A DNA stretch of 64,000 bases, from NCBI GenBank assembly GCA_021202925.1, contig JAJQCD010000014.1, positions 150,159 to 214,158 on the forward strand, in the 5' to 3' direction. Under the pieces are notes generated by a model, which did no database searches, had not been told where the DNA came from, and saw nothing but the letters and a program-made list of their open reading frames with translations. The stretch is from Clostridiales bacterium. GTDB taxonomy: Bacteria; Bacillota; Clostridia; Lachnospirales; Lachnospiraceae. Both the position numbers and the translations under genes were made by a program. Of the stretch, positions 1 through 64,000 are shown one piece after another (position 1 is the stretch's first letter; every line of letters begins with the position of its first letter).

Positions 1-512
1 AGATCATCCTCATCCGCAACTTCCAGCGCTGCATCCAGTTCCGCGCTGACCTCCGCCGTGATATGTACCGGATAGGTCACGCCCAGAATCGCACTGCTGT
101 CCTCATGGTAAGAGCCACCCGCCAGATTCGTATTCGTGGTCTTACTCTTTGTCGCGGAAGTAAACGCGTCAACGGGAACGTCATTGTCCACCTCTGCCGC
201 ATAGAAATCCGCATACGGAATATTCATCATCGCGTAGAAGTCGAGATCATTTTCCAGTTCTTCTTCCGCTTCCGCGTCTGCATCCGATGCTTTGCTGTTC
301 GAATCACTTGCCGTTTCATCTTCGTCTTCCTCTGTATCCGAAGAATCGGCATCGGCATTCGAAGCGGTCGCCGTCGATTCTGTCGACGAATTGCCATTCG
401 AAGAGCCTGACGAACTGTCTGCCAGCACCCAGAGTGAATTCGAGCTGCAGATCATCGCCACAATCAGAAGCGTCGCGATCGATCTGCGCAATCTGTTTCT
501 TTCTGCTCGCAT
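1..512 (-). CDS. Secreted protein, partial (C-terminus off window); signal peptide, acidic/Ser-rich linker, then Tp47-domain-like region
   Basis: Reverse frame reads MRAERNRLRRSIATLLIVAMICSSNSLWVLADSSSGSSNG...EDEDETASDSNSKASDADAEAEEELENDLDFYAMMNIPYADFYAAEV..VDAFTSATKSKTTNTNLAGGSYHEDSSAILGVTYPV; GAGGAGG RBS upstream of ATG. Missed by the ORF track because it runs off the edge. Tp47 assignment is from remembered motif. Confidence 0.65.
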   Translation of the reverse strand, partial: MRAERNRLRRSIATLLIVAMICSSNSLWVLADSSSGSSNGNSSTESTATASNADADSSDTEEDEDETASDSNSKASDADAEAEEELENDLDFYAMMNIPYADFYAAEVDNDVPVDAFTSATKSKTTNTNLAGGSYHEDSSAILGVTYPVHITAEVSAELDAALEVADEDD

Positions 513-862
513 AACTAACCTCCTCTTTTTCAATTTCCCGGTATGTCGGAATCACCTGATCCCTGACAGCCGGTTTATCATAAACCGGTTTTACACGGGT
601 ATTGCAAAGGCAGCCCCGGCGGCCGGATGAGTTCCGCCTGACATGTCCTGCTTTTTATCCGTGAAAAACCGACTTACAATCCAACTCATTGACCCTGAAA
701 CAATCCAAAACTTCTTTGACAAGGTCAAACGCCATCATTCCAATGTTAGATATCGCTAACTCATATCATTGTACTTCCGTCAGTTAGCGTATGTCAACTC
801 ATGCAGATGATAATCTTTCTCATTTACGCGGTGCCGCCAGATTATTCTGTCCATAATACACG

Positions 863-890
863 AAAAACCGGAGCTTTATGCTCCGGCTTT
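863..890 (-). terminator. Intrinsic terminator downstream of AAA ATPase gene
   Basis: AAAGCCGGAGC-ATAAA-GCTCCGGTTTTT on minus strand. Confidence 0.75.
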
Positions 891-914
891 CTATACGAAA
901 CCATTTCTGCTGTC

Positions 915-2210
915 TCAGTTTTTCAAACATCCAATCGGAACTACATATACCCCGTCACGGCGACGATACGCATAGTCACCGACACCCGTTAACACCATAA
1001 GAAAAGATGCTGTCTTCATCTTATCTGTATCAATTTTTGCCTGCATGGCTTTCAGACTTGCAGCCCCCTCCTCAATCAGCTTATCGCCTCCGAGTTTGAT
1101 TTCAATCAAACCATATTTCCCATTTCTTAAATGAACAACCGCATCACATTCCTGGCCGTCTTTATCCCGATAATGATAAACCTCTCCATTCAGTGCATCC
1201 GCAAACACACGAAGATCTCTGACACAGAGAGTTTCAAAAAGAAACCCAAACGTTTTCAGGTCATTCAGCAAATCATTTGGACCGATGCCTAACGCTGCTG
1301 TTGCGATCGATGGATCAATATAATACCGGGTATCGGACGAACGAATCGCGGTTTTTGACCGCAGATTGGGATTCCATGCCGGCATATCCTCAACAACAAA
1401 AATTTTTCGAAGTGCGTTCAGATAAGAGGCCACGGTTTCTTCACTCATAGGGTTCTCGTCATTTGCGGCAATATCCTGCGCAATAACCGTGTTGGGTATC
1501 TGCCCGCCCTGGTTTCGCGCATAGGAACGCATGAGTCGGCGAACTCTCTCGGGATTTTTCTGCACGCCGTCTGCCCGATTGATATCAGAACGAACAACTG
1601 CATCATAATAATCCATCGCCTGATCCAGAGCTATCTCATCACGCATATCCACAGCCTGCGGCCACCCTCCCCGGCACACCAGAAAAGCCAGGTAATCGAT
1701 ACTGATATCAGAACCGCCGTCAATATCTGCCGCCCCCTCAAAAAGACTTTGCAAACTGACTTCTCCCGTCGATTCTCCGGATTCATACAGACTCATTGGC
1801 CGCATGGTAAGCCACGTAAAGCGCCCCGTGCCAGAGTGTGTAATTTCCCTGGTATCGACAGGAACCGCTGAGCCGGTAAGAACAAACTGCCCCTGTTCGC
1901 CGCGATGATCAACCTCAAATCGAATCGCATCCCAAAGTTTAGGCGCAAGCTGCCATTCGTCAATCAGCCTTGGAACTGCTCCCTTCAAAAGTCGCTTTGG
2001 ATTCAGCTCTGACATGCTGATATTCTGTTCTTTTTTCTCCGGATCGTCCATATACAAAACACTTGCGGCAATCTGCTCCGCCGTCGTAGTCTTTCCACAC
2101 CATTTGGGACCTTCAATCAACACCGCGCCTTTGCCCTCCAGCTTGCGTTTCAGCATACCATCCGCGATCCGTTTTTTGTAATTCATCATAAGGAACACCC
2201 CGATTTCCAT
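915..2210 (-). CDS. AAA_14/DUF4143-type ATP-binding protein
   Basis: Walker A GPKWCGKTT, LIDEWQLAP Walker B-like motif, C-terminal 'DKDGQECDAVVHLRNGKYGLIEIKLG' DUF4143/nuclease-like region. Confidence 0.85.
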   Translation of the reverse strand: MEIGVFLMMNYKKRIADGMLKRKLEGKGAVLIEGPKWCGKTTTAEQIAASVLYMDDPEKKEQNISMSELNPKRLLKGAVPRLIDEWQLAPKLWDAIRFEVDHRGEQGQFVLTGSAVPVDTREITHSGTGRFTWLTMRPMSLYESGESTGEVSLQSLFEGAADIDGGSDISIDYLAFLVCRGGWPQAVDMRDEIALDQAMDYYDAVVRSDINRADGVQKNPERVRRLMRSYARNQGGQIPNTVIAQDIAANDENPMSEETVASYLNALRKIFVVEDMPAWNPNLRSKTAIRSSDTRYYIDPSIATAALGIGPNDLLNDLKTFGFLFETLCVRDLRVFADALNGEVYHYRDKDGQECDAVVHLRNGKYGLIEIKLGGDKLIEEGAASLKAMQAKIDTDKMKTASFLMVLTGVGDYAYRRRDGVYVVPIGCLKN

Positions 2211-2253
2211 TCTTTTATCTATAGGTTATACTGAAATGTCCGTTTTTTCAACG

Positions 2254-2295
2254 ATTTTCCGACGATTGGCGAAATATTTTTCCGACGATTGGCGA
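2254..2295. repeat. Tandem repeat, 2 copies of TTTTCCGACGATTGGCGA, ~23 bp period
   Basis: Copies at 2255-2272 and 2278-2295, directly upstream of the ATPase gene promoter region. Confidence 0.8.
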
Positions 2296-2307
2296 TGAAA
2301 TGATCCG

Positions 2308-3171
2308 TCAGTTATCAACCTCCTCTTTTTTCGCCATCAGATACTGATACACATCCCGCTTCGCGATTCCGCGATCCTTCGCAACCACCCGCATGGCTTC
2401 CTTGCGATCCATTCCCTGGGCAAGACAGACCTCCATATGTTCCTCGATGGACATCTCATCCCAGGAACGCTGTCGTTCCTGTTGCATCTCTCCGATGGAG
2501 CGCCCCTCGATGACGATCACGCACTCTCCCCTCGGTTCCTCTGTGCGAAACCGCGCAAGCGCCCCCGCGAAAGTCGTGCGGTATGCTTCCTCATGCTTCT
2601 TGGTCAGTTCCCTGCAGAGTGTGATCTTCCGTGTTTCGCCAAGCGCCTCTGCCAGTTCCGTCAGTGTCGCCACGAGATGATGCGGCGCTTCATAGACAAT
2701 GATCGTGCGTGTCTCCGATTTCAGCTCTTCAAGAATCCATTGCCGCTCTTTCTTATCGACCGGCAGAAATGCCTCGAAACAGAAGCGTCTGGTCGCCAGC
2801 CCCGACAGGGTCAGAGCCGTCACACAGGCTGCCGGTCCCGGCAGGGAAGTCACCTCAATGCCCGCCTCGTAGCATTGCCGCACCAGTTCCTCCCCCGGGT
2901 CTGAGATGCCCGGCGTTCCCGCGTCCGTCACCAGGGCAATCGTTGTCCCCTGCCGCATCTGTTCCACCAGATACCGCGCCTTTTCTACCTTATTATATTC
3001 ATGATAACTCGTCATCGGCGTCCGGATTTCAAAATGATTCAGCAGCTTGATGCTGTGCCTGGTATCTTCCGCCGCAATCAGATCAACCTCCCGCAATGTA
3101 TTCAGGACACGCAGCGTAATATCTTCCAGATTCCCGATTGGCGTCGCGCACAGGTACAACTTTCCCGCCAT
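2308..3171 (-). CDS. rsmI: 16S rRNA (cytidine-2'-O)-methyltransferase RsmI
   Basis: MAGKLYLCATPIGNLEDITLRVLNTLREVDLIAAEDTRHSIKLLNHFEI... typical RsmI; internal Met preferred over track start. Confidence 0.93.
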   Translation of the reverse strand: MAGKLYLCATPIGNLEDITLRVLNTLREVDLIAAEDTRHSIKLLNHFEIRTPMTSYHEYNKVEKARYLVEQMRQGTTIALVTDAGTPGISDPGEELVRQCYEAGIEVTSLPGPAACVTALTLSGLATRRFCFEAFLPVDKKERQWILEELKSETRTIIVYEAPHHLVATLTELAEALGETRKITLCRELTKKHEEAYRTTFAGALARFRTEEPRGECVIVIEGRSIGEMQQERQRSWDEMSIEEHMEVCLAQGMDRKEAMRVVAKDRGIAKRDVYQYLMAKKEEVDN

Positions 3172-3184
3172 ATTCTTCTCCTTA

Positions 3185-3928
3185 TCAATATCCATATACC
3201 GTGGTAATTTCCTCCGAATAGACGCCCGGTTCCCGAAACACAATCACCGGCGCCTCAACCTTCATCATTGGTTTCCCTCCGCGCACGGCTTCCACCAGAA
3301 CCATATTCGCCTCCCGATCAACAAAGGGATGCACCAGTTTCATCCGCTTGGGTTCCAGGTGATGTCCGTTCAGGACAGACAGAATCTCGGCAAGCCGCTC
3401 CGGCCGATGCACCAGATAAAACCGCCCGCCAGGCTTCAGCAGCAGCTCCGTCTCCCGCACGACGTCCTCCAGGGTACAGAGGATTTCATGTCTCGCGATT
3501 GCCTTGGGCAGATCCGGATTCTTCAGCCCCCGGAAACCGGTCATGTATGGCGGGTTCGACGTCACCACATCAAAAGAAGCCCTGCCGAATATCCGGCTGG
3601 CTTCTCTGATGTCACCCTTTACAATCTCCACACGGTCTTCCAGATGGTTCAGCCGCACGCTTCGACCGGCCATCCCGGCCACTTCTTCCTGAATCTCCAG
3701 TCCGGTAAAATGTTCGCCTTCCGTCTTCGCCTCCAGAAGAATCGGGATAATGCCCGTCCCGGTTCCCAGATCCAGCGCCCGTTCACCCCGCCTCACCGAA
3801 GCGAAACCGGAGAGAAGAACTGCGTCCATCCCAAAACAGAATCCCTTTTTCTTCTGGATGATATGGTATCCATTCCGCTGCAGATCGTCAATTCTCTCAT
3901 CTTCCAGCAGCATCCCCTTCTCATCCAT
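3185..3928 (-). CDS. trmN6: tRNA1(Val) (adenine(37)-N6)-methyltransferase family
   Basis: GFCFGMDAVLLSGFA, DLGTGTGIIPILL, TSNPPYMTG motifs; between rsmI and ricT. Confidence 0.85.
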   Translation of the reverse strand: MDEKGMLLEDERIDDLQRNGYHIIQKKKGFCFGMDAVLLSGFASVRRGERALDLGTGTGIIPILLEAKTEGEHFTGLEIQEEVAGMAGRSVRLNHLEDRVEIVKGDIREASRIFGRASFDVVTSNPPYMTGFRGLKNPDLPKAIARHEILCTLEDVVRETELLLKPGGRFYLVHRPERLAEILSVLNGHHLEPKRMKLVHPFVDREANMVLVEAVRGGKPMMKVEAPVIVFREPGVYSEEITTVYGY

Positions 3929-4829
3929 GGTTTTTCGTTTTTCCTTCCTTCTTCTCCAGCGCCTCCAGCTTCTTCAGTTCGGAGTCAGACGCTTCCGGTT
4001 TTCCCTTTTTGCGTCTCGGCCGGAACTTCAGCTGATCGGCCGGATACTCACGGATCTCCTTATCCTCTTTGCCGACCATAACGACCACCTTGACCGTCTG
4101 ACGCAGCACATTGACACTGTGTACCTCTCCTTTCAGACCGTCGTCCGTCGTCACATAATCGCCCACGCCGGGAAGCCTGCTGTTCAGATACTCATAAGTC
4201 TCCTGTTCATTCTTCAGACAGCACATCAGTCTGCCGCACACACCGGAAATCTTGGATGGATTCAGGGAAAGGTTCTGTTCCTTTGCCATGCGGATGGAAA
4301 CCGGCGCGAACTCCGTCAGATACGAATGGCAGCAGAGCGGACGCCCACAGATGCCAATTCCACCCACAATCTTCGTCTCATCGCGAACACCCACCTGACG
4401 CAGTTCAATTCTCGTCTTAAATACAGAAGCCAGATCTTTGACCAGTTCGCGAAAATCAATCCTGCCATCTGCAGTGAAATAAAACAGAATCTTATTGTTG
4501 TCAAACGTATATTCCACATCAATCAGTTTCATATCCAGCTCATGTCTCCGGATCTTTTCCTTACAGATGCGAAATGCCTCTTTCTCTCTGCTTCGATTGC
4601 TCTTCTCCCGCTCCTCATCCTCTTTCGTCGCCATCCGGATCACGGCCCGAAGCGGCGGAATCACTTTCTCATCCTCAACTTCCCGTCTCCCCAAAACCAC
4701 AGTTCCGTATTCAATGCCACGGGCTGTCTCTACAATGACATGATCCCCCTTCCGGATTTCCAGTTCCCGCGGGGAAAAATAATAGATCTTGGCCGCGCTG
4801 CGAAACCGCACACCAATGATTGTTGTCAT
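3921..4829 (-). CDS. ricT: PSP1/RicT (YaaT) family protein
   Basis: GVRFRSAAKIYYFSP..., GGIGICGRPLCCHSYLTEFAPVSIRMAKEQNLSLNPSKISGVCGRLMCCL Cys motifs. Confidence 0.9.
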   Translation of the reverse strand: MTTIIGVRFRSAAKIYYFSPRELEIRKGDHVIVETARGIEYGTVVLGRREVEDEKVIPPLRAVIRMATKEDEEREKSNRSREKEAFRICKEKIRRHELDMKLIDVEYTFDNNKILFYFTADGRIDFRELVKDLASVFKTRIELRQVGVRDETKIVGGIGICGRPLCCHSYLTEFAPVSIRMAKEQNLSLNPSKISGVCGRLMCCLKNEQETYEYLNSRLPGVGDYVTTDDGLKGEVHSVNVLRQTVKVVVMVGKEDKEIREYPADQLKFRPRRKKGKPEASDSELKKLEALEKKEGKTKNHG

Positions 4830-4849
4830 ATCCGTCTACTCCTCCTGAA

Positions 4850-5872
4850 TCAATTTTCCTTCATCACCAGAAGCAACAGTTCCATTGTCAGATCCATATT
4901 GACGTTGGCGTTCAGGCGGACCTTCGCTTTCTCGATTGCCTCCAGGATCTTCTCCAGGCCATCATACCCACTGTTCTTACTGATCTCATTGATCAACCGA
5001 AACTCATCCTTAAAAATCAGTTGATTCATATCTCTGGTTACCTTATACATAAGAATATCCCGATACCAGAGCTGCATAAAATCCAGGCATTCCTGGATGT
5101 CCAGCTTGTCTTCCTTCAACCGCCGGATGTCCTCCAGAAGCTCAGAAATATCCGCATCCTTCACATGCCGGAGAATTCCCAGAACCGCCTGCACCAGGCG
5201 CCTGAAATCGTCCGAGGAGAATAGCGCGATCGCCTTGCCCAGATTACCCCTGGCAAAAGCCGCATACACTTCTGCGTCCCCTTCCGGGACCTTCCTGTTC
5301 TGAACCAGGTAACTCTTCACCACGGAATCCCTAAGCGGCTTCAGCTTCAGCTGCACACAACGGGACAGAATCGTCGGCAGGAACAAATCCTGATTCGTCG
5401 TCAGCAGGATAATGACTGCGTAAGACGGCGGCTCTTCAATCGTCTTGAGGAGCGCGTTCTGCGCCTGCTGCGTCATCTTCTCCGCCTCATCCACAATATA
5501 AATCTTATAGTAGCTGCTGTATGGACGCACCAGCATCGTATCGTTGATCTGCTCACGAATGTCATTTACGCTGATGCTGTTCGGTTTCTCATGCGTCACA
5601 TGGATCAGGTCCGGGTGATTCCCGCTCAGAACCTGCCGACAGGCATGGCATTCCATGCACGGCTCCCTTCCGCCCTTTTCGCACAGGAGCGTCAGTGCAA
5701 ATGCATCCGCCAGCGATTTCCTTCCCATTCCGGCTTCGCCCGTCAGAATATAAGCATGGGACACCTTATGATTTTCGATTGCCTTCTGTAAATGTTCCTT
5801 GATCTGATCCTGCCCGACAATATCATGAAAACTCAACATAAGTATGCCCCCTTGCATCGGTCTGTTTTTCAT
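4850..5872 (-). CDS. holB: DNA polymerase III subunit delta'
   Basis: HAYILTGEAGMGRKSLADAFA, C-x-E-C-x-A-C zinc site, EAEKMTQQAQNALLKTIEEPP. Confidence 0.9.
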   Translation of the reverse strand: MKNRPMQGGILMLSFHDIVGQDQIKEHLQKAIENHKVSHAYILTGEAGMGRKSLADAFALTLLCEKGGREPCMECHACRQVLSGNHPDLIHVTHEKPNSISVNDIREQINDTMLVRPYSSYYKIYIVDEAEKMTQQAQNALLKTIEEPPSYAVIILLTTNQDLFLPTILSRCVQLKLKPLRDSVVKSYLVQNRKVPEGDAEVYAAFARGNLGKAIALFSSDDFRRLVQAVLGILRHVKDADISELLEDIRRLKEDKLDIQECLDFMQLWYRDILMYKVTRDMNQLIFKDEFRLINEISKNSGYDGLEKILEAIEKAKVRLNANVNMDLTMELLLLVMKEN

Positions 5873-5949
5873 ACCAGGGAACGGACGAAATCCGTTTCCT
5901 GTTCATCCGAATTATAACACAGTTTTTGATTCATGTATAGAAAAATCAA

Positions 5950-7443
5950 TCAGATGACGCGAATGAACCTACCCTCCGGATCCGCCATTCCCTTCAGTGG
6001 AAGACCGATTTTTCTGTAGTGCTTCAGTACCGCAAAAGCTGCCGACGTCACGCGCTCCCCCGGCGCAAGAATCGGAATCCCCGGCGGATAAATGTAGACA
6101 AATTCCGCGCAGACACGTCCCAGGCAGGCCTCCAGTTGCACGGTCTCGCCGTTCTCTGACAGAGCGTCCGCCATCTCCCATACCGGCTCCGCAACCGGAA
6201 AGGCTATCTCGCAGGCATCATCTGCGGATGCCCGAACCAGTCGCCGGTCAATCTCCAGAAACGCATCCGCCAGGCGATCCAGATGCTCCTGCCGATCCAT
6301 AAATGTCGTGATTGCCACCACATAATCTGCCCCGCACATCTCCACTTCAATATGGTATTCCTCGCGCAGCCATTGCCCCAGCCGCTCCCCGGTCACAGCC
6401 TGAACCCCGTCAGCAGCCGGAAAACACGCTCTGCAGGACACTACAATTCTGGATGAATCCACCGCAAAAACCGCCCGTTTCCCGACCCATTCCCGGCCAG
6501 CCAGCCGCAGATTCTGAAGCGGTGCCAGTCTCTCCCGGATCCTCTCAAGCCGTCCGGCAAATGCTTCCAGTTCCCGCACCCCGTGCTTCCACATCTCGTA
6601 AATGCATCGCTCAATCGATGCCATAAAAACATAGGACGGGCTGCTGCTCTGAAACATTTGCAGATAGCGCTCCAGTCTCCTTTCCTCGATCCGCTCCCCT
6701 TTGAGGTGAAGCACTGCCGTCTGTGTCAGCGACGGCAACGTCTTGTGCAGACTCTGAATGACGACATCCGCACCGCACGACAGAGCCGACTCCGGGAAGG
6801 CACCTTCGGCCGGACCGGTCGACGACAGCTCCCTGCGGATGCCAGGGCGAAACGAAAGATGGGCTCCATGCGCCTCATCCACAATCAACGGAACACCGTG
6901 CCGGTGTGCCGCCTCCGCGATCGCCCTTACATCGGAGACAACTCCCTCGTAGGTCGGAGACGTGAGAAATACCGCGGAAATCTTCGTGTCTCCGGCCAGA
7001 ATCTGCTCCACATCTTCCGCTGAAATCCCTCCGTTTATCCCCCATTTGTCAATTGTTTGTGGATAAACATAGCAAGCCGGCCGGCGATTGAGGATAACCG
7101 CATGATATGCAGACTTGTGAGAGTTTCTCGCCATCAGAATTTTCCCATCCGCCGCTGCGTGAATCGCGCCAAGCACCCCTGCCGTGCTGCCATTGACCAG
7201 ATACCAGGTACGGTCGGAGCCGTACACGGAAGCGACCCATGCCATGGAATCCTTCAGGATTCCTTCCGGATGATGAAGATTGTCAAACCCGTCAATTTCC
7301 GTAATGTCAATGGCAAACGGATTCGGAAACGCCGCAATCTCAGCCCGATCCGTCCGTCTCTTATGTCCGGGCATGTGCATGGGCGCTGCATCTGACGCCA
7401 CATATCTCTCCAGTCTGGAGAGCAAAAGATCTTCTCTGGTCAT
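5950..7443 (-). CDS. Orn/Lys/Arg decarboxylase family PLP enzyme
   Basis: MHMPGHKRR, NGSTAGVLGAIHAA, VDEAHGAHLSFR, SLHKTLPSLTQTAVLH. Confidence 0.9.
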   Translation of the reverse strand: MTREDLLLSRLERYVASDAAPMHMPGHKRRTDRAEIAAFPNPFAIDITEIDGFDNLHHPEGILKDSMAWVASVYGSDRTWYLVNGSTAGVLGAIHAAADGKILMARNSHKSAYHAVILNRRPACYVYPQTIDKWGINGGISAEDVEQILAGDTKISAVFLTSPTYEGVVSDVRAIAEAAHRHGVPLIVDEAHGAHLSFRPGIRRELSSTGPAEGAFPESALSCGADVVIQSLHKTLPSLTQTAVLHLKGERIEERRLERYLQMFQSSSPSYVFMASIERCIYEMWKHGVRELEAFAGRLERIRERLAPLQNLRLAGREWVGKRAVFAVDSSRIVVSCRACFPAADGVQAVTGERLGQWLREEYHIEVEMCGADYVVAITTFMDRQEHLDRLADAFLEIDRRLVRASADDACEIAFPVAEPVWEMADALSENGETVQLEACLGRVCAEFVYIYPPGIPILAPGERVTSAAFAVLKHYRKIGLPLKGMADPEGRFIRVI

Positions 7444-7516
7444 CTTTGGAATCCTCCGGTGAATGCTTTACAATTTTTACAGACATGGCTATAATGAAAT
7501 CCTGAAGGAGGCAATC

Positions 7517-7744
7517 ATGAGAGAAATGGAATTTAAAATGGAACGCCAGGGCCTGGTAGCCATCGGAGACCGCGTTGAAGTCACCGAACGCGAAGGAATC
7601 AATTACAGTTATATCATTGAACCGGCCGTGGCCATGTCCGGCTGTTACAAATCCAGAAACCGCCTGAAATCCCGCGAAGGAATCGTCAAAGACATTCGCG
7701 AGAATACACGCGGCTTCTATGTCATTGTCGCTTTCGACGAGTGA
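7517..7744 (+). CDS. Small conserved-looking protein of unknown function
   Basis: GAAGGAGGCAATC-ATG start; MREMEFKMERQGLVAIGDRVEVTEREGINYSYIIEPAVAMSGCYKSRNRLKSREGIVKDIRENTRGFYVIVAFDE. Confidence 0.75.
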   Translation: MREMEFKMERQGLVAIGDRVEVTEREGINYSYIIEPAVAMSGCYKSRNRLKSREGIVKDIRENTRGFYVIVAFDE

Positions 7745-7771
7745 CCGTGCTCCGATACGCAGCCGGACCCG

Positions 7772-9517
7772 CTATTCAATCATCACCCGGTTCTGCTCCG
7801 GAATCACCAGCACCCGCCGCCAGAGCGCGGTTGCCTGTTTCCCCGGCGCCCAGTCGCAGTCCATCCAGTAGCAATACGCATACCCACCCTGTGTCAGCAC
7901 AAACTGCACCACATCATTTCCGGTCGTTGAAACCAGACTGCGAAGCGCCGTATCCTCCAGATAACTCATCTGACCGCTGAGCGAAATCACCGCAATCAGT
8001 CCGTGATTGCTTTTCCAGCTTTCCGGCAGATAGGTTGCGTAAATCTGCCCGGTTGTTTCCGAGTAGCTCATCTGCGCCAGTCTTCCCTGGAATTCGCCAT
8101 GCAGAAGCTCCGCTTCCCCGTAGGATCCGATCGGCCGACGATAGATTTCACTGTAATAGACCTGATTCTCATCCCGACGGACATAACTGCTGTAATACAC
8201 CCAGTCGCCCGCAAGACAATAACTGTCAATCGTCCTTCCCCGTGACTCGAACAGCTCCGTACTGCCGCCTGATTTTTTATAAATTGCGTTGCCATCCTCA
8301 TAGGAACTCAGGACAAACGTCGTCTGCCCTCTGGTCCGGCTGTCAATATCCACGTTGCGAATCCGGTTGGAAGACATCTGAAATACCCTGTCTTCATAAT
8401 GAATCATTCCATCATTTCCCGCCGTCACCATCCTCCCAATCGTATCGTACAGATAAATCTCCCCATCCTCGACAGCCGCGTAAGTGCTGCACGTCAACGT
8501 TTCAAAGCTCTGATTCGGAGCCACTCTTTTGATGCTTCCATACTGACAGACAAAAATCCAGTCTTCCCAGAGATAATAATCCTCCACATCAGACGCTATC
8601 GTCTGCACCTCGTCCCCATTCTCCCGCACACGATACAGCACATGAGAAAGGGACTCATGCACCCTGGAGAGCCGGCTGTCCGGACGCTCCGGACACGGCA
8701 GATAATACGTCCATCCGCCTTCCGTCTGCACCTCCGGATTCAGCTCCGGTTCCTCCTGCGCATCAGCCTCCTCGGCAGTAAGCGCATACAACACATCTCC
8801 ATCCTCTGACAGATAGACGAACTGTCCTCCGACCGGAATCCACAGGTCTTCTTTCTCTTCTTCCGTTTCCGATTCCGACTCCTCTTCCGTTGTTTCTCTC
8901 CCCGCCATTGCCAGAGTCGTCTCCGGCTCTTCCTGTCCGTCATCCTCCGTCATCGCAATCGGTTCGATATCCAACGGATTGCGGATCTGACTGACCTGAC
9001 TGCGAATCTTCCATATTCCCAGGCCAATCATACCAATCGCCGCGGCAAGGATTACCACAGAAAACAGGACCTGTGCGGCCGTCCGCAGCGGCGTTTTCGG
9101 AACGGACGTCTCCTTCTCATCAGTGATATCCAGACGATCTTCAATCTCCAGAAGCAGCGACGCTTCATCGAACCGGGAACGGTTTTCTTTCTTTGCGTCC
9201 TTCGACTGCATCTTTTCTTCTGCGTAAGAATCCTCCAGCATCTCTCTGCTGGCATTCAGCTTCGTTTCCGCCAGAAAATCCGCCCGCTTTAACAGCCAGT
9301 CCACCGGCTTCTTTTCCTTCTGAAGCTGATCGGCCCTCTGAAACGCTTCCATATAAGTCAGAATCAGCAGTTCCTTCATTCTGTCTTCCTGATTGCCAAA
9401 TACCAATTCTGCATGCCGATATAAAGTCTGATAGGTTAAAATATATAATTTTTCGAATTCTTCTATCCGAACTGATTCCTCGGACTGTTTTTTCTCTTTC
9501 ATCCTCGTCGACCTCAT
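7772..9517 (-). CDS. Membrane protein: N-terminal sigma-region-2-like helical domain, single TM, C-terminal propeller-like (DUF5050-like) extracytoplasmic domain
   Basis: FEKLYILTYQTLYRHAELVFGNQEDRMKELLILTYMEAFQRA..WLLKRADFLAETKL; TM AAQVLFSVVILAAAIGMIGLGIW; repeated 'vYLsedG..' strands. Confidence 0.7.
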   Translation of the reverse strand: MRSTRMKEKKQSEESVRIEEFEKLYILTYQTLYRHAELVFGNQEDRMKELLILTYMEAFQRADQLQKEKKPVDWLLKRADFLAETKLNASREMLEDSYAEEKMQSKDAKKENRSRFDEASLLLEIEDRLDITDEKETSVPKTPLRTAAQVLFSVVILAAAIGMIGLGIWKIRSQVSQIRNPLDIEPIAMTEDDGQEEPETTLAMAGRETTEEESESETEEEKEDLWIPVGGQFVYLSEDGDVLYALTAEEADAQEEPELNPEVQTEGGWTYYLPCPERPDSRLSRVHESLSHVLYRVRENGDEVQTIASDVEDYYLWEDWIFVCQYGSIKRVAPNQSFETLTCSTYAAVEDGEIYLYDTIGRMVTAGNDGMIHYEDRVFQMSSNRIRNVDIDSRTRGQTTFVLSSYEDGNAIYKKSGGSTELFESRGRTIDSYCLAGDWVYYSSYVRRDENQVYYSEIYRRPIGSYGEAELLHGEFQGRLAQMSYSETTGQIYATYLPESWKSNHGLIAVISLSGQMSYLEDTALRSLVSTTGNDVVQFVLTQGGYAYCYWMDCDWAPGKQATALWRRVLVIPEQNRVMIE

Positions 9518-9675
9518 TGAAACAGAATTCCGTCATAACACCGAAAACCATCACATCTGTTTTTCATCTTAACAAATTATTACCTGTTTGACAACTTAAA
9601 ACACCGGAAAGTCGAACAATTTGCCGCTATTTCGATGCCTTCTTCCCGAATTTCTCCCGAATCATAAAAAACAGC

Positions 9676-9704
9676 TTGCAAAACGCGCGAAGATGCCGTA
9701 TAAT
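9676..9704 (+). promoter_or_regulatory. Sigma-A-type promoter for tRNA-Val
   Basis: TTGCAA - 17 bp - TATAAT. Confidence 0.75.
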
Positions 9705-9714
9705 AAATGCCGAT

Positions 9715-9787
9715 GGAGATTTAGCTCAGCTGGGAGAGCGTCTGCTTGACGTGTAGAAGGTCGCAGGTTCGAGCCCTGTAGTCTCCA
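9715..9787 (+). tRNA. tRNA-Val (anticodon GAC)
   Basis: GGAGATT...AGTCTCC acceptor pairing, TTGACGT anticodon loop, GGTTCGAGCC T-arm; 73 nt, CCA not encoded. Confidence 0.93.
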
Positions 9788-9816
9788 TTTTTTCTTGCAG
9801 AAATATCCAGACAGCA

Positions 9817-9864
9817 AAGCGATCCGCACGCCCTTTAGCCAGGCAGTGTGCGGATCGCTTCTTT
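9817..9864. terminator. Bidirectional terminator between tRNA and M20 hydrolase gene
   Basis: AAGCGATCCGCAC...GTGCGGATCGCTT hairpin with flanking A/T tracts. Confidence 0.7.
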
Positions 9865-9886
9865 TGTCTTCCTTCTGAATTCGTAA

Positions 9887-11098
9887 TTAATAAGCCAGCC
9901 GGTTCAGGCACGTTTCTAGCACTCTCACGCCTTTTTCCATATCCTCTATCGACGCATATTCTTCCGGGCAGTGGCTCCGTCCACCCAGGCAGGGAATAAA
10001 AAGCATTCCCACCGGTCCCAGCTTCGCCATGTTGAGTGTGTCATGTCCGGCACCGCTTGGCATCAGGCGGCAGGGATAGCCCAGTTCCTCACAGGCCTCC
10101 ATAAGCATGGTCTTTAACTCCGGCGTCATCTCCGTAGCAAGATTGTTTGGATACGGAATCCAGGTGATTTCACGCCCGCCCGGAGCCGCCTCCTCTTCAC
10201 AGACTCTCTTTACCGCAGCCGCCATCTCCTGTTTGATTTCCTCTACCGGATGACGCAGGTCAACGGTAAAGCACACCTCGCCCGGAATCACATTTTCCGC
10301 GTCCGGCTTTGTCCAGATACGGCCTACCGTAATCACCCCGTCTCCCGAATTCTTCGCGATCTCGGGAAAACGGGCAATCGCACGCGCCGCATATACCATG
10401 GGATCTCTTCGGTCTGCCATCGGAACGGTTCCTGCGTGGCCCGCTTCGCCAGACATCGTCACACGAAACTGCTGCGTTCCAACAATCGAATCGACAACTC
10501 CAACAGGAATTCCGGCCTTTTCCAGCACCGGTCCCTGTTCAATATGCATTTCCAGATAAGCGCCTACTTTGTCGCGCACGGCCTCATCCACCTGTTCTGC
10601 GTCCAGGCCGACTTCAGCCATCGCTTCTGCAATTGTCACACCATTTACGTCCGTCTTTTCGCGGAACGTTGCCTTGTCGAGAGAGCCGGCAACCGCATGG
10701 CTGCCCATCAGGCCAATGGAGAATCGAGATCCCTCCTCCCCGGTAAAGGCTACCACTTCCATGGTGGTTTTCGGCTGTCCCTGCTTTTTCAGGATCTCCT
10801 TTACTGCCATGAGGCTTCCCAGTACGCCAAAAATACCGTCGTAATTTCCTCCGTTCCGCACCGAATCAATATGGGAGCCAGTGACAATCGGCAATGCCTC
10901 CGGATTCCTTCCATCCACCTTTCCCCATAGATTACCGGCCGCGTCTCTTCGCACCGTAAGCCCTGCCTCTTCCATCCATCCGGCCACCAGACGATACATT
11001 TCCGTCTCCTCCGGTGTATAGGAGCCTCTGTAGTAGCCGCCCTCCGCCGCCACTCCGATTTCAGACAACGCATCAAACCATTCTTTCAATTCTTTCAC
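9887..11098 (-). CDS. M20 family Zn-dependent hydrolase (allantoate amidohydrolase / N-carbamoyl-amino-acid hydrolase type)
   Basis: TGSHIDSVRNGGNYDGIFGVLG, FTGEEGSRF, MHIEQGPVLE, SGAGHDTLNMA all present; GTG start behind GGAGG avoids the long overlap implied by the track start. Confidence 0.88.
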   Translation of the reverse strand: MKELKEWFDALSEIGVAAEGGYYRGSYTPEETEMYRLVAGWMEEAGLTVRRDAAGNLWGKVDGRNPEALPIVTGSHIDSVRNGGNYDGIFGVLGSLMAVKEILKKQGQPKTTMEVVAFTGEEGSRFSIGLMGSHAVAGSLDKATFREKTDVNGVTIAEAMAEVGLDAEQVDEAVRDKVGAYLEMHIEQGPVLEKAGIPVGVVDSIVGTQQFRVTMSGEAGHAGTVPMADRRDPMVYAARAIARFPEIAKNSGDGVITVGRIWTKPDAENVIPGEVCFTVDLRHPVEEIKQEMAAAVKRVCEEEAAPGGREITWIPYPNNLATEMTPELKTMLMEACEELGYPCRLMPSGAGHDTLNMAKLGPVGMLFIPCLGGRSHCPEEYASIEDMEKGVRVLETCLNRLAY

Positions 11099-11130
11099 AA
11101 CAAACCTCCGTGCTATTCCATCAAACTCGA

Positions 11131-12450
11131 TCAACCGATGACTCGTCCATCCTTCATAACGACCTGTCCGCCACAGACTGTGACGCAAACTTTTCCTTTG
11201 AGTTCTCTACCCTCAAAAGGTCCCGGCGCTCCTCTCGTATACAGTTGCTGGTGATTCACGGTCCACCGCTCGTTCTCGTCAATTAAAATAAGATCGGCGT
11301 CATACCCCGGGGAAATCCTCCCCTTCTGCGATGACAAACCATATATGTTTGCCGGATTCTCGCAGCAAAGCCTTCGGATATCCTCCAGATTCAGGAGTCC
11401 GCGGCTCCTTGCATCCAGAAGCAATGCCAGCTCCGTCTCCAGCCCTGTCATCCCACTGGCACAGGAGGCAAGCCTCTCCCGGTCTTTCTCTTTCACCATA
11501 TGAGGCGCATGATCCGAGGCGATATAGTCTACCGTTCCGTCCCTCACCCCGTTCCACAGCTCATCCACATCCTGCTGTGTCCGCAGCGGCGGATGAATAT
11601 GCGCGCCGGATCCATAAATCCGCAGCGCATCTCTGGTCAGGAACAGATAATGAACGCAAATCTCCACATACACCAGGGCGTCCGGGTACAGATTTCTCAT
11701 GGCGCGCACCGTCTCAAGCGCCTTTTTCGTGCTCACCATCCGAAGCACCACCGGCACATGAAAATAAGCTGCCATTGGGAAGATCCGCGCAATCGATAAG
11801 GCTTCCGTCTCTCCATCTGTCGCATCCGCGATCACGTCCGTCTCATCCTTCCCCAGATCCAACGACTGTTTTTTCCTCAGTGACTCAAGCTGCGGATCCA
11901 TCAGATAAAAGCAAAGCGGGACGCACATTTCTTTTGCCTCCCGGAACAGACGAAGCCAGTCCCCCGTTCCATAGGAAAACATATCATCATAAACATCCAT
12001 GGCAACCGCGCCGGCCTGTACAGATGGAACAATCCATCCAGGAGCCGCGGCGCATGTTCCTCCCGTCAGAGCCACATGAACCAGCGCCTTTTCATCCGCA
12101 CTCTGCCTGACGAGCTGAATCGCCGCCCGGTTTGTCATAGGCGGATTGCAGTTTGGCATAGCCATAATGGTCGTCACACCGCCGTTGGCTGCCGCCATCG
12201 TCGCACTCCGCCAATCCTCCTTCCCGGTATATCCCGGATCTCTTGTATGAACATGGGCGTCAATCATTCCCGGCAAGAGGAACCGGCCTCCGGCCTCTAT
12301 TCGTTCTCTGCTCTCGCATTCGCAACTCTCTCCGGTATGAGACGGATCCCGCGCCGGCCTGAGCCAGACAATTTTCTCCCCTTCTATTCCCACATCCCAG
12401 CGGGCTTCGGTTTCATCCAACCGCGCTCCCGCTATGACCAGATCACACAT
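11131..12450 (-). CDS. Dihydroorotase/allantoinase/hydantoinase-like amidohydrolase with altered metal site
   Basis: PGMIDAHVHTRDPGYTGKEDW, MPNCNPP, EICVHYL, HPPLR, IASDHAPH retained; expected carboxy-Lys and two His replaced (see finding). Confidence 0.85.
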   Translation of the reverse strand: MCDLVIAGARLDETEARWDVGIEGEKIVWLRPARDPSHTGESCECESRERIEAGGRFLLPGMIDAHVHTRDPGYTGKEDWRSATMAAANGGVTTIMAMPNCNPPMTNRAAIQLVRQSADEKALVHVALTGGTCAAAPGWIVPSVQAGAVAMDVYDDMFSYGTGDWLRLFREAKEMCVPLCFYLMDPQLESLRKKQSLDLGKDETDVIADATDGETEALSIARIFPMAAYFHVPVVLRMVSTKKALETVRAMRNLYPDALVYVEICVHYLFLTRDALRIYGSGAHIHPPLRTQQDVDELWNGVRDGTVDYIASDHAPHMVKEKDRERLASCASGMTGLETELALLLDARSRGLLNLEDIRRLCCENPANIYGLSSQKGRISPGYDADLILIDENERWTVNHQQLYTRGAPGPFEGRELKGKVCVTVCGGQVVMKDGRVIG

Positions 12451-12471
12451 CCATCTTCCCCCTGTCTTTCA

Positions 12472-13587
12472 TCAGGCCGTTCCAGGGAATGGGATCCCCG
12501 TTTCCTCTCCGACGGCCACAAGATTCTTTGCAAGAGAAACATGTAGCGGAATTCCCTCTGCCCGGCGCTTCTCTGACGTCAGAAAGCTTCTCTCCCCCGG
12601 AACGTAAATCTCACCTGCTCCCTTTGCCTTTGGGCAGTCCTTCAGGTGCTGTACATACTGATCGACCCTTGTCTTAAATTCATCCAGTGGCATGAATGAA
12701 TCAATCCGAATCGCTCCAAGGAAATGAGATACTCCTGTATTTTCATCATGATTACCATAAAATCCCAGTTCATCTGCTACCCTGCCGCCACTCAGGACTC
12801 CTGTAAGAATCTCCGCCATGCAGCTTAGAGCATAGCCCTTATGGCCTCCAAAGGGCAGCATCAGTCCGTTCATTCCTTCCGTGACGTCCGTTGTCGGTTC
12901 ACCATCGGCCGTAACCGCCCAGTTGGACGGTATCGTCATTTCTCCCCTCATTGCCATCATAGCCATGCGGGTCCATCCCACTACAGTACATGCCATATCA
13001 AATACCACCGGGAAACGTATGCCTGGCACAGCAAAAGACCATGGGCTCGTTCCTAAAAGACGCTGCGTTCCTCCCGGAGGTGCCATTTGCGGAGTGCCGT
13101 TTGTAATACAGATACCGATGCAGCCATTTTCCGTGGCATAGCGCGAGTATATCCGATTTGCTGTCAGCGTATTGGAATTGCCCACGCTGACAAAGCCCAC
13201 TCCGTTTTCGTTGGCCTTCCTGACAGCCATTTCCATGGCTCTCCACCCCATAACCTGGCCATATCCTCCTTCACCATCGCACCTGGCCGTAGTTGGCGTC
13301 TCATACAATACACGCAACTTTGCTTTCGGATTATCTCCTCCCGCCTTCGCTCGGCTGATGTACATGGGAAACTTCAATACGCCATGAGTATCTACTCCCA
13401 TCAAATCCGTTTCCACCAGGACATTGGCCATCACGTCGGCATCCTCTTTCGACATTCCGATGTGGACCAGGACCTTTGAACACCAGCTCTTCAGTTCGTC
13501 TGCCTGCACACTATTCGGTAACTTTTCCTCCTCTTCATTATCAGAACCAGAAAAACTATAAGGTGCCAAATTTCGTTTCTCAAGCAT
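12472..13587 (-). CDS. Ldh family (malate/L-lactate/diketogulonate/ureidoglycolate dehydrogenase type) oxidoreductase
   Basis: DTHGVLKFPMYI, ITNGTPQMAPPGG, LGTSPWSFAVP, PFGGHKGYALSCMAEIL. Confidence 0.88.
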   Translation of the reverse strand: MLEKRNLAPYSFSGSDNEEEEKLPNSVQADELKSWCSKVLVHIGMSKEDADVMANVLVETDLMGVDTHGVLKFPMYISRAKAGGDNPKAKLRVLYETPTTARCDGEGGYGQVMGWRAMEMAVRKANENGVGFVSVGNSNTLTANRIYSRYATENGCIGICITNGTPQMAPPGGTQRLLGTSPWSFAVPGIRFPVVFDMACTVVGWTRMAMMAMRGEMTIPSNWAVTADGEPTTDVTEGMNGLMLPFGGHKGYALSCMAEILTGVLSGGRVADELGFYGNHDENTGVSHFLGAIRIDSFMPLDEFKTRVDQYVQHLKDCPKAKGAGEIYVPGERSFLTSEKRRAEGIPLHVSLAKNLVAVGEETGIPFPGTA

Positions 13588-13607
13588 AACTTCTTCCCTC
13601 CTGAATA

Positions 13608-14885
13608 TTATATCCCGATCAGTAAATTAGGCAGCCAGACAACCGCATCAGGAAAGAGCGCCATCGTAATCAAAGCAGCAAATAAAGCCAGAAAATACGG
13701 CGCAGCCTCTCGCATGAAATCCGCCAGACTGACCTTAGTAATACTTGTTGTAATATACATAACCATTCCAACCGGCGGTGTGATCTGTCCGATCATCAAC
13801 GCTACCACCATAACGACACCAAAATAGATTGGATTAATGCCATAACTGTTGATCAAAGGCAAGACAATCGGCACAGTCAGCAATGTAATCGCCACACCAT
13901 CCATAAAAAGACCAATCAAAAGATAAAAGAGTATCAGCACTGCCATAACCATCGCCGCACTGTCTGTTGTCATGAGGAAAACCGACAGGATCTTCTGCGG
14001 AATACTGTCGAGCGCGGCTACCCAGCCCATAACGTTCGACGCAGCAACGATGATCATCGTCGTGGCCGTCAGGCTTGTCGTTCTCAGAATAATACCCGGA
14101 ATATCCTTTATGGTTATCTCCTTATAAACAAAGCCCAGAATACCCGCATAGACAGCCGCCGCCACCGATGCCTCTGTCGGCGTGTACCAGCCAAACAGGA
14201 TGCCTCCCATGATAATGATCGGTGTCAGAAGTGGCAGGAATCCCTCCTTTAACGCATGGAGAAAGTTGGACCAGGAGAATTTTGTCACAACGCCATAGCC
14301 TCGTTTTTTTGATATAAACCAGGTAACGATCATCTCATAAAAACAGATAACGACCCCGGGCAAAAGTCCCGCCACGAACATCTTTCCCACGGAAACGCTG
14401 GCTACACTCGCATAGATCAGCATGTTTATGCTGGGAGGAATCACCGGACCTATAACCGCGGAGCAGGCGGTGACAGCCGCCGCAAAAGGTTTCGGATACC
14501 CTTTCTCCACCATCTCCGGAATCAGAATCACGCTGGTAGTCGCCGCATCAGCCGAAGCTGAACCGGACATTCCCGCCATGACGGTACTGCTGAGGATATT
14601 CACATGAGCCAGGCCACCTCGAAACTGGCCGACAACCGCCTGAGCCAGATTCATAATACGCCTGGTTGTCCCTCCTGAATTCATCAGCTCTCCTGTCAAC
14701 AGGTAAAACGGAACCGCCATCAGCGTAAACGAATTGACCCCCCGGAACAACTGATTCGCAATACCCACCATTGAGATGGAATCCTGCGTCAGGATAAAAA
14801 TCACACAGCCGATTCCCATCGCCACAAACACAGGTGCACCGGTGAATATAAGAAGAATCATAATCCCAAACATGATGATTGCCAT
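13608..14885 (-). CDS. dctM: TRAP transporter large permease (DctM)
   Basis: 425 aa, GMSGSASADAATTSVILIPEM, VIPPSINMLIYA, PITPPVGMVMYITTSI. Confidence 0.93.
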   Translation of the reverse strand: MAIIMFGIMILLIFTGAPVFVAMGIGCVIFILTQDSISMVGIANQLFRGVNSFTLMAVPFYLLTGELMNSGGTTRRIMNLAQAVVGQFRGGLAHVNILSSTVMAGMSGSASADAATTSVILIPEMVEKGYPKPFAAAVTACSAVIGPVIPPSINMLIYASVASVSVGKMFVAGLLPGVVICFYEMIVTWFISKKRGYGVVTKFSWSNFLHALKEGFLPLLTPIIIMGGILFGWYTPTEASVAAAVYAGILGFVYKEITIKDIPGIILRTTSLTATTMIIVAASNVMGWVAALDSIPQKILSVFLMTTDSAAMVMAVLILFYLLIGLFMDGVAITLLTVPIVLPLINSYGINPIYFGVVMVVALMIGQITPPVGMVMYITTSITKVSLADFMREAAPYFLALFAALITMALFPDAVVWLPNLLIGI

Positions 14886-14888
14886 GTT

Positions 14889-15416
14889 CTACTCCCTCCT
14901 CTCCTGCCCGGCGTCTGTTTCACTGTTATTTCCTTTTCTCTGAACTCTCCGGATCACATCGAGACAGACCGCCACCAACATGATCAGGCCGCCCACCATG
15001 ATTGCAGAGTTCCACCAGGCCATCGGCATATTAAAATATTTTCTCAGCGTAGCAACCGCCTGCGTCCCTGTACTCTTCACAAGAATATAGCCGCCGCCTG
15101 TCATAACCAAACAGAACACGATTGTCATAAGATCATTAAACACCTCTACCACGTGACGGATTCCAGGAGGCATCTTGTCCAGCACGAAAGTCACTCGGAT
15201 ATGCTTTCCCTCCATCATGGCCAATCCGCTGCCGAGAAATACCAGATAGACAAGAAGGTAACGCCCCACTTCGTCAGTCCACATGACATCAAAATTTATA
15301 AATGGTACATTTCTCGAGAGAATCATCAGAAGCAGCGAAACCGTCAGCGCAAGGAAGCACACCACGCACAATGCCTGAATGATCGTAAACATGATTTTTC
15401 TCAACTTCACCGGCAT
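14889..15416 (-). CDS. dctQ: TRAP transporter small permease (DctQ)
   Basis: Four-TM protein with WTDEVGRYLLVYLVFLGSGLAM. Confidence 0.9.
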   Translation of the reverse strand: MPVKLRKIMFTIIQALCVVCFLALTVSLLLMILSRNVPFINFDVMWTDEVGRYLLVYLVFLGSGLAMMEGKHIRVTFVLDKMPPGIRHVVEVFNDLMTIVFCLVMTGGGYILVKSTGTQAVATLRKYFNMPMAWWNSAIMVGGLIMLVAVCLDVIRRVQRKGNNSETDAGQERRE

Positions 15417-15490
15417 CTCCTTTCTGATTATTTACAATCGGCTACAGCTCACCATGCGCTGTAGCCGGTTATCAAATAATATCCTGTTGT

Positions 15491-16576
15491 TTACATTCCC
15501 TTAATCTGCTCGATCCACTCTGCCGGAACCGTTCCAAGAGACTCCGGTACTCCTTCGCATGCCTCGCGGAAAGATTCGATATCCTCCGGTTCATTTACTT
15601 CAACGCCCGCCTGCCGGATATTCTCAACCAGTTCATCCTCCACGCCACTCAGATAATCTCTCTGATACTGCTCTGCTTCTTCGACCGCATTCCTGATCAT
15701 CTCCTGATCCGCTCCAGACAGGCCGTTCAGCCATTCGTTGTTGGCCAGAATGAAATTGGTACCCAGCATATGATGCGTCAGCGTCACATATTTCTGAACC
15801 TCCTGAAAACTCTGCGCCCAGAATGTAGAGGCCGGATTGTCCTGACCGTCGGCCACTCCTTGCTGAAGAGCCATATACAGCTCATTCAGGCTGACGGTAA
15901 CCGTCGTCGCACCCATGGCGTTAAACGTAGCTGAATATACTTCCATATCCGGAACACGAATTTTCATTCCCTTCAGATCATCAACCGACTGAATCGGTTT
16001 TACATTGTTGGAAATATTTCTCCAGCCAATCGATACATATCCCAATAGAGCCAGACCATTATCCTCAAAGCGGCTGCCGAGTTCATCAAACAGGAAACCA
16101 TCAAAGCAGGAATACGCATGGTCGTAATCACGATAGAGGAATGGCATGTCCGTAACCGCTGTTTCCGGAACCCATGAAGTAGTCGAGCTTCCGACAAACA
16201 TGTCCTGCTGCCCCATTAACATCCCCTCTATCATTTCACGGTCATTGCCCAGTATCGCGTTCGGATAAATCTCAACCGTAATATGTCCATTGCTCTCTTC
16301 CTCCACCAGTTCCTTGAACTTCCCTGCAAACACCTGATACTGGTGTTCCTCTGTCCCGGAATGACCAAAGCGGATCACAACCGGGGCCGAGTCAGCCTCC
16401 CCTTCGGTTTCTGCTTCCGCTACCGCTTCTGCTTCGGTCTCCGCGCTGGTCGTTGCGGCAGCTGTCGTTGTCCCGGATGCCGTCTGACTCCCCCCGGAAC
16501 CCGAACAACCCGCCATCATTCCGGCCACCATCGTCACCGCAGACACAACCGCTAATAATTTCCCCCATTTTTTCAT
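15491..16576 (-). CDS. dctP: TRAP transporter substrate-binding lipoprotein (DctP)
   Basis: Lipobox MVAGMMAGCSG; KIRVPDMEVYSATFNAMGATTVTVSLNELYMALQQGVADGQDNP. Confidence 0.93.
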   Translation of the reverse strand: MKKWGKLLAVVSAVTMVAGMMAGCSGSGGSQTASGTTTAAATTSAETEAEAVAEAETEGEADSAPVVIRFGHSGTEEHQYQVFAGKFKELVEEESNGHITVEIYPNAILGNDREMIEGMLMGQQDMFVGSSTTSWVPETAVTDMPFLYRDYDHAYSCFDGFLFDELGSRFEDNGLALLGYVSIGWRNISNNVKPIQSVDDLKGMKIRVPDMEVYSATFNAMGATTVTVSLNELYMALQQGVADGQDNPASTFWAQSFQEVQKYVTLTHHMLGTNFILANNEWLNGLSGADQEMIRNAVEEAEQYQRDYLSGVEDELVENIRQAGVEVNEPEDIESFREACEGVPESLGTVPAEWIEQIKGM

Positions 16577-16607
16577 GATTTTCCTCCTTTGCGTTTGCTT
16601 TTTATTG

Positions 16608-17414
16608 TTATGATCGCAACTCTTTCACCTTATCCATGAACGCCCGAACCCTGCTCTCGTCCACTTCGTTTTCAAAAATACCATCCACTTTAAACGTAGT
16701 CGCGCACACAGCCCCGTCAGCAACCGAAAGCTGTCGCTGGATATTGTTCACGTTGCAGCCCGTATTGCATAATACCGGCGTATGGCGCACCACATCCTTT
16801 ACCTGTTTCAGTACCTGAGTATCGGTCTCGCTTCCCGCGGTCAGCCCCGATACACACAACGCATCTGGCGCGTGATTGAATTCTGTCGAACGTGCAATTT
16901 CCTTAATGTCCCGATCCGCCAGATATTTCGCCGCCTCCGGCACGATATTAAACAGCATCCTGACATTTTTCGCTCCGATACGCGCCCTGTGGCGAGCCGT
17001 CCGGCCGGCGTCTGTGTTCCACAGTCCAAAATCACTGGCATACACGCCGGAAATGATCTCCCGGATAAACTGCCCTTCCACCGCTTTCGCCAGATCCAGC
17101 GACGCGATGGGATCCCAGAGGCAATTGACGCCGTATGGAATTTTAATTTTATCCTTCAGCTCTCCTATGACATACGCCATGGCCGCAATCGTGATCGGCT
17201 CTACCTTGGTCAGATATGGAAGGCTGAATTCATTTGAAAACATGATGCCATCTACTCCGCCCTCCTGCAAAGCAGTGAGATCGTGAAGCGCGCAGGTAAT
17301 CACCTTCTCCATTCCGCCCTTCTCGTCATAACCCGGATCTCCCGGCAGTGCCTGCAAATGGCACATCGCGATAATCGGTTTTTCCACATGAAATAATTCT
17401 TGCATCCAGCTCAT
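16608..17414 (-). CDS. BtpA/SgcQ family protein
   Basis: KPIIAMCHLQALPGDPGYD, VNCLWDPIASLDLAKAV, TGCNVNNIQRQLSVADGAVCATTFKVDG. Confidence 0.88.
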   Translation of the reverse strand: MSWMQELFHVEKPIIAMCHLQALPGDPGYDEKGGMEKVITCALHDLTALQEGGVDGIMFSNEFSLPYLTKVEPITIAAMAYVIGELKDKIKIPYGVNCLWDPIASLDLAKAVEGQFIREIISGVYASDFGLWNTDAGRTARHRARIGAKNVRMLFNIVPEAAKYLADRDIKEIARSTEFNHAPDALCVSGLTAGSETDTQVLKQVKDVVRHTPVLCNTGCNVNNIQRQLSVADGAVCATTFKVDGIFENEVDESRVRAFMDKVKELRS

Positions 17415-17491
17415 TGAAAGTTCCTCCTACTTGTTGATGGCTTCTGTGCCTTCATTAATGTGCTGCCTTACTTTTTATATTTTATAATTGT

Positions 17492-17520
17492 ATCATACAA
17501 CTTTATTGATTCAATGTCAA
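17492..17520 (-). promoter_or_regulatory. Promoter for the leftward arm (BtpA-TRAP-Ldh-amidohydrolases)
   Basis: TTGACA - 17 bp - TATGAT on minus strand. Confidence 0.7.
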
Positions 17521-17580
17521 CAATATTTGAAAATATATTGTAATTTAAGTCCGTATTTTGATTATTTTATTTCAAATCTG

Positions 17581-17609
17581 TTGATTTTTTCTTCACCCGC
17601 GTATATAAT
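17581..17609 (+). promoter_or_regulatory. Promoter for the rightward arm (epimerases-kinase-DeoR)
   Basis: TTGATT - 17 bp - TATAAT. Confidence 0.7.
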
Positions 17610-17655
17610 GTTCTTATTATTAACCGTATCCATATTTTAGAAAGGAAGTACAGTT

Positions 17656-18300
17656 ATGCTGAAAATTTTGCCATCCATCGCGTCTGCCGACCCACTGGCC
17701 CTTCGCGATGAAATCGCACAGATTCAGAGCATCGGCAGGCTGCATCTGGATATCGAAGACGGAAACTTTATCGACAATATTACATTTGGTCTCAGAACCA
17801 TCACAGCGATTGCCCGTGAATTTCATGGTTCGCTAGACGCGCACCTGATGACCACAAAACCAGAATGCTGGCTTCAGCCATTGGCCGAATGCGGTGTCTC
17901 TGCCATATGCGGCCACATAGAAGCACTTCCCTATCCGAGACAGTTTCTGAGACATGCCAGATCGCTCGGAATGAAAGCCGGGCTGGCCTTTAACCTGAAG
18001 ACCGGCCCGACGAATTTGCTTCCTTATAAGAATGACCTGGACTATGTTCTAGTCATGACATCCGAGCCGGATTATGGAGAACAGACCTTTTTCGAATGTT
18101 CTTTCAAACGAATCGAGCAGTTCAGGAATCTTCTGGCTCCGGAAACAGAGCTCTGGTGCGACGGCGGCATCTGTCCCGGACACCTCCCTCAGCTCCGTGC
18201 CTCGGGTGCTTCCGTCGCCGTCATGGGGCGTGCCATCTTTTCTGATGACAATCCCAAAAACAGACTCGATCTGCTGGAAAGAGAGGCAAACAACTTATGA
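17656..18300 (+). CDS. Ribulose-phosphate 3-epimerase-like protein (SgcE/AlsE-like)
   Basis: LPSIASADPLAL, HLDIEDGNFIDNITFG, DAHLMTTKPE, WCDGGI; canonical His/Asp ligands present. Confidence 0.85.
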   Translation: MLKILPSIASADPLALRDEIAQIQSIGRLHLDIEDGNFIDNITFGLRTITAIAREFHGSLDAHLMTTKPECWLQPLAECGVSAICGHIEALPYPRQFLRHARSLGMKAGLAFNLKTGPTNLLPYKNDLDYVLVMTSEPDYGEQTFFECSFKRIEQFRNLLAPETELWCDGGICPGHLPQLRASGASVAVMGRAIFSDDNPKNRLDLLEREANNL

Positions 18301-19154
18301 TCGACCAGTCATACCCTTTTGTTCTTTATGAAAAAGCGCTTATGCCTCATTCGTGGCAGGAAATGTTCGCAGATACTGCCGAACTCGGTTTTGACGGTTT
18401 TGAACTCAGCATCGACGAAAGCGACGCCCGCCTGGCCCGGTTGGACTGGACACGCGAAGAATGTCTGTCTGTGATGCGGGCAGCTGCGGACACAGGAGTT
18501 CTGCTGCAGTCCCTCTGTTTCAGCGGGCAGCGCCGTTTTCCCATGGGCAGCGAGGACCCAGATCTTGTCCGGCACTCGCTTCTTCTGATGGAAAAATGCA
18601 TCAGACTCTGTCAGTATCTGGGGATCCGCACGCTTCAGGTGGCAGGTTTTGACGTCTATTATGAACCTTCTTCGCCAAATACCTACGCCAGATATATCGA
18701 CAATCTGGCCCGGATGACCAGAATTGCCGAACGGCACGGCGTTATGCTGGCGATTGAACCCGTAGAAAAAGGAGTTCTTTCTGTTGAGATGGCTCTTGCC
18801 ATCGTCAATCAGATTCGCTCTCCCTTTCTTCAGATTTATCCGGATATCGCCAACATGGCTTCTCTCGGAATCGATTATTTCCCTCAGATGGAGAAAGGGA
18901 TCGGGCACATTGTTCAGATTCATATCCGGGATGCCTTGCCGGACTTCTACTATGGAGTAGATATCGGTACCGGAATTATTGATTTTGTAAAAACATTTCG
19001 TCATTTCCGGCAATTGAATTTATCCTGTCCCCTGACACTGGAAATGTGGGGACTGGAAAATCCGCACTATATGGAAACACTTCGTTACACCGTATCGTTT
19101 CTTCAGAACGCTTTAAAAAATGCTAGCCAACCGGCAGAAAGGATGATACAATAA
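18297..19154 (+). CDS. L-ribulose-5-phosphate (L-xylulose-5-P) 3-epimerase UlaE/SgbU-like
   Basis: YEKAL...LGFDGFELSIDESDARLARLDWTREE, RRFPMGSED, YPDIANM, VQIHIRDALPDFYYGVDIGTGIIDF, LEMWG. Confidence 0.9.
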   Translation: MIDQSYPFVLYEKALMPHSWQEMFADTAELGFDGFELSIDESDARLARLDWTREECLSVMRAAADTGVLLQSLCFSGQRRFPMGSEDPDLVRHSLLLMEKCIRLCQYLGIRTLQVAGFDVYYEPSSPNTYARYIDNLARMTRIAERHGVMLAIEPVEKGVLSVEMALAIVNQIRSPFLQIYPDIANMASLGIDYFPQMEKGIGHIVQIHIRDALPDFYYGVDIGTGIIDFVKTFRHFRQLNLSCPLTLEMWGLENPHYMETLRYTVSFLQNALKNASQPAERMIQ

Positions 19155-19816
19155 TGTATGAAAATGAAAAAAAATCTGTACTTGACGCAGCCTTAGAGAT
19201 CAAACGCAATCATCTTGTTGCATTATGCGGAGGGAATATCAGCCTTCGTCTGCCCGACAATACCTTCCTCGTAACCCCATCCGGTATGATCTATGAGGAT
19301 ATGATCCCAGACGACGTCGTTCGCATCGATGAAACCGGCACAGTGATCGAAGGAATCCGACGACCCAGCAGCGATGCTCCCGCTCTTCTCTACATTTTTA
19401 AAAAAATGCCCTGGGTGAACGCTGTCATTCACACGCATCAGCCCTGGGCCACAGCCGTAGGGCTTGTTGCCGATGTGCTGCCCGCCTGCTTAGTTACGCA
19501 GATTGACGCCAATCGAAGCGATGTCTACGTTGCCCCCTTTACTCCGTCCGGTGAAAAACAGATGGGAGTTCTCACCGTAGAGTATGCGCATGATGCCTGG
19601 GCTGTCATACTCAAGCATCACGGCGTTATGGCTTACGGGCCGACTCTGAAGGATGCTATTTTTTCTGCCGTTTATCTCGAAGAATCCGCCCAAACCTATA
19701 TGATCGCCCGGTCTGTCGGATCGGTTCCCACGCTGGATCCTGCTCTGGTCCAGGTGGAAGCGGACAGTTGGCATTCTTATGGGCAACCATCTGCCCGGAA
19801 CAAGGAGAACTCATGA
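19154..19816 (+). CDS. Class II aldolase / L-ribulose-5-P 4-epimerase (AraD/UlaF/FucA family)
   Basis: GGNISLRLPD, VIHTHQPWATAV, ILKHHGVMAYGPTLKDA. Confidence 0.88.
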   Translation: MYENEKKSVLDAALEIKRNHLVALCGGNISLRLPDNTFLVTPSGMIYEDMIPDDVVRIDETGTVIEGIRRPSSDAPALLYIFKKMPWVNAVIHTHQPWATAVGLVADVLPACLVTQIDANRSDVYVAPFTPSGEKQMGVLTVEYAHDAWAVILKHHGVMAYGPTLKDAIFSAVYLEESAQTYMIARSVGSVPTLDPALVQVEADSWHSYGQPSARNKENS

Positions 19817-21312
19817 AACAAACGCCGGTTCTTATGGGAATAGATATTGGCGGTTCGAATATCAAATGCGCCGTCTTCGACCTCAAAGGCCGGGAACTGG
19901 CCACAGCCAAAACGGCTCCTCCCGTTCATCAGCCCCAGGCAGGATGGGTCGAGCGGGAAGCGGAGGCCGTATGGGCGGCCGTCTGTCAGGTTATCCGGAC
20001 GGCCATCCAGATGTCCTCCATCTTCCCTCATCAGGTTGCCTCCGTTTCCCTCTGTGGTTATGGCGGTGGGCTTTGCCTTGTTGACGAACAAGGAGATGCG
20101 GTCTACCCTTTGATTGTCTCGACCGACACACGCGCTTCCTGTCAGCTGAAAACCCTCTATGACTGTGGTGCGGCAGAAAAGATTTTCCACATTACCCATC
20201 AGCAGCCTTGGGAAGGACAGGCCGCCAGTCTGTTGCACTGGTTTCGGGAATACCGTCCTGACGTTCTCAGCAGAGCCCGATACCTGCTGACCGTAAAGGA
20301 TTATATCTGCAGTCAGCTGACCTCGCAGATATCCTGCGAAATCACAGACGCATCCAACCACAACCTCATCGACCCGAAGAGCAGTTCCTACAGTGAAAAT
20401 CTATTCCGGCTATCTGACCTTGAAGATGAACGCAGACTGTTTGACGCTCCCCTGTTATCTCCCATCTCCGTGGCAGGTCGTATCACTGCTTCCGCTGCCG
20501 CGGCAACCGGTCTCGCGCAAGGCATCCCTGTCGCCGCCGGATTATATGATGTCTCTGCCTGTACACTCGGCTGCGGTGCGCTGGAACCCGGAACATTCGC
20601 TATGACAAACGGGACCTGGTCAATGGCCTCCTGCTTTTCATCATCCTACCAACAGGCGGATGAATCTACCATTGTCACGGTCACTGCCCTGGAAGACCGG
20701 TTTCTGCTCGAACAGGGGAGTCCCACGGGAACCGTCAACCTTGAATGGTATCTGGATCGTTTTCTTTCCAGAAACCATCCTGAACTGTCACGAAAACAAC
20801 TTTATGATCTCTGCGGAACGGTTGTTGAAAAGCCCAATCCGCAGAACCATGTTCTGTTCATCCCCCATCTCTATCTTGGAGGGGAAAAGCCGAATACCGG
20901 AGGCGCTTTTCTCAACCTTCAGGGACACCATGAGGAAGAGGATCTTCTGTACGCTGTGATGGAGGGAATCCTCCTCTCGACCATACACCATATATCGCTT
21001 CTGGAAAAAGGAACCACTCCCTTTTCTTCCGCTGTGCTTTCCGGAGGGCTCTCCTCCTCCCGACCCTGGAGTCAGATGCTGTGTGATATGTTACAGCGAC
21101 CCATCACGATACCGGAAGGGTCGCAACAGGGAGCCCGTGGTGCGGCCATGTGCGCCGGAATCGCGATCGGCGCATTCAGCAATTTTCATCAGGCAGCCGA
21201 AGCCATGGTTCATCCAGCCCGCACCATGGAACCGAGAAGCGAATATCACGAATTATATCATACCAGAACGGAAACCTATGAAAAAGCTCTCCGCGTGATA
21301 CATTCTCTGTGA
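19813..21312 (+). CDS. FGGY carbohydrate kinase (LyxK/xylulokinase-like)
   Basis: MGIDIGGSNIKCAVFDLKGREL, PQAGWVEREAEAVW, SGGLSSSRPWSQMLCDML; ATG at 19813 behind AAGGAGA, overlaps preceding stop by 4 nt. Confidence 0.88.
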   Translation: MKQTPVLMGIDIGGSNIKCAVFDLKGRELATAKTAPPVHQPQAGWVEREAEAVWAAVCQVIRTAIQMSSIFPHQVASVSLCGYGGGLCLVDEQGDAVYPLIVSTDTRASCQLKTLYDCGAAEKIFHITHQQPWEGQAASLLHWFREYRPDVLSRARYLLTVKDYICSQLTSQISCEITDASNHNLIDPKSSSYSENLFRLSDLEDERRLFDAPLLSPISVAGRITASAAAATGLAQGIPVAAGLYDVSACTLGCGALEPGTFAMTNGTWSMASCFSSSYQQADESTIVTVTALEDRFLLEQGSPTGTVNLEWYLDRFLSRNHPELSRKQLYDLCGTVVEKPNPQNHVLFIPHLYLGGEKPNTGGAFLNLQGHHEEEDLLYAVMEGILLSTIHHISLLEKGTTPFSSAVLSGGLSSSRPWSQMLCDMLQRPITIPEGSQQGARGAAMCAGIAIGAFSNFHQAAEAMVHPARTMEPRSEYHELYHTRTETYEKALRVIHSL

Positions 21313-21363
21313 AACGAGTTTTTTCGCTTGCTTTCAATACACTATAATCAGGAGGATGTTACT

Positions 21364-22128
21364 ATGACACAAATGAACCGTTTGGAATCTATGAGGGAAA
21401 TCGTGGATCGCATCGGCTTTTGCACTGTGAAAGATCTGGCTGATACCATAGGCACGTCAGAAGCAACCATTCGCCGTGATATCAGCCGACTCGACAACAA
21501 CGGATTGCTGAAAAAAGTTCCAGGCGGAGTTATGTCTCTCTCCCGAAGCGTCGCCATTGAGCCATCCCTTCATGCGAGAAGCTCCATGAATACGGACGAA
21601 AAGGAGAGGATTGCAGCTGCCGCACTCAAATATGTCCGGGAAAATGAGTACATTATTCTTGACGCCGGTACAACTGTCCTCACATTAGCCAGACTTCTGG
21701 GTGAAATCAAGAATCTTACCGCCATCACCTATGATATGCAGATAACAGCAGAGCTTTCCCGTTTTCCTGATATCTCGCTTATCATGGCGGGCGGTGTCCT
21801 TCGGCGCAATTTCGGTTCATTTTATGGCTACTTTACAGAAAGCGTTTTCCGGGAAATACATGCTGATCGTGCGTTCATCTCCTGTGACGCCCTCTCACCG
21901 GAACTGGGAATTATGAGCTACACCACAGACGATATTGGTGTAAAGCGTCAGATTATCAAATCTGCCAACGAGGTCATTCTGCTCTGCGACCATTCCAAGC
22001 TTGACGTCAAAACCTTCATGAGCATTGCCCCGCTCAGTTCCATCTCCCGGATTATTATCGGAAAAGAAATCTCCGATTCCTCCCTGGCCGCGTTGGAAAA
22101 CTGTGGCTCTGTACTGGAAATTGTCTAA
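21364..22128 (+). CDS. DeoR/GlpR family transcriptional regulator
   Basis: HTH DLADTIGTSEATIRRDISRLDNNGLLKKVPGGV; DAGTTVLTLARLL; RBS AGGAGG. Confidence 0.92.
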   Translation: MTQMNRLESMREIVDRIGFCTVKDLADTIGTSEATIRRDISRLDNNGLLKKVPGGVMSLSRSVAIEPSLHARSSMNTDEKERIAAAALKYVRENEYIILDAGTTVLTLARLLGEIKNLTAITYDMQITAELSRFPDISLIMAGGVLRRNFGSFYGYFTESVFREIHADRAFISCDALSPELGIMSYTTDDIGVKRQIIKSANEVILLCDHSKLDVKTFMSIAPLSSISRIIIGKEISDSSLAALENCGSVLEIV

Positions 22129-22148
22129 TGACAGAAAGGAAATATATT

Positions 22149-22541
22149 ATGGAAAATGCAAAGATTTTTGATTCTGAATTCTGTACCGTTCAATATATGG
22201 AAACGGATCATGTCGTTCTTCTTGCCTGGAAAAAGGCCTGCAGTTTCAACGATTACCGTTCGCCCTCTCTCTTTATGCTCTGGCTTCTGGAAGAACACCC
22301 CGGAAGCACTTATGTCGTCGACGCGAGAAATGGATTTGAGGACGAAAAAGAAGACGTCGACTGGGCCTTCGCCCACCTGATTCCTCTGATGGCTGCAACC
22401 GGCTGCAAGACAGTGGTATTTATCATGAATCCCCGGAATGACATTGAGGGTGAGATGGATATGTGGGGAAATGAATTTCGTAAATATTTCCAGGTCTTTC
22501 GTGTTACCAATTATACAGAAGCCCTCGCACACGCAAAATAG
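22149..22541 (+). CDS. Hypothetical protein, possibly STAS-like fold, last gene of operon
   Basis: AGAAAGGAAATATATT-ATG; alternating beta/alpha pattern VVLLAWKK...STYVVDARNGF...CKTVVFIMNP...YFQVFRVTNYTEALAHA. Confidence 0.7.
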   Translation: MENAKIFDSEFCTVQYMETDHVVLLAWKKACSFNDYRSPSLFMLWLLEEHPGSTYVVDARNGFEDEKEDVDWAFAHLIPLMAATGCKTVVFIMNPRNDIEGEMDMWGNEFRKYFQVFRVTNYTEALAHAK

Positions 22542-22613
22542 CCCGGATACACGGAAAAGTCAGAATCTTATGTAAAAAGTAACGTCTGATCCGGATCATC
22601 AGGAATCGTTTCA

Positions 22614-22667
22614 ATCCCACCGAGCAGAATATCTCAGGAAGTTTCGCTGCACGGTGGGATTTTTCTT
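22614..22667 (+). terminator. Terminator of rightward operon
   Basis: ATCCCACCG...CGGTGGGAT then TTTTTCTTT. Confidence 0.65.
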
Positions 22668-22703
22668 TCTCATCCGAAGGAGTCCTGCCTTATAAAGCTA
22701 CCT

Positions 22704-23759
22704 TCATACGTGAATCACATGATATCCCGCCGCCTTTGTCAGCCGGTTCATAATCGCCTGGCCCAGATGATCCCTGGAAAAGCTTTCCGAATAGATGAGA
22801 TCCACCTGCAGTTCATCGAACTCCCGCAGAACCGCAAACAGGTTGTGCGCAATGGTTTCCTCACGCGCGCGGAGCCCGACGCTCCGCACCAGACCGGCGC
22901 GATAACGGTCTCGCGTCTCATCGGTACAGATGACGCCCACGCGATAGTTCTGCCCGGTCTTCTCCTTCACCAGAAAATTAATCCGCGCAACCACCGAATC
23001 CATATTCCCTTCAACCAGGATCAGTTCCGCCTGCGGCGCGTAGTGCCGGTACTTCATTCCCGGCGCCTTCGGATGAAAATCCGCCCCCGGCGGCTCCTGG
23101 ATCGCCGGATCGATTTCCACACGTCCAACTGTATCCCGCAGCATCTCAATCGTCACCGCACCCGGCCGCAGGAGCGTCGGCGTCTCCCCGGATACGTCCA
23201 CGATCGTCGACTCTACACCGATTCCTACCGGGCCACCGTCCACGATCATCTCGATCTTCCCATTCATATCCTCCCAGACGTGCTGCGCCATCGTCGGGCT
23301 CGGCCGCCCCGATGTATTCGCGCTCGGCGCCGCTACCGGCACGCCCGCAAGACGAATCAGGCGGTTCGCCACCGGATCGCTCGGCATCCGTACCGCCACC
23401 GTATCCAGGCCGCCAGTCGTCCCATAAGGGACAACGGCACTTTTCGGAAATACCATCGTCAGCGGCCCCGGCCAGTACGCCTCCGCCAGCCGACGTCCCG
23501 CCTCCGGGATCCTCGCCACCAGAGGCGGCAGCTCCTCCATGCATGAAATATGCGCAATCAGCGGATTATCCGACGGGCGGCCTTTCGCCGCATAGATTCG
23601 TCTCGCCGCCGTCTCGTCCAGTGCGTTTGCCCCCAGTCCGTAGACCGTCTCCGTCGGAAACGCCACCAGCCCGCCGTTTCGCAGAATCTGTGCCGCCTCC
23701 GCAAGCTCCTCATCCCGGATCGCTTCGGTATCTTTCACCTTTACCAGTCTGGTATCCAT
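22704..23759 (-). CDS. L-threonylcarbamoyladenylate synthase (Sua5/YwlC)
   Basis: AFPTETVYGLGANA, KGRPSDNPLIAHI, RMPSDPVANRLI, SANTSGRPSPT, STIVD; C-terminal Sua5 domain. Confidence 0.92.
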   Translation of the reverse strand: MDTRLVKVKDTEAIRDEELAEAAQILRNGGLVAFPTETVYGLGANALDETAARRIYAAKGRPSDNPLIAHISCMEELPPLVARIPEAGRRLAEAYWPGPLTMVFPKSAVVPYGTTGGLDTVAVRMPSDPVANRLIRLAGVPVAAPSANTSGRPSPTMAQHVWEDMNGKIEMIVDGGPVGIGVESTIVDVSGETPTLLRPGAVTIEMLRDTVGRVEIDPAIQEPPGADFHPKAPGMKYRHYAPQAELILVEGNMDSVVARINFLVKEKTGQNYRVGVICTDETRDRYRAGLVRSVGLRAREETIAHNLFAVLREFDELQVDLIYSESFSRDHLGQAIMNRLTKAAGYHVIHV

Positions 23760-23883
23760 CTCTGTTCTGAATCCTTCTTTCCATTACTCACAGCTGTTCT
23801 CTTTCAGGCAATAACCGCCGCATGTCATCCAGTATACCTCATCCCGCTTCAAATGTAAATCGACGGATGGTTCAAACTCTTTT

Positions 23884-26800
23884 CTACCGCACTTCCACAT
23901 GGCTCCCAATCCCATCCCGTCCACAGCTCTTGGTAACGATAATCTTGTGCTCGATGCGTTCCTTCAGTTCACTGACATGAGAGATGATGCCAATCAGCCG
24001 CTTCCCGTCGGCAAGCGCGCCAAGCGCCCGGATCGCCTGATTCAGCGCATCTTCATCCAGGGAACCAAATCCTTCGTCAATAAACATGGCATCCAGGCGG
24101 ATACCGCCCGCAATGGACTGAATCTCATCGGACAACCCCAGCGCCAGAGAAAGTGACGCCTCGAACGACTCGCCGCCAGATAACGTCTTCACGCTCCGCT
24201 CGGTACCATTATAATGATCGATGACATTCAGATCGAGACCCGCCTTCTCCCTCCGGTTCGCGCCGGTCTCCTGACGTTTCAGTTCATACTGCCCGCTGCT
24301 CATCGTCATCAGACGCAGGTTCGCCCGACGAAGGATCCGGTCGAAATATGCCATCTGAACATAAGTCTCCAGCTCAATTTTCTGTTTCCCGGCAATGGTG
24401 CCGTTTGCCGTATCCGAAAGCGCTTTCATCCAGACATATTCCTGTTCCGCCGCTTCTAACGCCGTCTGCCGCCCACGAACCGATTCGCGAATCGCCCGGT
24501 TGCTCTGCAGCGCGGCATACCGTTCCTGCCTCCGCTCGCTGAAAGCCGCCTTTTTCTGTGTCCATTGCTCTCTGCGCGCAAGGCACTCTGACTCCGCCTG
24601 TTCCGGTTCATCCTTGATCTGTGCCCGGAGTGCCGTCACGGACGCATTCAGTTTCCCGATCTCCTGATTCAGCTCATCCCGGGCATTCTTTGTCCGTTCC
24701 AGTTCCTTTTCCAGCGTCTCTTTCCGGGCCTGGTAATCTGTTACGCGACCAATCCAGTCCTCCTCGCTGACTCCGCCTGTCTGCTGGCGCAGTCCTTCTA
24801 TCTGTCGCTCCTCTCCCTGCTTTCCTGCCAGCAGACCGGCATACGCAACATCCAGTTCGGACAACCGTGTTTCCAGGCTGCGGATCGTCTTCTCATGGGA
24901 AGCAACCGCATCTTCCAGCTGTTTCTTCCGTTTCTGTTCCTCCACATTGCGGGCCAGTTCCGCGTTCAGGCGCGTCAGAGCATCGCACAGGCGTGCAGGC
25001 ATCCGCCCGAAATCCGCCTGCGCGTCTTCCCCTGCGGCATCGTGGTCACCGGTCACGTGATCCGGAATCGTCTGCGCAGACAATGAAGCCACATCCGACA
25101 CTTCCTTCAGGACTTCGCAGGAAACGATCTCTGCCTCGATCTGCTTTTCCAACGCCGCAATCTGCCCACGCATGGAATCGCATTCGGACCGAAGTGTCCT
25201 GGTCTGGCTCTCCAGGGCCTTCTGCTGCCTGGTCAGCCATTCCAACGCCCGGTTCTCCTCCTCCAGCTGACGAACCCGCTTCTTCGCCTGATTCCATGCG
25301 CTTTCTGCCTCCTGATACTGGCGGTTCAGACAGGCCGCAATTTCCTCTGCCGTGTTATGGTCGTTCCCTGATTCCTGCATTTTCCCAGCCTTCTCCATCT
25401 GTGTTCCAATCCGGACAAGGAATTCCCTAAGCTGTCTTGCGGCCTCGCCTTCCCGCGCGACCGCGCCTGCCAGATCCCGTTCCGCCTGTTGCAGCTTCCC
25501 TGTGACGGATCGCAGCGCAGCTTCTTCCGTTTCAATCACTCCGCCGAGCTCCCGGAACCGCGCCTCGTCTCTTCTGGCCTGCGAAAGCTCTCCCCGGCGC
25601 TCTGCCTCCTGCTCTTCCAGTTCCCGATTTGCCTGCTCCATACGCTGCCGGACAGATGCCGGCGTCTCCAGTTTGGCCCCATCTGTCCACAGTTCCAGCG
25701 CATCCCTGCGAATCTCCTCCCAGACCTGGTTCAGTAAGGTCTGTTCTCTCCCGGCAGCCAGGCTGCATCTTAACGCCTCCTGTTCCGCCCGTTCCTTTTG
25801 TTTCCGGTTCTCATCCAGCTCGGCCTTCTCCGGCGTTCTCTCCGGGAACACAGCCGGTTGGGGATGGTGTACCGAGCCGCAGACCGGACATTTCTTCCCC
25901 TCTTCCAGTGTCCGTGCCAGAAGCCCCGCCTGCGCATCCAGGAAGAGACGTTCCAGCTGCTGATATTCCTCCCGCAATTCATCCCGCTTTTTTACCGCAC
26001 GAACGTAGGTCTCTGTCGCCTCCCGACATAGCCGCGTCTGCTTTTCGTGAAAATCCAGACGCCCGCTCAGCTTGTCCAGCCTCTTCTTTTGCTCCTCATT
26101 GAGTTTTCCCTGCTGCATCAGCGCATCCAGGCGGCCGGTCCGTTCCCCCAGCTCCGTCTGTTCTTTCCGATATTCCTCAACCCGTTTCCTCTGTTCTTCC
26201 TCTTTCGACGCCCAGGCGGCCCGGCTTTCCGTCCGTACCCGGACCGCCTCCCGGCAATCCAGACCATTCTTCTCAAGCGCAGTCAGTTGCTCCTGCCCGC
26301 TGCGAATCTCCTCCATCCGGCGACGGGTATCCTTCTCTTCCTCCGGAGCCGGACGAAGCTCGTCCGCCCTCGCGGTATGCAGCGCCTGATCTTCCTGAAT
26401 CTCCTGCTCCCGCTTCTCTGCCTGCTGCAACGACTGTCTGATCTGCCGCAACGTTTGGGACCGGGCGTTCCATTCCTTCATATGACCAAGCAGCTGCTCC
26501 GCCTGCTCCTTCCGGCGCATCAGCCGATGCTCTTTTTCCGCCACATCCTGCAAATCAGCAAGGCTCTCACGGGCAGACACATTTTCCTGCCCCAGCCGCT
26601 CCGCTTCCCGTTCCTTTTGTGCACGGTCGGCACGGTTGGCCGTAAGTTCTCGCTCTGCCTGCCGGACGGTCTTCTCCCGTTGGCGAATCTCCTGCCATCG
26701 CTCCAGTGCCGTTTTGCCGACACGAATCTGCTCTTCCAGTTCCGGGCACTGAAGCGCCGCGGCCCTGGCGGCTTCAAAACATGGCTCCGCCACGGCAAGC

Positions 26801-27708
26801 TGCCGGGCAAACTCCTCCCGTTTCTGTTCTTTGCGCGCGACTTCTGCCTGAATCTCCTGATTCTGACGAATCTTCCCCAGGCTCTTATTCTCCTCCTGAA
26901 TCTGCTTCTCCGCTTCTGCAATCGCCTGATCGGCCTCGCGAACTGCCTCCTCATCCTCATGGATGAGACACGACAGGATTTCCAGCGCCCTGGCAGCCCG
27001 CCCCTCAAACTTCACCTTTTTCAGTTCCAGAAGCTCTGCCTGAAGCACAGGATGCCCCTCACAGCGGATTCCGCCCAGATATTGCGCGATGCTGTTCTTC
27101 AACTCCCCATATTCCTTCTGCTTCTGATTCACCTCTTTGCCAAGCCGTACCTGCCATTGCCCGAACAGGCCGGTGCGGAAAATCTGCCGGAAAATCTCGC
27201 CCCGCTCTGCCGTCCCGGCAATCAGCAGCTTCTGAAAATCCCCTTGGGCAATCATGGCCACCTGTGTAAACTGCTGGTAATTCAGCCCCAGAATCTCCGT
27301 CACCGCCGCGGTCACCTCTTTCACCTTCGAAACCGACCGGCGTTCTTCCACATATTCCAGCGTCGCATCCGCTCTCTGTACGGTAAACCCGGTTCCCCGC
27401 CCCTTCGGACGCGGATACTCCGGATTGCGTGTCACGCGATAGGTCCTTCCTCCGGAGAAAAATGTGAATTTCACAAAGGTCGGAACGTCATCCGCGGCAT
27501 ACTTGCTGCGAAACATCCCCGAATCCCGCACGGTTCCGCTCGCCTCCCCGTAAAGGGCAAAGGTGATGGCGTCAAAGATCGTCGTCTTCCCGGCGCCGGT
27601 ATCTCCGGTAATCAGATACAGACCATCCCCGCCCAGCTTCGCAAAATCGATCGTCGTCTCCCCCGCATAGGGGCCAAAGGCACTGATCACAAGCATTTCC
27701 GGTTTCAT
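23884..27708 (-). CDS. sbcC: Exonuclease subunit SbcC
   Basis: GDTGAGKTTIFDAITFALYG, zinc hook KKCPVCGS, TLSGGESFEASLSLALGLSDEIQ, MFIDEGFGSLD. Confidence 0.95.
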   Translation of the reverse strand: MKPEMLVISAFGPYAGETTIDFAKLGGDGLYLITGDTGAGKTTIFDAITFALYGEASGTVRDSGMFRSKYAADDVPTFVKFTFFSGGRTYRVTRNPEYPRPKGRGTGFTVQRADATLEYVEERRSVSKVKEVTAAVTEILGLNYQQFTQVAMIAQGDFQKLLIAGTAERGEIFRQIFRTGLFGQWQVRLGKEVNQKQKEYGELKNSIAQYLGGIRCEGHPVLQAELLELKKVKFEGRAARALEILSCLIHEDEEAVREADQAIAEAEKQIQEENKSLGKIRQNQEIQAEVARKEQKREEFARQLAVAEPCFEAARAAALQCPELEEQIRVGKTALERWQEIRQREKTVRQAERELTANRADRAQKEREAERLGQENVSARESLADLQDVAEKEHRLMRRKEQAEQLLGHMKEWNARSQTLRQIRQSLQQAEKREQEIQEDQALHTARADELRPAPEEEKDTRRRMEEIRSGQEQLTALEKNGLDCREAVRVRTESRAAWASKEEEQRKRVEEYRKEQTELGERTGRLDALMQQGKLNEEQKKRLDKLSGRLDFHEKQTRLCREATETYVRAVKKRDELREEYQQLERLFLDAQAGLLARTLEEGKKCPVCGSVHHPQPAVFPERTPEKAELDENRKQKERAEQEALRCSLAAGREQTLLNQVWEEIRRDALELWTDGAKLETPASVRQRMEQANRELEEQEAERRGELSQARRDEARFRELGGVIETEEAALRSVTGKLQQAERDLAGAVAREGEAARQLREFLVRIGTQMEKAGKMQESGNDHNTAEEIAACLNRQYQEAESAWNQAKKRVRQLEEENRALEWLTRQQKALESQTRTLRSECDSMRGQIAALEKQIEAEIVSCEVLKEVSDVASLSAQTIPDHVTGDHDAAGEDAQADFGRMPARLCDALTRLNAELARNVEEQKRKKQLEDAVASHEKTIRSLETRLSELDVAYAGLLAGKQGEERQIEGLRQQTGGVSEEDWIGRVTDYQARKETLEKELERTKNARDELNQEIGKLNASVTALRAQIKDEPEQAESECLARREQWTQKKAAFSERRQERYAALQSNRAIRESVRGRQTALEAAEQEYVWMKALSDTANGTIAGKQKIELETYVQMAYFDRILRRANLRLMTMSSGQYELKRQETGANRREKAGLDLNVIDHYNGTERSVKTLSGGESFEASLSLALGLSDEIQSIAGGIRLDAMFIDEGFGSLDEDALNQAIRALGALADGKRLIGIISHVSELKERIEHKIIVTKSCGRDGIGSHVEVR

Positions 27709-28841
27709 GACTCCCCCTCCTCCTTCAGCTTTGCAAGCAGCTCCTGTGCAAACGCCCGCTGTTTTTCATTCATAGGCTGATTGTTCTGCAATTCGTAAAA
27801 CTCCTCAAATAATTCCATCTCTGTCCGGCGCAGCGTCTCCACCGCCTCCACCGTCTGGCTCTCTCTGGTTCGCCGGTTGTCATATTCCAGGCGCATCAGA
27901 TTCGGATAGATCGCCCGCAGCTTCTGCATGCCGTCCGGCACATCCTCCTCATCGGTCAGCGTCGCATGGATATAATCTTCCGTATTCGTTCCCTCATAAT
28001 TCGCCCGCAGCGTAAGCTCCGCGTAGGTTCCGCAGATTCGACGCAGATCGCGAAGCGGGATAAGCGGAATTGTCCGGATCCGCACATCCCCCTTCGCCAA
28101 CAGTTCCACCACCGTCACTGACTTTTCCTGGTCAGCCTCGGAGAACGAATACTTAAGCGGCGTCCCACAGTAACGGACCGTCTCCCGGCCAACCGACTGA
28201 GGTCCATGAATGTGTCCCAGCGCCACATAGTCAAACGCGTCAAATACGGACACGTCCACATTGTCCATTCCACCGACCGAAACCTCCTCCGAGTCACACC
28301 GCTCTGCTCCTGTGACAAACTGATGTGCCACAAGGATATTCCGCGCAGAAGTGTCGACCGGAATATGGCGGACAGCGACCCCCACCGCCTCCTGGTAACT
28401 CACCGGGTCCTCATCCTCAAACGCATGGCGCACCTGAACCGGCCGGATAAACGGCAGCAGACTGACGCAAACCTTCCCATACGCATCGGCCAGTTCCACC
28501 ATCTGCACCTTCCCGTCGTACACCGGCGACAGATACACGCCATGTCCCTGCATCAGCCGCGCCCCAAACGCAAGCCGCTCCGCTGAATCGTGATTCCCGC
28601 TCACCGCAAATACAAGCGTCCCCCGCCCGGCCAGTGCGGTCAGAAAGCCGTCAAACATCTGCACCGCCTCAGCCGACGGTACCGGTTTGTCATAAATGTC
28701 CCCCGCGAGAAGCACTCCCTGCGGCTGTTCCTCCTCCATAATCTGCAGAATCTGTCTCAATATGTATCTCTGATCTTCCACCATGGAAAATTCATTCACC
28801 CGTTTCCCAAGATGAAGATCCGACAAATGCAAAAATTTCAA
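27705..28841 (-). CDS. sbcD: Exonuclease subunit SbcD
   Basis: MKFLHLSDLHLGKRV, LLAGDIYDKPVPS, VSGNHDSAERL, YVALGHIHGPQ. Confidence 0.95.
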   Translation of the reverse strand: MKFLHLSDLHLGKRVNEFSMVEDQRYILRQILQIMEEEQPQGVLLAGDIYDKPVPSAEAVQMFDGFLTALAGRGTLVFAVSGNHDSAERLAFGARLMQGHGVYLSPVYDGKVQMVELADAYGKVCVSLLPFIRPVQVRHAFEDEDPVSYQEAVGVAVRHIPVDTSARNILVAHQFVTGAERCDSEEVSVGGMDNVDVSVFDAFDYVALGHIHGPQSVGRETVRYCGTPLKYSFSEADQEKSVTVVELLAKGDVRIRTIPLIPLRDLRRICGTYAELTLRANYEGTNTEDYIHATLTDEEDVPDGMQKLRAIYPNLMRLEYDNRRTRESQTVEAVETLRRTEMELFEEFYELQNNQPMNEKQRAFAQELLAKLKEEGES

Positions 28842-28880
28842 ATGTATTCTCCCCTCCCGGACCGCATCGGCCCGCCTTCC

Positions 28881-29588
28881 TCATTCTGTCTGCCGCATCG
28901 TATTCAGATATTCCGCCACGCCGACCGCTATTGTCCAGGCAACCCGATCCTGATATTCCTCCGTACCAAGGCGCGCAGCCTCCTCCCAATTGGAAAGGAA
29001 CCCACATTCCACGATTACGATTGGCTCCTTCACATGCAGCAGCAGATAATATTCCCCGTTCGGCTTCGCCTGCCGCGTATTCTTCTCTCCCAGCACATAA
29101 TCAAACCGTTTCTGCAGAATCTCTGCCAGCCGTTTCCCATTCTTTGAATTTTTATAGTAAAACACCTGCCCGCCTGACACATTCTCCTGATGATAACTGT
29201 TCTGATGAATGCTGACCACCAGATCTGGCCTGGCCTCCTCAATTTTCGCGCAACGATTTCTCATATCCGCCATCTTCTTGTGGGTATCACCCTCCTCATA
29301 AAGACCAGCGTCGTCCTCCCTGGTCATGACAACCTCCATGTCAAATGCTTCCAGATATCCCTTCACCCTCCGCGCGATCGCCAGATTAATCTCCTTCTCC
29401 AGGCTGCCGTCCACGCCGATCTTGCCGGGATCGTTGCCACCGTGCCCTGCATCCAGACACACGACCGGCTTCCGTTTTTCGGCCACGACAGCCGGACCGG
29501 AAACCATCATCCCAGCCCTTCGCGAAATCAGATACACAAATAGCAGCAGCAACGCCGCCATCAGCACCTCCGCTTTCCGATGTTCCAC
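28881..29588 (-). CDS. N-acetylmuramoyl-L-alanine amidase (CwlD-like)
   Basis: CLDAGHGGNDPG, DLVVSIHQNSYHQ, VIVECGFLSNWEEA; N-terminal TM. Confidence 0.88.
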   Translation of the reverse strand: MEHRKAEVLMAALLLLFVYLISRRAGMMVSGPAVVAEKRKPVVCLDAGHGGNDPGKIGVDGSLEKEINLAIARRVKGYLEAFDMEVVMTREDDAGLYEEGDTHKKMADMRNRCAKIEEARPDLVVSIHQNSYHQENVSGGQVFYYKNSKNGKRLAEILQKRFDYVLGEKNTRQAKPNGEYYLLLHVKEPIVIVECGFLSNWEEAARLGTEEYQDRVAWTIAVGVAEYLNTMRQTE

Positions 29589-29809
29589 TTTCTGATTCCT
29601 TTCGCCACCCTGTCGTTTTATTATATCCTGTCTCCGCAGAAAAATACATACCGAAAAGCATTGACTTTGGGCGCATATATGGGTAAAAAGTCAATATCGC
29701 CTAACTTTCGGGCAAAATCATGCCTTTTTTCTTCCAGGATTATCCTCTATAATGTGGCCATCGGTTGAAAAACCGAAGAAACCTTATGACAAACAAGGAG
29801 GAAAACAAT

Positions 29810-29923
29810 ATGCTTAAGAATATAAATATTTTTCAGAAAGAGAATATCAGCTCCTTTCTTCTGGGAGCAGTCGTAGTAGTTGCGGCGTACACGATTCCGT
29901 ATGTTGCATATTTTGCACGATAA
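29810..29923 (+). CDS. 37-aa single-TM small protein of unknown function
   Basis: AAGGAGG-AAAACAAT-ATG; MLKNINIFQKENISSFLLGAVVVVAAYTIPYVAYFAR*; followed by a strong terminator. Below the track length cutoff. Confidence 0.65.
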   Translation: MLKNINIFQKENISSFLLGAVVVVAAYTIPYVAYFAR

Positions 29924-29946
29924 AGATCGGGCAACATCTTTCGGAC

Positions 29947-29996
29947 AAAAAAGACGTATTCGGTTCAAGCGAGACCGAATGCGTCTTTTTTGTTTT
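29947..29996. terminator. Strong bidirectional intrinsic terminator
   Basis: AAAAAAGACGTATTCGGT / ACCGAATGCGTCTTTTTT, 18-bp stem with one G-U wobble. Confidence 0.85.
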
Positions 29997-30059
29997 ACAG
30001 AGACTTGTCTCTGTAAACCGACATACGCCGCTGACGCGGCGCTCCCCCACGCATGAAAG

Positions 30060-31397
30060 TCAGCTGCGGCGAGATGATTCCCCCGAATACACCTCGGAAG
30101 AATCAAAGGAATCCATAAATGCAATATATTCTTCCTTATTCTGAAATACCGGCTGATAGTGGTCTGCCAGCTCCCGTCCCCTCACGGCGCCATCCTTCAG
30201 CAGATAATACGCAGTCAGAGCAAATATCTTCGCCGTATTCAGATAAGCCTCTTCTTCATTCACAATCTCAAAATCCACGCGATGCAGATCACCACGAATG
30301 CCTCCTGTACGGAAGGTATAAACCGGCATCAGGTGCTGCACATCGCCGACATCCGTCGATCCGCCCGTATGACGGTCCAGACGGATGATTTCCTTTTCCG
30401 GTGCGGCGATTTCAGACGCCCGCAAAAGTTCCGGCAAGGGTTCTTCCGCGAGGCTCGGCAGATATCCCGGCACCGTGTCGATCTCGACTGTCGCTCCCAT
30501 TGCCAGCGCTCCGGCCTTAAACGCGCGGTCCGTCTTCTTCGCCGCATCCGTAAATGCCGCAATCGTCTTCCCCCGCACCAGCGTCTCCAGAACAACTTCA
30601 TCCGGAATGACATTGACCAGATTCCCGCCCTTTGTAATAATCGGATGGACGCGCACACAATCCTCATCACGGAACGTCTCCCGGTTTAAGCCCAGCGCCT
30701 GCAGACCCAGGGAAGCCGCCGAAAGCGCATTGACCCCTTTCTCCGGCGCTCCCGCCGCATGAGACGCCTTCCCTCTGTAACGGATTACCTTTGAGACAAA
30801 TCCATTACCGGTTCCATTTCCGATCTGAATCGCATCTTCCGGAGCAATGTGATGCGCCAGGCAAAGGTCAATATCATCAAACGCACCGATTCGAAGAAGC
30901 TCGCACTTTCCTCCGCCATAGCGGATTTTTCCTTCCGTACGCAGACGGTTTTTGAATTCAATCTCTCCATATTCCTCCGCCGGCGTCGCGAAAAACACCA
31001 CCTGCCCGTCAAGCTTTTCCGCCACTTCCGGCAGCGTCAATGCCAGCGCCGCGCCAAAAATTCCCGCCATCTGCGCGTGATGGCCGCAGCAATGGACCGC
31101 CTGCGTCTCGGGATTCGCAAACGCATGATCCGGAATCCGCAACGCATCCAGCTCGCCGATCAGGGCCAGACTCACCCGATCCTTCTTTTCCGGATTCAGA
31201 TATGCTTTCACCCCGGTGACCGCCAGATCCTTTTTTACCGGAAGCTTCAGCGCCTCCATTTTCTCCAGAAATTTCCCGGATGTACGAAATTCCTTGTACC
31301 CTAACTCTGCATGGGTATAAATATCCCTGGCAAATGCCAGAATTTCTTCCCGCTTCGCGTCAATTTCATCAATGATTCTTTTTTCCGTCGCATCCAT
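30060..31397 (-). CDS. M20 family amidohydrolase (AbgB-like)
   Basis: GELDAL, HCCGHHAQMAGIFGAA, TPAEEYGE, GKASHAAGAPEKGVNAL. Confidence 0.88.
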   Translation of the reverse strand: MDATEKRIIDEIDAKREEILAFARDIYTHAELGYKEFRTSGKFLEKMEALKLPVKKDLAVTGVKAYLNPEKKDRVSLALIGELDALRIPDHAFANPETQAVHCCGHHAQMAGIFGAALALTLPEVAEKLDGQVVFFATPAEEYGEIEFKNRLRTEGKIRYGGGKCELLRIGAFDDIDLCLAHHIAPEDAIQIGNGTGNGFVSKVIRYRGKASHAAGAPEKGVNALSAASLGLQALGLNRETFRDEDCVRVHPIITKGGNLVNVIPDEVVLETLVRGKTIAAFTDAAKKTDRAFKAGALAMGATVEIDTVPGYLPSLAEEPLPELLRASEIAAPEKEIIRLDRHTGGSTDVGDVQHLMPVYTFRTGGIRGDLHRVDFEIVNEEEAYLNTAKIFALTAYYLLKDGAVRGRELADHYQPVFQNKEEYIAFMDSFDSSEVYSGESSRRS

Positions 31398-31483
31398 CGT
31401 TTCATCTGCCCTCCTTAAGCTCCCGAATTTCTTTCTATTCTACCAGAAATGGAAGCGGATTGCATCAAACTCCCAAAATTCGT

Positions 31484-32368
31484 TTACTGCAATTCCTCCG
31501 GAATCCACCACAGGCCGTCGTTGTTTGTTTCCATATACTGTTTGAATTCATCCGAATGATAGGCGTCCACGATTGCCTTTGCCCAGGAAGCGTCTTTGTT
31601 TGCTTCCTTTACCACAACCTGAAGGATCAGATGATCCTGGATGTCCTCATTGGCCAGGGCCGTCGAAGCGTCGATGCCAGCATTATAAACCACACTGCCG
31701 GTAATCGCCACATAATCAAAATCCTGAATCGCCGCTGGGATGGTCAGACTTTTCATTTCCGTAAATTCGATATGATGCGGATTTTCCACAATATCGTCCT
31801 GCGTAACGGCTGCGCTGTCCGCGTTCTCATCCAGTGTAATCCAGCCGATCTTCTGCAGCATCAAATAGCAGCGAGCCGTGTTGGAAGCGTCATTCGGCAC
31901 CGCAACCTTCGCGCCATCCGGAATCTCCTCCAATGTCTCATGATTGACGGAATAAACCCCCGCCGGCACGGTCGGAATCGGACTGATCGGAACCAGATCA
32001 CCATTGTAATTTGCATTAAAATTCTCGCAGTAAGCCGTATGCTGTTCCACGTTGACGTCCACATCACCGTCATTCAGTCCCACATCCGCGGTCTGCAGAT
32101 CAGAAAAGTCGATCCCCTTCAGCGTATAGCCCTGCTCCTCCAGAATCGGGATAATCGCCGCTTCGAACAGTTCGGTATAAGGCCCCTGGGATTTACCATA
32201 GATGATCTCCGTCTTTTCGTCGGCTGCCAAAGCCTCCGCATCCCCGGAAGTCTCCGCTCCCACTTCCGTCTCCGTCGTGGTCGTTGCCGTCGCCGGGGCA
32301 GAACCACCGCATGCCGTCAGCCCCACCGCTCCAACAAAAAATAAAATTGCCAGTAATGATTGTTTCAT
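31484..32368 (-). CDS. metQ: MetQ/NlpA family substrate-binding lipoprotein
   Basis: Lipobox GAVGLTACGG; EAAIIPILEEQGYTLKGIDFSDLQTADVGLNDGDVDVNVEQHTAY. Confidence 0.88.
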   Translation of the reverse strand: MKQSLLAILFFVGAVGLTACGGSAPATATTTTETEVGAETSGDAEALAADEKTEIIYGKSQGPYTELFEAAIIPILEEQGYTLKGIDFSDLQTADVGLNDGDVDVNVEQHTAYCENFNANYNGDLVPISPIPTVPAGVYSVNHETLEEIPDGAKVAVPNDASNTARCYLMLQKIGWITLDENADSAAVTQDDIVENPHHIEFTEMKSLTIPAAIQDFDYVAITGSVVYNAGIDASTALANEDIQDHLILQVVVKEANKDASWAKAIVDAYHSDEFKQYMETNNDGLWWIPEELQ

Positions 32369-32492
32369 AATCTCTCTCCTCTTTTCTTTTTTCATTTATC
32401 GCAAACGACTATGCCGTTTATGACCTCTGTCTTATCATCCCTGCTTCTGATTTTGCCGCACGAGGACGCCAATCCCATCCATCCGGCAACCG

Positions 32493-33173
32493 CTACCGAT
32501 ATTCCCTCAGCTTCCCGGAAAGTGCATTTCCCAACAGCTGCAGCGCCTGCACCATGATAACCAGGATCACAACCGTCAGAATCATCAACGGCGTATTCAT
32601 CTTCTCATAACCATAGGTAAGCGCCAGATCACCGACTCCGCCTCCGCCCACATAGCCTGCCATCGCGGACGCACCAAGCAGTCCGATTGTCCCTGTCGTC
32701 AGAGCCAGCACGATCGAACCCAGCGTCTCCGGCACCAGAAAGTAACGGATGACCTGCCAGGTACTTGCCCCCATCGCCTGGGCCGCTTCCAGAATGCCCG
32801 GGCTGACCTCCAGCAGACTGTTTTCGATCAGCCTTGCCAGATAGGGACTGATATACACCACCAGCGGCACCAGAGCCGCCGTGCTGCCAATCGTCGTTCC
32901 CACCATCGCACGCGTAAGCGGCATGATCGTCACCAGCAGAATCACGAACGGAACGCTTCTCACCACATTGATGTAAAAACTCAGAACCGCGAAGACCACC
33001 CGGTTCTCTGCCAGGCCGCCCTTCTGGCAAAGCACCAGCCCCAGTGCCATGGCACTGCCGATCACCGTTCCGATCACCAGCGCCCAGCCAACCATATATA
33101 CCGTCTGGCTTCCATTCAGAAGCAGACGCTCCACGGAAACCTTAAATATTTTTGTTTCTAATAATGCTTCCAT
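32493..33173 (-). CDS. metI: Methionine-type ABC transporter permease MetI
   Basis: FYINVVRSVPFVILLVTIMPLTRAMVGTTIG; ASAMAGYVGGGGVGDLALTYGY. Confidence 0.92.
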   Translation of the reverse strand: MEALLETKIFKVSVERLLLNGSQTVYMVGWALVIGTVIGSAMALGLVLCQKGGLAENRVVFAVLSFYINVVRSVPFVILLVTIMPLTRAMVGTTIGSTAALVPLVVYISPYLARLIENSLLEVSPGILEAAQAMGASTWQVIRYFLVPETLGSIVLALTTGTIGLLGASAMAGYVGGGGVGDLALTYGYEKMNTPLMILTVVILVIMVQALQLLGNALSGKLREYR

Positions 33174-34198
33174 TCGTCCGCCGCCACCCTTTCCCGCAAC
33201 ACACCAGCTGCGTCAATCTGTGCTTCTGCCCGACGGATATCTGCTTCCTCTCCGATCAGCTGCAGAATAAACACACACATCACACTTTCCTGCAATTCCT
33301 GAACCGTCGCACCAAGAATATTAACCACGATGCCCTCCACCTGACAGATATCCGAAATGACCGGACGTTTCACACTCGCACCGATGAACTTGAGTCGTTC
33401 AATCTGATAGTGTTCTGTCTGTTCATGCAAAAGACGAAGGATGCTCTCTGGAATCCGGTCATTGACTACCGTGCGGACAAACCGTTTCGTTACCGGCATC
33501 TGCGGACTGCCAAACACATCCACAACGCGTCCTCTCTCGACAATCCTGCCGTTTTCCATCACTGCCACCTTGTCACAGATCATACGGATGACATCCATCT
33601 GATGTGTGATCAGCAAAATGGTCACTCCCATCTCACGATTGACGCGCTTCAGCAGTTTGAGGATGGCTTCCGTCGTCTGTGGGTCGAGTGCGCTGGTCGC
33701 CTCATCGCAAAGCAGCAGATCCGGCTCCGTCGCCAGTGCCCGTGCGATTCCAACACGCTGCTTCTGTCCGCCGGACAACTGACTCACATGAGTCTCCCTC
33801 TTATCCTCCAGTTCCACAAACTGCAACACCCTGGCGACCTTTTCAGCGATCACCGTTTTCGGCGTACCGGCCAGAATCAGCGGTAACGCAATGTTATGAA
33901 AAACGGTTTTCGACTCCAGCAGGTTAAACTGCTGAAATACCATTCCGATTTTACGGCGCAGGATCCGCAATTCCCCTTTTCCAAGGCTCCCAAGGTCACG
34001 TCCTTCCACCACAACCCGGCCGCGATCCGGCTTTTCAAGGCCATTGACCAGTCGGATCAACGTCGACTTTCCGGCGCCGGAAAATCCAATGATACCATAA
34101 ATATCGCCCTTCTCCACATGCAGGCTGACCTCCCGCAAAGCCTGCACCTCTCCGGTTTTTCCGGAAAAGGTTTTGCTGGCTCCTTCTATCTGAATCAT
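33158..34198 (-). CDS. metN: Methionine-type ABC transporter ATP-binding protein MetN
   Basis: GFSGAGKSTLIRLVNGLEKP, LSGGQKQRVGIARAL, C-terminal NIL-like domain. Confidence 0.93.
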   Translation of the reverse strand: MIQIEGASKTFSGKTGEVQALREVSLHVEKGDIYGIIGFSGAGKSTLIRLVNGLEKPDRGRVVVEGRDLGSLGKGELRILRRKIGMVFQQFNLLESKTVFHNIALPLILAGTPKTVIAEKVARVLQFVELEDKRETHVSQLSGGQKQRVGIARALATEPDLLLCDEATSALDPQTTEAILKLLKRVNREMGVTILLITHQMDVIRMICDKVAVMENGRIVERGRVVDVFGSPQMPVTKRFVRTVVNDRIPESILRLLHEQTEHYQIERLKFIGASVKRPVISDICQVEGIVVNILGATVQELQESVMCVFILQLIGEEADIRRAEAQIDAAGVLRERVAADEWKHY

Positions 34199-34245
34199 AC
34201 TCAGGCTCACCTCTTATTCATACTATTCCGCTCGGAATAATGCAA

Positions 34246-34274
34246 ATTATAATGTCCTTTCTCAAAACTGTCAA
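34246..34274 (-). promoter_or_regulatory. Consensus sigma-A promoter for metNIQ
   Basis: TTGACA - 17 bp - TATAAT on minus strand, ~40 nt upstream of metN. Confidence 0.85.
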
Positions 34275-34394
34275 TCTGCTTTGTTCCGATCGCTTATACG
34301 ATCTTTTTATACCCGGTTATAGATTCATTCTATAGCGCTTCGAGGGTTCCTGTTGGATCCTTTATTTTTTCTGTTGCAACCCGCGCACACAAAT

Positions 34395-34424
34395 AAAAGA
34401 GCGGCATGACAGTCGCTCTTTTTT
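34395..34424. terminator. Intrinsic terminator
   Basis: AAAAGAGCG...CGCTCTTTTTTC. Confidence 0.65.
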
Positions 34425-34466
34425 CAAATCCGTATCACACTACCGTATTCTTCTTTTTATTTTCAT

Positions 34467-35195
34467 TCACAGCATCGGTACTATCAGATTCGTCCAGGCC
34501 CAGCTGCAGGGCATCGCCAGAATCATCGCGGGGATCATATCCGCGGTCGGAAGCGGTTTCAGATTCAGCATCCGGAATCCGGTCGCGATCAGCAGCATGC
34601 CGCCGCATGCCTTGAAATCATTGATCATCGCCGGCGTCGTCAGCGGATAAATCAGTCTTGCGCACAAAAACAGCGCATAAAAAATAACAAACTGAGGAAT
34701 GGCGATCACGGATACCACATACCCCAGCTGACACGCAAAAATCAGCGCAGTAAAAATATCCAGGATCGACTTGGAAATTAGCACCGAATGGTTTCCGGTC
34801 ATGCCGGCGTCAATCGATCCATAAATGCCCGTCCCACTCGCGCAGAAAAGTACGATGATCGTCACCAGCAACGCCTTCTTCTGTTCGTCCTCCGCAGAAG
34901 CATCGGTTTTTAAGATCCGTGCGATCGGCTTCTGCATCAGCCCCGCCGCTTTGGTCACATTCTCGCCAACATGCAGCGCAAGTCCCAGCGCCGTGCCGAC
35001 AATGACAGAAAAAATGACCGCCGGCATATTCTCCATCAGCATGATGGCACTGATCCCCATGCCCATCGCACAGACGCCAAAAATCGACGACAGCTGATTT
35101 TTAAAATTGTCACTGAGCCGACTGCCCACAGCAGCGCCGATGATACCGCCGAGGAATACAGCCGCCACATTCATCACTACTCCGGTTGGAAACAT
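34467..35195 (-). CDS. DUF554 family membrane protein
   Basis: MFPTGVVMNVAAVFLGGIIGAAVGSRLSDNFKNQL...GVCAMGMGISAIMLMENMPAVIFSVIVGTALG. Confidence 0.88.
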   Translation of the reverse strand: MFPTGVVMNVAAVFLGGIIGAAVGSRLSDNFKNQLSSIFGVCAMGMGISAIMLMENMPAVIFSVIVGTALGLALHVGENVTKAAGLMQKPIARILKTDASAEDEQKKALLVTIIVLFCASGTGIYGSIDAGMTGNHSVLISKSILDIFTALIFACQLGYVVSVIAIPQFVIFYALFLCARLIYPLTTPAMINDFKACGGMLLIATGFRMLNLKPLPTADMIPAMILAMPCSWAWTNLIVPML

Positions 35196-35297
35196 AAACC
35201 CACCCCTCTTTTCATTCCAGATATCGTCTATTGTAACATTTTTCAGGAAATATGAAAACAGGCTTTTCGCATTTTAAGCAACAAAAAAAGGAATTGA

Positions 35298-35326
35298 TTG
35301 ACGAAAAAACCGATTAACGGTATAAT
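35298..35326 (+). promoter_or_regulatory. Promoter of sugar kinase gene
   Basis: TTGACG - 17 bp - TATAAT. Confidence 0.75.
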
Positions 35327-35388
35327 GGATTTGTATGTATTTCACTATGGGGCGTTACAAAAACCATAAACCATTAAGGAGGACAATC

Positions 35389-36486
35389 ATGGAACTCAAT
35401 TTAAGACCCGCAGAAGAATGCAAATTTGACGCTGTTTCACTGGGTGAGGTTATGCTTCGTCTGGATCCCGGCGAAGGCAGGATCCGCACCGCGAGATCCT
35501 TTACTGCATGGGAAGGCGGCGGAGAGTACAACGTAATCCGTGGTCTCCACAAGTGCTTTGGTCTGAACACTGCCGTGATCACCGCTTTCGCGGATAATGA
35601 AGTCGGCATGCTGATGGAAGACTTCATCAATCAGGGCGGCGTTGACACCTCTCTGATTAAGTGGTGCAAGACCGACGGCATCGGCCGCGTCTGCAGAAAC
35701 GGCCTCAACTTCACCGAGCGTGGATTCGGTATCCGTGGCGCTGTCGGCTGCTCTGACCGTGCAAACACAGCGATTTCGAAGGCAACTCCGGAAGATTTCG
35801 ATTTTGAGTACATCTTCGGCACACTCGGCGCACGCTGGCTGCACACCGGCGGCATTTACGCGGCTCTGTCTGAGCAGTCCTGCGAGACCGTAATCGCTGC
35901 GATCAAGGCTGCCAAGAAGTACGGCACCATCGTTTCTTACGATCTGAACTATCGTCCTTCCATGTGGAGCGCAATCGGCGGCCTGGAGAAGGCGCAGGAA
36001 GTCAACAAAGAGATCGCCAAGTATGTGGACGTCATGATCGGCAACGAGGAAGACTTCACTGCCTGCCTTGGTTTCCAGATCGAAGGTCAGGATGAGAACC
36101 TCAAGGAGCTGAACATCGAGGGTTACAAGAAGATGATCAATGAGGCCGTTAAGACCTATCCGAACTTCAAGGCTGTCGCGACGACTCTCCGTACCGTTAA
36201 GACCGCTACGGTCAATGACTGGAGCGCTCTCTGCTGGGCTGGCGGCGAGATCTACAAGGCAAAGGATTACAAGGGTCTGGAGATCATGGATCGTGTCGGC
36301 GGCGGCGACTCCTTCGCTTCCGGTCTTGTATACGGCCTGATGACAACCGGCGACGCTGAGATCGCGGTCAACTACGGTGCGGCTCACGGTGCACTTGCCA
36401 TGACCACCCCGGGCGACACTTCTACCGCCAGAAAGAAAGAAGTCGAGGCAATTATGGGCGGCGCAGGCGCACGCGTACAGAGATAA
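35389..36486 (+). CDS. PfkB family sugar kinase (2-keto-3-deoxygluconate kinase-like)
   Basis: VSLGEVMLRLDPGEGRIRTARSFTAWEGGGEYNVIRGL; DRVGGGDSFASGLVYGL; GGAGG RBS. Confidence 0.85.
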   Translation: MELNLRPAEECKFDAVSLGEVMLRLDPGEGRIRTARSFTAWEGGGEYNVIRGLHKCFGLNTAVITAFADNEVGMLMEDFINQGGVDTSLIKWCKTDGIGRVCRNGLNFTERGFGIRGAVGCSDRANTAISKATPEDFDFEYIFGTLGARWLHTGGIYAALSEQSCETVIAAIKAAKKYGTIVSYDLNYRPSMWSAIGGLEKAQEVNKEIAKYVDVMIGNEEDFTACLGFQIEGQDENLKELNIEGYKKMINEAVKTYPNFKAVATTLRTVKTATVNDWSALCWAGGEIYKAKDYKGLEIMDRVGGGDSFASGLVYGLMTTGDAEIAVNYGAAHGALAMTTPGDTSTARKKEVEAIMGGAGARVQR

Positions 36487-36523
36487 GATTTCCTTTTACG
36501 ATTTGTCGCATCAACAACATAAC

Positions 36524-36566
36524 AGGCGCGACGGACAGCTGTTTGAGCTGTCTGCCGCGCCTTTCT
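36524..36566 (+). terminator. Terminator downstream of sugar kinase
   Basis: AGGCGCGACGGACAGCT / AGCTGTCTGCCGCGCCTTTCT. Confidence 0.7.
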
Positions 36567-36625
36567 GATACAAATCAAAGTGGAGCAAAAACATGCCGCC
36601 GGAATATCCGCTCTGCCAGAAAACA

Positions 36626-37642
36626 TCACGGCAGCAGATCCGCCCGATCCCAGACCGCGCACAAAAGCGCCCGGATTCCCAGCCGGGTATCACGAGTCAG
36701 GGCGCGTTCCAGTGATTCCCGGTTCTCATCGACATGCTCTATCTCCCTCGAAAACTGATGTGCAATATCAACAATCTCCGCATGAACCAGTGTTTCTCCG
36801 TTCTCCTGCCAGACGGCCTGACACATATCTTCAATCAGAAGCGTGCAGGCAACCGCAAATTTCATTTTTCCATATGCGTTTCTGTCATATACGGCGCCAC
36901 AAAAATACGCAAATACCCAGTATCCCATCAGCTGTTCACACAAAAGCGCTTTCATCGTCTCATATCGATTGCTGCCTCCCGGCTCACAGGCAGTCATTTT
37001 TTTCACAAAATAAACCGCCCGATCCGACCTGCGATATCGTTCCAGAAGAGAATCTGTCTCGCTCAATCGATCCCCGCGAATCCGCCGCTGCAAATCATGC
37101 GCAAGCAAAAGGGACAGTCCCATCCGCGTCCGCTCATCCGTCGCCCGATCCTGCAATATCTCCATGATCTGTGTTCTCGCATCCACCAGCGTTCTGTAAA
37201 GCGCGACGTCAAAATCCTCATACGTCTCTTCCCGGTCCGTCTCCTTCGTCAAAATGCGCACCGGCTCCTCCGTCTCCAGAATAATCCGCGCCGCCTCAAT
37301 ACAGGAAAGGCACAACGACACCTCCCGCACACCTTCGAACTCCTCAATATGTCTTGGATACAGCCGACAGGCCCGGCAGAACCCCTTCTCTCCCAGTTCC
37401 GTATAAAGATCACAGAGCTTTTCGTCGTTCAGGAACTCACACCGGCCCTCATACTGGCGAAAGGAATGCCTCCGCCAGTCAATGGAATTGTGCAGTCGGT
37501 TACCGAGGGAACCCGGAACATGCCGGTATCGCTCCAGCGATTTCCCATCAATTCCAATCTCCCAGCTGGCGCAGCAGGTGTCCGGACAGTCTGACGCAAT
37601 ACAGTGAAACCGGCGATAATAATGAGGATACCGATAGACCAC
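36626..37642 (-). CDS. FliB-like flagellin lysine-N-methylase family protein
   Basis: FHCIASDCPDTCCASWEIGID, GRCEFLNDEKLCDLYTELGEKGFCRACRLYPRHIEEF Cys-rich motifs. Confidence 0.82.
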   Translation of the reverse strand: MVYRYPHYYRRFHCIASDCPDTCCASWEIGIDGKSLERYRHVPGSLGNRLHNSIDWRRHSFRQYEGRCEFLNDEKLCDLYTELGEKGFCRACRLYPRHIEEFEGVREVSLCLSCIEAARIILETEEPVRILTKETDREETYEDFDVALYRTLVDARTQIMEILQDRATDERTRMGLSLLLAHDLQRRIRGDRLSETDSLLERYRRSDRAVYFVKKMTACEPGGSNRYETMKALLCEQLMGYWVFAYFCGAVYDRNAYGKMKFAVACTLLIEDMCQAVWQENGETLVHAEIVDIAHQFSREIEHVDENRESLERALTRDTRLGIRALLCAVWDRADLLP

Positions 37643-37698
37643 GTCCTGCCCTCCCCTTCCTTTTGTCCTGTCTGAACAATTGCCAATCCATCCTTCTG

Positions 37699-38250
37699 TC
37701 AGGGATTCGCAATCACATACACCATCTCATGCCACTGCTCCCCGCCCCAAACAGAATTCGCAATTCCGTTATCCTTAAATCCAAAGGTCCGGTACATCTC
37801 TACCTTTGCGTCCAGACAGGTCAAAATCAGCTGCCTGCGTCCCCTGTCACGCTCTCGTCTTCCATATTCGCTTACCAGTTCGCGCGCCAGTCCCTGTCTG
37901 CGATACTCCGGCAGCACATCCAGCCCCAGCAGCATCACATTCTTCCCTGCGGGATCATGAAGGCACTCATCTGTAAAAAACTCATCCCGGAACACGGCCT
38001 CATCCGTGGCAAGCCCATTCAGGAAACCAGCCAGGCGCCCTGTCACGCGATCCACAGCTACCAGGAAAGTCTCCGGCGCAGCCTCCACTCTCCGGACCAT
38101 CATCTCCCTGGGGCAGGCTTCATTTGGCGGAAAACAGATCCGCTCGATCTCTGCGGCCTCCTCTGCCTCCTCCCGGCGAATATTTCTGAATTCATAGTTT
38201 CGATGAAGCGCATCTGATCCGCATGTTCTCTCATCTCTCACGTTGCTCAC
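37699..38250 (-). CDS. GNAT family N-acetyltransferase
   Basis: LGLDVLPEYRRQGLARELVSEYGRRERDRGRRQLILTCLD acetyl-CoA motif. Confidence 0.87.
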   Translation of the reverse strand: MSNVRDERTCGSDALHRNYEFRNIRREEAEEAAEIERICFPPNEACPREMMVRRVEAAPETFLVAVDRVTGRLAGFLNGLATDEAVFRDEFFTDECLHDPAGKNVMLLGLDVLPEYRRQGLARELVSEYGRRERDRGRRQLILTCLDAKVEMYRTFGFKDNGIANSVWGGEQWHEMVYVIANP

Positions 38251-38296
38251 ACTCTCTTCCTTCTATCGATCCGATCAACGCCTCAGCGTTCTTTTC

Positions 38297-39283
38297 TCAT
38301 ACCTCTTCGGCACGATGGCAGGCAACCATATGTTCCCCGTCGCCCACCTGGCGCAGAACCGGCACCTCCTGGCTGCACTGTTCCGTCGCGTAAGGACAGC
38401 GGGTATGGAACCTGCATCCGGCCGGCGGATGATACGCATTCGGCACGTCTCCTTCCAGAATGATGCGGTTCCGCTTTCGATTCGCATCCGGAATGGGAAT
38501 CGCCGAAAGAAGCGCCCGGGTATAGGGATGAAGCGGCGATCCATACAGTTCATGCTTCGTGCCGATTTCCACCACGCTTCCCAGATACATGACCGCGACC
38601 CGGTCACTGACATGACGCACAACGCTTAAATCATGGGAAATAAACAGATACGTCAGTCTGCGTTTTTCCTGCATCCGACACATCAGGTTCAACACCTGCG
38701 CACGCACCGACACATCCAGCGCCGATACCGCCTCATCGCAGACCACAAACTCCGGATTCAACACCAGCGCACGCGCAATCCCGATTCTCTGACGCTGTCC
38801 GCCGGAGAACTCGTGCGGAAAACGGTTCAGATACTGACGGTCCAGTCCCACATCATTCAGAATGGAAATCACCATCTCCCGACGTTCCTCAGTGGTTCCG
38901 ATTCCAAAAACATCCAACGGCGCACGAACCAGATCATAAACGGTCATGCGCGGATTCAGCGAACTGTAAGGATCCTGAAAAATAATCTGCATCTTTTTGC
39001 GCATCTGCCACATCTGCTTTTTGTCGTAAGCACCAATGTCCACCCCTTCATAAAACACCTGTCCGGACGTCATGGGAATCAGACGCAGAATCACCCGCCC
39101 CAACGTGGATTTCCCGCACCCGGACTCTCCCACCAGGCCCAGCGTCTCCCCCCGACGAATGGTCAGGTTTACATGATCGACCGCCTTTACCTCCTGTGGA
39201 TGCAGATTCAGCAGGTCCTTTTTCCCGGTGAAATATTTTGTCAGTTCCTTCGTTTCCACCAAAATCGGCTTCTCATTTGTCAT
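38297..39283 (-). CDS. Oligopeptide ABC transporter ATP-binding protein (OppF/DppF)
   Basis: [29 protein letters not shown]-terminal CRFHTRCPYATEQCSQE. Confidence 0.92.
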   Translation of the reverse strand: MTNEKPILVETKELTKYFTGKKDLLNLHPQEVKAVDHVNLTIRRGETLGLVGESGCGKSTLGRVILRLIPMTSGQVFYEGVDIGAYDKKQMWQMRKKMQIIFQDPYSSLNPRMTVYDLVRAPLDVFGIGTTEERREMVISILNDVGLDRQYLNRFPHEFSGGQRQRIGIARALVLNPEFVVCDEAVSALDVSVRAQVLNLMCRMQEKRRLTYLFISHDLSVVRHVSDRVAVMYLGSVVEIGTKHELYGSPLHPYTRALLSAIPIPDANRKRNRIILEGDVPNAYHPPAGCRFHTRCPYATEQCSQEVPVLRQVGDGEHMVACHRAEEV

Positions 39284-40250
39284 CCTGGTCACCCTCATAC
39301 ATAAAGCAGCTCACCTGCGCGTCTCCCACATGATAAACCCCGGGCTGCTCCTTTTTACAGCGTTCCCGCGCACAGGGACAGCGCGGGCTGAAACGGCATC
39401 CCTCCGGCATCTGTCCCGGCGCCGGAACCGTACCCTCTATCGTGTGTAACTCGTCCACATCCTCTCCCAGGGGCGGAATGGAATGCAAAAGTCCCTGGGT
39501 ATACGGATGCCTGGGTGTGTTAAAAATCTCCTTCACAGAACCATACTCTACCACTTTCCCCGCATAGAGAACCAGAATATGGTCTGCGGTTTCGGCGACC
39601 ACCCCCATGTCATGGGTAATCAGAATAATCGCCGTATTCATCTTCTGACGCAGATCCAGCATCAGCTCCAGAATCTGCGCCTGAATCGTCACATCAAGCG
39701 CTGTCGTCGGTTCATCCGCGATCAACAGCTTTGGCGCACAGGATACCGCCATGGCAATCATCACTCTCTGGCGCATGCCGCCGGAAAGCTGATGCGGATA
39801 TTCCTTCATCCGCTTTTCCGGCGCCGCGATCCCGACCTTTTTTAAAACCTCCACGGCTTCCTTCCAGGCTTCTTTTTTGCTGTATCCCTGGTGAAGCATC
39901 AGCGGTTCCATCAGCTGTGTGCCGATCGTCAGCGTTGGATTCAAAGCCGTCATCGGATCCTGAAAAATCATTGAGATCTCATTTCCACGAATCCCGCACA
40001 TCTCATGCTCCGACAGTGTCAGCAAATCTTTCCCTTCCAGACAGATGCTCCCCCGCGAAATTTTCCCGTTTGACGCAAGAAGCTGCAGAATCGACAGACT
40101 GGTCACACTCTTACCGCAGCCTGACTCTCCCACAATTCCGAGGATCTCTCCTCTTTTCACCGAAAAGCTGATCCCATCCACCGATGTGATGAACCCCTTC
40201 TTCGTCTGAAACTGCACCTGCAAATCCTTTACCGAAAGCAATGAATCCAT
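39273..40250 (-). CDS. Oligopeptide ABC transporter ATP-binding protein (OppD/DppD)
   Basis: [49 protein letters not shown]. Confidence 0.92.
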
Positions 40251-40276
40251 AGCCTGTTCCTTTCACTCTGAGTCTT

Positions 40277-41950
40277 CTACTCGATATCCCAGTTCCATGA
40301 AGACCAGTTCAGAGAATTGAAGTTTTCTACCTCTACCCCGCTGACCCGCTTATTATATGCGGTCAGGATATTCTTTGTATACAGATAAGCCATCGGCGAA
40401 CGCTCTTTGATCTTTACCTGATACTCGTCAAAATACGGTTTTCTCTCCTCAAAAGTGAGCTTCGAATTCCCTTCGTCGATAATATCCGTCAGTTCCGTGT
40501 CCGTCAGCTGACAGAAATTGACCGAGCTGTCCGGATGGATCATCTCCCGGCTCTCGCTCGGATCTAGTGTGCCGCCAGAGCCGATGATTCCCAGGTCATG
40601 CTTTCCATCCAGCATATTGCTCATCAGGGTTGCGAAATCCACCTGCTCGATCTGAACCTTCACACCCACCTTCTGCAGATCCTGGACAATCAGAGCCGCC
40701 GCGCGCTCCGTGACGCTGTTGCCGGAAGAAATATAGAACACCAGCATCTGATCAAACGGGAAGCCTTCTTCTTCAAGCATTGTTTTCGCCAGTTCCGGAT
40801 CATACCAGACTTCTACATCCTCGTTATAATACGGGCTGATTGAACTGATCGGCGTGACAATCGCCTCTCCCTGCCCCTGAAGCAACGCATCCACCAGCAC
40901 CTGACGATTGATCGCCATGCTCAGCGCCTGGCGCACATTCTGCGTCATATACGGCTTTGCCGTGTTGAAAATCAGCGTACTGTACGATGTCGTCGGAACC
41001 GACTTCGTCACCAGATTTTCCTGCTCGTTCGCCAGATCCCAGTCATCGATCAGAATCGAATCATAGCCGATCATATCCAGATCGCCATTGATCAGTCCGG
41101 CCAGCATACTGGCCGAATCCGTAACGCGAAGCACCAGACGGTCGATCTTCGGCTCGCCCAGGAAATAATTCGGATTCTTCACGAATTCCATCCGCTCGCC
41201 ATTGATCTCGCTGTCATAGATGAAGGGTCCGGAACCAACCGGGTTCGCCCACAGATCCGGCGCATTGATCTCGGCGGCTGTCTTTCCCTCAAAGATATGT
41301 TTGGGAATGATGTAAACCGTATCGATATCCTGCAGGAACGTGTCCACAAACATGGGCGTCTTCAGTGTAAATGTAACCGTGTACGCGTCATCCGCTTCCA
41401 CTTCAATGGAATCCTCAGAAAGCTCCGCACCGGAATCATCGACGCCGGCAATGTATTCCAGATGATAGCGGCTCTTCGCCTCCACCTCCGGGTCCGAATA
41501 CATCTGATAGGAAAAGACCACATCCTCCGCCGTCAACGGCTCGCCATCGCTCCAGACCGCGTTCTGATGAAGCTGAAACGTCACCTTCGTTGAATCCTCA
41601 TTTGTACTCCAGGACTCCGCCAGACGGCCTTCGATCGTCCCATCCGCCTTTGACTGGGTCAGTCGATCATAAATCTGATCGCAGATCATCCGCGTATAAT
41701 TGCTGGTCGTGTTCAACGGCATCATCGTATCCCATGCCGTGGAAAACGCTGCAGTGATTACCTTCTCGCCGGAAGCAGCAGCGGTTCCCGTATCTGCCGA
41801 TGCGCTTTCTCCCGCCGACGCTCCGCTGTCTGCCACCGGCGTTGTCTGCGCCGTGGAGCTGCTTCCACTGCCTCCGCAAGCCGCAAGCCCCACTGCCATC
41901 AATCCTGCCACGGCAATGCTCATCATTTTCTGCCATTTCCCCGTTCTCAT
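40277..41950 (-). CDS. Oligopeptide-type ABC transporter substrate-binding lipoprotein
   Basis: Lipobox AVGLAACGG; WSDGEPLTAEDVVFSYQM; SBP family 5 architecture. Confidence 0.92.
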   Translation of the reverse strand: MRTGKWQKMMSIAVAGLMAVGLAACGGSGSSSTAQTTPVADSGASAGESASADTGTAAASGEKVITAAFSTAWDTMMPLNTTSNYTRMICDQIYDRLTQSKADGTIEGRLAESWSTNEDSTKVTFQLHQNAVWSDGEPLTAEDVVFSYQMYSDPEVEAKSRYHLEYIAGVDDSGAELSEDSIEVEADDAYTVTFTLKTPMFVDTFLQDIDTVYIIPKHIFEGKTAAEINAPDLWANPVGSGPFIYDSEINGERMEFVKNPNYFLGEPKIDRLVLRVTDSASMLAGLINGDLDMIGYDSILIDDWDLANEQENLVTKSVPTTSYSTLIFNTAKPYMTQNVRQALSMAINRQVLVDALLQGQGEAIVTPISSISPYYNEDVEVWYDPELAKTMLEEEGFPFDQMLVFYISSGNSVTERAAALIVQDLQKVGVKVQIEQVDFATLMSNMLDGKHDLGIIGSGGTLDPSESREMIHPDSSVNFCQLTDTELTDIIDEGNSKLTFEERKPYFDEYQVKIKERSPMAYLYTKNILTAYNKRVSGVEVENFNSLNWSSWNWDIE

Positions 41951-42045
41951 AACGTTCCTCCTCATGTAGATATTAGTGTTATGTTCAGTTCCCACCGCCC
42001 TCTTTTCTTCTGCGGTGAAAAACGAATCATTGAAAAATACAGCGC

Positions 42046-42924
42046 TCAGATCTTAATCTTCGGATCCAGCGCATCCCGGATACCATCTCCCAGGAAATTG
42101 ATGCTTAACACCGTAATCAGCAACGCAATTCCCGGCGGCATCCACATCCACAGGCGCTTCGAGAGGACGCTGATCGACTGTGCATCATACAGCATATTTC
42201 CCCAGCTCGCACCAGGCGGCTGCACACCCATGCCCAGAAAGCTCAAAGACGACTCCGTCAGTATCGCGCTCGCCATCTGAAACGTGATCGCAATCAGAAT
42301 CGGCGCGAAGGAATTTGGAAGAATGTATCTGGTAATAATCTCAAAATCAGATGTCCCGATCGCCCGCGCGGACTCCACATATTCCTTCTCCGAAACCGAA
42401 AGAACATTTGCATAAATCAGTCGCGCAAACTGTGTCCAGCCAAGCACACCGATCACAATCGTCACAGACCAGATCGACGGCCCCAGCACCGCGACCAGCA
42501 CCAGGATCAATACAATCGAAGGGAAGGACATAAAAATGTCCGCCACACGCATAATCACGATCTCTGCCTTCCCACGAAAATATCCCGCAATCAGCCCCAG
42601 CGGCACACCCACCAGACAGCTGATCATCGTCGATACCAGACCTACCAGAAGAGACGTCCGTCCACCATAGATCAGACGCGCAAAAATATCCCGTCCAATG
42701 GCGTCCGTCCCCAGAATGTGCGCTGCACCCGGCGCCGCTGAAAAAGCGGTATAATCGGAGTCATATGGATTCAGTTTCAAAATGGGTGGAAGGATAATCA
42801 CCAGTACAATCTCCAGAACCAGGACACACAATCCGGCCATCGCCGCCCGATGCTCCACCAGCTTGTCCAGTACTTCTGAAAAGTAGCTTTCGTTCTCTCT
42901 TTTCTTCATCTCGCAGTCCTCCAC
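42046..42924 (-). CDS. Oligopeptide ABC transporter permease (OppC/DppC)
   Basis: LGTDAIGRDIFARLIYGGRTSL, EYVESARAIGTSDFEIITRYILPN. Confidence 0.92.
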   Translation of the reverse strand: MEDCEMKKRENESYFSEVLDKLVEHRAAMAGLCVLVLEIVLVIILPPILKLNPYDSDYTAFSAAPGAAHILGTDAIGRDIFARLIYGGRTSLLVGLVSTMISCLVGVPLGLIAGYFRGKAEIVIMRVADIFMSFPSIVLILVLVAVLGPSIWSVTIVIGVLGWTQFARLIYANVLSVSEKEYVESARAIGTSDFEIITRYILPNSFAPILIAITFQMASAILTESSLSFLGMGVQPPGASWGNMLYDAQSISVLSKRLWMWMPPGIALLITVLSINFLGDGIRDALDPKIKI

Positions 42925-42929
42925 GCCTT

Positions 42930-43886
42930 CTAACTGTAACTGATTCTCGGATCCAGAAGACCGTAAGCGACGTCCGTCAGAATATTTGCCAGCAGCACGG
43001 CAGCCGCGATCATAACCGTAATTCCCATAATAACCGGATAATCGCGGCCATTAATCGCCGTCACCATCAGGGAACCAACGCCCGGCCAGCCAAATACCTG
43101 CTCCGTAATGACAGCGCCGCCTACCAGCGACGGAATGGACATCCCCACGACCGTAATCACCGGAATCAGGGCATTCTTCAGGCCATGCCGGTAAATAACC
43201 GGCCAGCGGCGCAATCCCTTCGAACGCGCGGTCCGGATATAATCCTCCTGCATGACTTCCAGCATGCTGCTGCGCATATGCCGCACCTAGCCTCCGATCT
43301 GCTGAAATGACAATACCAGGCACGGCATAATCATATGCCTTGCCAGGGAGAGCCCCGACTTCACCCCCGCCGAATCATACATACCCCCGGACGGAAGAAT
43401 CTGCAGAACAATTGCGAACACATAAATGAAAACCAGACCGACAAAGAAATTGGGCGTAGCCATCATCAGCAGAGAAATCCCTCCGGAAATATAATCCCTC
43501 CCGGAGTTCGGCTTCGATGCCGCATAAATCCCAAGCGGAATGGAAACAAGCGGGGAAAGAACAATAGAAGCACCCGCCAGGCTCGCTGTCGCCGGAAGAC
43601 GTTCCAGAATCATATCCGCGACCGGCCTCTGCGTACTGTAAGAAAAGCCCATATTGCCCTGAAGCAGCTGTCTGAGCCAGTTCAGGTACTGTATGATAAC
43701 CGGTTGATCCAGCCCCAGAGCCACTCGCTTCCGCTCCAGTTCCGCAGGAGTAATACCCGGATCCGCCAGAAGCGCGTCCAGCGGCGACCCCGGCGCCAGA
43801 TTCAAGATGAAATAGGCCAGTATCGTAATCCTAAAAAATGTGGGAATCGCCATCAGCAGCCGCTTTAAAATATATTTCCACTTCAT
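42930..43886 (-). pseudogene. OppB/DppB-type permease interrupted by one in-frame TAG
   Basis: Two in-frame adjacent ORFs (43886-43287 ending ...LSFQQIGG*, then VRHMRSSMLEVMQEDYIRTARSKG... to 42930) with only TAG at 43289-43287 between them. Confidence 0.85.
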
Positions 43887-44022
43887 CGCTTCCCTGTCCT
43901 TTCCCGGCAGGCCTCCGTCTCACGCCCGCATCATTCTGATTATACCAGAAATCCCCCATCAAGCCAAGCGGAATTCACCCGATCTCCCACAGAACTCCCA
44001 CAGGAGCAATCTGGATATGACA

Positions 44023-44084
44023 ACGCCTGCGCGTGACCGGAGGCATCCCGAATCATCGAAATGCCTCCGGTCGCGCGCAGGCGT
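44023..44084. terminator. Long hairpin, 24-bp arms with one G-U wobble, 14-nt loop
   Basis: ACGCCTGCGCGTGACCGGAGGCAT / ATGCCTCCGGTCGCGCGCAGGCGT, between queF 3' end and oppB; U-tract weak, terminator role tentative. Confidence 0.6.
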
Positions 44085-44100
44085 CTTTTGAACGACAGAA

Positions 44101-44583
44101 TTACCGGTTATCCACTTTTTCCGGATACAAATCGTGATGGCTCAGCCGCTCCCAGGCCACCGCTTCCCAGCGTGTACCAGGCTTCCCATAATTGCAGTAA
44201 GGATCGATGGAAATTCCGCCGCGCGGCGTGAATTTCCCCCACACCTCAATGTATTTGGGATCCATCAGCCGAATCAGATCCTCCATGATGATGTTCATGC
44301 AGTCCTCGTGAAAATCACCATGATTGCGAAAGCTGTAAAGATACAGCTTCAGGGATTTGCTCTCTACCATGCGCTCTCCCGGAACGTAGGAAATATAGAT
44401 CGTCGCGAAATCCGGCTGCCCCGTAATCGGGCAAAGGCTGGTAAACTCCGGACAGTTGAATTTCACAAAGTAATCATGGTCCGGATGCTTGTTTGCAAAC
44501 GTTTCCAGCACCTCCGGCGCATAGTCATTTTTGTAAACCGTTTTTCCACTGCCCAAAAGAGTCAGGGAACTCTCATCACGCAT
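44101..44583 (-). CDS. queF: NADPH-dependent preQ0 reductase QueF
   Basis: [54 protein letters not shown]. Confidence 0.95.
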
Positions 44584-45094
44584 TGCTTTTCTCCTTTCGA
44601 TTAGAAGGCTTCCAGACATGGTATAACGCTTTTAAGAAAGCCCCGCCTGCCACGCCGCATACAATCTGTCCAACCAGCAGGCTGAGAGCCAGCGCCCAAT
44701 AGGATACACCCAGCAGGCCGGAAAGATAAAGCGATACGCCAAAGGCCGGGATCAGCGCAATGGGTAATGCAACCAGCCATGTACTGCAGCGACTACGACC
44801 CAATAGCGCACAGCAGCCTGCCGTCAGGATTCCCACCAGTCCGCCTCCGAAGATATCAAAAAATCCAAATCCGCCCATCAGCATATTCGAAAGCAGATTG
44901 GAAAGCCCCAGCGGCACAACCAGGAACGGAAACAGATACGCCGTTGAATAAATCGCTGTTGCAATTCGCACCTGGTACTGCCCAAATGCAAAACTCTGAG
45001 TAAAGTACATGACCACGATATAGACAGCCATCACCGTACCGGACAAAGTCAGTTTCTGTGTTTTACTCATGTTTTTCATATCCATTTTCGTCAC
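44576..45094 (-). CDS. queT: QueT family queuosine precursor transporter
   Basis: [57 protein letters not shown]; downstream of preQ1 riboswitch. Confidence 0.9.
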
Positions 45095-45102
45095 CTCCTC
45101 AC

Positions 45103-45132
45103 AAAAAAGGGCACACCCATACCAGGTGTGCC
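45103..45132 (-). terminator. Riboswitch expression-platform terminator
   Basis: GGCACACC-TGGTAT-GGGTGTGCC-CTTTTTT on minus strand. Confidence 0.85.
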
Positions 45133-45153
45133 AAACAAAAGTTTTTGTTCTCG

Positions 45154-45194
45154 TCCCTAGTTTTATTTATAGACAGGATGGTTTCGAACTGTCT
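45154..45194 (-). ncRNA. preQ1-I riboswitch aptamer
   Basis: AGACAG-TTCGAAACCATC-CTGTCT-ATAAATAAAACTAGGGA: P1 stem, short loop with CC able to pair to the 3' AGG, A-rich tail; immediately upstream of terminator and queT-queF. Confidence 0.88.
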
Positions 45195-45270
45195 GCCGCG
45201 AAGCAAAGTCAGTATAACATAAAGGGAAACGGAACGCAAGTATTCCGGATGACTGAACTTCCCGCACCCG

Positions 45271-46029
45271 TCATAACACGGACTCGATTAATAATTTCGT
45301 ATACTCCGACCGGGGATTCCGAATTATCTCATCCACCATCCCCACCTCTGTAACCTTCCCTTCGTGCATCACCAGCAGCCGGTCACAGAAGGACTGCACC
45401 ATGGCGAGGTTATGGCTGATAAACAGGCAGGACAGACCATTTTCCTGCTTGAATCGTTTCAACAGTTCCATAATCTCCTGCTGTACCGTCACATCCAGCG
45501 CGGATGTCGCCTCGTCGCAGATCAGAATCTTCGGCTGCACCGCCAGCGCTCTGGCGATCGCGGCCCGCTGACACTCTCCTCCGCTCACCTCATGAGGATA
45601 GCGTCCCGCAAATTCTTCCGGCAGCTCACACTGCCGCAGGAGCTTTTCCACTCTTTTTCGGATCTCCATCTGCGATAATCTACCGTTATAAAGGCTTTCT
45701 GCGATCCCGTCACCCAGCGTCCTGCGTGGATCAAAAGAGCTTACCGGATCCTGAAATATCATCTGAATATCACGATACATACGACGCAGCGCAGACCCCC
45801 GCACATGAGTCATATCTTCCCCGAACAGACGAATCGTTCCTTCCGTCGGATCGAGCAGCCGGGTAACCGCCTTTGCCAATGTGCTTTTCCCGCTGCCCGA
45901 TTCTCCTGCTATGCCAAGCGTCTCTCCCGCCCGAAGTAAAAAAGACACATGATCCACCGCCGCAAATGACGGCCTCCCCTTTTGATGAAAAATCACAGTC
46001 AGATTCTTCACTTCCAGTATCGTCTCCAT
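45271..46029 (-). CDS. Dipeptide/nickel-type ABC transporter ATP-binding protein (DppF/NikE)
   Basis: GESGSGKSTLAKAVTRLL, VSGGECQRAAIARAL. Confidence 0.9.
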   Translation of the reverse strand: METILEVKNLTVIFHQKGRPSFAAVDHVSFLLRAGETLGIAGESGSGKSTLAKAVTRLLDPTEGTIRLFGEDMTHVRGSALRRMYRDIQMIFQDPVSSFDPRRTLGDGIAESLYNGRLSQMEIRKRVEKLLRQCELPEEFAGRYPHEVSGGECQRAAIARALAVQPKILICDEATSALDVTVQQEIMELLKRFKQENGLSCLFISHNLAMVQSFCDRLLVMHEGKVTEVGMVDEIIRNPRSEYTKLLIESVL

Positions 46030-46812
46030 TTACGTCCTCCTCAATCTGGGGACGGCAGACAACAGCCGCCTGGTATATGCGTTTTGCGGATTTTGCAGCA
46101 CACGCTTCGCCTCACCATATTCCATCACTCTTCCATCTTTTAGTACCAGAATCGTATCCGCCATGGCAGATACGACGCCGATATCGTGAGTCACCAGGAT
46201 GATCGCCGTGCCAAACAGTTCCCGCATCTGAAGCATTTCGCGGACAACCTGCCGTTGAACCGCCACGTCCAGCGCACTGGTCGGCTCATCTGCCAGCAGG
46301 ATGGACGGCTCCATCAACATGGCCATGGCAATGCCCACACGCTGATTCATGCCGCCGGATAATTCAAACGGATAACTCTTCCAAAGCCGGTCTCCATCCT
46401 TGAATTTCAACTTTTCAAAAAGAGCCAGCGCCTTCTCTCTGGCCTGCGCCCGCGAAATACGCCTGTGGGCAGCCATACTTTCATAAATCTGTGCCCCGAT
46501 CGTACGAACCGGGCAGAAGGAGGCTTCTGCATTCTGAAAGATCATGCCGATCTCCGCCCCTCGAATTTTACGCATCGCCCTTTCATTCAGATCCGGAATG
46601 TTTTTCCCCTGATAAAGCAAATTTCCCCTTGTAACCACGCCGTTTTCACCGAGAAGTCCCAATGCCGCCCTTAAAAGCGTACTCTTCCCGCTGCCGGATT
46701 CTCCTACGATGCCAAGAATTTCTGAGGCGTGCAGGGAAACATTCACATCATGGATGACAGCCCGCTCCCCGAAAGAAATCTCCACCGATTTATATTGCAG
46801 TAATGTTTCCAT
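46030..46812 (-). CDS. Dipeptide/nickel-type ABC transporter ATP-binding protein (DppD/NikD)
   Basis: GESGSGKSTLLRAALGLL, LSGGMNQRVGIAMAML. Confidence 0.9.
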   Translation of the reverse strand: METLLQYKSVEISFGERAVIHDVNVSLHASEILGIVGESGSGKSTLLRAALGLLGENGVVTRGNLLYQGKNIPDLNERAMRKIRGAEIGMIFQNAEASFCPVRTIGAQIYESMAAHRRISRAQAREKALALFEKLKFKDGDRLWKSYPFELSGGMNQRVGIAMAMLMEPSILLADEPTSALDVAVQRQVVREMLQMRELFGTAIILVTHDIGVVSAMADTILVLKDGRVMEYGEAKRVLQNPQNAYTRRLLSAVPRLRRT

Positions 46813-46824
46813 ACTTGCCTCTCC

Positions 46825-48411
46825 TCAGCTTACCGGCGCCAGATCCGCCGTAATCTCATAAAAATCACAGGGATGCGCCGTCAGCCCGGACACAGAAGCC
46901 TGACTTACCATACTCATTTTCAAATGAGAACAAAATACAAAAGCATGATCATCGAGGATGACCTGCTGCATCTGCACCGCCAGATCCGCCCGTCGGCTGA
47001 CGTCAAACGTCGCCGCCAGCTCCATCTCCAGTTTTTCCAGTTCGTCACTGTGATAAGAACCGTTGTTGGCAGAAGAAGCATCCAGACAATGTGTCGTAAA
47101 AAAATATTCCGGATCTCCGGTCGGCGCCGTCACCATGGCGCTGGCATAGACGTCCCAGGCCACCGGATCCACGCGCAGGCTGTTGTGGTCTGCGGTAGAA
47201 TGAATCACGACCTCCACGCCAATTTCCTTTAACGTGGCCTGCGCGGATTCCGCCAGCAACAGAAGCTCCTGGCGGCTGGGATAAGTCAGCCAGCGAATCG
47301 ACAGTTTCGTTCCGTCCTTCTCCCGATATCCATCCCCGTCACTGTCGACCCATCCGGCCGCGTCCAGAATCGCCCGCGCTCCCTCCGGATCATAGGCTTC
47401 CGCTGTCACCGCGTCGCCGCCGAAAGAAAAGCTGTCCGGATAGACTCCCGCAGCGACATAGCCATTGCCCTGCAGGAGCGTATTCACAAACCCCTCCTTA
47501 TCAATCCCCATGGCAATGGCCTGCCGTACCGCGTCATCCGCCGTTACAGCACTCCTGGCGTTCATCTCCAGGAAAAAGGCGCGGCTCGTCGCGCAGCTCG
47601 AAATCTGATAATCATCATTTTGAAAAATTGCATAGCTGGCATACGGCAGTCCGTAAGCCCCGTCGATCTCACCGGACTGCAACGCCAGCGTCAGAGTATC
47701 TCCGTCGGAAATGGTACGCACCGTGATCGAATCATACCCCGGCGTTCCATTCCAGTAATTCTCATTTTTTCTCAGCTCCAGACGCTCGCCGGACACCAGC
47801 GATACGGCAATATATGGGCCGGTACCGGCGACGATCCCATCCTCCGTAATTCCTGCCTGCATATCAATGATGCACCCATACGGATCCGACAGATAATTCA
47901 AAAAAGCCGGCTTTGGCTCCGACGTTGTAATCGTAAGAACCTGTCCCTCTGCCTCAATGCTCTCCATGCCCAGATCGCCTCTGGCCCGGTCATGCGTTTC
48001 GACCAGATGCTCCAGACATTCCTTCACTGCCTCGCCATCCATCTTCCTGCCGCTTGAAAACGTAACGTCATCGCGCAGAGTGATCACCCAGATCCGCTCA
48101 TCCGGATTTTCATATCTGACTGCCAGCCAGGGTTCCATCTCCATGGAGTCCGAATAATGAAACAGTGTCTCTCCGATCCCATAGCGGATACAGGCCCAGC
48201 CGGAATAGGCACGATGCGGGTTCACATCCGGCTCCTCATTCTCCGGATTAAAGGTCGTATCGCCAAAAACAAACGTTTTCCTTTCTTCATCATCCGAAAC
48301 CTCTTCGCCAGCACGCTCAACACTGCTTTCACTCTCAGCGCATCCCCCAAGGACTCCCAGTCCCAGACACAGACTCAACAAAAACAGACAAACGGTTTTC
48401 ATCCGTTTCAT
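46825..48411 (-). CDS. Dipeptide/nickel-type (NikA-like) ABC substrate-binding lipoprotein
   Basis: Lipobox LGVLGGCAE; FGDTTFNPENEEPDVNPHRAYSGWACIRYGIGETLFHY. Confidence 0.87.
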   Translation of the reverse strand: MKRMKTVCLFLLSLCLGLGVLGGCAESESSVERAGEEVSDDEERKTFVFGDTTFNPENEEPDVNPHRAYSGWACIRYGIGETLFHYSDSMEMEPWLAVRYENPDERIWVITLRDDVTFSSGRKMDGEAVKECLEHLVETHDRARGDLGMESIEAEGQVLTITTSEPKPAFLNYLSDPYGCIIDMQAGITEDGIVAGTGPYIAVSLVSGERLELRKNENYWNGTPGYDSITVRTISDGDTLTLALQSGEIDGAYGLPYASYAIFQNDDYQISSCATSRAFFLEMNARSAVTADDAVRQAIAMGIDKEGFVNTLLQGNGYVAAGVYPDSFSFGGDAVTAEAYDPEGARAILDAAGWVDSDGDGYREKDGTKLSIRWLTYPSRQELLLLAESAQATLKEIGVEVVIHSTADHNSLRVDPVAWDVYASAMVTAPTGDPEYFFTTHCLDASSANNGSYHSDELEKLEMELAATFDVSRRADLAVQMQQVILDDHAFVFCSHLKMSMVSQASVSGLTAHPCDFYEITADLAPVS

Positions 48412-48432
48412 ATCGGACTTTCCCCTTCCTTT

Positions 48433-49287
48433 TCATATATTTCGCGGATCCAGATAATCCCTGACGGTATCACCCAGCAGATTGAAAATAACCACTGCCA
48501 CGAAAATGGCCACACCCGGGCCGATCACCACCCAGGGGTAGGTCTGCAGCATACTGCGCCCGCCGCTCATCATATTGCCGAGCTCTGCCACCGGCGGCTG
48601 CGCCCCCAGGCCAAGATAAGACAGTCCGGCCAGCTCCATCATCATCGTGCCGATATCCAGCATGGCTGTCACCAGAATCGGACCCATACTGTTTGGCAGA
48701 ATATGCCGGAAAATAATCTGCCCCGCCGTATCTCCGGCCAATCTCGCCGCCCAGATATATGGCATGCTTTTCTGCGCCAGAGTCTGGCTTCTTGCAAGCC
48801 TGGCATATTTCGGCCAGCTGATCACAGCCAGCGCAAGCACCGCACTGGACAGACCGCCGTTCAGGATTGCAGCAATCGCCAGCGCAAATACCAGTCCCGG
48901 AAAGGCCAGAAACAGATCAGAAATGCGCATAACCAACGCATCCATGAGACCTCCCCAATATCCGCAGATCACGCCAATGGCCGTTCCCGTCAGCGTGATA
49001 ATCATGACCAGTGCAAGAGTCGCAAGAATACTGGTATGCAGCCCCATCAAAATCCGGGACAGCATATCCCTGCCATATGAATCCGTACCGGCGGGATGCA
49101 GAAGGCTCGGCGTCTGCAGAGACACACTGTAGTCCTGCGCGTTCGGGTCATAAGGACACAGATACTCCGCGAATATTGCGACAAGCATCAGCATTAAGGC
49201 AATCCCCACAAAAAAGACAAGTCTGAACCGGATGTGATTCTTCCTTATCTTCGGCCTGCGCGCCGGAATCCTGTTCTCTTCTTTCAT
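48433..49287 (-). CDS. Dipeptide/nickel-type ABC permease (DppC/NikC)
   Basis: AGTDSYGRDMLSRILMGLHTS, AARLAGDTAGQIIFRHILPNSMGPILV. Confidence 0.9.
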   Translation of the reverse strand: MKEENRIPARRPKIRKNHIRFRLVFFVGIALMLMLVAIFAEYLCPYDPNAQDYSVSLQTPSLLHPAGTDSYGRDMLSRILMGLHTSILATLALVMIITLTGTAIGVICGYWGGLMDALVMRISDLFLAFPGLVFALAIAAILNGGLSSAVLALAVISWPKYARLARSQTLAQKSMPYIWAARLAGDTAGQIIFRHILPNSMGPILVTAMLDIGTMMMELAGLSYLGLGAQPPVAELGNMMSGGRSMLQTYPWVVIGPGVAIFVAVVIFNLLGDTVRDYLDPRNI

Positions 49288-50228
49288 GGCTCCATTCCTC
49301 CCAGACGTATCCTCGGATCCAACAGCCGGTAGGAAAGATCGGCAAGCAGATTGACCACGACATAGATCATCGCCATCCACATCACATACGCCTGAATCAT
49401 CGGATAATCCCGCATATTTATCGCGTCGACTGCCAGCTTTCCCACCCCATCCCAGAGAAAAATCGACTCCACAATGGCCGTACCGCCCAGCAAACTGCCG
49501 ATGGATAACGTAAGGAGCGTAACGATCGTCACCATCGATGCCCGCAGAACGCTCTTTATCAACGTCACAGAAAACCGTACGCCTCTCGCTTTTGCCCCCG
49601 CCACATACTCCTTACTCAGTTCGTCCAGCACCGTTGCTCTTACCTGCCGCAAATACTTCGCGGACATGGCAATCGCCAGAGTCAGCGCCGGCATCGCCAC
49701 ACTCCTCCCATTGACGCCGTTCGAAATCACTGGGAGCACATGCAAACGGATCGCCAGAACATACATCAGCAGCAACGCCACAAAAAAGTTTGGCATGCTG
49801 TTCCCGAGAAAGCTGCAAAAGCGGATCAGGTAATCCATAAACCGGTTCTGTTTCACCGCAGCCAGGATTCCCAGCGGGATGGAAATCACCATCGTCAGTC
49901 CGATGGAAACCACAGCCAGCAGTAACGTCGCCGGAAGCTTTGAAAGAAACGTCGGGAGCACTGCTTTCCCGGATATATAACTGGTTCCCATGTCGCCGTG
50001 GAGAAGATTCCACAGCCATGTCAGATACTGGACCAGAAATGGCCGGTCCAGTCCCAGCTCTGCCCTGGTCTGCTCAATCATATCCCGTGAGAGCACGATT
50101 CCGGTATTTTCCATCTTCTGCAGCACCGCGTCGCTTCCCGCAATCCGCATCATGCCAAACGATAAAAAAGTAATAGCCAGGAGAATCGGAATAAGCTGCA
50201 GCAGCCGTTTACATACATACGATCGCAT
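49284..50228 (-). CDS. Dipeptide/nickel-type ABC permease (DppB/NikB)
   Basis: MRSYVCKRLLQLIPILLAITFLSFGMMRIA; VRATVLDELSKEYVAGAKARGV. Confidence 0.9.
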   Translation of the reverse strand: MRSYVCKRLLQLIPILLAITFLSFGMMRIAGSDAVLQKMENTGIVLSRDMIEQTRAELGLDRPFLVQYLTWLWNLLHGDMGTSYISGKAVLPTFLSKLPATLLLAVVSIGLTMVISIPLGILAAVKQNRFMDYLIRFCSFLGNSMPNFFVALLLMYVLAIRLHVLPVISNGVNGRSVAMPALTLAIAMSAKYLRQVRATVLDELSKEYVAGAKARGVRFSVTLIKSVLRASMVTIVTLLTLSIGSLLGGTAIVESIFLWDGVGKLAVDAINMRDYPMIQAYVMWMAMIYVVVNLLADLSYRLLDPRIRLGGMEP

Positions 50229-50238
50229 TGCGTCCCTC

Positions 50239-50955
50239 CTATGCTTTTGCCGTAATTGCAAAAACAGGTGTCGGATTGTAGAACTCATCCTTATCATGAT
50301 AAATCCGCTCCCACACTCCGGTATCCACACGGATCTTGTGAAATCCGGCATCCTTTAACAGTTCCACATCCCATTCCGGCCTCGGCTGCTGACACGGGCG
50401 CAACGCTGCCTTGATTTCCTCATATTTCTGCATCATATCTGCTCCGATTTCTTTATGAGCGTGATTGGGCGGCAGCTCAATATCGCTGTTCTCCCTGCAG
50501 TAATCTGCGTCAAAATTAATCAAAATCCCTTCCGGCTTCAACAGATCATGCCATCTATGGTATGCCTGTCTCAGATGCGGCAGTCCCCAGGTCAGATTTC
50601 GAGTGACAATCGCATCAAACGTACCGGGAGCAAACGATGGCTCCTCCGCGTCCATAACTTCAAACCGCGCAGATATTCCCATCAGCTCTGCCGTCTCCTT
50701 CGCTTCCCGTATCATCTCCTCCGTCAGATCAATTCCCGTCATTTCATGGCTGAGCTTTGCCAGCAGAAAAACAAAAAAGCCGGTCCCCGTACCGATATCC
50801 AGAATTTTTAGCCGCTTCCTTTCCGGCAAATAATTCCGAAACTCATTAAGCCATAAGAAATGCTTATCTCCTGACAACTCTCTCATCCTCTGCACACAAA
50901 AAGACGGCGTGCGTCTGGTCCAGTAATCGGTAATCTGCTTTTTAATCTCTTCCAT
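50239..50955 (-). CDS. Class I SAM-dependent methyltransferase
   Basis: LKILDIGTGTGFFVFLLAKLSHEMTGIDLTEEMIREAKE; VTRNLTWGLPHL. Confidence 0.9.
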   Translation of the reverse strand: MEEIKKQITDYWTRRTPSFCVQRMRELSGDKHFLWLNEFRNYLPERKRLKILDIGTGTGFFVFLLAKLSHEMTGIDLTEEMIREAKETAELMGISARFEVMDAEEPSFAPGTFDAIVTRNLTWGLPHLRQAYHRWHDLLKPEGILINFDADYCRENSDIELPPNHAHKEIGADMMQKYEEIKAALRPCQQPRPEWDVELLKDAGFHKIRVDTGVWERIYHDKDEFYNPTPVFAITAKA

Positions 50956-51002
50956 CCTCTTTCTCCTCATACAACAAATTCAAAAATCAAATAAAACAAA
51001 AA

Positions 51003-51049
51003 CACGAAAGTAATTCATCTCCCTTCAAAAGAGAAAAATTACCTTCGTG
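51003..51049 (-). terminator. Intrinsic terminator in leader upstream of methyltransferase/ABC operon
   Basis: CACGAAGGTAATT...AATTACTTTCGTG then TTTTTGTTTT on minus strand. Confidence 0.75.
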
Positions 51050-51289
51050 GTAATAGCAATTCGCTCATTCTTATAAATCGAAAATTCTCATAGATTCTTC
51101 TATGGAAAAGGATGCTCTTCTGAGCCAATTCACCATCTTCCTGATGGTTTCTGATCCGTCCGATGACCACATCTGCCACCCTGACCATCGATTACCAGAA
51201 TATTCATAGTTAAGATAATAGCATACCTGTCATACCATTGTCAAAATAATCTTTTGATACCTGTTTTTTCTTTCATCCTTCCGCACAAA

Positions 51290-51478
51290 TCATATCCAGT
51301 TTGCTTCCATCTCATCTTTCAATGTAACAAACATATCGTTAAACCTGCTCTTTGTCTGCTCCACAATATCCAGCGCTACAAGCCGATTATAAGTATGCGC
51401 CACATTATTTCTCGCCCGCAGAGCTGCACAAAAATTTTCATATTTTTTCATAACATAGATTGCTTTTACAGGAAACAT
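51290..51478 (-). pseudogene. C-terminal remnant of HEPN / nucleotidyltransferase substrate-binding (HI0074-like) protein
   Basis: ENFCAALRARNNVAHTYNRLVALDIVEQTKSRFNDMFVTLKDEMEANWI with RNNVAH (Rx4H) motif; N-terminal half absent. Confidence 0.5.
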
Positions 51479-51561
51479 CCGGTTGAAAACTTTTCTTGTC
51501 CAGCCGTTTTTTATACGAACAGAAAAATGTGCATTTTCATGTCTGATTTTTCAAGAAAAAC

Positions 51562-52929
51562 GTGAAATATTCGTTTTTAAAATTCAGAAAAATGTGTTAT
51601 ACTGTTATCAGTAACCTGGAAAGGCTGGTGATTTACTTGAAGCGAAATGCACTTCAGTATTTAATAAAATGGAAATCCGACGAAGATCGGAAACCGCTGG
51701 TATTAAAAGGCGCACGACAGGTCGGCAAGACATGGCTCATGAAAGAATTCGGTCAGTCTCACTATAAAAGTTATGTTTATTTTAATTTTGATGAAGAGGA
51801 TGAATTAAAATCCATATTTGAAACAAATAAAAATCCTCATCGAATCATAGAATTGCTTTCCATGATTGTCGGCCAGAAAATTCTTCCGGCTGAAACCCTG
51901 ATTATATTTGATGAAATACAGGAATGCCCGGAAGCATTAAATGCACTCAAATATTTTAAGGAAAAAGCAAACGATTATCATGTGATCGCAGCAGGCAGTC
52001 TGCTTGGTACACTGCTTGCACAGCCGAAATCTTATCCTGTTGGCATGGTGAATCTGCTGGAACTGTTCCCGCTGACGTTTGATGAGTTCCTGAAAGCAAC
52101 ATACCCGGCGCTTTACGACTATTACAACAGTATAAAAAAAGAGCAGACAATTGAGGATATTTTTCATAAACGTCTGCTGGATGCGTATCATAACTATCTC
52201 ATCATCGGCGGTATGCCTGAATGCGTGGTCTCATGGATTAAATATAAGGATCCGGCAAAAATCAGTCAGATACAACGAGAGCTTATCACGATCTATGAGA
52301 ATGACTTTTCCAAACATAATGGTAAAATTAACAGCGGCCGCATCCTCATGGTTTTCCGAAGTATTGTAACGCAACTTGCCAAACCCAATGAAAAATTCAT
52401 GTATGGTGCAGTCAGAGAAGGAGGCAGAGCGCGTGATTTTAAAGAAGCCATTGAATGGCTTGTCTCTGCCGGTATGCTGAATCGTGTCTATAATGTTTCA
52501 AAGATGGAACATCCGCTATCCGCCTTTGACAAACTGGACCAGTTCAAACTCTTTGTCTTTGATACCGGTCTTCTGAAAGCTATGGCCGGTATTGACAACA
52601 GCGCAATTCTCCTGAAATCCGATTATCAATTCAAGGGACCGCTGACCGAAAATTTCATTTTACAACAACTGCGTGGGCAGTTTGATGTTGAACCGCGTTA
52701 TTTCTCCGACAAAAACAGTGAGATTGATTTTGTACTTCAGTATGGGACAGAGATTATTCCTTTGGAAGCAAAAGGAGGAGAAGACAAATCTGCGCCATCC
52801 TTTAAAAAATATGTTGCCGACCACCAGCCCGAATACGCAATCCGTTTTTCAAAGCGTGGATATCGGAAAGATGGATTGATTACCAATCTCCCGCTATATC
52901 TTGCACGAAAAACCAAAGAACTCCTGTGA
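51562..52929 (+). CDS. AAA_14/DUF4143-type ATP-binding protein
   Basis: KPLVLKGARQVGKTWLMKEFG, LIIFDEIQECPEALNALKYF, C-terminal ENFILQQL...EIDFVLQYGTEIIPLEAKGG; exact start uncertain. Confidence 0.88.
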   Translation: MKYSFLKFRKMCYTVISNLERLVIYLKRNALQYLIKWKSDEDRKPLVLKGARQVGKTWLMKEFGQSHYKSYVYFNFDEEDELKSIFETNKNPHRIIELLSMIVGQKILPAETLIIFDEIQECPEALNALKYFKEKANDYHVIAAGSLLGTLLAQPKSYPVGMVNLLELFPLTFDEFLKATYPALYDYYNSIKKEQTIEDIFHKRLLDAYHNYLIIGGMPECVVSWIKYKDPAKISQIQRELITIYENDFSKHNGKINSGRILMVFRSIVTQLAKPNEKFMYGAVREGGRARDFKEAIEWLVSAGMLNRVYNVSKMEHPLSAFDKLDQFKLFVFDTGLLKAMAGIDNSAILLKSDYQFKGPLTENFILQQLRGQFDVEPRYFSDKNSEIDFVLQYGTEIIPLEAKGGEDKSAPSFKKYVADHQPEYAIRFSKRGYRKDGLITNLPLYLARKTKELL

Positions 52930-52953
52930 GGAAATGATACCCTGTGTACGCAA

Positions 52954-52993
52954 AAATCCCCTGCTATGAATCAATATTTGTGGCAGGGGATTT
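52954..52993 (+). terminator. Terminator after DUF4143 gene
   Basis: AAATCCCCTGC...GCAGGGGATTT. Confidence 0.7.
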
Positions 52994-53114
52994 ACTGGTT
53001 TCTAAATATTTCATCCTTGACAAGCGTCAAAAATACGTCCATAATAAAATCACATTTTAGTTTAGACGAATTTTCATCGATAATGACACTATTGTGACGA
53101 AAGGAGCACGAGTC

Positions 53115-54389
53115 ATGGCATATATTAAGCGAGCCGCTGAAGAGACTGTTATGCGTATTTCCCAAATGTTCCCTGTGTTGTTAGTAACCGGCCCCAGACA
53201 GGTCGGAAAGACAACTCTGCTGCAAAAAATCGCAGAAAATCAGCAAAATATCGGAGTGGAACGAAAATATGTAACCTTGGACGACCCTGACGTAAGATAT
53301 CTGGCCAAAACGGATCCTGCGCTATTTCTGCAAAGATATTCTCCTCCCGTACTGATTGATGAGATTCAATATGCAACGGAACTATTACCTTATATCAAAA
53401 TGAGCGTCGATCGTTCGAAAAGGAAAGGCGATTTCTGGATTACAGGGTCTCAGGTCTTTCGCCTGATGAAAAATGTAAGTGAAAGTCTCGCAGGACGGGT
53501 TGGCATTGTCAATCTGCTTGGATTGTCCGACGCAGAAATTTACGGAGAACCCAGCGAACCATTCCAGACAGACGCAGCATACCTGATGAAGCGCCTGTCG
53601 GTAAGAACACAAAGGGACTTAAACGAAATTTACGACAGAATTTTCAAGGGATCAATGCCGGAACTGCATGCAGACAAATCCATGGACTGGGAAACCTATT
53701 ACCGCTCCTATGTAGATACCTATCTGCAGCGAGATATCCGCGATCTCACACAGGTCGCTGATGAAATGCAGTTTTACAATTTTATGACAGTTGTCGCCGC
53801 TCATACCTCGAAACCTGTCATTTACGAGGAACTGGCCAGTGCCGCCGGCATTTCGGCTCCAACAGCGAAGAAATGGCTTTCTGTTTTGCTCTCTTCCCAT
53901 GTGATTGCCCTTGTACAGCCATATCATAACAACGCGCTGAAACGCATTGTCAAAATGCCCCTCCTTCATTTCCTGGATACGGGTCTGGCCGCCTACCTCT
54001 TGAGATGGGGAAATCCCGAAGCTCTGGAAAAGGGCGCAATGTCCGGTGCGTTCTTCGAAAGCTATGTGTTTTCGGAAATTTATAAAAGTTATCTGAACGC
54101 CGGGAAAGAACCGCCGGTTTTCTATTACAGAGACAAGGATAAAAGGGAGATTGACCTGCTCCTTTATCAAAACGGAACACTTTCACCAATAGAAATTAAA
54201 AAGGCCGCATCTCCAGGTAAAGCCGCCATCAAAAATTTCCGGGTTTTAACTCCCGCATCTCAGGAAGAAAACTTTGCCGGATTAGATTCCCTGAAGGTGA
54301 CGATCGGAACAGGAAGCGTCATCTGTATGACAAACAATTTGCTCCCTGTTGATGAAAACAACTGGTATGTGCCGGTCTGGCTAATTTGA
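53115..54389 (+). CDS. AAA_14/DUF4143-type ATP-binding protein
   Basis: PVLLVTGPRQVGKTTLLQKI, PPVLIDEIQYATELLPYIK, FFESYVFSEIYKSY...KREIDLLLYQNGTLSPIEIKKA. Confidence 0.9.
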   Translation: MAYIKRAAEETVMRISQMFPVLLVTGPRQVGKTTLLQKIAENQQNIGVERKYVTLDDPDVRYLAKTDPALFLQRYSPPVLIDEIQYATELLPYIKMSVDRSKRKGDFWITGSQVFRLMKNVSESLAGRVGIVNLLGLSDAEIYGEPSEPFQTDAAYLMKRLSVRTQRDLNEIYDRIFKGSMPELHADKSMDWETYYRSYVDTYLQRDIRDLTQVADEMQFYNFMTVVAAHTSKPVIYEELASAAGISAPTAKKWLSVLLSSHVIALVQPYHNNALKRIVKMPLLHFLDTGLAAYLLRWGNPEALEKGAMSGAFFESYVFSEIYKSYLNAGKEPPVFYYRDKDKREIDLLLYQNGTLSPIEIKKAASPGKAAIKNFRVLTPASQEENFAGLDSLKVTIGTGSVICMTNNLLPVDENNWYVPVWLI

Positions 54390-54591
54390 ATACAAAAAAG
54401 CTTTCTTCTTTGCTTCTCTTTAAATGATGCGCACTGACGCACGAGGAATGGCAGCTAACGCTGCCTCGCGTCAGGCGCAAAGTAAAACGACTTACGTCGT
54501 TTACTATATGTTTAATGCATCACCTGTATTTTGTCAAAGGAAAAATGTGAAATATTCATTTGAGGAAACAATATCCTACGTACGCAAAAAT

Positions 54592-54622
54592 CCCCGCCTG
54601 GTTTATTTCCAGACGGGGAAAA
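54592..54622. terminator. Hairpin/terminator-like element
   Basis: TCCCCGCCTGG-TTTATTT-CCAGACGGGGA. Confidence 0.6.
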
Positions 54623-54659
54623 GGAGATCACCCAGTCACAAACTCCTCCGGACGGCCTT

Positions 54660-56315
54660 TTATCGCCCCATCACAACCAGTTCATACGGCCTCAGCGTCA
54701 GCCTCCCGTCTATCATCTCTGGTTCCCCCTCATAATTTCCCAGAATCTTCTGATATGTCCCGTCCGGGAACTTTTCGGAAACGGTACGGACGGTACCGGA
54801 CAGATTTCCATATACCAAAAGTTTCTCCTCGCCCAGATTTCTGCGATATGCGATCACATGATCGTCCGCTTCCTCCTGGAACTGAATCGTACCCTCAGAT
54901 ATGATCTTCCTTTTCTTTCGCAGCGCAATCAGTTTCTTATAGAAAGCCAGCACAGACTCGCGATCCCCCATCTGCGACTGCACACAGATGCTCCCAGCGT
55001 TGTCAGCCATCGGAATCCACGGTTCAGCATCCGAAAATCCTCCGTTTTTTCCCTTATTCCACTGCATCGGAGTCCGGCCGTTATCTCGCGAACGCGCAGC
55101 CAGCACCTGCAACGCTTCCTCCTCTGTTTTTCCCTGTTCACAGAGAATGCGATAATAATTCAGGCTCTCCACATCCCGATATTGGTCGATTGATGCAAAA
55201 TGCGGATTTGTCATGCCGATTTCCTCACCCTGATAGACATAAGGCGTCCCACGCATCAGATGAATCATACCCGCCAGCATCATCGCCGACTGTTTCCAGT
55301 GCCTCCCCTCATCGCCAAACCGGGATACGGTACGCGGCTGATCATGATTACACAAAAAGAGCGCACTCCAGCCATTCCCTGCCTGCATTCCCTCCTGCCA
55401 TTCCCGGAATAACTCCTTTAATCTTCGATAATCCGGTTCCATCAGCTCCCATTTATTTCCATCCTTATAATCTACTTTGAGATGATGGAAATGAAAGCAC
55501 ATCGAAAGTTCCTTCTCATCTGAATTTGAATAACCAACACAGTTTTTCAGTGTCGTTGAAGACATCTCGCCGACCGTCACGCAATCTTCGATATCCGCAT
55601 CCCGTACCAGTTCCTTTAAATACGTATGCACTTTGGGGCCATCCGAATAAAATCTTCTTCCATCTCCCTCAAAATCATCCTCCCAGATCTCCGGTTTCGA
55701 AATCAGATTGACCACATCAAACCGGAACCCGCGAACGCCTTTCGCCTTCCAGAAACGCAGCACATCCTTTAATTCTTCCCTCACCCGCGGGTTTTCCCAG
55801 TTCAGATCGGCCTGCGTCACATCAAACAGATGAAGGTACCACTTGCCGAGCTCCGGCACATATTCCCAGGCAGGTCCTCCAAACTTGGACACCCAGTTTG
55901 TCGGCATTTTTTCCGGACTTCCTTCTTTGAAGATATAGTAATCCTGATACTCCTTCTCTCCCGCCAGCGCACGCTGAAACCACTCATGCGACGTCGAAGT
56001 ATGATTAAACACCATATCCAGCATGATTCCCATGCCCCGCTTTCCACTCTCGCGGATCAGTTCCTCCATATCCTCCATCGTCCCGTATCTGGGATCGATG
56101 CGGCGGTAATCCGCCACATCGTATCCATTATCATTCTGTGGAGAAATAAATACCGGTGTCAGCCACAGGTAATCTACGCCCAAATCCCTTAAATAATCCA
56201 GTCTTCCAATGATTCCCTGTAAATCTCCGATTCCGTCTCCATCGGAATCCTGAAACGATTTCGGATAGATCTGATATACCACCTTGTCTTTGAATTCTGT
56301 CATTTCAATCTCCAT
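54660..56315 (-). CDS. treC: GH13 alpha-glucosidase / trehalose-6-phosphate hydrolase
   Basis: VVYQIYPKSFQDSDGDGIGDLQGIIGRLDYL, MVFNHTSTSHEWFQ, GFRFDVVNLISK, CNHDQPRTVSRFG; next to trehalose-type PTS gene. Confidence 0.9.
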   Translation of the reverse strand: MEIEMTEFKDKVVYQIYPKSFQDSDGDGIGDLQGIIGRLDYLRDLGVDYLWLTPVFISPQNDNGYDVADYRRIDPRYGTMEDMEELIRESGKRGMGIMLDMVFNHTSTSHEWFQRALAGEKEYQDYYIFKEGSPEKMPTNWVSKFGGPAWEYVPELGKWYLHLFDVTQADLNWENPRVREELKDVLRFWKAKGVRGFRFDVVNLISKPEIWEDDFEGDGRRFYSDGPKVHTYLKELVRDADIEDCVTVGEMSSTTLKNCVGYSNSDEKELSMCFHFHHLKVDYKDGNKWELMEPDYRRLKELFREWQEGMQAGNGWSALFLCNHDQPRTVSRFGDEGRHWKQSAMMLAGMIHLMRGTPYVYQGEEIGMTNPHFASIDQYRDVESLNYYRILCEQGKTEEEALQVLAARSRDNGRTPMQWNKGKNGGFSDAEPWIPMADNAGSICVQSQMGDRESVLAFYKKLIALRKKRKIISEGTIQFQEEADDHVIAYRRNLGEEKLLVYGNLSGTVRTVSEKFPDGTYQKILGNYEGEPEMIDGRLTLRPYELVVMGR

Positions 56316-56363
56316 TTCGCCGACCTCTCATTGAGGTCACAAACAATCGCAATCGATAGCCCG

Positions 56364-58337
56364 TTACTCATCAATCACCGCAATCACGGTCTCATTTTCC
56401 ACGGCATATGCTCCGGTATGAAACTGAATTCCCGAAGCCGTTCCCATCCCTGTCACCACGCAGATTGTCACATCCGGATGTCCGGCCTTTTTTATCTTTT
56501 CCCGGTCAAAACGGATCAGCGGCGCTCCGGCCTCAACGATCTGTCCCTCTTCCACCAGATAGGAGAAACCATCTCCCTGCATATCCACCGTATCTATACC
56601 GATATGCAGGATCAGTTCCATGCCATTCTCCAGCACCAGCCCGCAGGCATGTCGGGAATCCGGCATCAGTGCGGTCACTCTGCCAGCTGCCGGTGCGCAC
56701 AGCGTCTCATTCTCCGGAATGATGGCAAGACCCTCACCCAGAACACCTTCCGAAAACACACCGTCTCCTACTTCCTTCAGCGGAATCACCTGGCCGCTCA
56801 GATAAGCCCTCAGTTCTCCTCTGTGACCCGTTTCCGCCGTCTCTGCATTTTTCTCCGTTTGTCCACCTGCATTTTCTTTGTTTCCGACTACGTCCTCTGC
56901 GATCTCTTCCATCGCACTTCCCGACACTGGCAGCCGTTTTTTCCCAACCAGCACAGTCAGAACAAAGGGAACTGCCACTGCGACAGCCATGCAGAGCGCA
57001 AAGCTCGGCATAAACCTTGGCTGAATCGACAGGATTCCCGGAAGTCCTCCCACACCGATCGCATTTGCTGTCGTACCTGTCGCTACGCAGAGCACTGCCG
57101 CACAGGCGGAACCAATCATCCCGCATACAAACGGAAAGACATACTTCAGATTAACGCCGAAGATTGCCGGTTCTGTCACACCCAGATAACAGGAAACACA
57201 GGCCGGTACATTTACTTCCTGCGCATCTGCTTCCTTCCTCTGCAGATAAATCATTCCCAGAACTGCCGAACCCTGAGCGATATTGGACAGGGCGATCATC
57301 GGCCACAGCATGGTCCCGCCGTAATCCGCAATCAGCTGCAGATCAATCGCATTGGACATGTGATGAAGACCCGTGATGACAAGCGGCGCATAAACCAGAC
57401 CGAAAATCGCGCCAAACACGACCTTAAATGTGCCTGTAATCCCGGCATACACGACTGCGGAAATCGCCGAACCGATCTTCCAGCCGATCGGACCCAGAAT
57501 GAAATGTGCCGCAATCACCGACAGCACCAGGCTGCAAAAGGGAACCACAATCATCGACACCACCTGAGGCGTGATTCTCCGGAAAAACTTTTCCAGATAT
57601 ACCAGCGTGAACGCGGCAAGGATGGTCGGCAGAACCTGCGCCTGATAGCCGATCATATTAACCTGGAAAAAACCAAAATCCCATTTGGGAATATCTGCAG
57701 CCGCCGTGGTCGCCACAGAATAGGCATTCAACAGCTGACCGGAAACCAGCGTCAGGCCAAGAACAATTCCAAGCATCTGTGTCGTTCCCATCTTTTTCGT
57801 TACGGACCAGCAGATTCCAACCGGGAGCATGTGGAAAACCGCCTCTCCAATCAGCCACAGAAAACTGTCAATCCCCGACCAGAACTGGCTGATGTCACAC
57901 AACGTTTTTGTTCCATTTTCAAAGAGGTACATGCTATCAATACAATTCCGGAATCCCAGGATCAGACCGCCCGTGATAATCGCCGGAATCAACGGTGCAA
58001 AGATTTCCGTGAGAGCCGTAATGATTCTCTGCATCACATTCTGATTCTGTTTTGCCGCCTGCTTAACCGCGTCCTTCGACACCCCTTCCAGACCGGCAAC
58101 GGCAGTAAAATCGTTATAAAAATCTGCCACAGTGTTGCCGATAATCACCTGAAACTGTCCGGACTGTGTAAAGCTGCCCTTCACGACCTTCATTGCCTCG
58201 ATCTTTTTGATGTCGGCCATGCCCGGATCGTTCAGCACAAACCGCATCCTTGTCATACAATGCGACACTGCGGCAATATTCCCCCGCCCGCCTACGAGTG
58301 CCAGAAGTTCTTTTGCATCTTCCGCATACTTTCCCAT
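56364..58337 (-). CDS. treB: PTS trehalose-type EIIBC with fused C-terminal EIIA
   Basis: IIB VSHCMTRMRFVL, IIC membrane region, C-terminal IIA 'MPDSRHACGLVLENGMELILHIGIDTVDMQGDGFSYLVEEGQIVEAGAPLIRFD'. Confidence 0.9.
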   Translation of the reverse strand: MGKYAEDAKELLALVGGRGNIAAVSHCMTRMRFVLNDPGMADIKKIEAMKVVKGSFTQSGQFQVIIGNTVADFYNDFTAVAGLEGVSKDAVKQAAKQNQNVMQRIITALTEIFAPLIPAIITGGLILGFRNCIDSMYLFENGTKTLCDISQFWSGIDSFLWLIGEAVFHMLPVGICWSVTKKMGTTQMLGIVLGLTLVSGQLLNAYSVATTAAADIPKWDFGFFQVNMIGYQAQVLPTILAAFTLVYLEKFFRRITPQVVSMIVVPFCSLVLSVIAAHFILGPIGWKIGSAISAVVYAGITGTFKVVFGAIFGLVYAPLVITGLHHMSNAIDLQLIADYGGTMLWPMIALSNIAQGSAVLGMIYLQRKEADAQEVNVPACVSCYLGVTEPAIFGVNLKYVFPFVCGMIGSACAAVLCVATGTTANAIGVGGLPGILSIQPRFMPSFALCMAVAVAVPFVLTVLVGKKRLPVSGSAMEEIAEDVVGNKENAGGQTEKNAETAETGHRGELRAYLSGQVIPLKEVGDGVFSEGVLGEGLAIIPENETLCAPAAGRVTALMPDSRHACGLVLENGMELILHIGIDTVDMQGDGFSYLVEEGQIVEAGAPLIRFDREKIKKAGHPDVTICVVTGMGTASGIQFHTGAYAVENETVIAVIDE

Positions 58338-58364
58338 AAAATTTTCTCCTTACATTGGTTTTAT

Positions 58365-58447
58365 CTTGTTTAAACAAGTTCTTGTCTATATTAGTACCAC
58401 ACTTGTTTAAACATGTCAAGTGTTTTTTCAAAATTTGTTTAAACAAG
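58365..58447. promoter_or_regulatory. Three TreR-like operator palindromes
   Basis: CTTGTTTAAACAAG (58365-58378), CTTGTTTAAACATG (58402-58415), TTTGTTTAAACAAG (58434-58447) in the treB-treR intergenic. Confidence 0.85.
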
Positions 58448-58529
58448 TTTAATCTTTTTTCTTGACACTGGTTTTATTTCCCTTATAATAATGATAACAC
58501 CATTGGAAACGACAAAAAGGACGACGGAA

Positions 58530-59276
58530 ATGCCAAAAAGCAAATTTGAAGAAATCTATCAGGATTTAAAAAGAAAAATAGAATCAAACGAATACCCCTA
58601 TCAGCAGCTTCTCCCCTCAGAGAACACCCTGGTTCAAATCTATGACTGCTCCCGGAACACTGTCCGGCGCGCGATCGGACAGCTGGTGACCGCCGGTTAC
58701 GTCCAGACCATGCAGGGCAAGGGCGTCCGCAACATCTACCGCCCTGTCGAACAGTCTACTTTCACCATTGGTGAGATTGAGACCTTCCGCGAGTCTACAC
58801 TGCGCAACGGTCAGTCCTCCCGGACAGAAGTATTGCTGTTCTCCGAGATCACGATCGATGAGATACTGTCCTCCCGCACCGGGTTCCCAGTCGGCACGCC
58901 GGTATACTATCTCCAGAGACTCCATTACCTGAATGAAAAGCCCCTGATCCTCAACCACAACTATTTTCTGAAGGAAGCCGTCCCCGGCCTTACTCCGGAA
59001 ATTGCCCGACGTTCCATATATGATTACCTGGAAAATACACTTCACATGACCATCGTCAACAGCAAACGAATCATGACAGTCGAAAAGATTACAGAGATCG
59101 ATGAGAAATATATGGATCTGAATGCGGAAGAATACAACTGCGTCGCGGTCATCACCAGCTTCACCTACAACAGCAACGGCGTCATGTTCGAGTATACACA
59201 GTCACGGCACCGCCCCGATTACTTCCGCTTTCAGGACAATGCCGTGAGAAAATCCGTTCCCACAGAGGGGTTATGA
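58530..59276 (+). CDS. treR: GntR/UTRA family regulator (TreR-like)
   Basis: MPKSKFEEIYQDLKRKIESNEYPYQQLLPSENTLVQIYDCSRNTVRRAIGQL; divergent from treB. Confidence 0.88.
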   Translation: MPKSKFEEIYQDLKRKIESNEYPYQQLLPSENTLVQIYDCSRNTVRRAIGQLVTAGYVQTMQGKGVRNIYRPVEQSTFTIGEIETFRESTLRNGQSSRTEVLLFSEITIDEILSSRTGFPVGTPVYYLQRLHYLNEKPLILNHNYFLKEAVPGLTPEIARRSIYDYLENTLHMTIVNSKRIMTVEKITEIDEKYMDLNAEEYNCVAVITSFTYNSNGVMFEYTQSRHRPDYFRFQDNAVRKSVPTEGL

Positions 59277-60179
59277 TGTGAAAAACACATTTACCATCAT
59301 CCCCGTAACCAGCGCGAACGCAGCAACAAACGCAAGATACATCAGGAACCGCCTCGTTCCCAGCACGATTTTTACCGCGCCGAGATTGGTGATCTTTGTC
59401 GCCGGGCCGGTTATCATAAACGCGGCGGCGCTCCCGATACTCATACCATCCGAGAGCCATGCCTGCAGCAGAGGGATTGTCCCTCCTCCGCATGCATAGA
59501 GCGGCACGCCGATGGTCGCCGCCATCAGCACACCCCAGGCCTCATTTCCGCCAAACAGATCCGTCATGACATCCTGCGGCACATAACGCTGAAATACCGC
59601 GGACATAACAATTCCCGACAAAAAATACAGGCCCGTGGCCTTTATATTTCTCCCAAGATTCTTCACAAATCGCAGGACAACATTAGGATCGGTATCATGG
59701 CTTACCGGTTCCTCAAACCCATGGAAATCAAAGAACTTCTTCCCATGAAAAAAAATCCGCAGCAGAAGTCCCGCGATGATACCGCACACAAAGCTGGAAA
59801 GGATCCGTACAATCAGAGCAGTCCGCCCCAGCGCGGCGCTGTAAATGATCAGCTGCGGATTAAGCAGAATCGAACTCATCATAAATGCCGCAAGCCAGTC
59901 GTCGGGGATCCCGCTTCTGGAAAAGGATGCGGCAAGCGGAATCGTGCCGTACATACACAGCGGCGAAGCGATCCCCAGCGCGCTCGCTGCAGCCGTACCA
60001 GCTATACCCGGTTTTCGATCACCCAGACTACGGAATATATCATGTATACGATCTTTCAAAAAGACAGAGACAGCGGAACCAAGCACCATCCCCAGCACCC
60101 AGTACCGGAAGATTTGTCGGAACTGGATCTCAAAATAATACCAGAGATAGATCATTTCCCTGCGAATCATGCTTAACAT
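59271..60179 (-). CDS. UPF0718/ArsP-type permease
   Basis: ASPLCMYGTIPLAASFSRSGIPDDWLAAFMMSSILLNPQL; IGVPLYACGGGTIPLLQAWLSDGMSIGSAAAFMITGPATKI. Confidence 0.87.
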   Translation of the reverse strand: MLSMIRREMIYLWYYFEIQFRQIFRYWVLGMVLGSAVSVFLKDRIHDIFRSLGDRKPGIAGTAAASALGIASPLCMYGTIPLAASFSRSGIPDDWLAAFMMSSILLNPQLIIYSAALGRTALIVRILSSFVCGIIAGLLLRIFFHGKKFFDFHGFEEPVSHDTDPNVVLRFVKNLGRNIKATGLYFLSGIVMSAVFQRYVPQDVMTDLFGGNEAWGVLMAATIGVPLYACGGGTIPLLQAWLSDGMSIGSAAAFMITGPATKITNLGAVKIVLGTRRFLMYLAFVAAFALVTGMMVNVFFTS

Positions 60180-60223
60180 AGCCGCTGTCTCCTCTCCTTG
60201 TCCACCACCTGCTTCCCATATGC

Positions 60224-61333
60224 TTACCCGCTGATATCAACCAGCTGATAACTCCTGCTCCCCAGCCCGATTGTCTCCGCGTTTTCCAGCGTATGAAGGC
60301 CATTCCGATCCTGCACCCGTCTGACAAATGATTCATTGCCCTCTGACACCCAGACCAGATCGATACATGCCTGATCCAGAGTAACCGGATCCGTGGACGC
60401 CAGAATTCCGATATCATGCATATCAGGTTCGGACGGATTGCCATCGCAGTCACAGTCGATGGACAGGCGGTTCATCACATTGACATACACAATGCGCTCC
60501 CCGTGGCCCAGATAATCCGAAACCGATTTTCCGGCATCTCCCATCGCTTCCAGGAAGTCATCCTGCTGGCCTCCCATAAAGCTCGTCCGGCTTACTCCCC
60601 CGGTATGAATCCAGCATTTTCCCTCACTGGAGCCGAGGCCGATGGAGATATTTTTGATCGCGCCTCCAAAGCCTGCCATGGCATGGCCTTTAAAATGAGA
60701 CAACACGACATAGGAGTCATAATCGCCAAACGCCGCTCCCACATAGTTCTCACTAAGCTTTGTCCCTCCCTCTACCGGCAGAGTCATGGAACCATTTTCA
60801 TCCTGGATCTGGACATTGGCAATCGCGGTAAATCCGTGATCCTCCGCCACCTGATAATGCATCGCCGTCTCCGCGCGGGAACCGCCGTAAGCGGTATTAC
60901 ACTCGACAATCGTTCCCTCTACCTGATGAACCAGATCCGCAATCAATTCCGGACGCAGATAATTGGAGACCGGAGGCTCGCCGGTAGACAGCTTCACCGC
61001 CACATTACCCGTCGGCGTCCAGTTCAGCCTGTCATATACCTGAACCAGCGTTTCCGGAGAAATATCAGAAATATAATATACCGTCGGCGCGTCCGCGGAA
61101 TCCGTCCGCCATGCCAGATCCGAGAGGCTGATCACCGCACCGCCGTTTGTCATCAGACTTCCGGCCTGATCATTATCAGTCTCAACCTCTGCTGTCCCTC
61201 CCGGGCCGCCTTCTTCTTCCTGCCCTGCGGTTCCCGCGACGACCACATCGGCCGCGTTTCCGGTGATCGCACAGCCTGACAAAACGTTTGCAGCCGCCAG
61301 CAAAGCCACCATCAACATGATCTTTTTCTTCAT
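60224..61333 (-). CDS. DUF362 domain-containing lipoprotein
   Basis: MKKKIMLMVALLAAANVLSGCAI lipobox; VALKLSTGE-like start of domain, CNTAYGGSRAETAMHYQVAEDHGF, LSHFKGHAMAGFGGAIKNISIGLGS. Confidence 0.85.
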   Translation of the reverse strand: MKKKIMLMVALLAAANVLSGCAITGNAADVVVAGTAGQEEEGGPGGTAEVETDNDQAGSLMTNGGAVISLSDLAWRTDSADAPTVYYISDISPETLVQVYDRLNWTPTGNVAVKLSTGEPPVSNYLRPELIADLVHQVEGTIVECNTAYGGSRAETAMHYQVAEDHGFTAIANVQIQDENGSMTLPVEGGTKLSENYVGAAFGDYDSYVVLSHFKGHAMAGFGGAIKNISIGLGSSEGKCWIHTGGVSRTSFMGGQQDDFLEAMGDAGKSVSDYLGHGERIVYVNVMNRLSIDCDCDGNPSEPDMHDIGILASTDPVTLDQACIDLVWVSEGNESFVRRVQDRNGLHTLENAETIGLGSRSYQLVDISG

Positions 61334-61449
61334 TTTGTCTCCTTTCTTTGCCCAGTTTTCCATCTTCTGTATAACAGAATAACACAGTCTCTTTTTGTCA
61401 TTCAAATACTTATTTTCTATCTGTTTTTATGCCTTGAAAGTATGTAAAA

Positions 61450-62565
61450 CTATCTCTCCAATACTCCGGCCACTTCTTCCAGATACTGCCGGATGGGAAG
61501 ATGCTGAGGACAACGTTTTTCACATTTTTCGCATTTCAGACAATCAGAGGCTTTGCCATGCGTCTGTGCCAGATTTCCATAATAGGTCCCGGCAACCATT
61601 CCCTGTCTGGCTCCAAATCGTTTCAGATTATTATAGATCGCAAAATAATCCGGAATGGCGATCTTCATCGGACAGTCATCCACACAATATCGACAGGCCG
61701 TGCAGGGAATGGTAACCGCCGCGCGGATCACCTCCGCGGCCTGCTCTACAATAGACATTTCCTGCTTATTCAACGGATGGAATGACTCCATATAACCGAC
61801 ATTATCCTCCATCTGTTCCTGGCTGCTCATACCGGAAAGCACAATCATCACATTGGCCGGACTTGCTGCGAAACGAATTGCCCACGAAGCAACCGACATC
61901 CCCGGCGCGTAATCCTGATAGAGTTTTACTGCCTCCTGCGGAACATCCACCAGACTGCCGCCCTTAATCGGTTCCATGACAATCACCGGCTTGTGATGCT
62001 TTAACGCCACCTCGTAGCATTTTCTGGATTCTATAGTCGGATCTTCCCAGTCCAGATAATTAAGCTGCAGTTGTACATATTCCATCTCCGGGTGCTTTGT
62101 CAGGATCTCCTCCAGAAGCGCCGCCTTGTCATGATAGGAAAGACCAATGTGTTTCACTTTCCCCTGCTCTTTCAGCTTCTGGATAAAAGCAAAGGCATGC
62201 TGCTCCTGTGCCTGCTGATAGGACGGCGCACCAAGACCATGGAGCCAGTAGTAGTCCACATATTCCACTCCCAACCGCTCCAGCTGTGCGTCAAAGAAAG
62301 GCTGAAAATCCTCCTCACCTTTTAACATAAAAAGCGACAGCTTATCGGTAATCGTATAGGAATCGCGGGGATAACGTTTTGCCACCGCCTCCCGAAAAGC
62401 CACCTCACTCTGTCCTCTGTGATAGGGCGCCGCCGTATCAAAATAAGTAAATCCTCTTTCCATGAACATATCGACCATTCTTTTTACCGCATCGATATCT
62501 ATACTGGCATAGTCATCCGGATTAATAAGAGGCAATCTCATAAGTCCAAAACCAAGTTTCTTCAT
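61450..62565 (-). CDS. Aldo/keto reductase with C-terminal 4Fe-4S ferredoxin domain
   Basis: GFGLMRLP, FDTAAPYHRGQSEVAFREAV; CTACRYCVDDCPMKIAIPD and CLKCEKCEKRCPQHLPI. Confidence 0.93.
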   Translation of the reverse strand: MKKLGFGLMRLPLINPDDYASIDIDAVKRMVDMFMERGFTYFDTAAPYHRGQSEVAFREAVAKRYPRDSYTITDKLSLFMLKGEEDFQPFFDAQLERLGVEYVDYYWLHGLGAPSYQQAQEQHAFAFIQKLKEQGKVKHIGLSYHDKAALLEEILTKHPEMEYVQLQLNYLDWEDPTIESRKCYEVALKHHKPVIVMEPIKGGSLVDVPQEAVKLYQDYAPGMSVASWAIRFAASPANVMIVLSGMSSQEQMEDNVGYMESFHPLNKQEMSIVEQAAEVIRAAVTIPCTACRYCVDDCPMKIAIPDYFAIYNNLKRFGARQGMVAGTYYGNLAQTHGKASDCLKCEKCEKRCPQHLPIRQYLEEVAGVLER

Positions 62566-62727
62566 AATCTCACTTCTCCTTATCTCACATCACGTTGTTC
62601 GTTTCACCGAAGGATACCTTCCGGTTATTTGCCGATTGTATCCTTTTATTTTACTCCTTTTTTCTTGATACAGAAGTATCAATGTGTTATCATGGTATAA
62701 AGGATAAACTTTATACAGGAGGTCTTC

Positions 62728-63654
62728 ATGTACAATCATCAGCTTGATGCTTTTATTCGAACAGCAGATATGGGAAGCTTCGGCAAAGCGGCACAATCCA
62801 TGTATATTTCCGCTCCTGCTCTGATTCAGCAGATTAATTTACTGGAAGACCGATGCGGATTTAAACTGTTTATCCGTTCCAACCATGGGGTAAAGCTCAC
62901 CCCGGCCGGGAAATCTCTCTGCGAAGATGCCAGAACCATCATCCGGCTTTCCAAAGACGCCTTAAACAAAGCATCACGATTAGCCGTGCAGGCCGAAACT
63001 ACGGTGCGCATCGGAACTTCGCTTCTCTATAAATGCCGGCTTCTGCCGGAGATCTGGGCAAAAATCAGTGAAGAACATCCTGAATTAAGAATTGAAATTC
63101 TGCCTATGGCGGAATATCAGAACAGAGGGACGACATTTTCTTCCTTAGGCGTCGATTTTGATTTGTTTGAAGCTGTTTACGGGTCCAAAGGATGGAAGGG
63201 AAACTGCAGGTTTCTAAAGCTTTCCGAGGTTTCCATCTGCTGCGCGGTCTCCAGAAAACATCGCCTTGCAAAGTCAGAAAAATTATCCCTGCAGGACTTA
63301 AACGGAGAGTATCTGGTCATGCCGATTGAAGGAGTATCGGAAGAACTGGACAATTTTCGCGCAGAGATTACAGAAAAGTTTCCAACCATACAGATCATTG
63401 ATTCCAGTTATTACGGCGTGGACACCTTTACCCTGTGTGAAGTAAATCCCTATGTCCTGATTACACAGCCGGTTTATGCTGATATCCACACCAATCTGGT
63501 CACAATTCCACTGGAAACCGATTATACCATGCCCTATGGACTGGTTTATGCGAATGATCCTACGATAGCAACTCAAAAATTTATACAGGCGGCTTTATCT
63601 GCCATGCCGGATTATCGCGACAGCGATGGTTACAGATATGGATGCGATCGTTGA
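62728..63654 (+). CDS. LysR family transcriptional regulator
   Basis: LDAFIRTADMGSFGKAAQSMYISAPALIQQINLLEDRCGFKLFIRSNHGVKLTPAGKSL. Confidence 0.92.
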   Translation: MYNHQLDAFIRTADMGSFGKAAQSMYISAPALIQQINLLEDRCGFKLFIRSNHGVKLTPAGKSLCEDARTIIRLSKDALNKASRLAVQAETTVRIGTSLLYKCRLLPEIWAKISEEHPELRIEILPMAEYQNRGTTFSSLGVDFDLFEAVYGSKGWKGNCRFLKLSEVSICCAVSRKHRLAKSEKLSLQDLNGEYLVMPIEGVSEELDNFRAEITEKFPTIQIIDSSYYGVDTFTLCEVNPYVLITQPVYADIHTNLVTIPLETDYTMPYGLVYANDPTIATQKFIQAALSAMPDYRDSDGYRYGCDR

Positions 63655-63744
63655 TGCCGAGGCAATCGCTGCCACTACGCAGATCATCGCATCCGGATGT
63701 CCCCGGAATCGGGCGTGGGAACGAATCCCCCTGAACGATTCCGG

Positions 63745-63780
63745 ACAAGGCGCCTGACTCATATCAGACGCCTTGTTTTT
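63745..63780. terminator. Terminator between convergent LysR-type genes
   Basis: ACAAGGCG...CGCCTTGTTTTTG. Confidence 0.7.
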
Positions 63781-63800
63781 GCCATGCTTTTTGGCAACTG

Positions 63801-64000
63801 TCAAATTGCATTGCCCGTATATTTATCATAGTCAACCTCAATCTGATCCTGTAAAATCCGAAACGCCAGTTCCATCTGCGGACTGATCCACCTGTTTTTG
63901 TGAAACACAATGACCCCTGGATATGGTTTGTCATCCAATTCTGTCTCCAACCGGAGCAGGGAACCGTTTTTTAATTCTTCTTCCACAGAAAACTGCGGTA
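63801..64000 (-). CDS. Partial C-terminus, likely a second LysR-type regulator substrate-binding domain
   Basis: Open frame to window edge: PQFSVEEELKNGSLLRLETELDDKPYPGVIVFHKNRWISPQMELAFRILQDQIEVD. Confidence 0.6.
   Translation of the reverse strand, partial: PQFSVEEELKNGSLLRLETELDDKPYPGVIVFHKNRWISPQMELAFRILQDQIEVDYDKYTGNAI

Follow-up and report, generated by a model that had tools for sequence, protein, structure and literature searches.

The gene described here lies in a 64,000-nt stretch of DNA from a Clostridiales bacterium (the window), within a tight run of minus-strand genes. In order, the run comprises a BtpA/SgcQ-like gene, TRAP transporter genes, a malate/lactate-dehydrogenase-family gene, the atypical gene itself and an M20 amidase gene:

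17492..17520, minus strand: putative promoter-like site upstream of the first gene, TTGACA-17-TATGAT (consensus match 11/12)
16608..17414, minus strand: BtpA/SgcQ family protein, first gene of the run (TIGR00259, 313.4 bits against a cut-off of 153)
15491..16576, minus strand: TRAP solute-binding protein, DctP (TIGR00787, 226.9 bits against a cut-off of 175)
14889..15416, minus strand: probable TRAP small permease, DctQ (from its position between DctM and DctP and its sequence read by eye)
13608..14885, minus strand: TRAP transporter large permease, DctM (TIGR00786, 386.7 bits against a cut-off of 268)
12472..13587, minus strand: malate/lactate/sulfolactate dehydrogenase-family protein, 21 nt upstream of the atypical gene (sulfolac_dhydr, 256.5 bits, below the cut-off of 500)
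11131..12450, minus strand: atypical dihydroorotase/hydantoinase-like protein, 439 aa (ORF; NCBIfam and Pfam; AlphaFold2 and Foldseek)
9887..11101, minus strand: M20 hydantoinase/carbamoylase-type amidase, GTG start assumed, 29 nt downstream of the atypical gene (NCBIfam)

The M20 gene scores above the NCBIfam cut-offs for PRK09290.1-5 (426.8 bits; cut-off 399) and TIGR01879 (402.4; cut-off 204). Its motifs (GSHID, GGNYDG, EEGSRF, HIEQGP and SHCPEEY) read as intact in the translation, as the original prediction had said. An allantoin operon (AllB/AllC/AllD) was considered, with three similar families adjacent to one another, and was set aside: all three cut-offs were missed. Two further features of the region deserve mention. 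The operon is headed by a BtpA/SgcQ family gene. On the plus strand at 17656-21312, divergent from the genes at 12472-14885, are genes for a ribulose-phosphate-epimerase-like protein, an L-ribulose-5-phosphate 3-epimerase, a 4-epimerase/aldolase and an FGGY kinase. Together with the genes at 12472-14885, these presumably resemble the E. coli yia/sgb sugar-acid set, and hence the imported substrate could be sugar-acid-like.

What kind of protein does the atypical gene encode? The reading frame has an ATG start and zero internal stops. Its top NCBIfam model is TIGR00857, at 271.6 bits, below the cut-off of 279.05. It scores far under the cut-offs of the PyrC equivalogs and the hydantoinase profile, and it misses the AllB profile TIGR03178 (236.2 bits; cut-off 357.85). 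The Pfam profile PF01979 is passed comfortably (88.4 bits; cut-off 25). The profile match, the (beta/alpha)8 fold, the HxH motif and the beta8 Asp place the protein in the cyclic amidohydrolase fold family (dihydroorotase/hydantoinase/allantoinase), in agreement with the original prediction; the family comes from NCBIfam and Pfam, and the fold from AlphaFold2 and Foldseek. It was not filed as a dihydroorotase because it lacks the beta-site histidines and falls short of the TIGR00857 cut-off. Among solved structures, Bacillus allantoinase (3hm7) is the nearest in sequence, followed by Aquifex dihydroorotase (3d6n). No relative above 36% identity was found in the genome's contigs, in the genus, family, class and phylum samples or in viral contigs. 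Despite a median identity of 31% to ordinary homologues, the protein keeps 35 of the 40 near-invariant columns, defined as those at least 95% conserved among 44 ordinary homologues. Complete ligand sets are found in two other genes of the same genome, an ordinary PyrC-type gene (L002, contig C26) and a second hydantoinase-like gene (L003). A biosynthetic PyrC role for the window protein was rejected on account of the former.

In cyclic amidohydrolases, a bridging carboxylate is common to both metals; the HxH motif and the beta8 Asp complete the alpha site, and two histidines complete the beta site. The residues of the window protein that correspond to these ligands, or that contact the substrate in dihydroorotases, are as follows:

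12247..12255, minus strand: H66-V67-H68, retained alpha-metal HxH, beta1 (alignment, model)
12241..12243, minus strand: R70, retained substrate-carboxylate Arg, equivalent to Arg60 of M. jannaschii dihydroorotase (alignment; PMC12809426)
12151..12153, minus strand: N100, retained substrate Asn, equivalent to Asn89 of the M. jannaschii enzyme (alignment; PMC12809426)
11995..11997, minus strand: D152, carboxylate at the carboxy-Lys position, beta4, probable alpha-metal ligand, with D155/D156 as alternatives (alignment, model)
11905..11907, minus strand: Y182, replaces the first beta-metal His, beta5 (alignment against 46 ordinary homologues)
11740..11742, minus strand: R237, invariant Arg of the atypical group, adjoins a lost His (alignment)
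11737..11739, minus strand: M238, replaces the second beta-metal His, beta6 (alignment against 46 ordinary homologues)
11512..11514, minus strand: D313, retained beta8 Asp, metal ligand and general base (alignment, model)
11500..11502, minus strand: H317, retained substrate His, equivalent to His306 of the M. jannaschii enzyme (alignment; PMC12809426)

Reading the translation confirmed every residue that had been called at the metal site (H66-V67-H68, D152, Y182, M238 and D313), and the AllB ligands with which they had been compared (H59/H61/Kcx146/H186/H242/D315) were quoted correctly (PMC9863593). His occupies both position 182 and position 238 in 46 of 46 ordinary homologues, so the loss is not sampling noise. 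Judged by alignment, both lost histidines belong to the beta-metal site, and each alpha ligand has a counterpart. The substrate-binding residues that are invariant in dihydroorotases—His, Arg, Asn, Asp and His—are all present, as H68, R70, N100, D313 and H317 (PMC12809426).

The original prediction had also counted a missing carboxy-Lys among the defects. An Asp, D152, does stand at that position, but treating it as a defect was wrong: type-I bacterial dihydroorotases have an invariant Asp instead of the carboxy-Lys (PMC12809426). Since those enzymes ordinarily have an Asp close to the Lys position, only the two beta-site His losses are truly unusual. In the segment MDVYDDM, D152 falls at the Lys position without a gap, as do the Asp or Glu residues of the related proteins, and D155/D156 can be aligned with the DD of the type-I TDDG motif by a 2-residue insertion. 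The type-I ligand Asp itself lies two residues past the Lys position, a shift that is remarked on in PMC3880350 and that counts against ligation by D152. D152 is still the probable metal ligand, with D155 or D156 less likely.

The predicted structure is consistent with these assignments. An AlphaFold2 model built from a 13-sequence alignment reached a pLDDT of 86.5 and a pTM of 0.89; an earlier run with 3 sequences gave a pLDDT of 31.9 and was discarded. In the strand assignment of the model, H66 closes strand 62-67 with H68 directly after it, D152 closes strand 148-153, Y182 closes strand 179-182, M238 directly follows strand 234-237, and D313 comes shortly after strand 309-311. The site residues are thus predicted to occupy the canonical beta1, beta4, beta5, beta6 and beta8 positions, as judged by strand assignment rather than interatomic distance. 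Structure prediction had been proposed as a check for substitute ligands: neither the alignment nor the strand assignment places another Lys or His at a metal position, although a His reaching in from a different part of the fold would fall outside these two comparisons. Allantoinases, an L-hydantoinase and dihydroorotases match the model in Foldseek at TM 0.81-0.91; the top matches include the Aquifex enzyme, with 3d6n and 4bjh, the latter being its H180A/H232A double mutant.

The residue next to the second lost histidine is also distinctive. Position 237 is Arg in all atypical members and mostly Gln, Leu, Val or Cys in ordinary homologues; the two type-I enzymes that were read have Gln (Aquifex) and Cys (B. 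anthracis). For four type-I enzymes, PMC3880350 describes zinc ligation shells that differ at one residue: A. aeolicus and T. thermophilus have Gln there, S. aureus and B. anthracis Cys. We infer that this residue is the equivalent of position 237. If so, the group has put a positive charge beside the emptied beta site. One hypothesis, by analogy with the compensating His of NagA, is that Arg237 stands in for the charge of the beta metal.

Is the window protein alone in these changes? A group of proteins shares the pattern, with Asp or Glu at 152, Tyr, Ser or Thr at 182, Arg at 237 and Gln at 238 (Met in the window protein). The same coordinated change occurs in a genome of another Bacillota lineage (L024/L057) and in the Alphaproteobacteria sample (L054/L058 and L055/L059). 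Rhizobium, Neorhizobium and Paracoccus, along with one more proteobacterial genome, contribute a compact group of their own (L026, L027, L029, L033, L060-L063 and L067). The five near-invariant columns lost by the window protein are identical to those lost by L055. Carriers are nevertheless rare, and the group is small and scattered: after residue reading, there were carriers in 2 of 289 genomes of the Alphaproteobacteria sample and 1 of 399 of the Pseudomonadota sample, counts that are lower bounds because the score thresholds were strict. Within the Clostridia sample, the window's own genome was the sole carrier left after filtering at similarly strict thresholds. Many high-scoring candidates (L025, L028, L030-L032, L034-L038, L040-L053, L064-L066 and L068-L070) proved ordinary by residue reading. 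Some proteins deviate in other ways. L049 (G752:C215:1135-2463) is hydantoinase-like with HVQ replacing HVH, so that here the alpha site, not the beta site, is the candidate for loss. L036 and L037, on haloarchaeal plasmids, have a full set of metal ligands but carry Met in place of Arg70 and Ser in place of His317, and their substrate is therefore probably different. A limited literature search turned up no published description of the atypical group, which is weak evidence of absence.

The evolutionary unity of the group depends on which columns are considered. In a tree built on all columns, the 12 atypical sequences then known form one clade with support of 94/92. When the columns flanking the metal ligands are removed, the window protein, whose branch is long (~1.7), shifts to the PyrC branch; on the same reduced alignment, holding all atypical sequences together is not rejected (AU p 0.396), a result that fits a single origin as well as convergence. 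The rhizobial branch is under purifying selection, with pairwise dN/dS of 0.12-0.31 and synonymous sites near saturation in many pairs. For the rhizobial branch, this answers the proposed dN/dS check of the subfamily.

The gene neighborhoods of the other members vary. The L059 cluster has ornithine-cyclodeaminase-like, M20, atypical and arylmalonate-decarboxylase/EutA-like genes. The L057 cluster has an M20-type peptidase gene, PyrK- and PyrD-like genes, TRAP genes, the atypical gene and an arylmalonate-decarboxylase/EutA-like gene. The L058 cluster has genes for xanthine-dehydrogenase-like subunits, an ornithine-cyclodeaminase-like gene and the atypical gene, and the rhizobial cluster has genes for HydA, PuuE, a ThDP enzyme, the atypical protein and SDRs. 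The M20, PyrK, PyrD, ornithine-cyclodeaminase and arylmalonate-decarboxylase assignments come from a family search, and the L057 TRAP and L058 xanthine-dehydrogenase names from sequence reading. These clusters look like N-heterocycle catabolic clusters. The L057 region (G773:C47:1-13107) also has a PucR-like regulator gene and is a candidate reductive pyrimidine-like catabolic cluster; the HydA/PuuE-like/ThDP/atypical dihydroorotase/SDR arrangement is conserved between Rhizobium and Paracoccus (L060:1129-9952 of Rhizobium johnstonii pRL12, L026 and L027). An intact M20 carbamoylase-type gene beside the atypical gene is found in L055 as well as in the window, that is, in two lineages. A common M20 neighbor was not counted as a specific sign of kinship, since 40% identity is background within the M20 family.

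How might such a protein work? It is probably a mononuclear, alpha-site cyclic amidohydrolase that acts ahead of the neighboring M20 amidase on a carboxylated cyclic ureide or amide, whose ring it would open; this reading draws on sequence, model, gene order and analogy. One divalent metal would be held by H66, H68, D313 and a beta4 carboxylate (D152 or, less likely, D155/D156). This metal would activate water for attack on the ring amide, with D313 as the general base, and R70, N100 and H317 would hold the carboxylate of the substrate. The second metal would be absent, and Arg237, beside the emptied site, may give the lost positive charge. The likely substrate, a carboxylated cyclic ureide or amide, would be imported by the TRAP transporter, and the ring-opened product, an N-carbamoyl (or similar) amino acid, would pass to the M20 amidase as the next enzyme.

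The original prediction left a choice between a pseudoenzyme and an enzyme with mononuclear or changed chemistry. The mononuclear or changed centre is favored because the alpha ligands and the five substrate residues are kept, most near-invariant columns survive, distant bacteria carry the same replacement, and an Aquifex mutant without the same histidines is active; no support was found for a structural-partner role. A dead protein with a structural or regulatory role alongside the M20 amidase or another operon protein, like the Pseudomonas pseudo-dihydroorotase with aspartate transcarbamoylase (ATCase), is accordingly an unlikely explanation, albeit one with arguments behind it: two of the usual metal ligands are missing, equivalent losses abolish activity in two-metal relatives, namely a dihydroorotase and an allantoinase (PMC3880350), and inactive dihydroorotase homologues that are required by a partner enzyme do exist (PMC7053772). 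However, domains of the pseudo-dihydroorotase type, as described for a fungal example, are without zinc ligands and substrate residues (PMC7053772), whereas the window protein keeps its alpha site and a five-residue substrate set whose survival would not be expected in a functionless copy. There is also no ATCase gene near the window gene—the ATCase/OTCase-domain (OTCace_N) genes are on contigs C10 and C18—and a role as an ATCase partner found no support.

Could the one-metal site catalyze a different reaction, such as lactone opening, isomerisation or decarboxylation? A reshaped site is indicated by the coordinated replacement, the new invariant Arg237 and changes at positions 251 and 257, and the racemase/decarboxylase-like and ornithine-cyclodeaminase-like genes of the other clusters suggest no single fixed pathway. 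This explanation is nonetheless improbable, since the dihydroorotase substrate residues are kept and a carbamoylase-type amidase adjoins the gene in two lineages, as ring opening predicts. It is more improbable still, to the point of being hard to credit, that the gene is a decaying recent acquisition that resembles the other atypical proteins by coincidence. The absence of close relatives in the sampled genus, family, class and phylum would fit such an origin, as would the disappearance of the grouping once the metal columns are removed. Against it, the reading frame is intact with close neighbors on both sides, the near-invariant columns are largely kept, Arg237 is present, and the lost columns match those of L055.

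What would a one-metal amidohydrolase of this kind imply? Whether cyclic amidohydrolases need one metal or two is a disputed point, and the one-metal case has so far consisted of the Aquifex enzyme, whose His-free version was made in the laboratory, and the S. aureus dihydroorotase. If the favored reading is true, natural loss of the second site together with an adjacent Arg amounts to evolution repeating the Aquifex experiment, and the role of the second metal becomes testable. The group would also point to N-heterocycle catabolic routes that lack an assignment. A broader proposal, which the sequences make possible but which we regard as doubtful, is that the group represents a new type of amidohydrolase metal site—HxH, beta4 Asp/Glu and beta8 Asp, no beta5 or beta6 His, and a conserved Arg that takes over from the second metal—in a catabolic group, stable though scattered, whose substrate would be an N-heterocycle. 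The annotated records examined name such proteins simply "dihydroorotase family protein"; hence, a motif check for Arg followed by Gln or Met at the expected His would flag members.

How does the window protein compare with known systems? Like allantoinase AllB and L-hydantoinase (3hm7, 8hfd and 1gkr), it would be a ring opener followed by an M20 amidase, and its fold matches theirs at TM 0.86-0.91. Those enzymes have the carboxy-Lys and both beta-site histidines, however, and the window protein falls below the AllB cut-off. The pseudo-dihydroorotase of Pseudomonas ATCase is likewise a dihydroorotase homologue that deviates from the metal-ligand set, but it is inactive and required by ATCase (PMC7053772), whereas the window protein retains alpha-site and substrate residues and is not encoded near ATCase. 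The one-metal NagA deacetylases belong to the same superfamily and have lost one of two metal sites, and a nearby basic residue has been proposed to polarise the carbonyl in place of the metal (reviewed in PMC3880350). E. coli NagA has lost the HxH and kept the beta site, with a His as the proposed compensator; the window protein is the reverse, with an Arg as the candidate.

The closest parallel is the Aquifex type-I dihydroorotase, which has one zinc per subunit (PMC3880350). Its His180 and His232 are at the positions of Y182 and M238, and the H180A/H232A mutant has an unchanged Km, a Vmax that is 21% lower and, in its crystal structure, zinc in the alpha site only (PMC3880350). Like the Aquifex alpha site, that of the window protein would be formed from the HxH, an Asp of the beta4 region and the beta8 Asp; the second-site histidines are dispensable in the 3d6n/4bjh pair and naturally absent from the window protein. 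The two also differ. The native Aquifex enzyme is biosynthetic, keeps both histidines and is active only with its ATCase partner, whereas the window protein combines a natural His loss with Arg237 and a place among TRAP and M20 genes in an operon of catabolic type. The precedent holds only if the window protein is of the one-metal kind, because the same removal kills two-metal enzymes. With the alpha ligands present, the best reading by analogy is that the window protein works like the Aquifex one-metal dihydroorotase.
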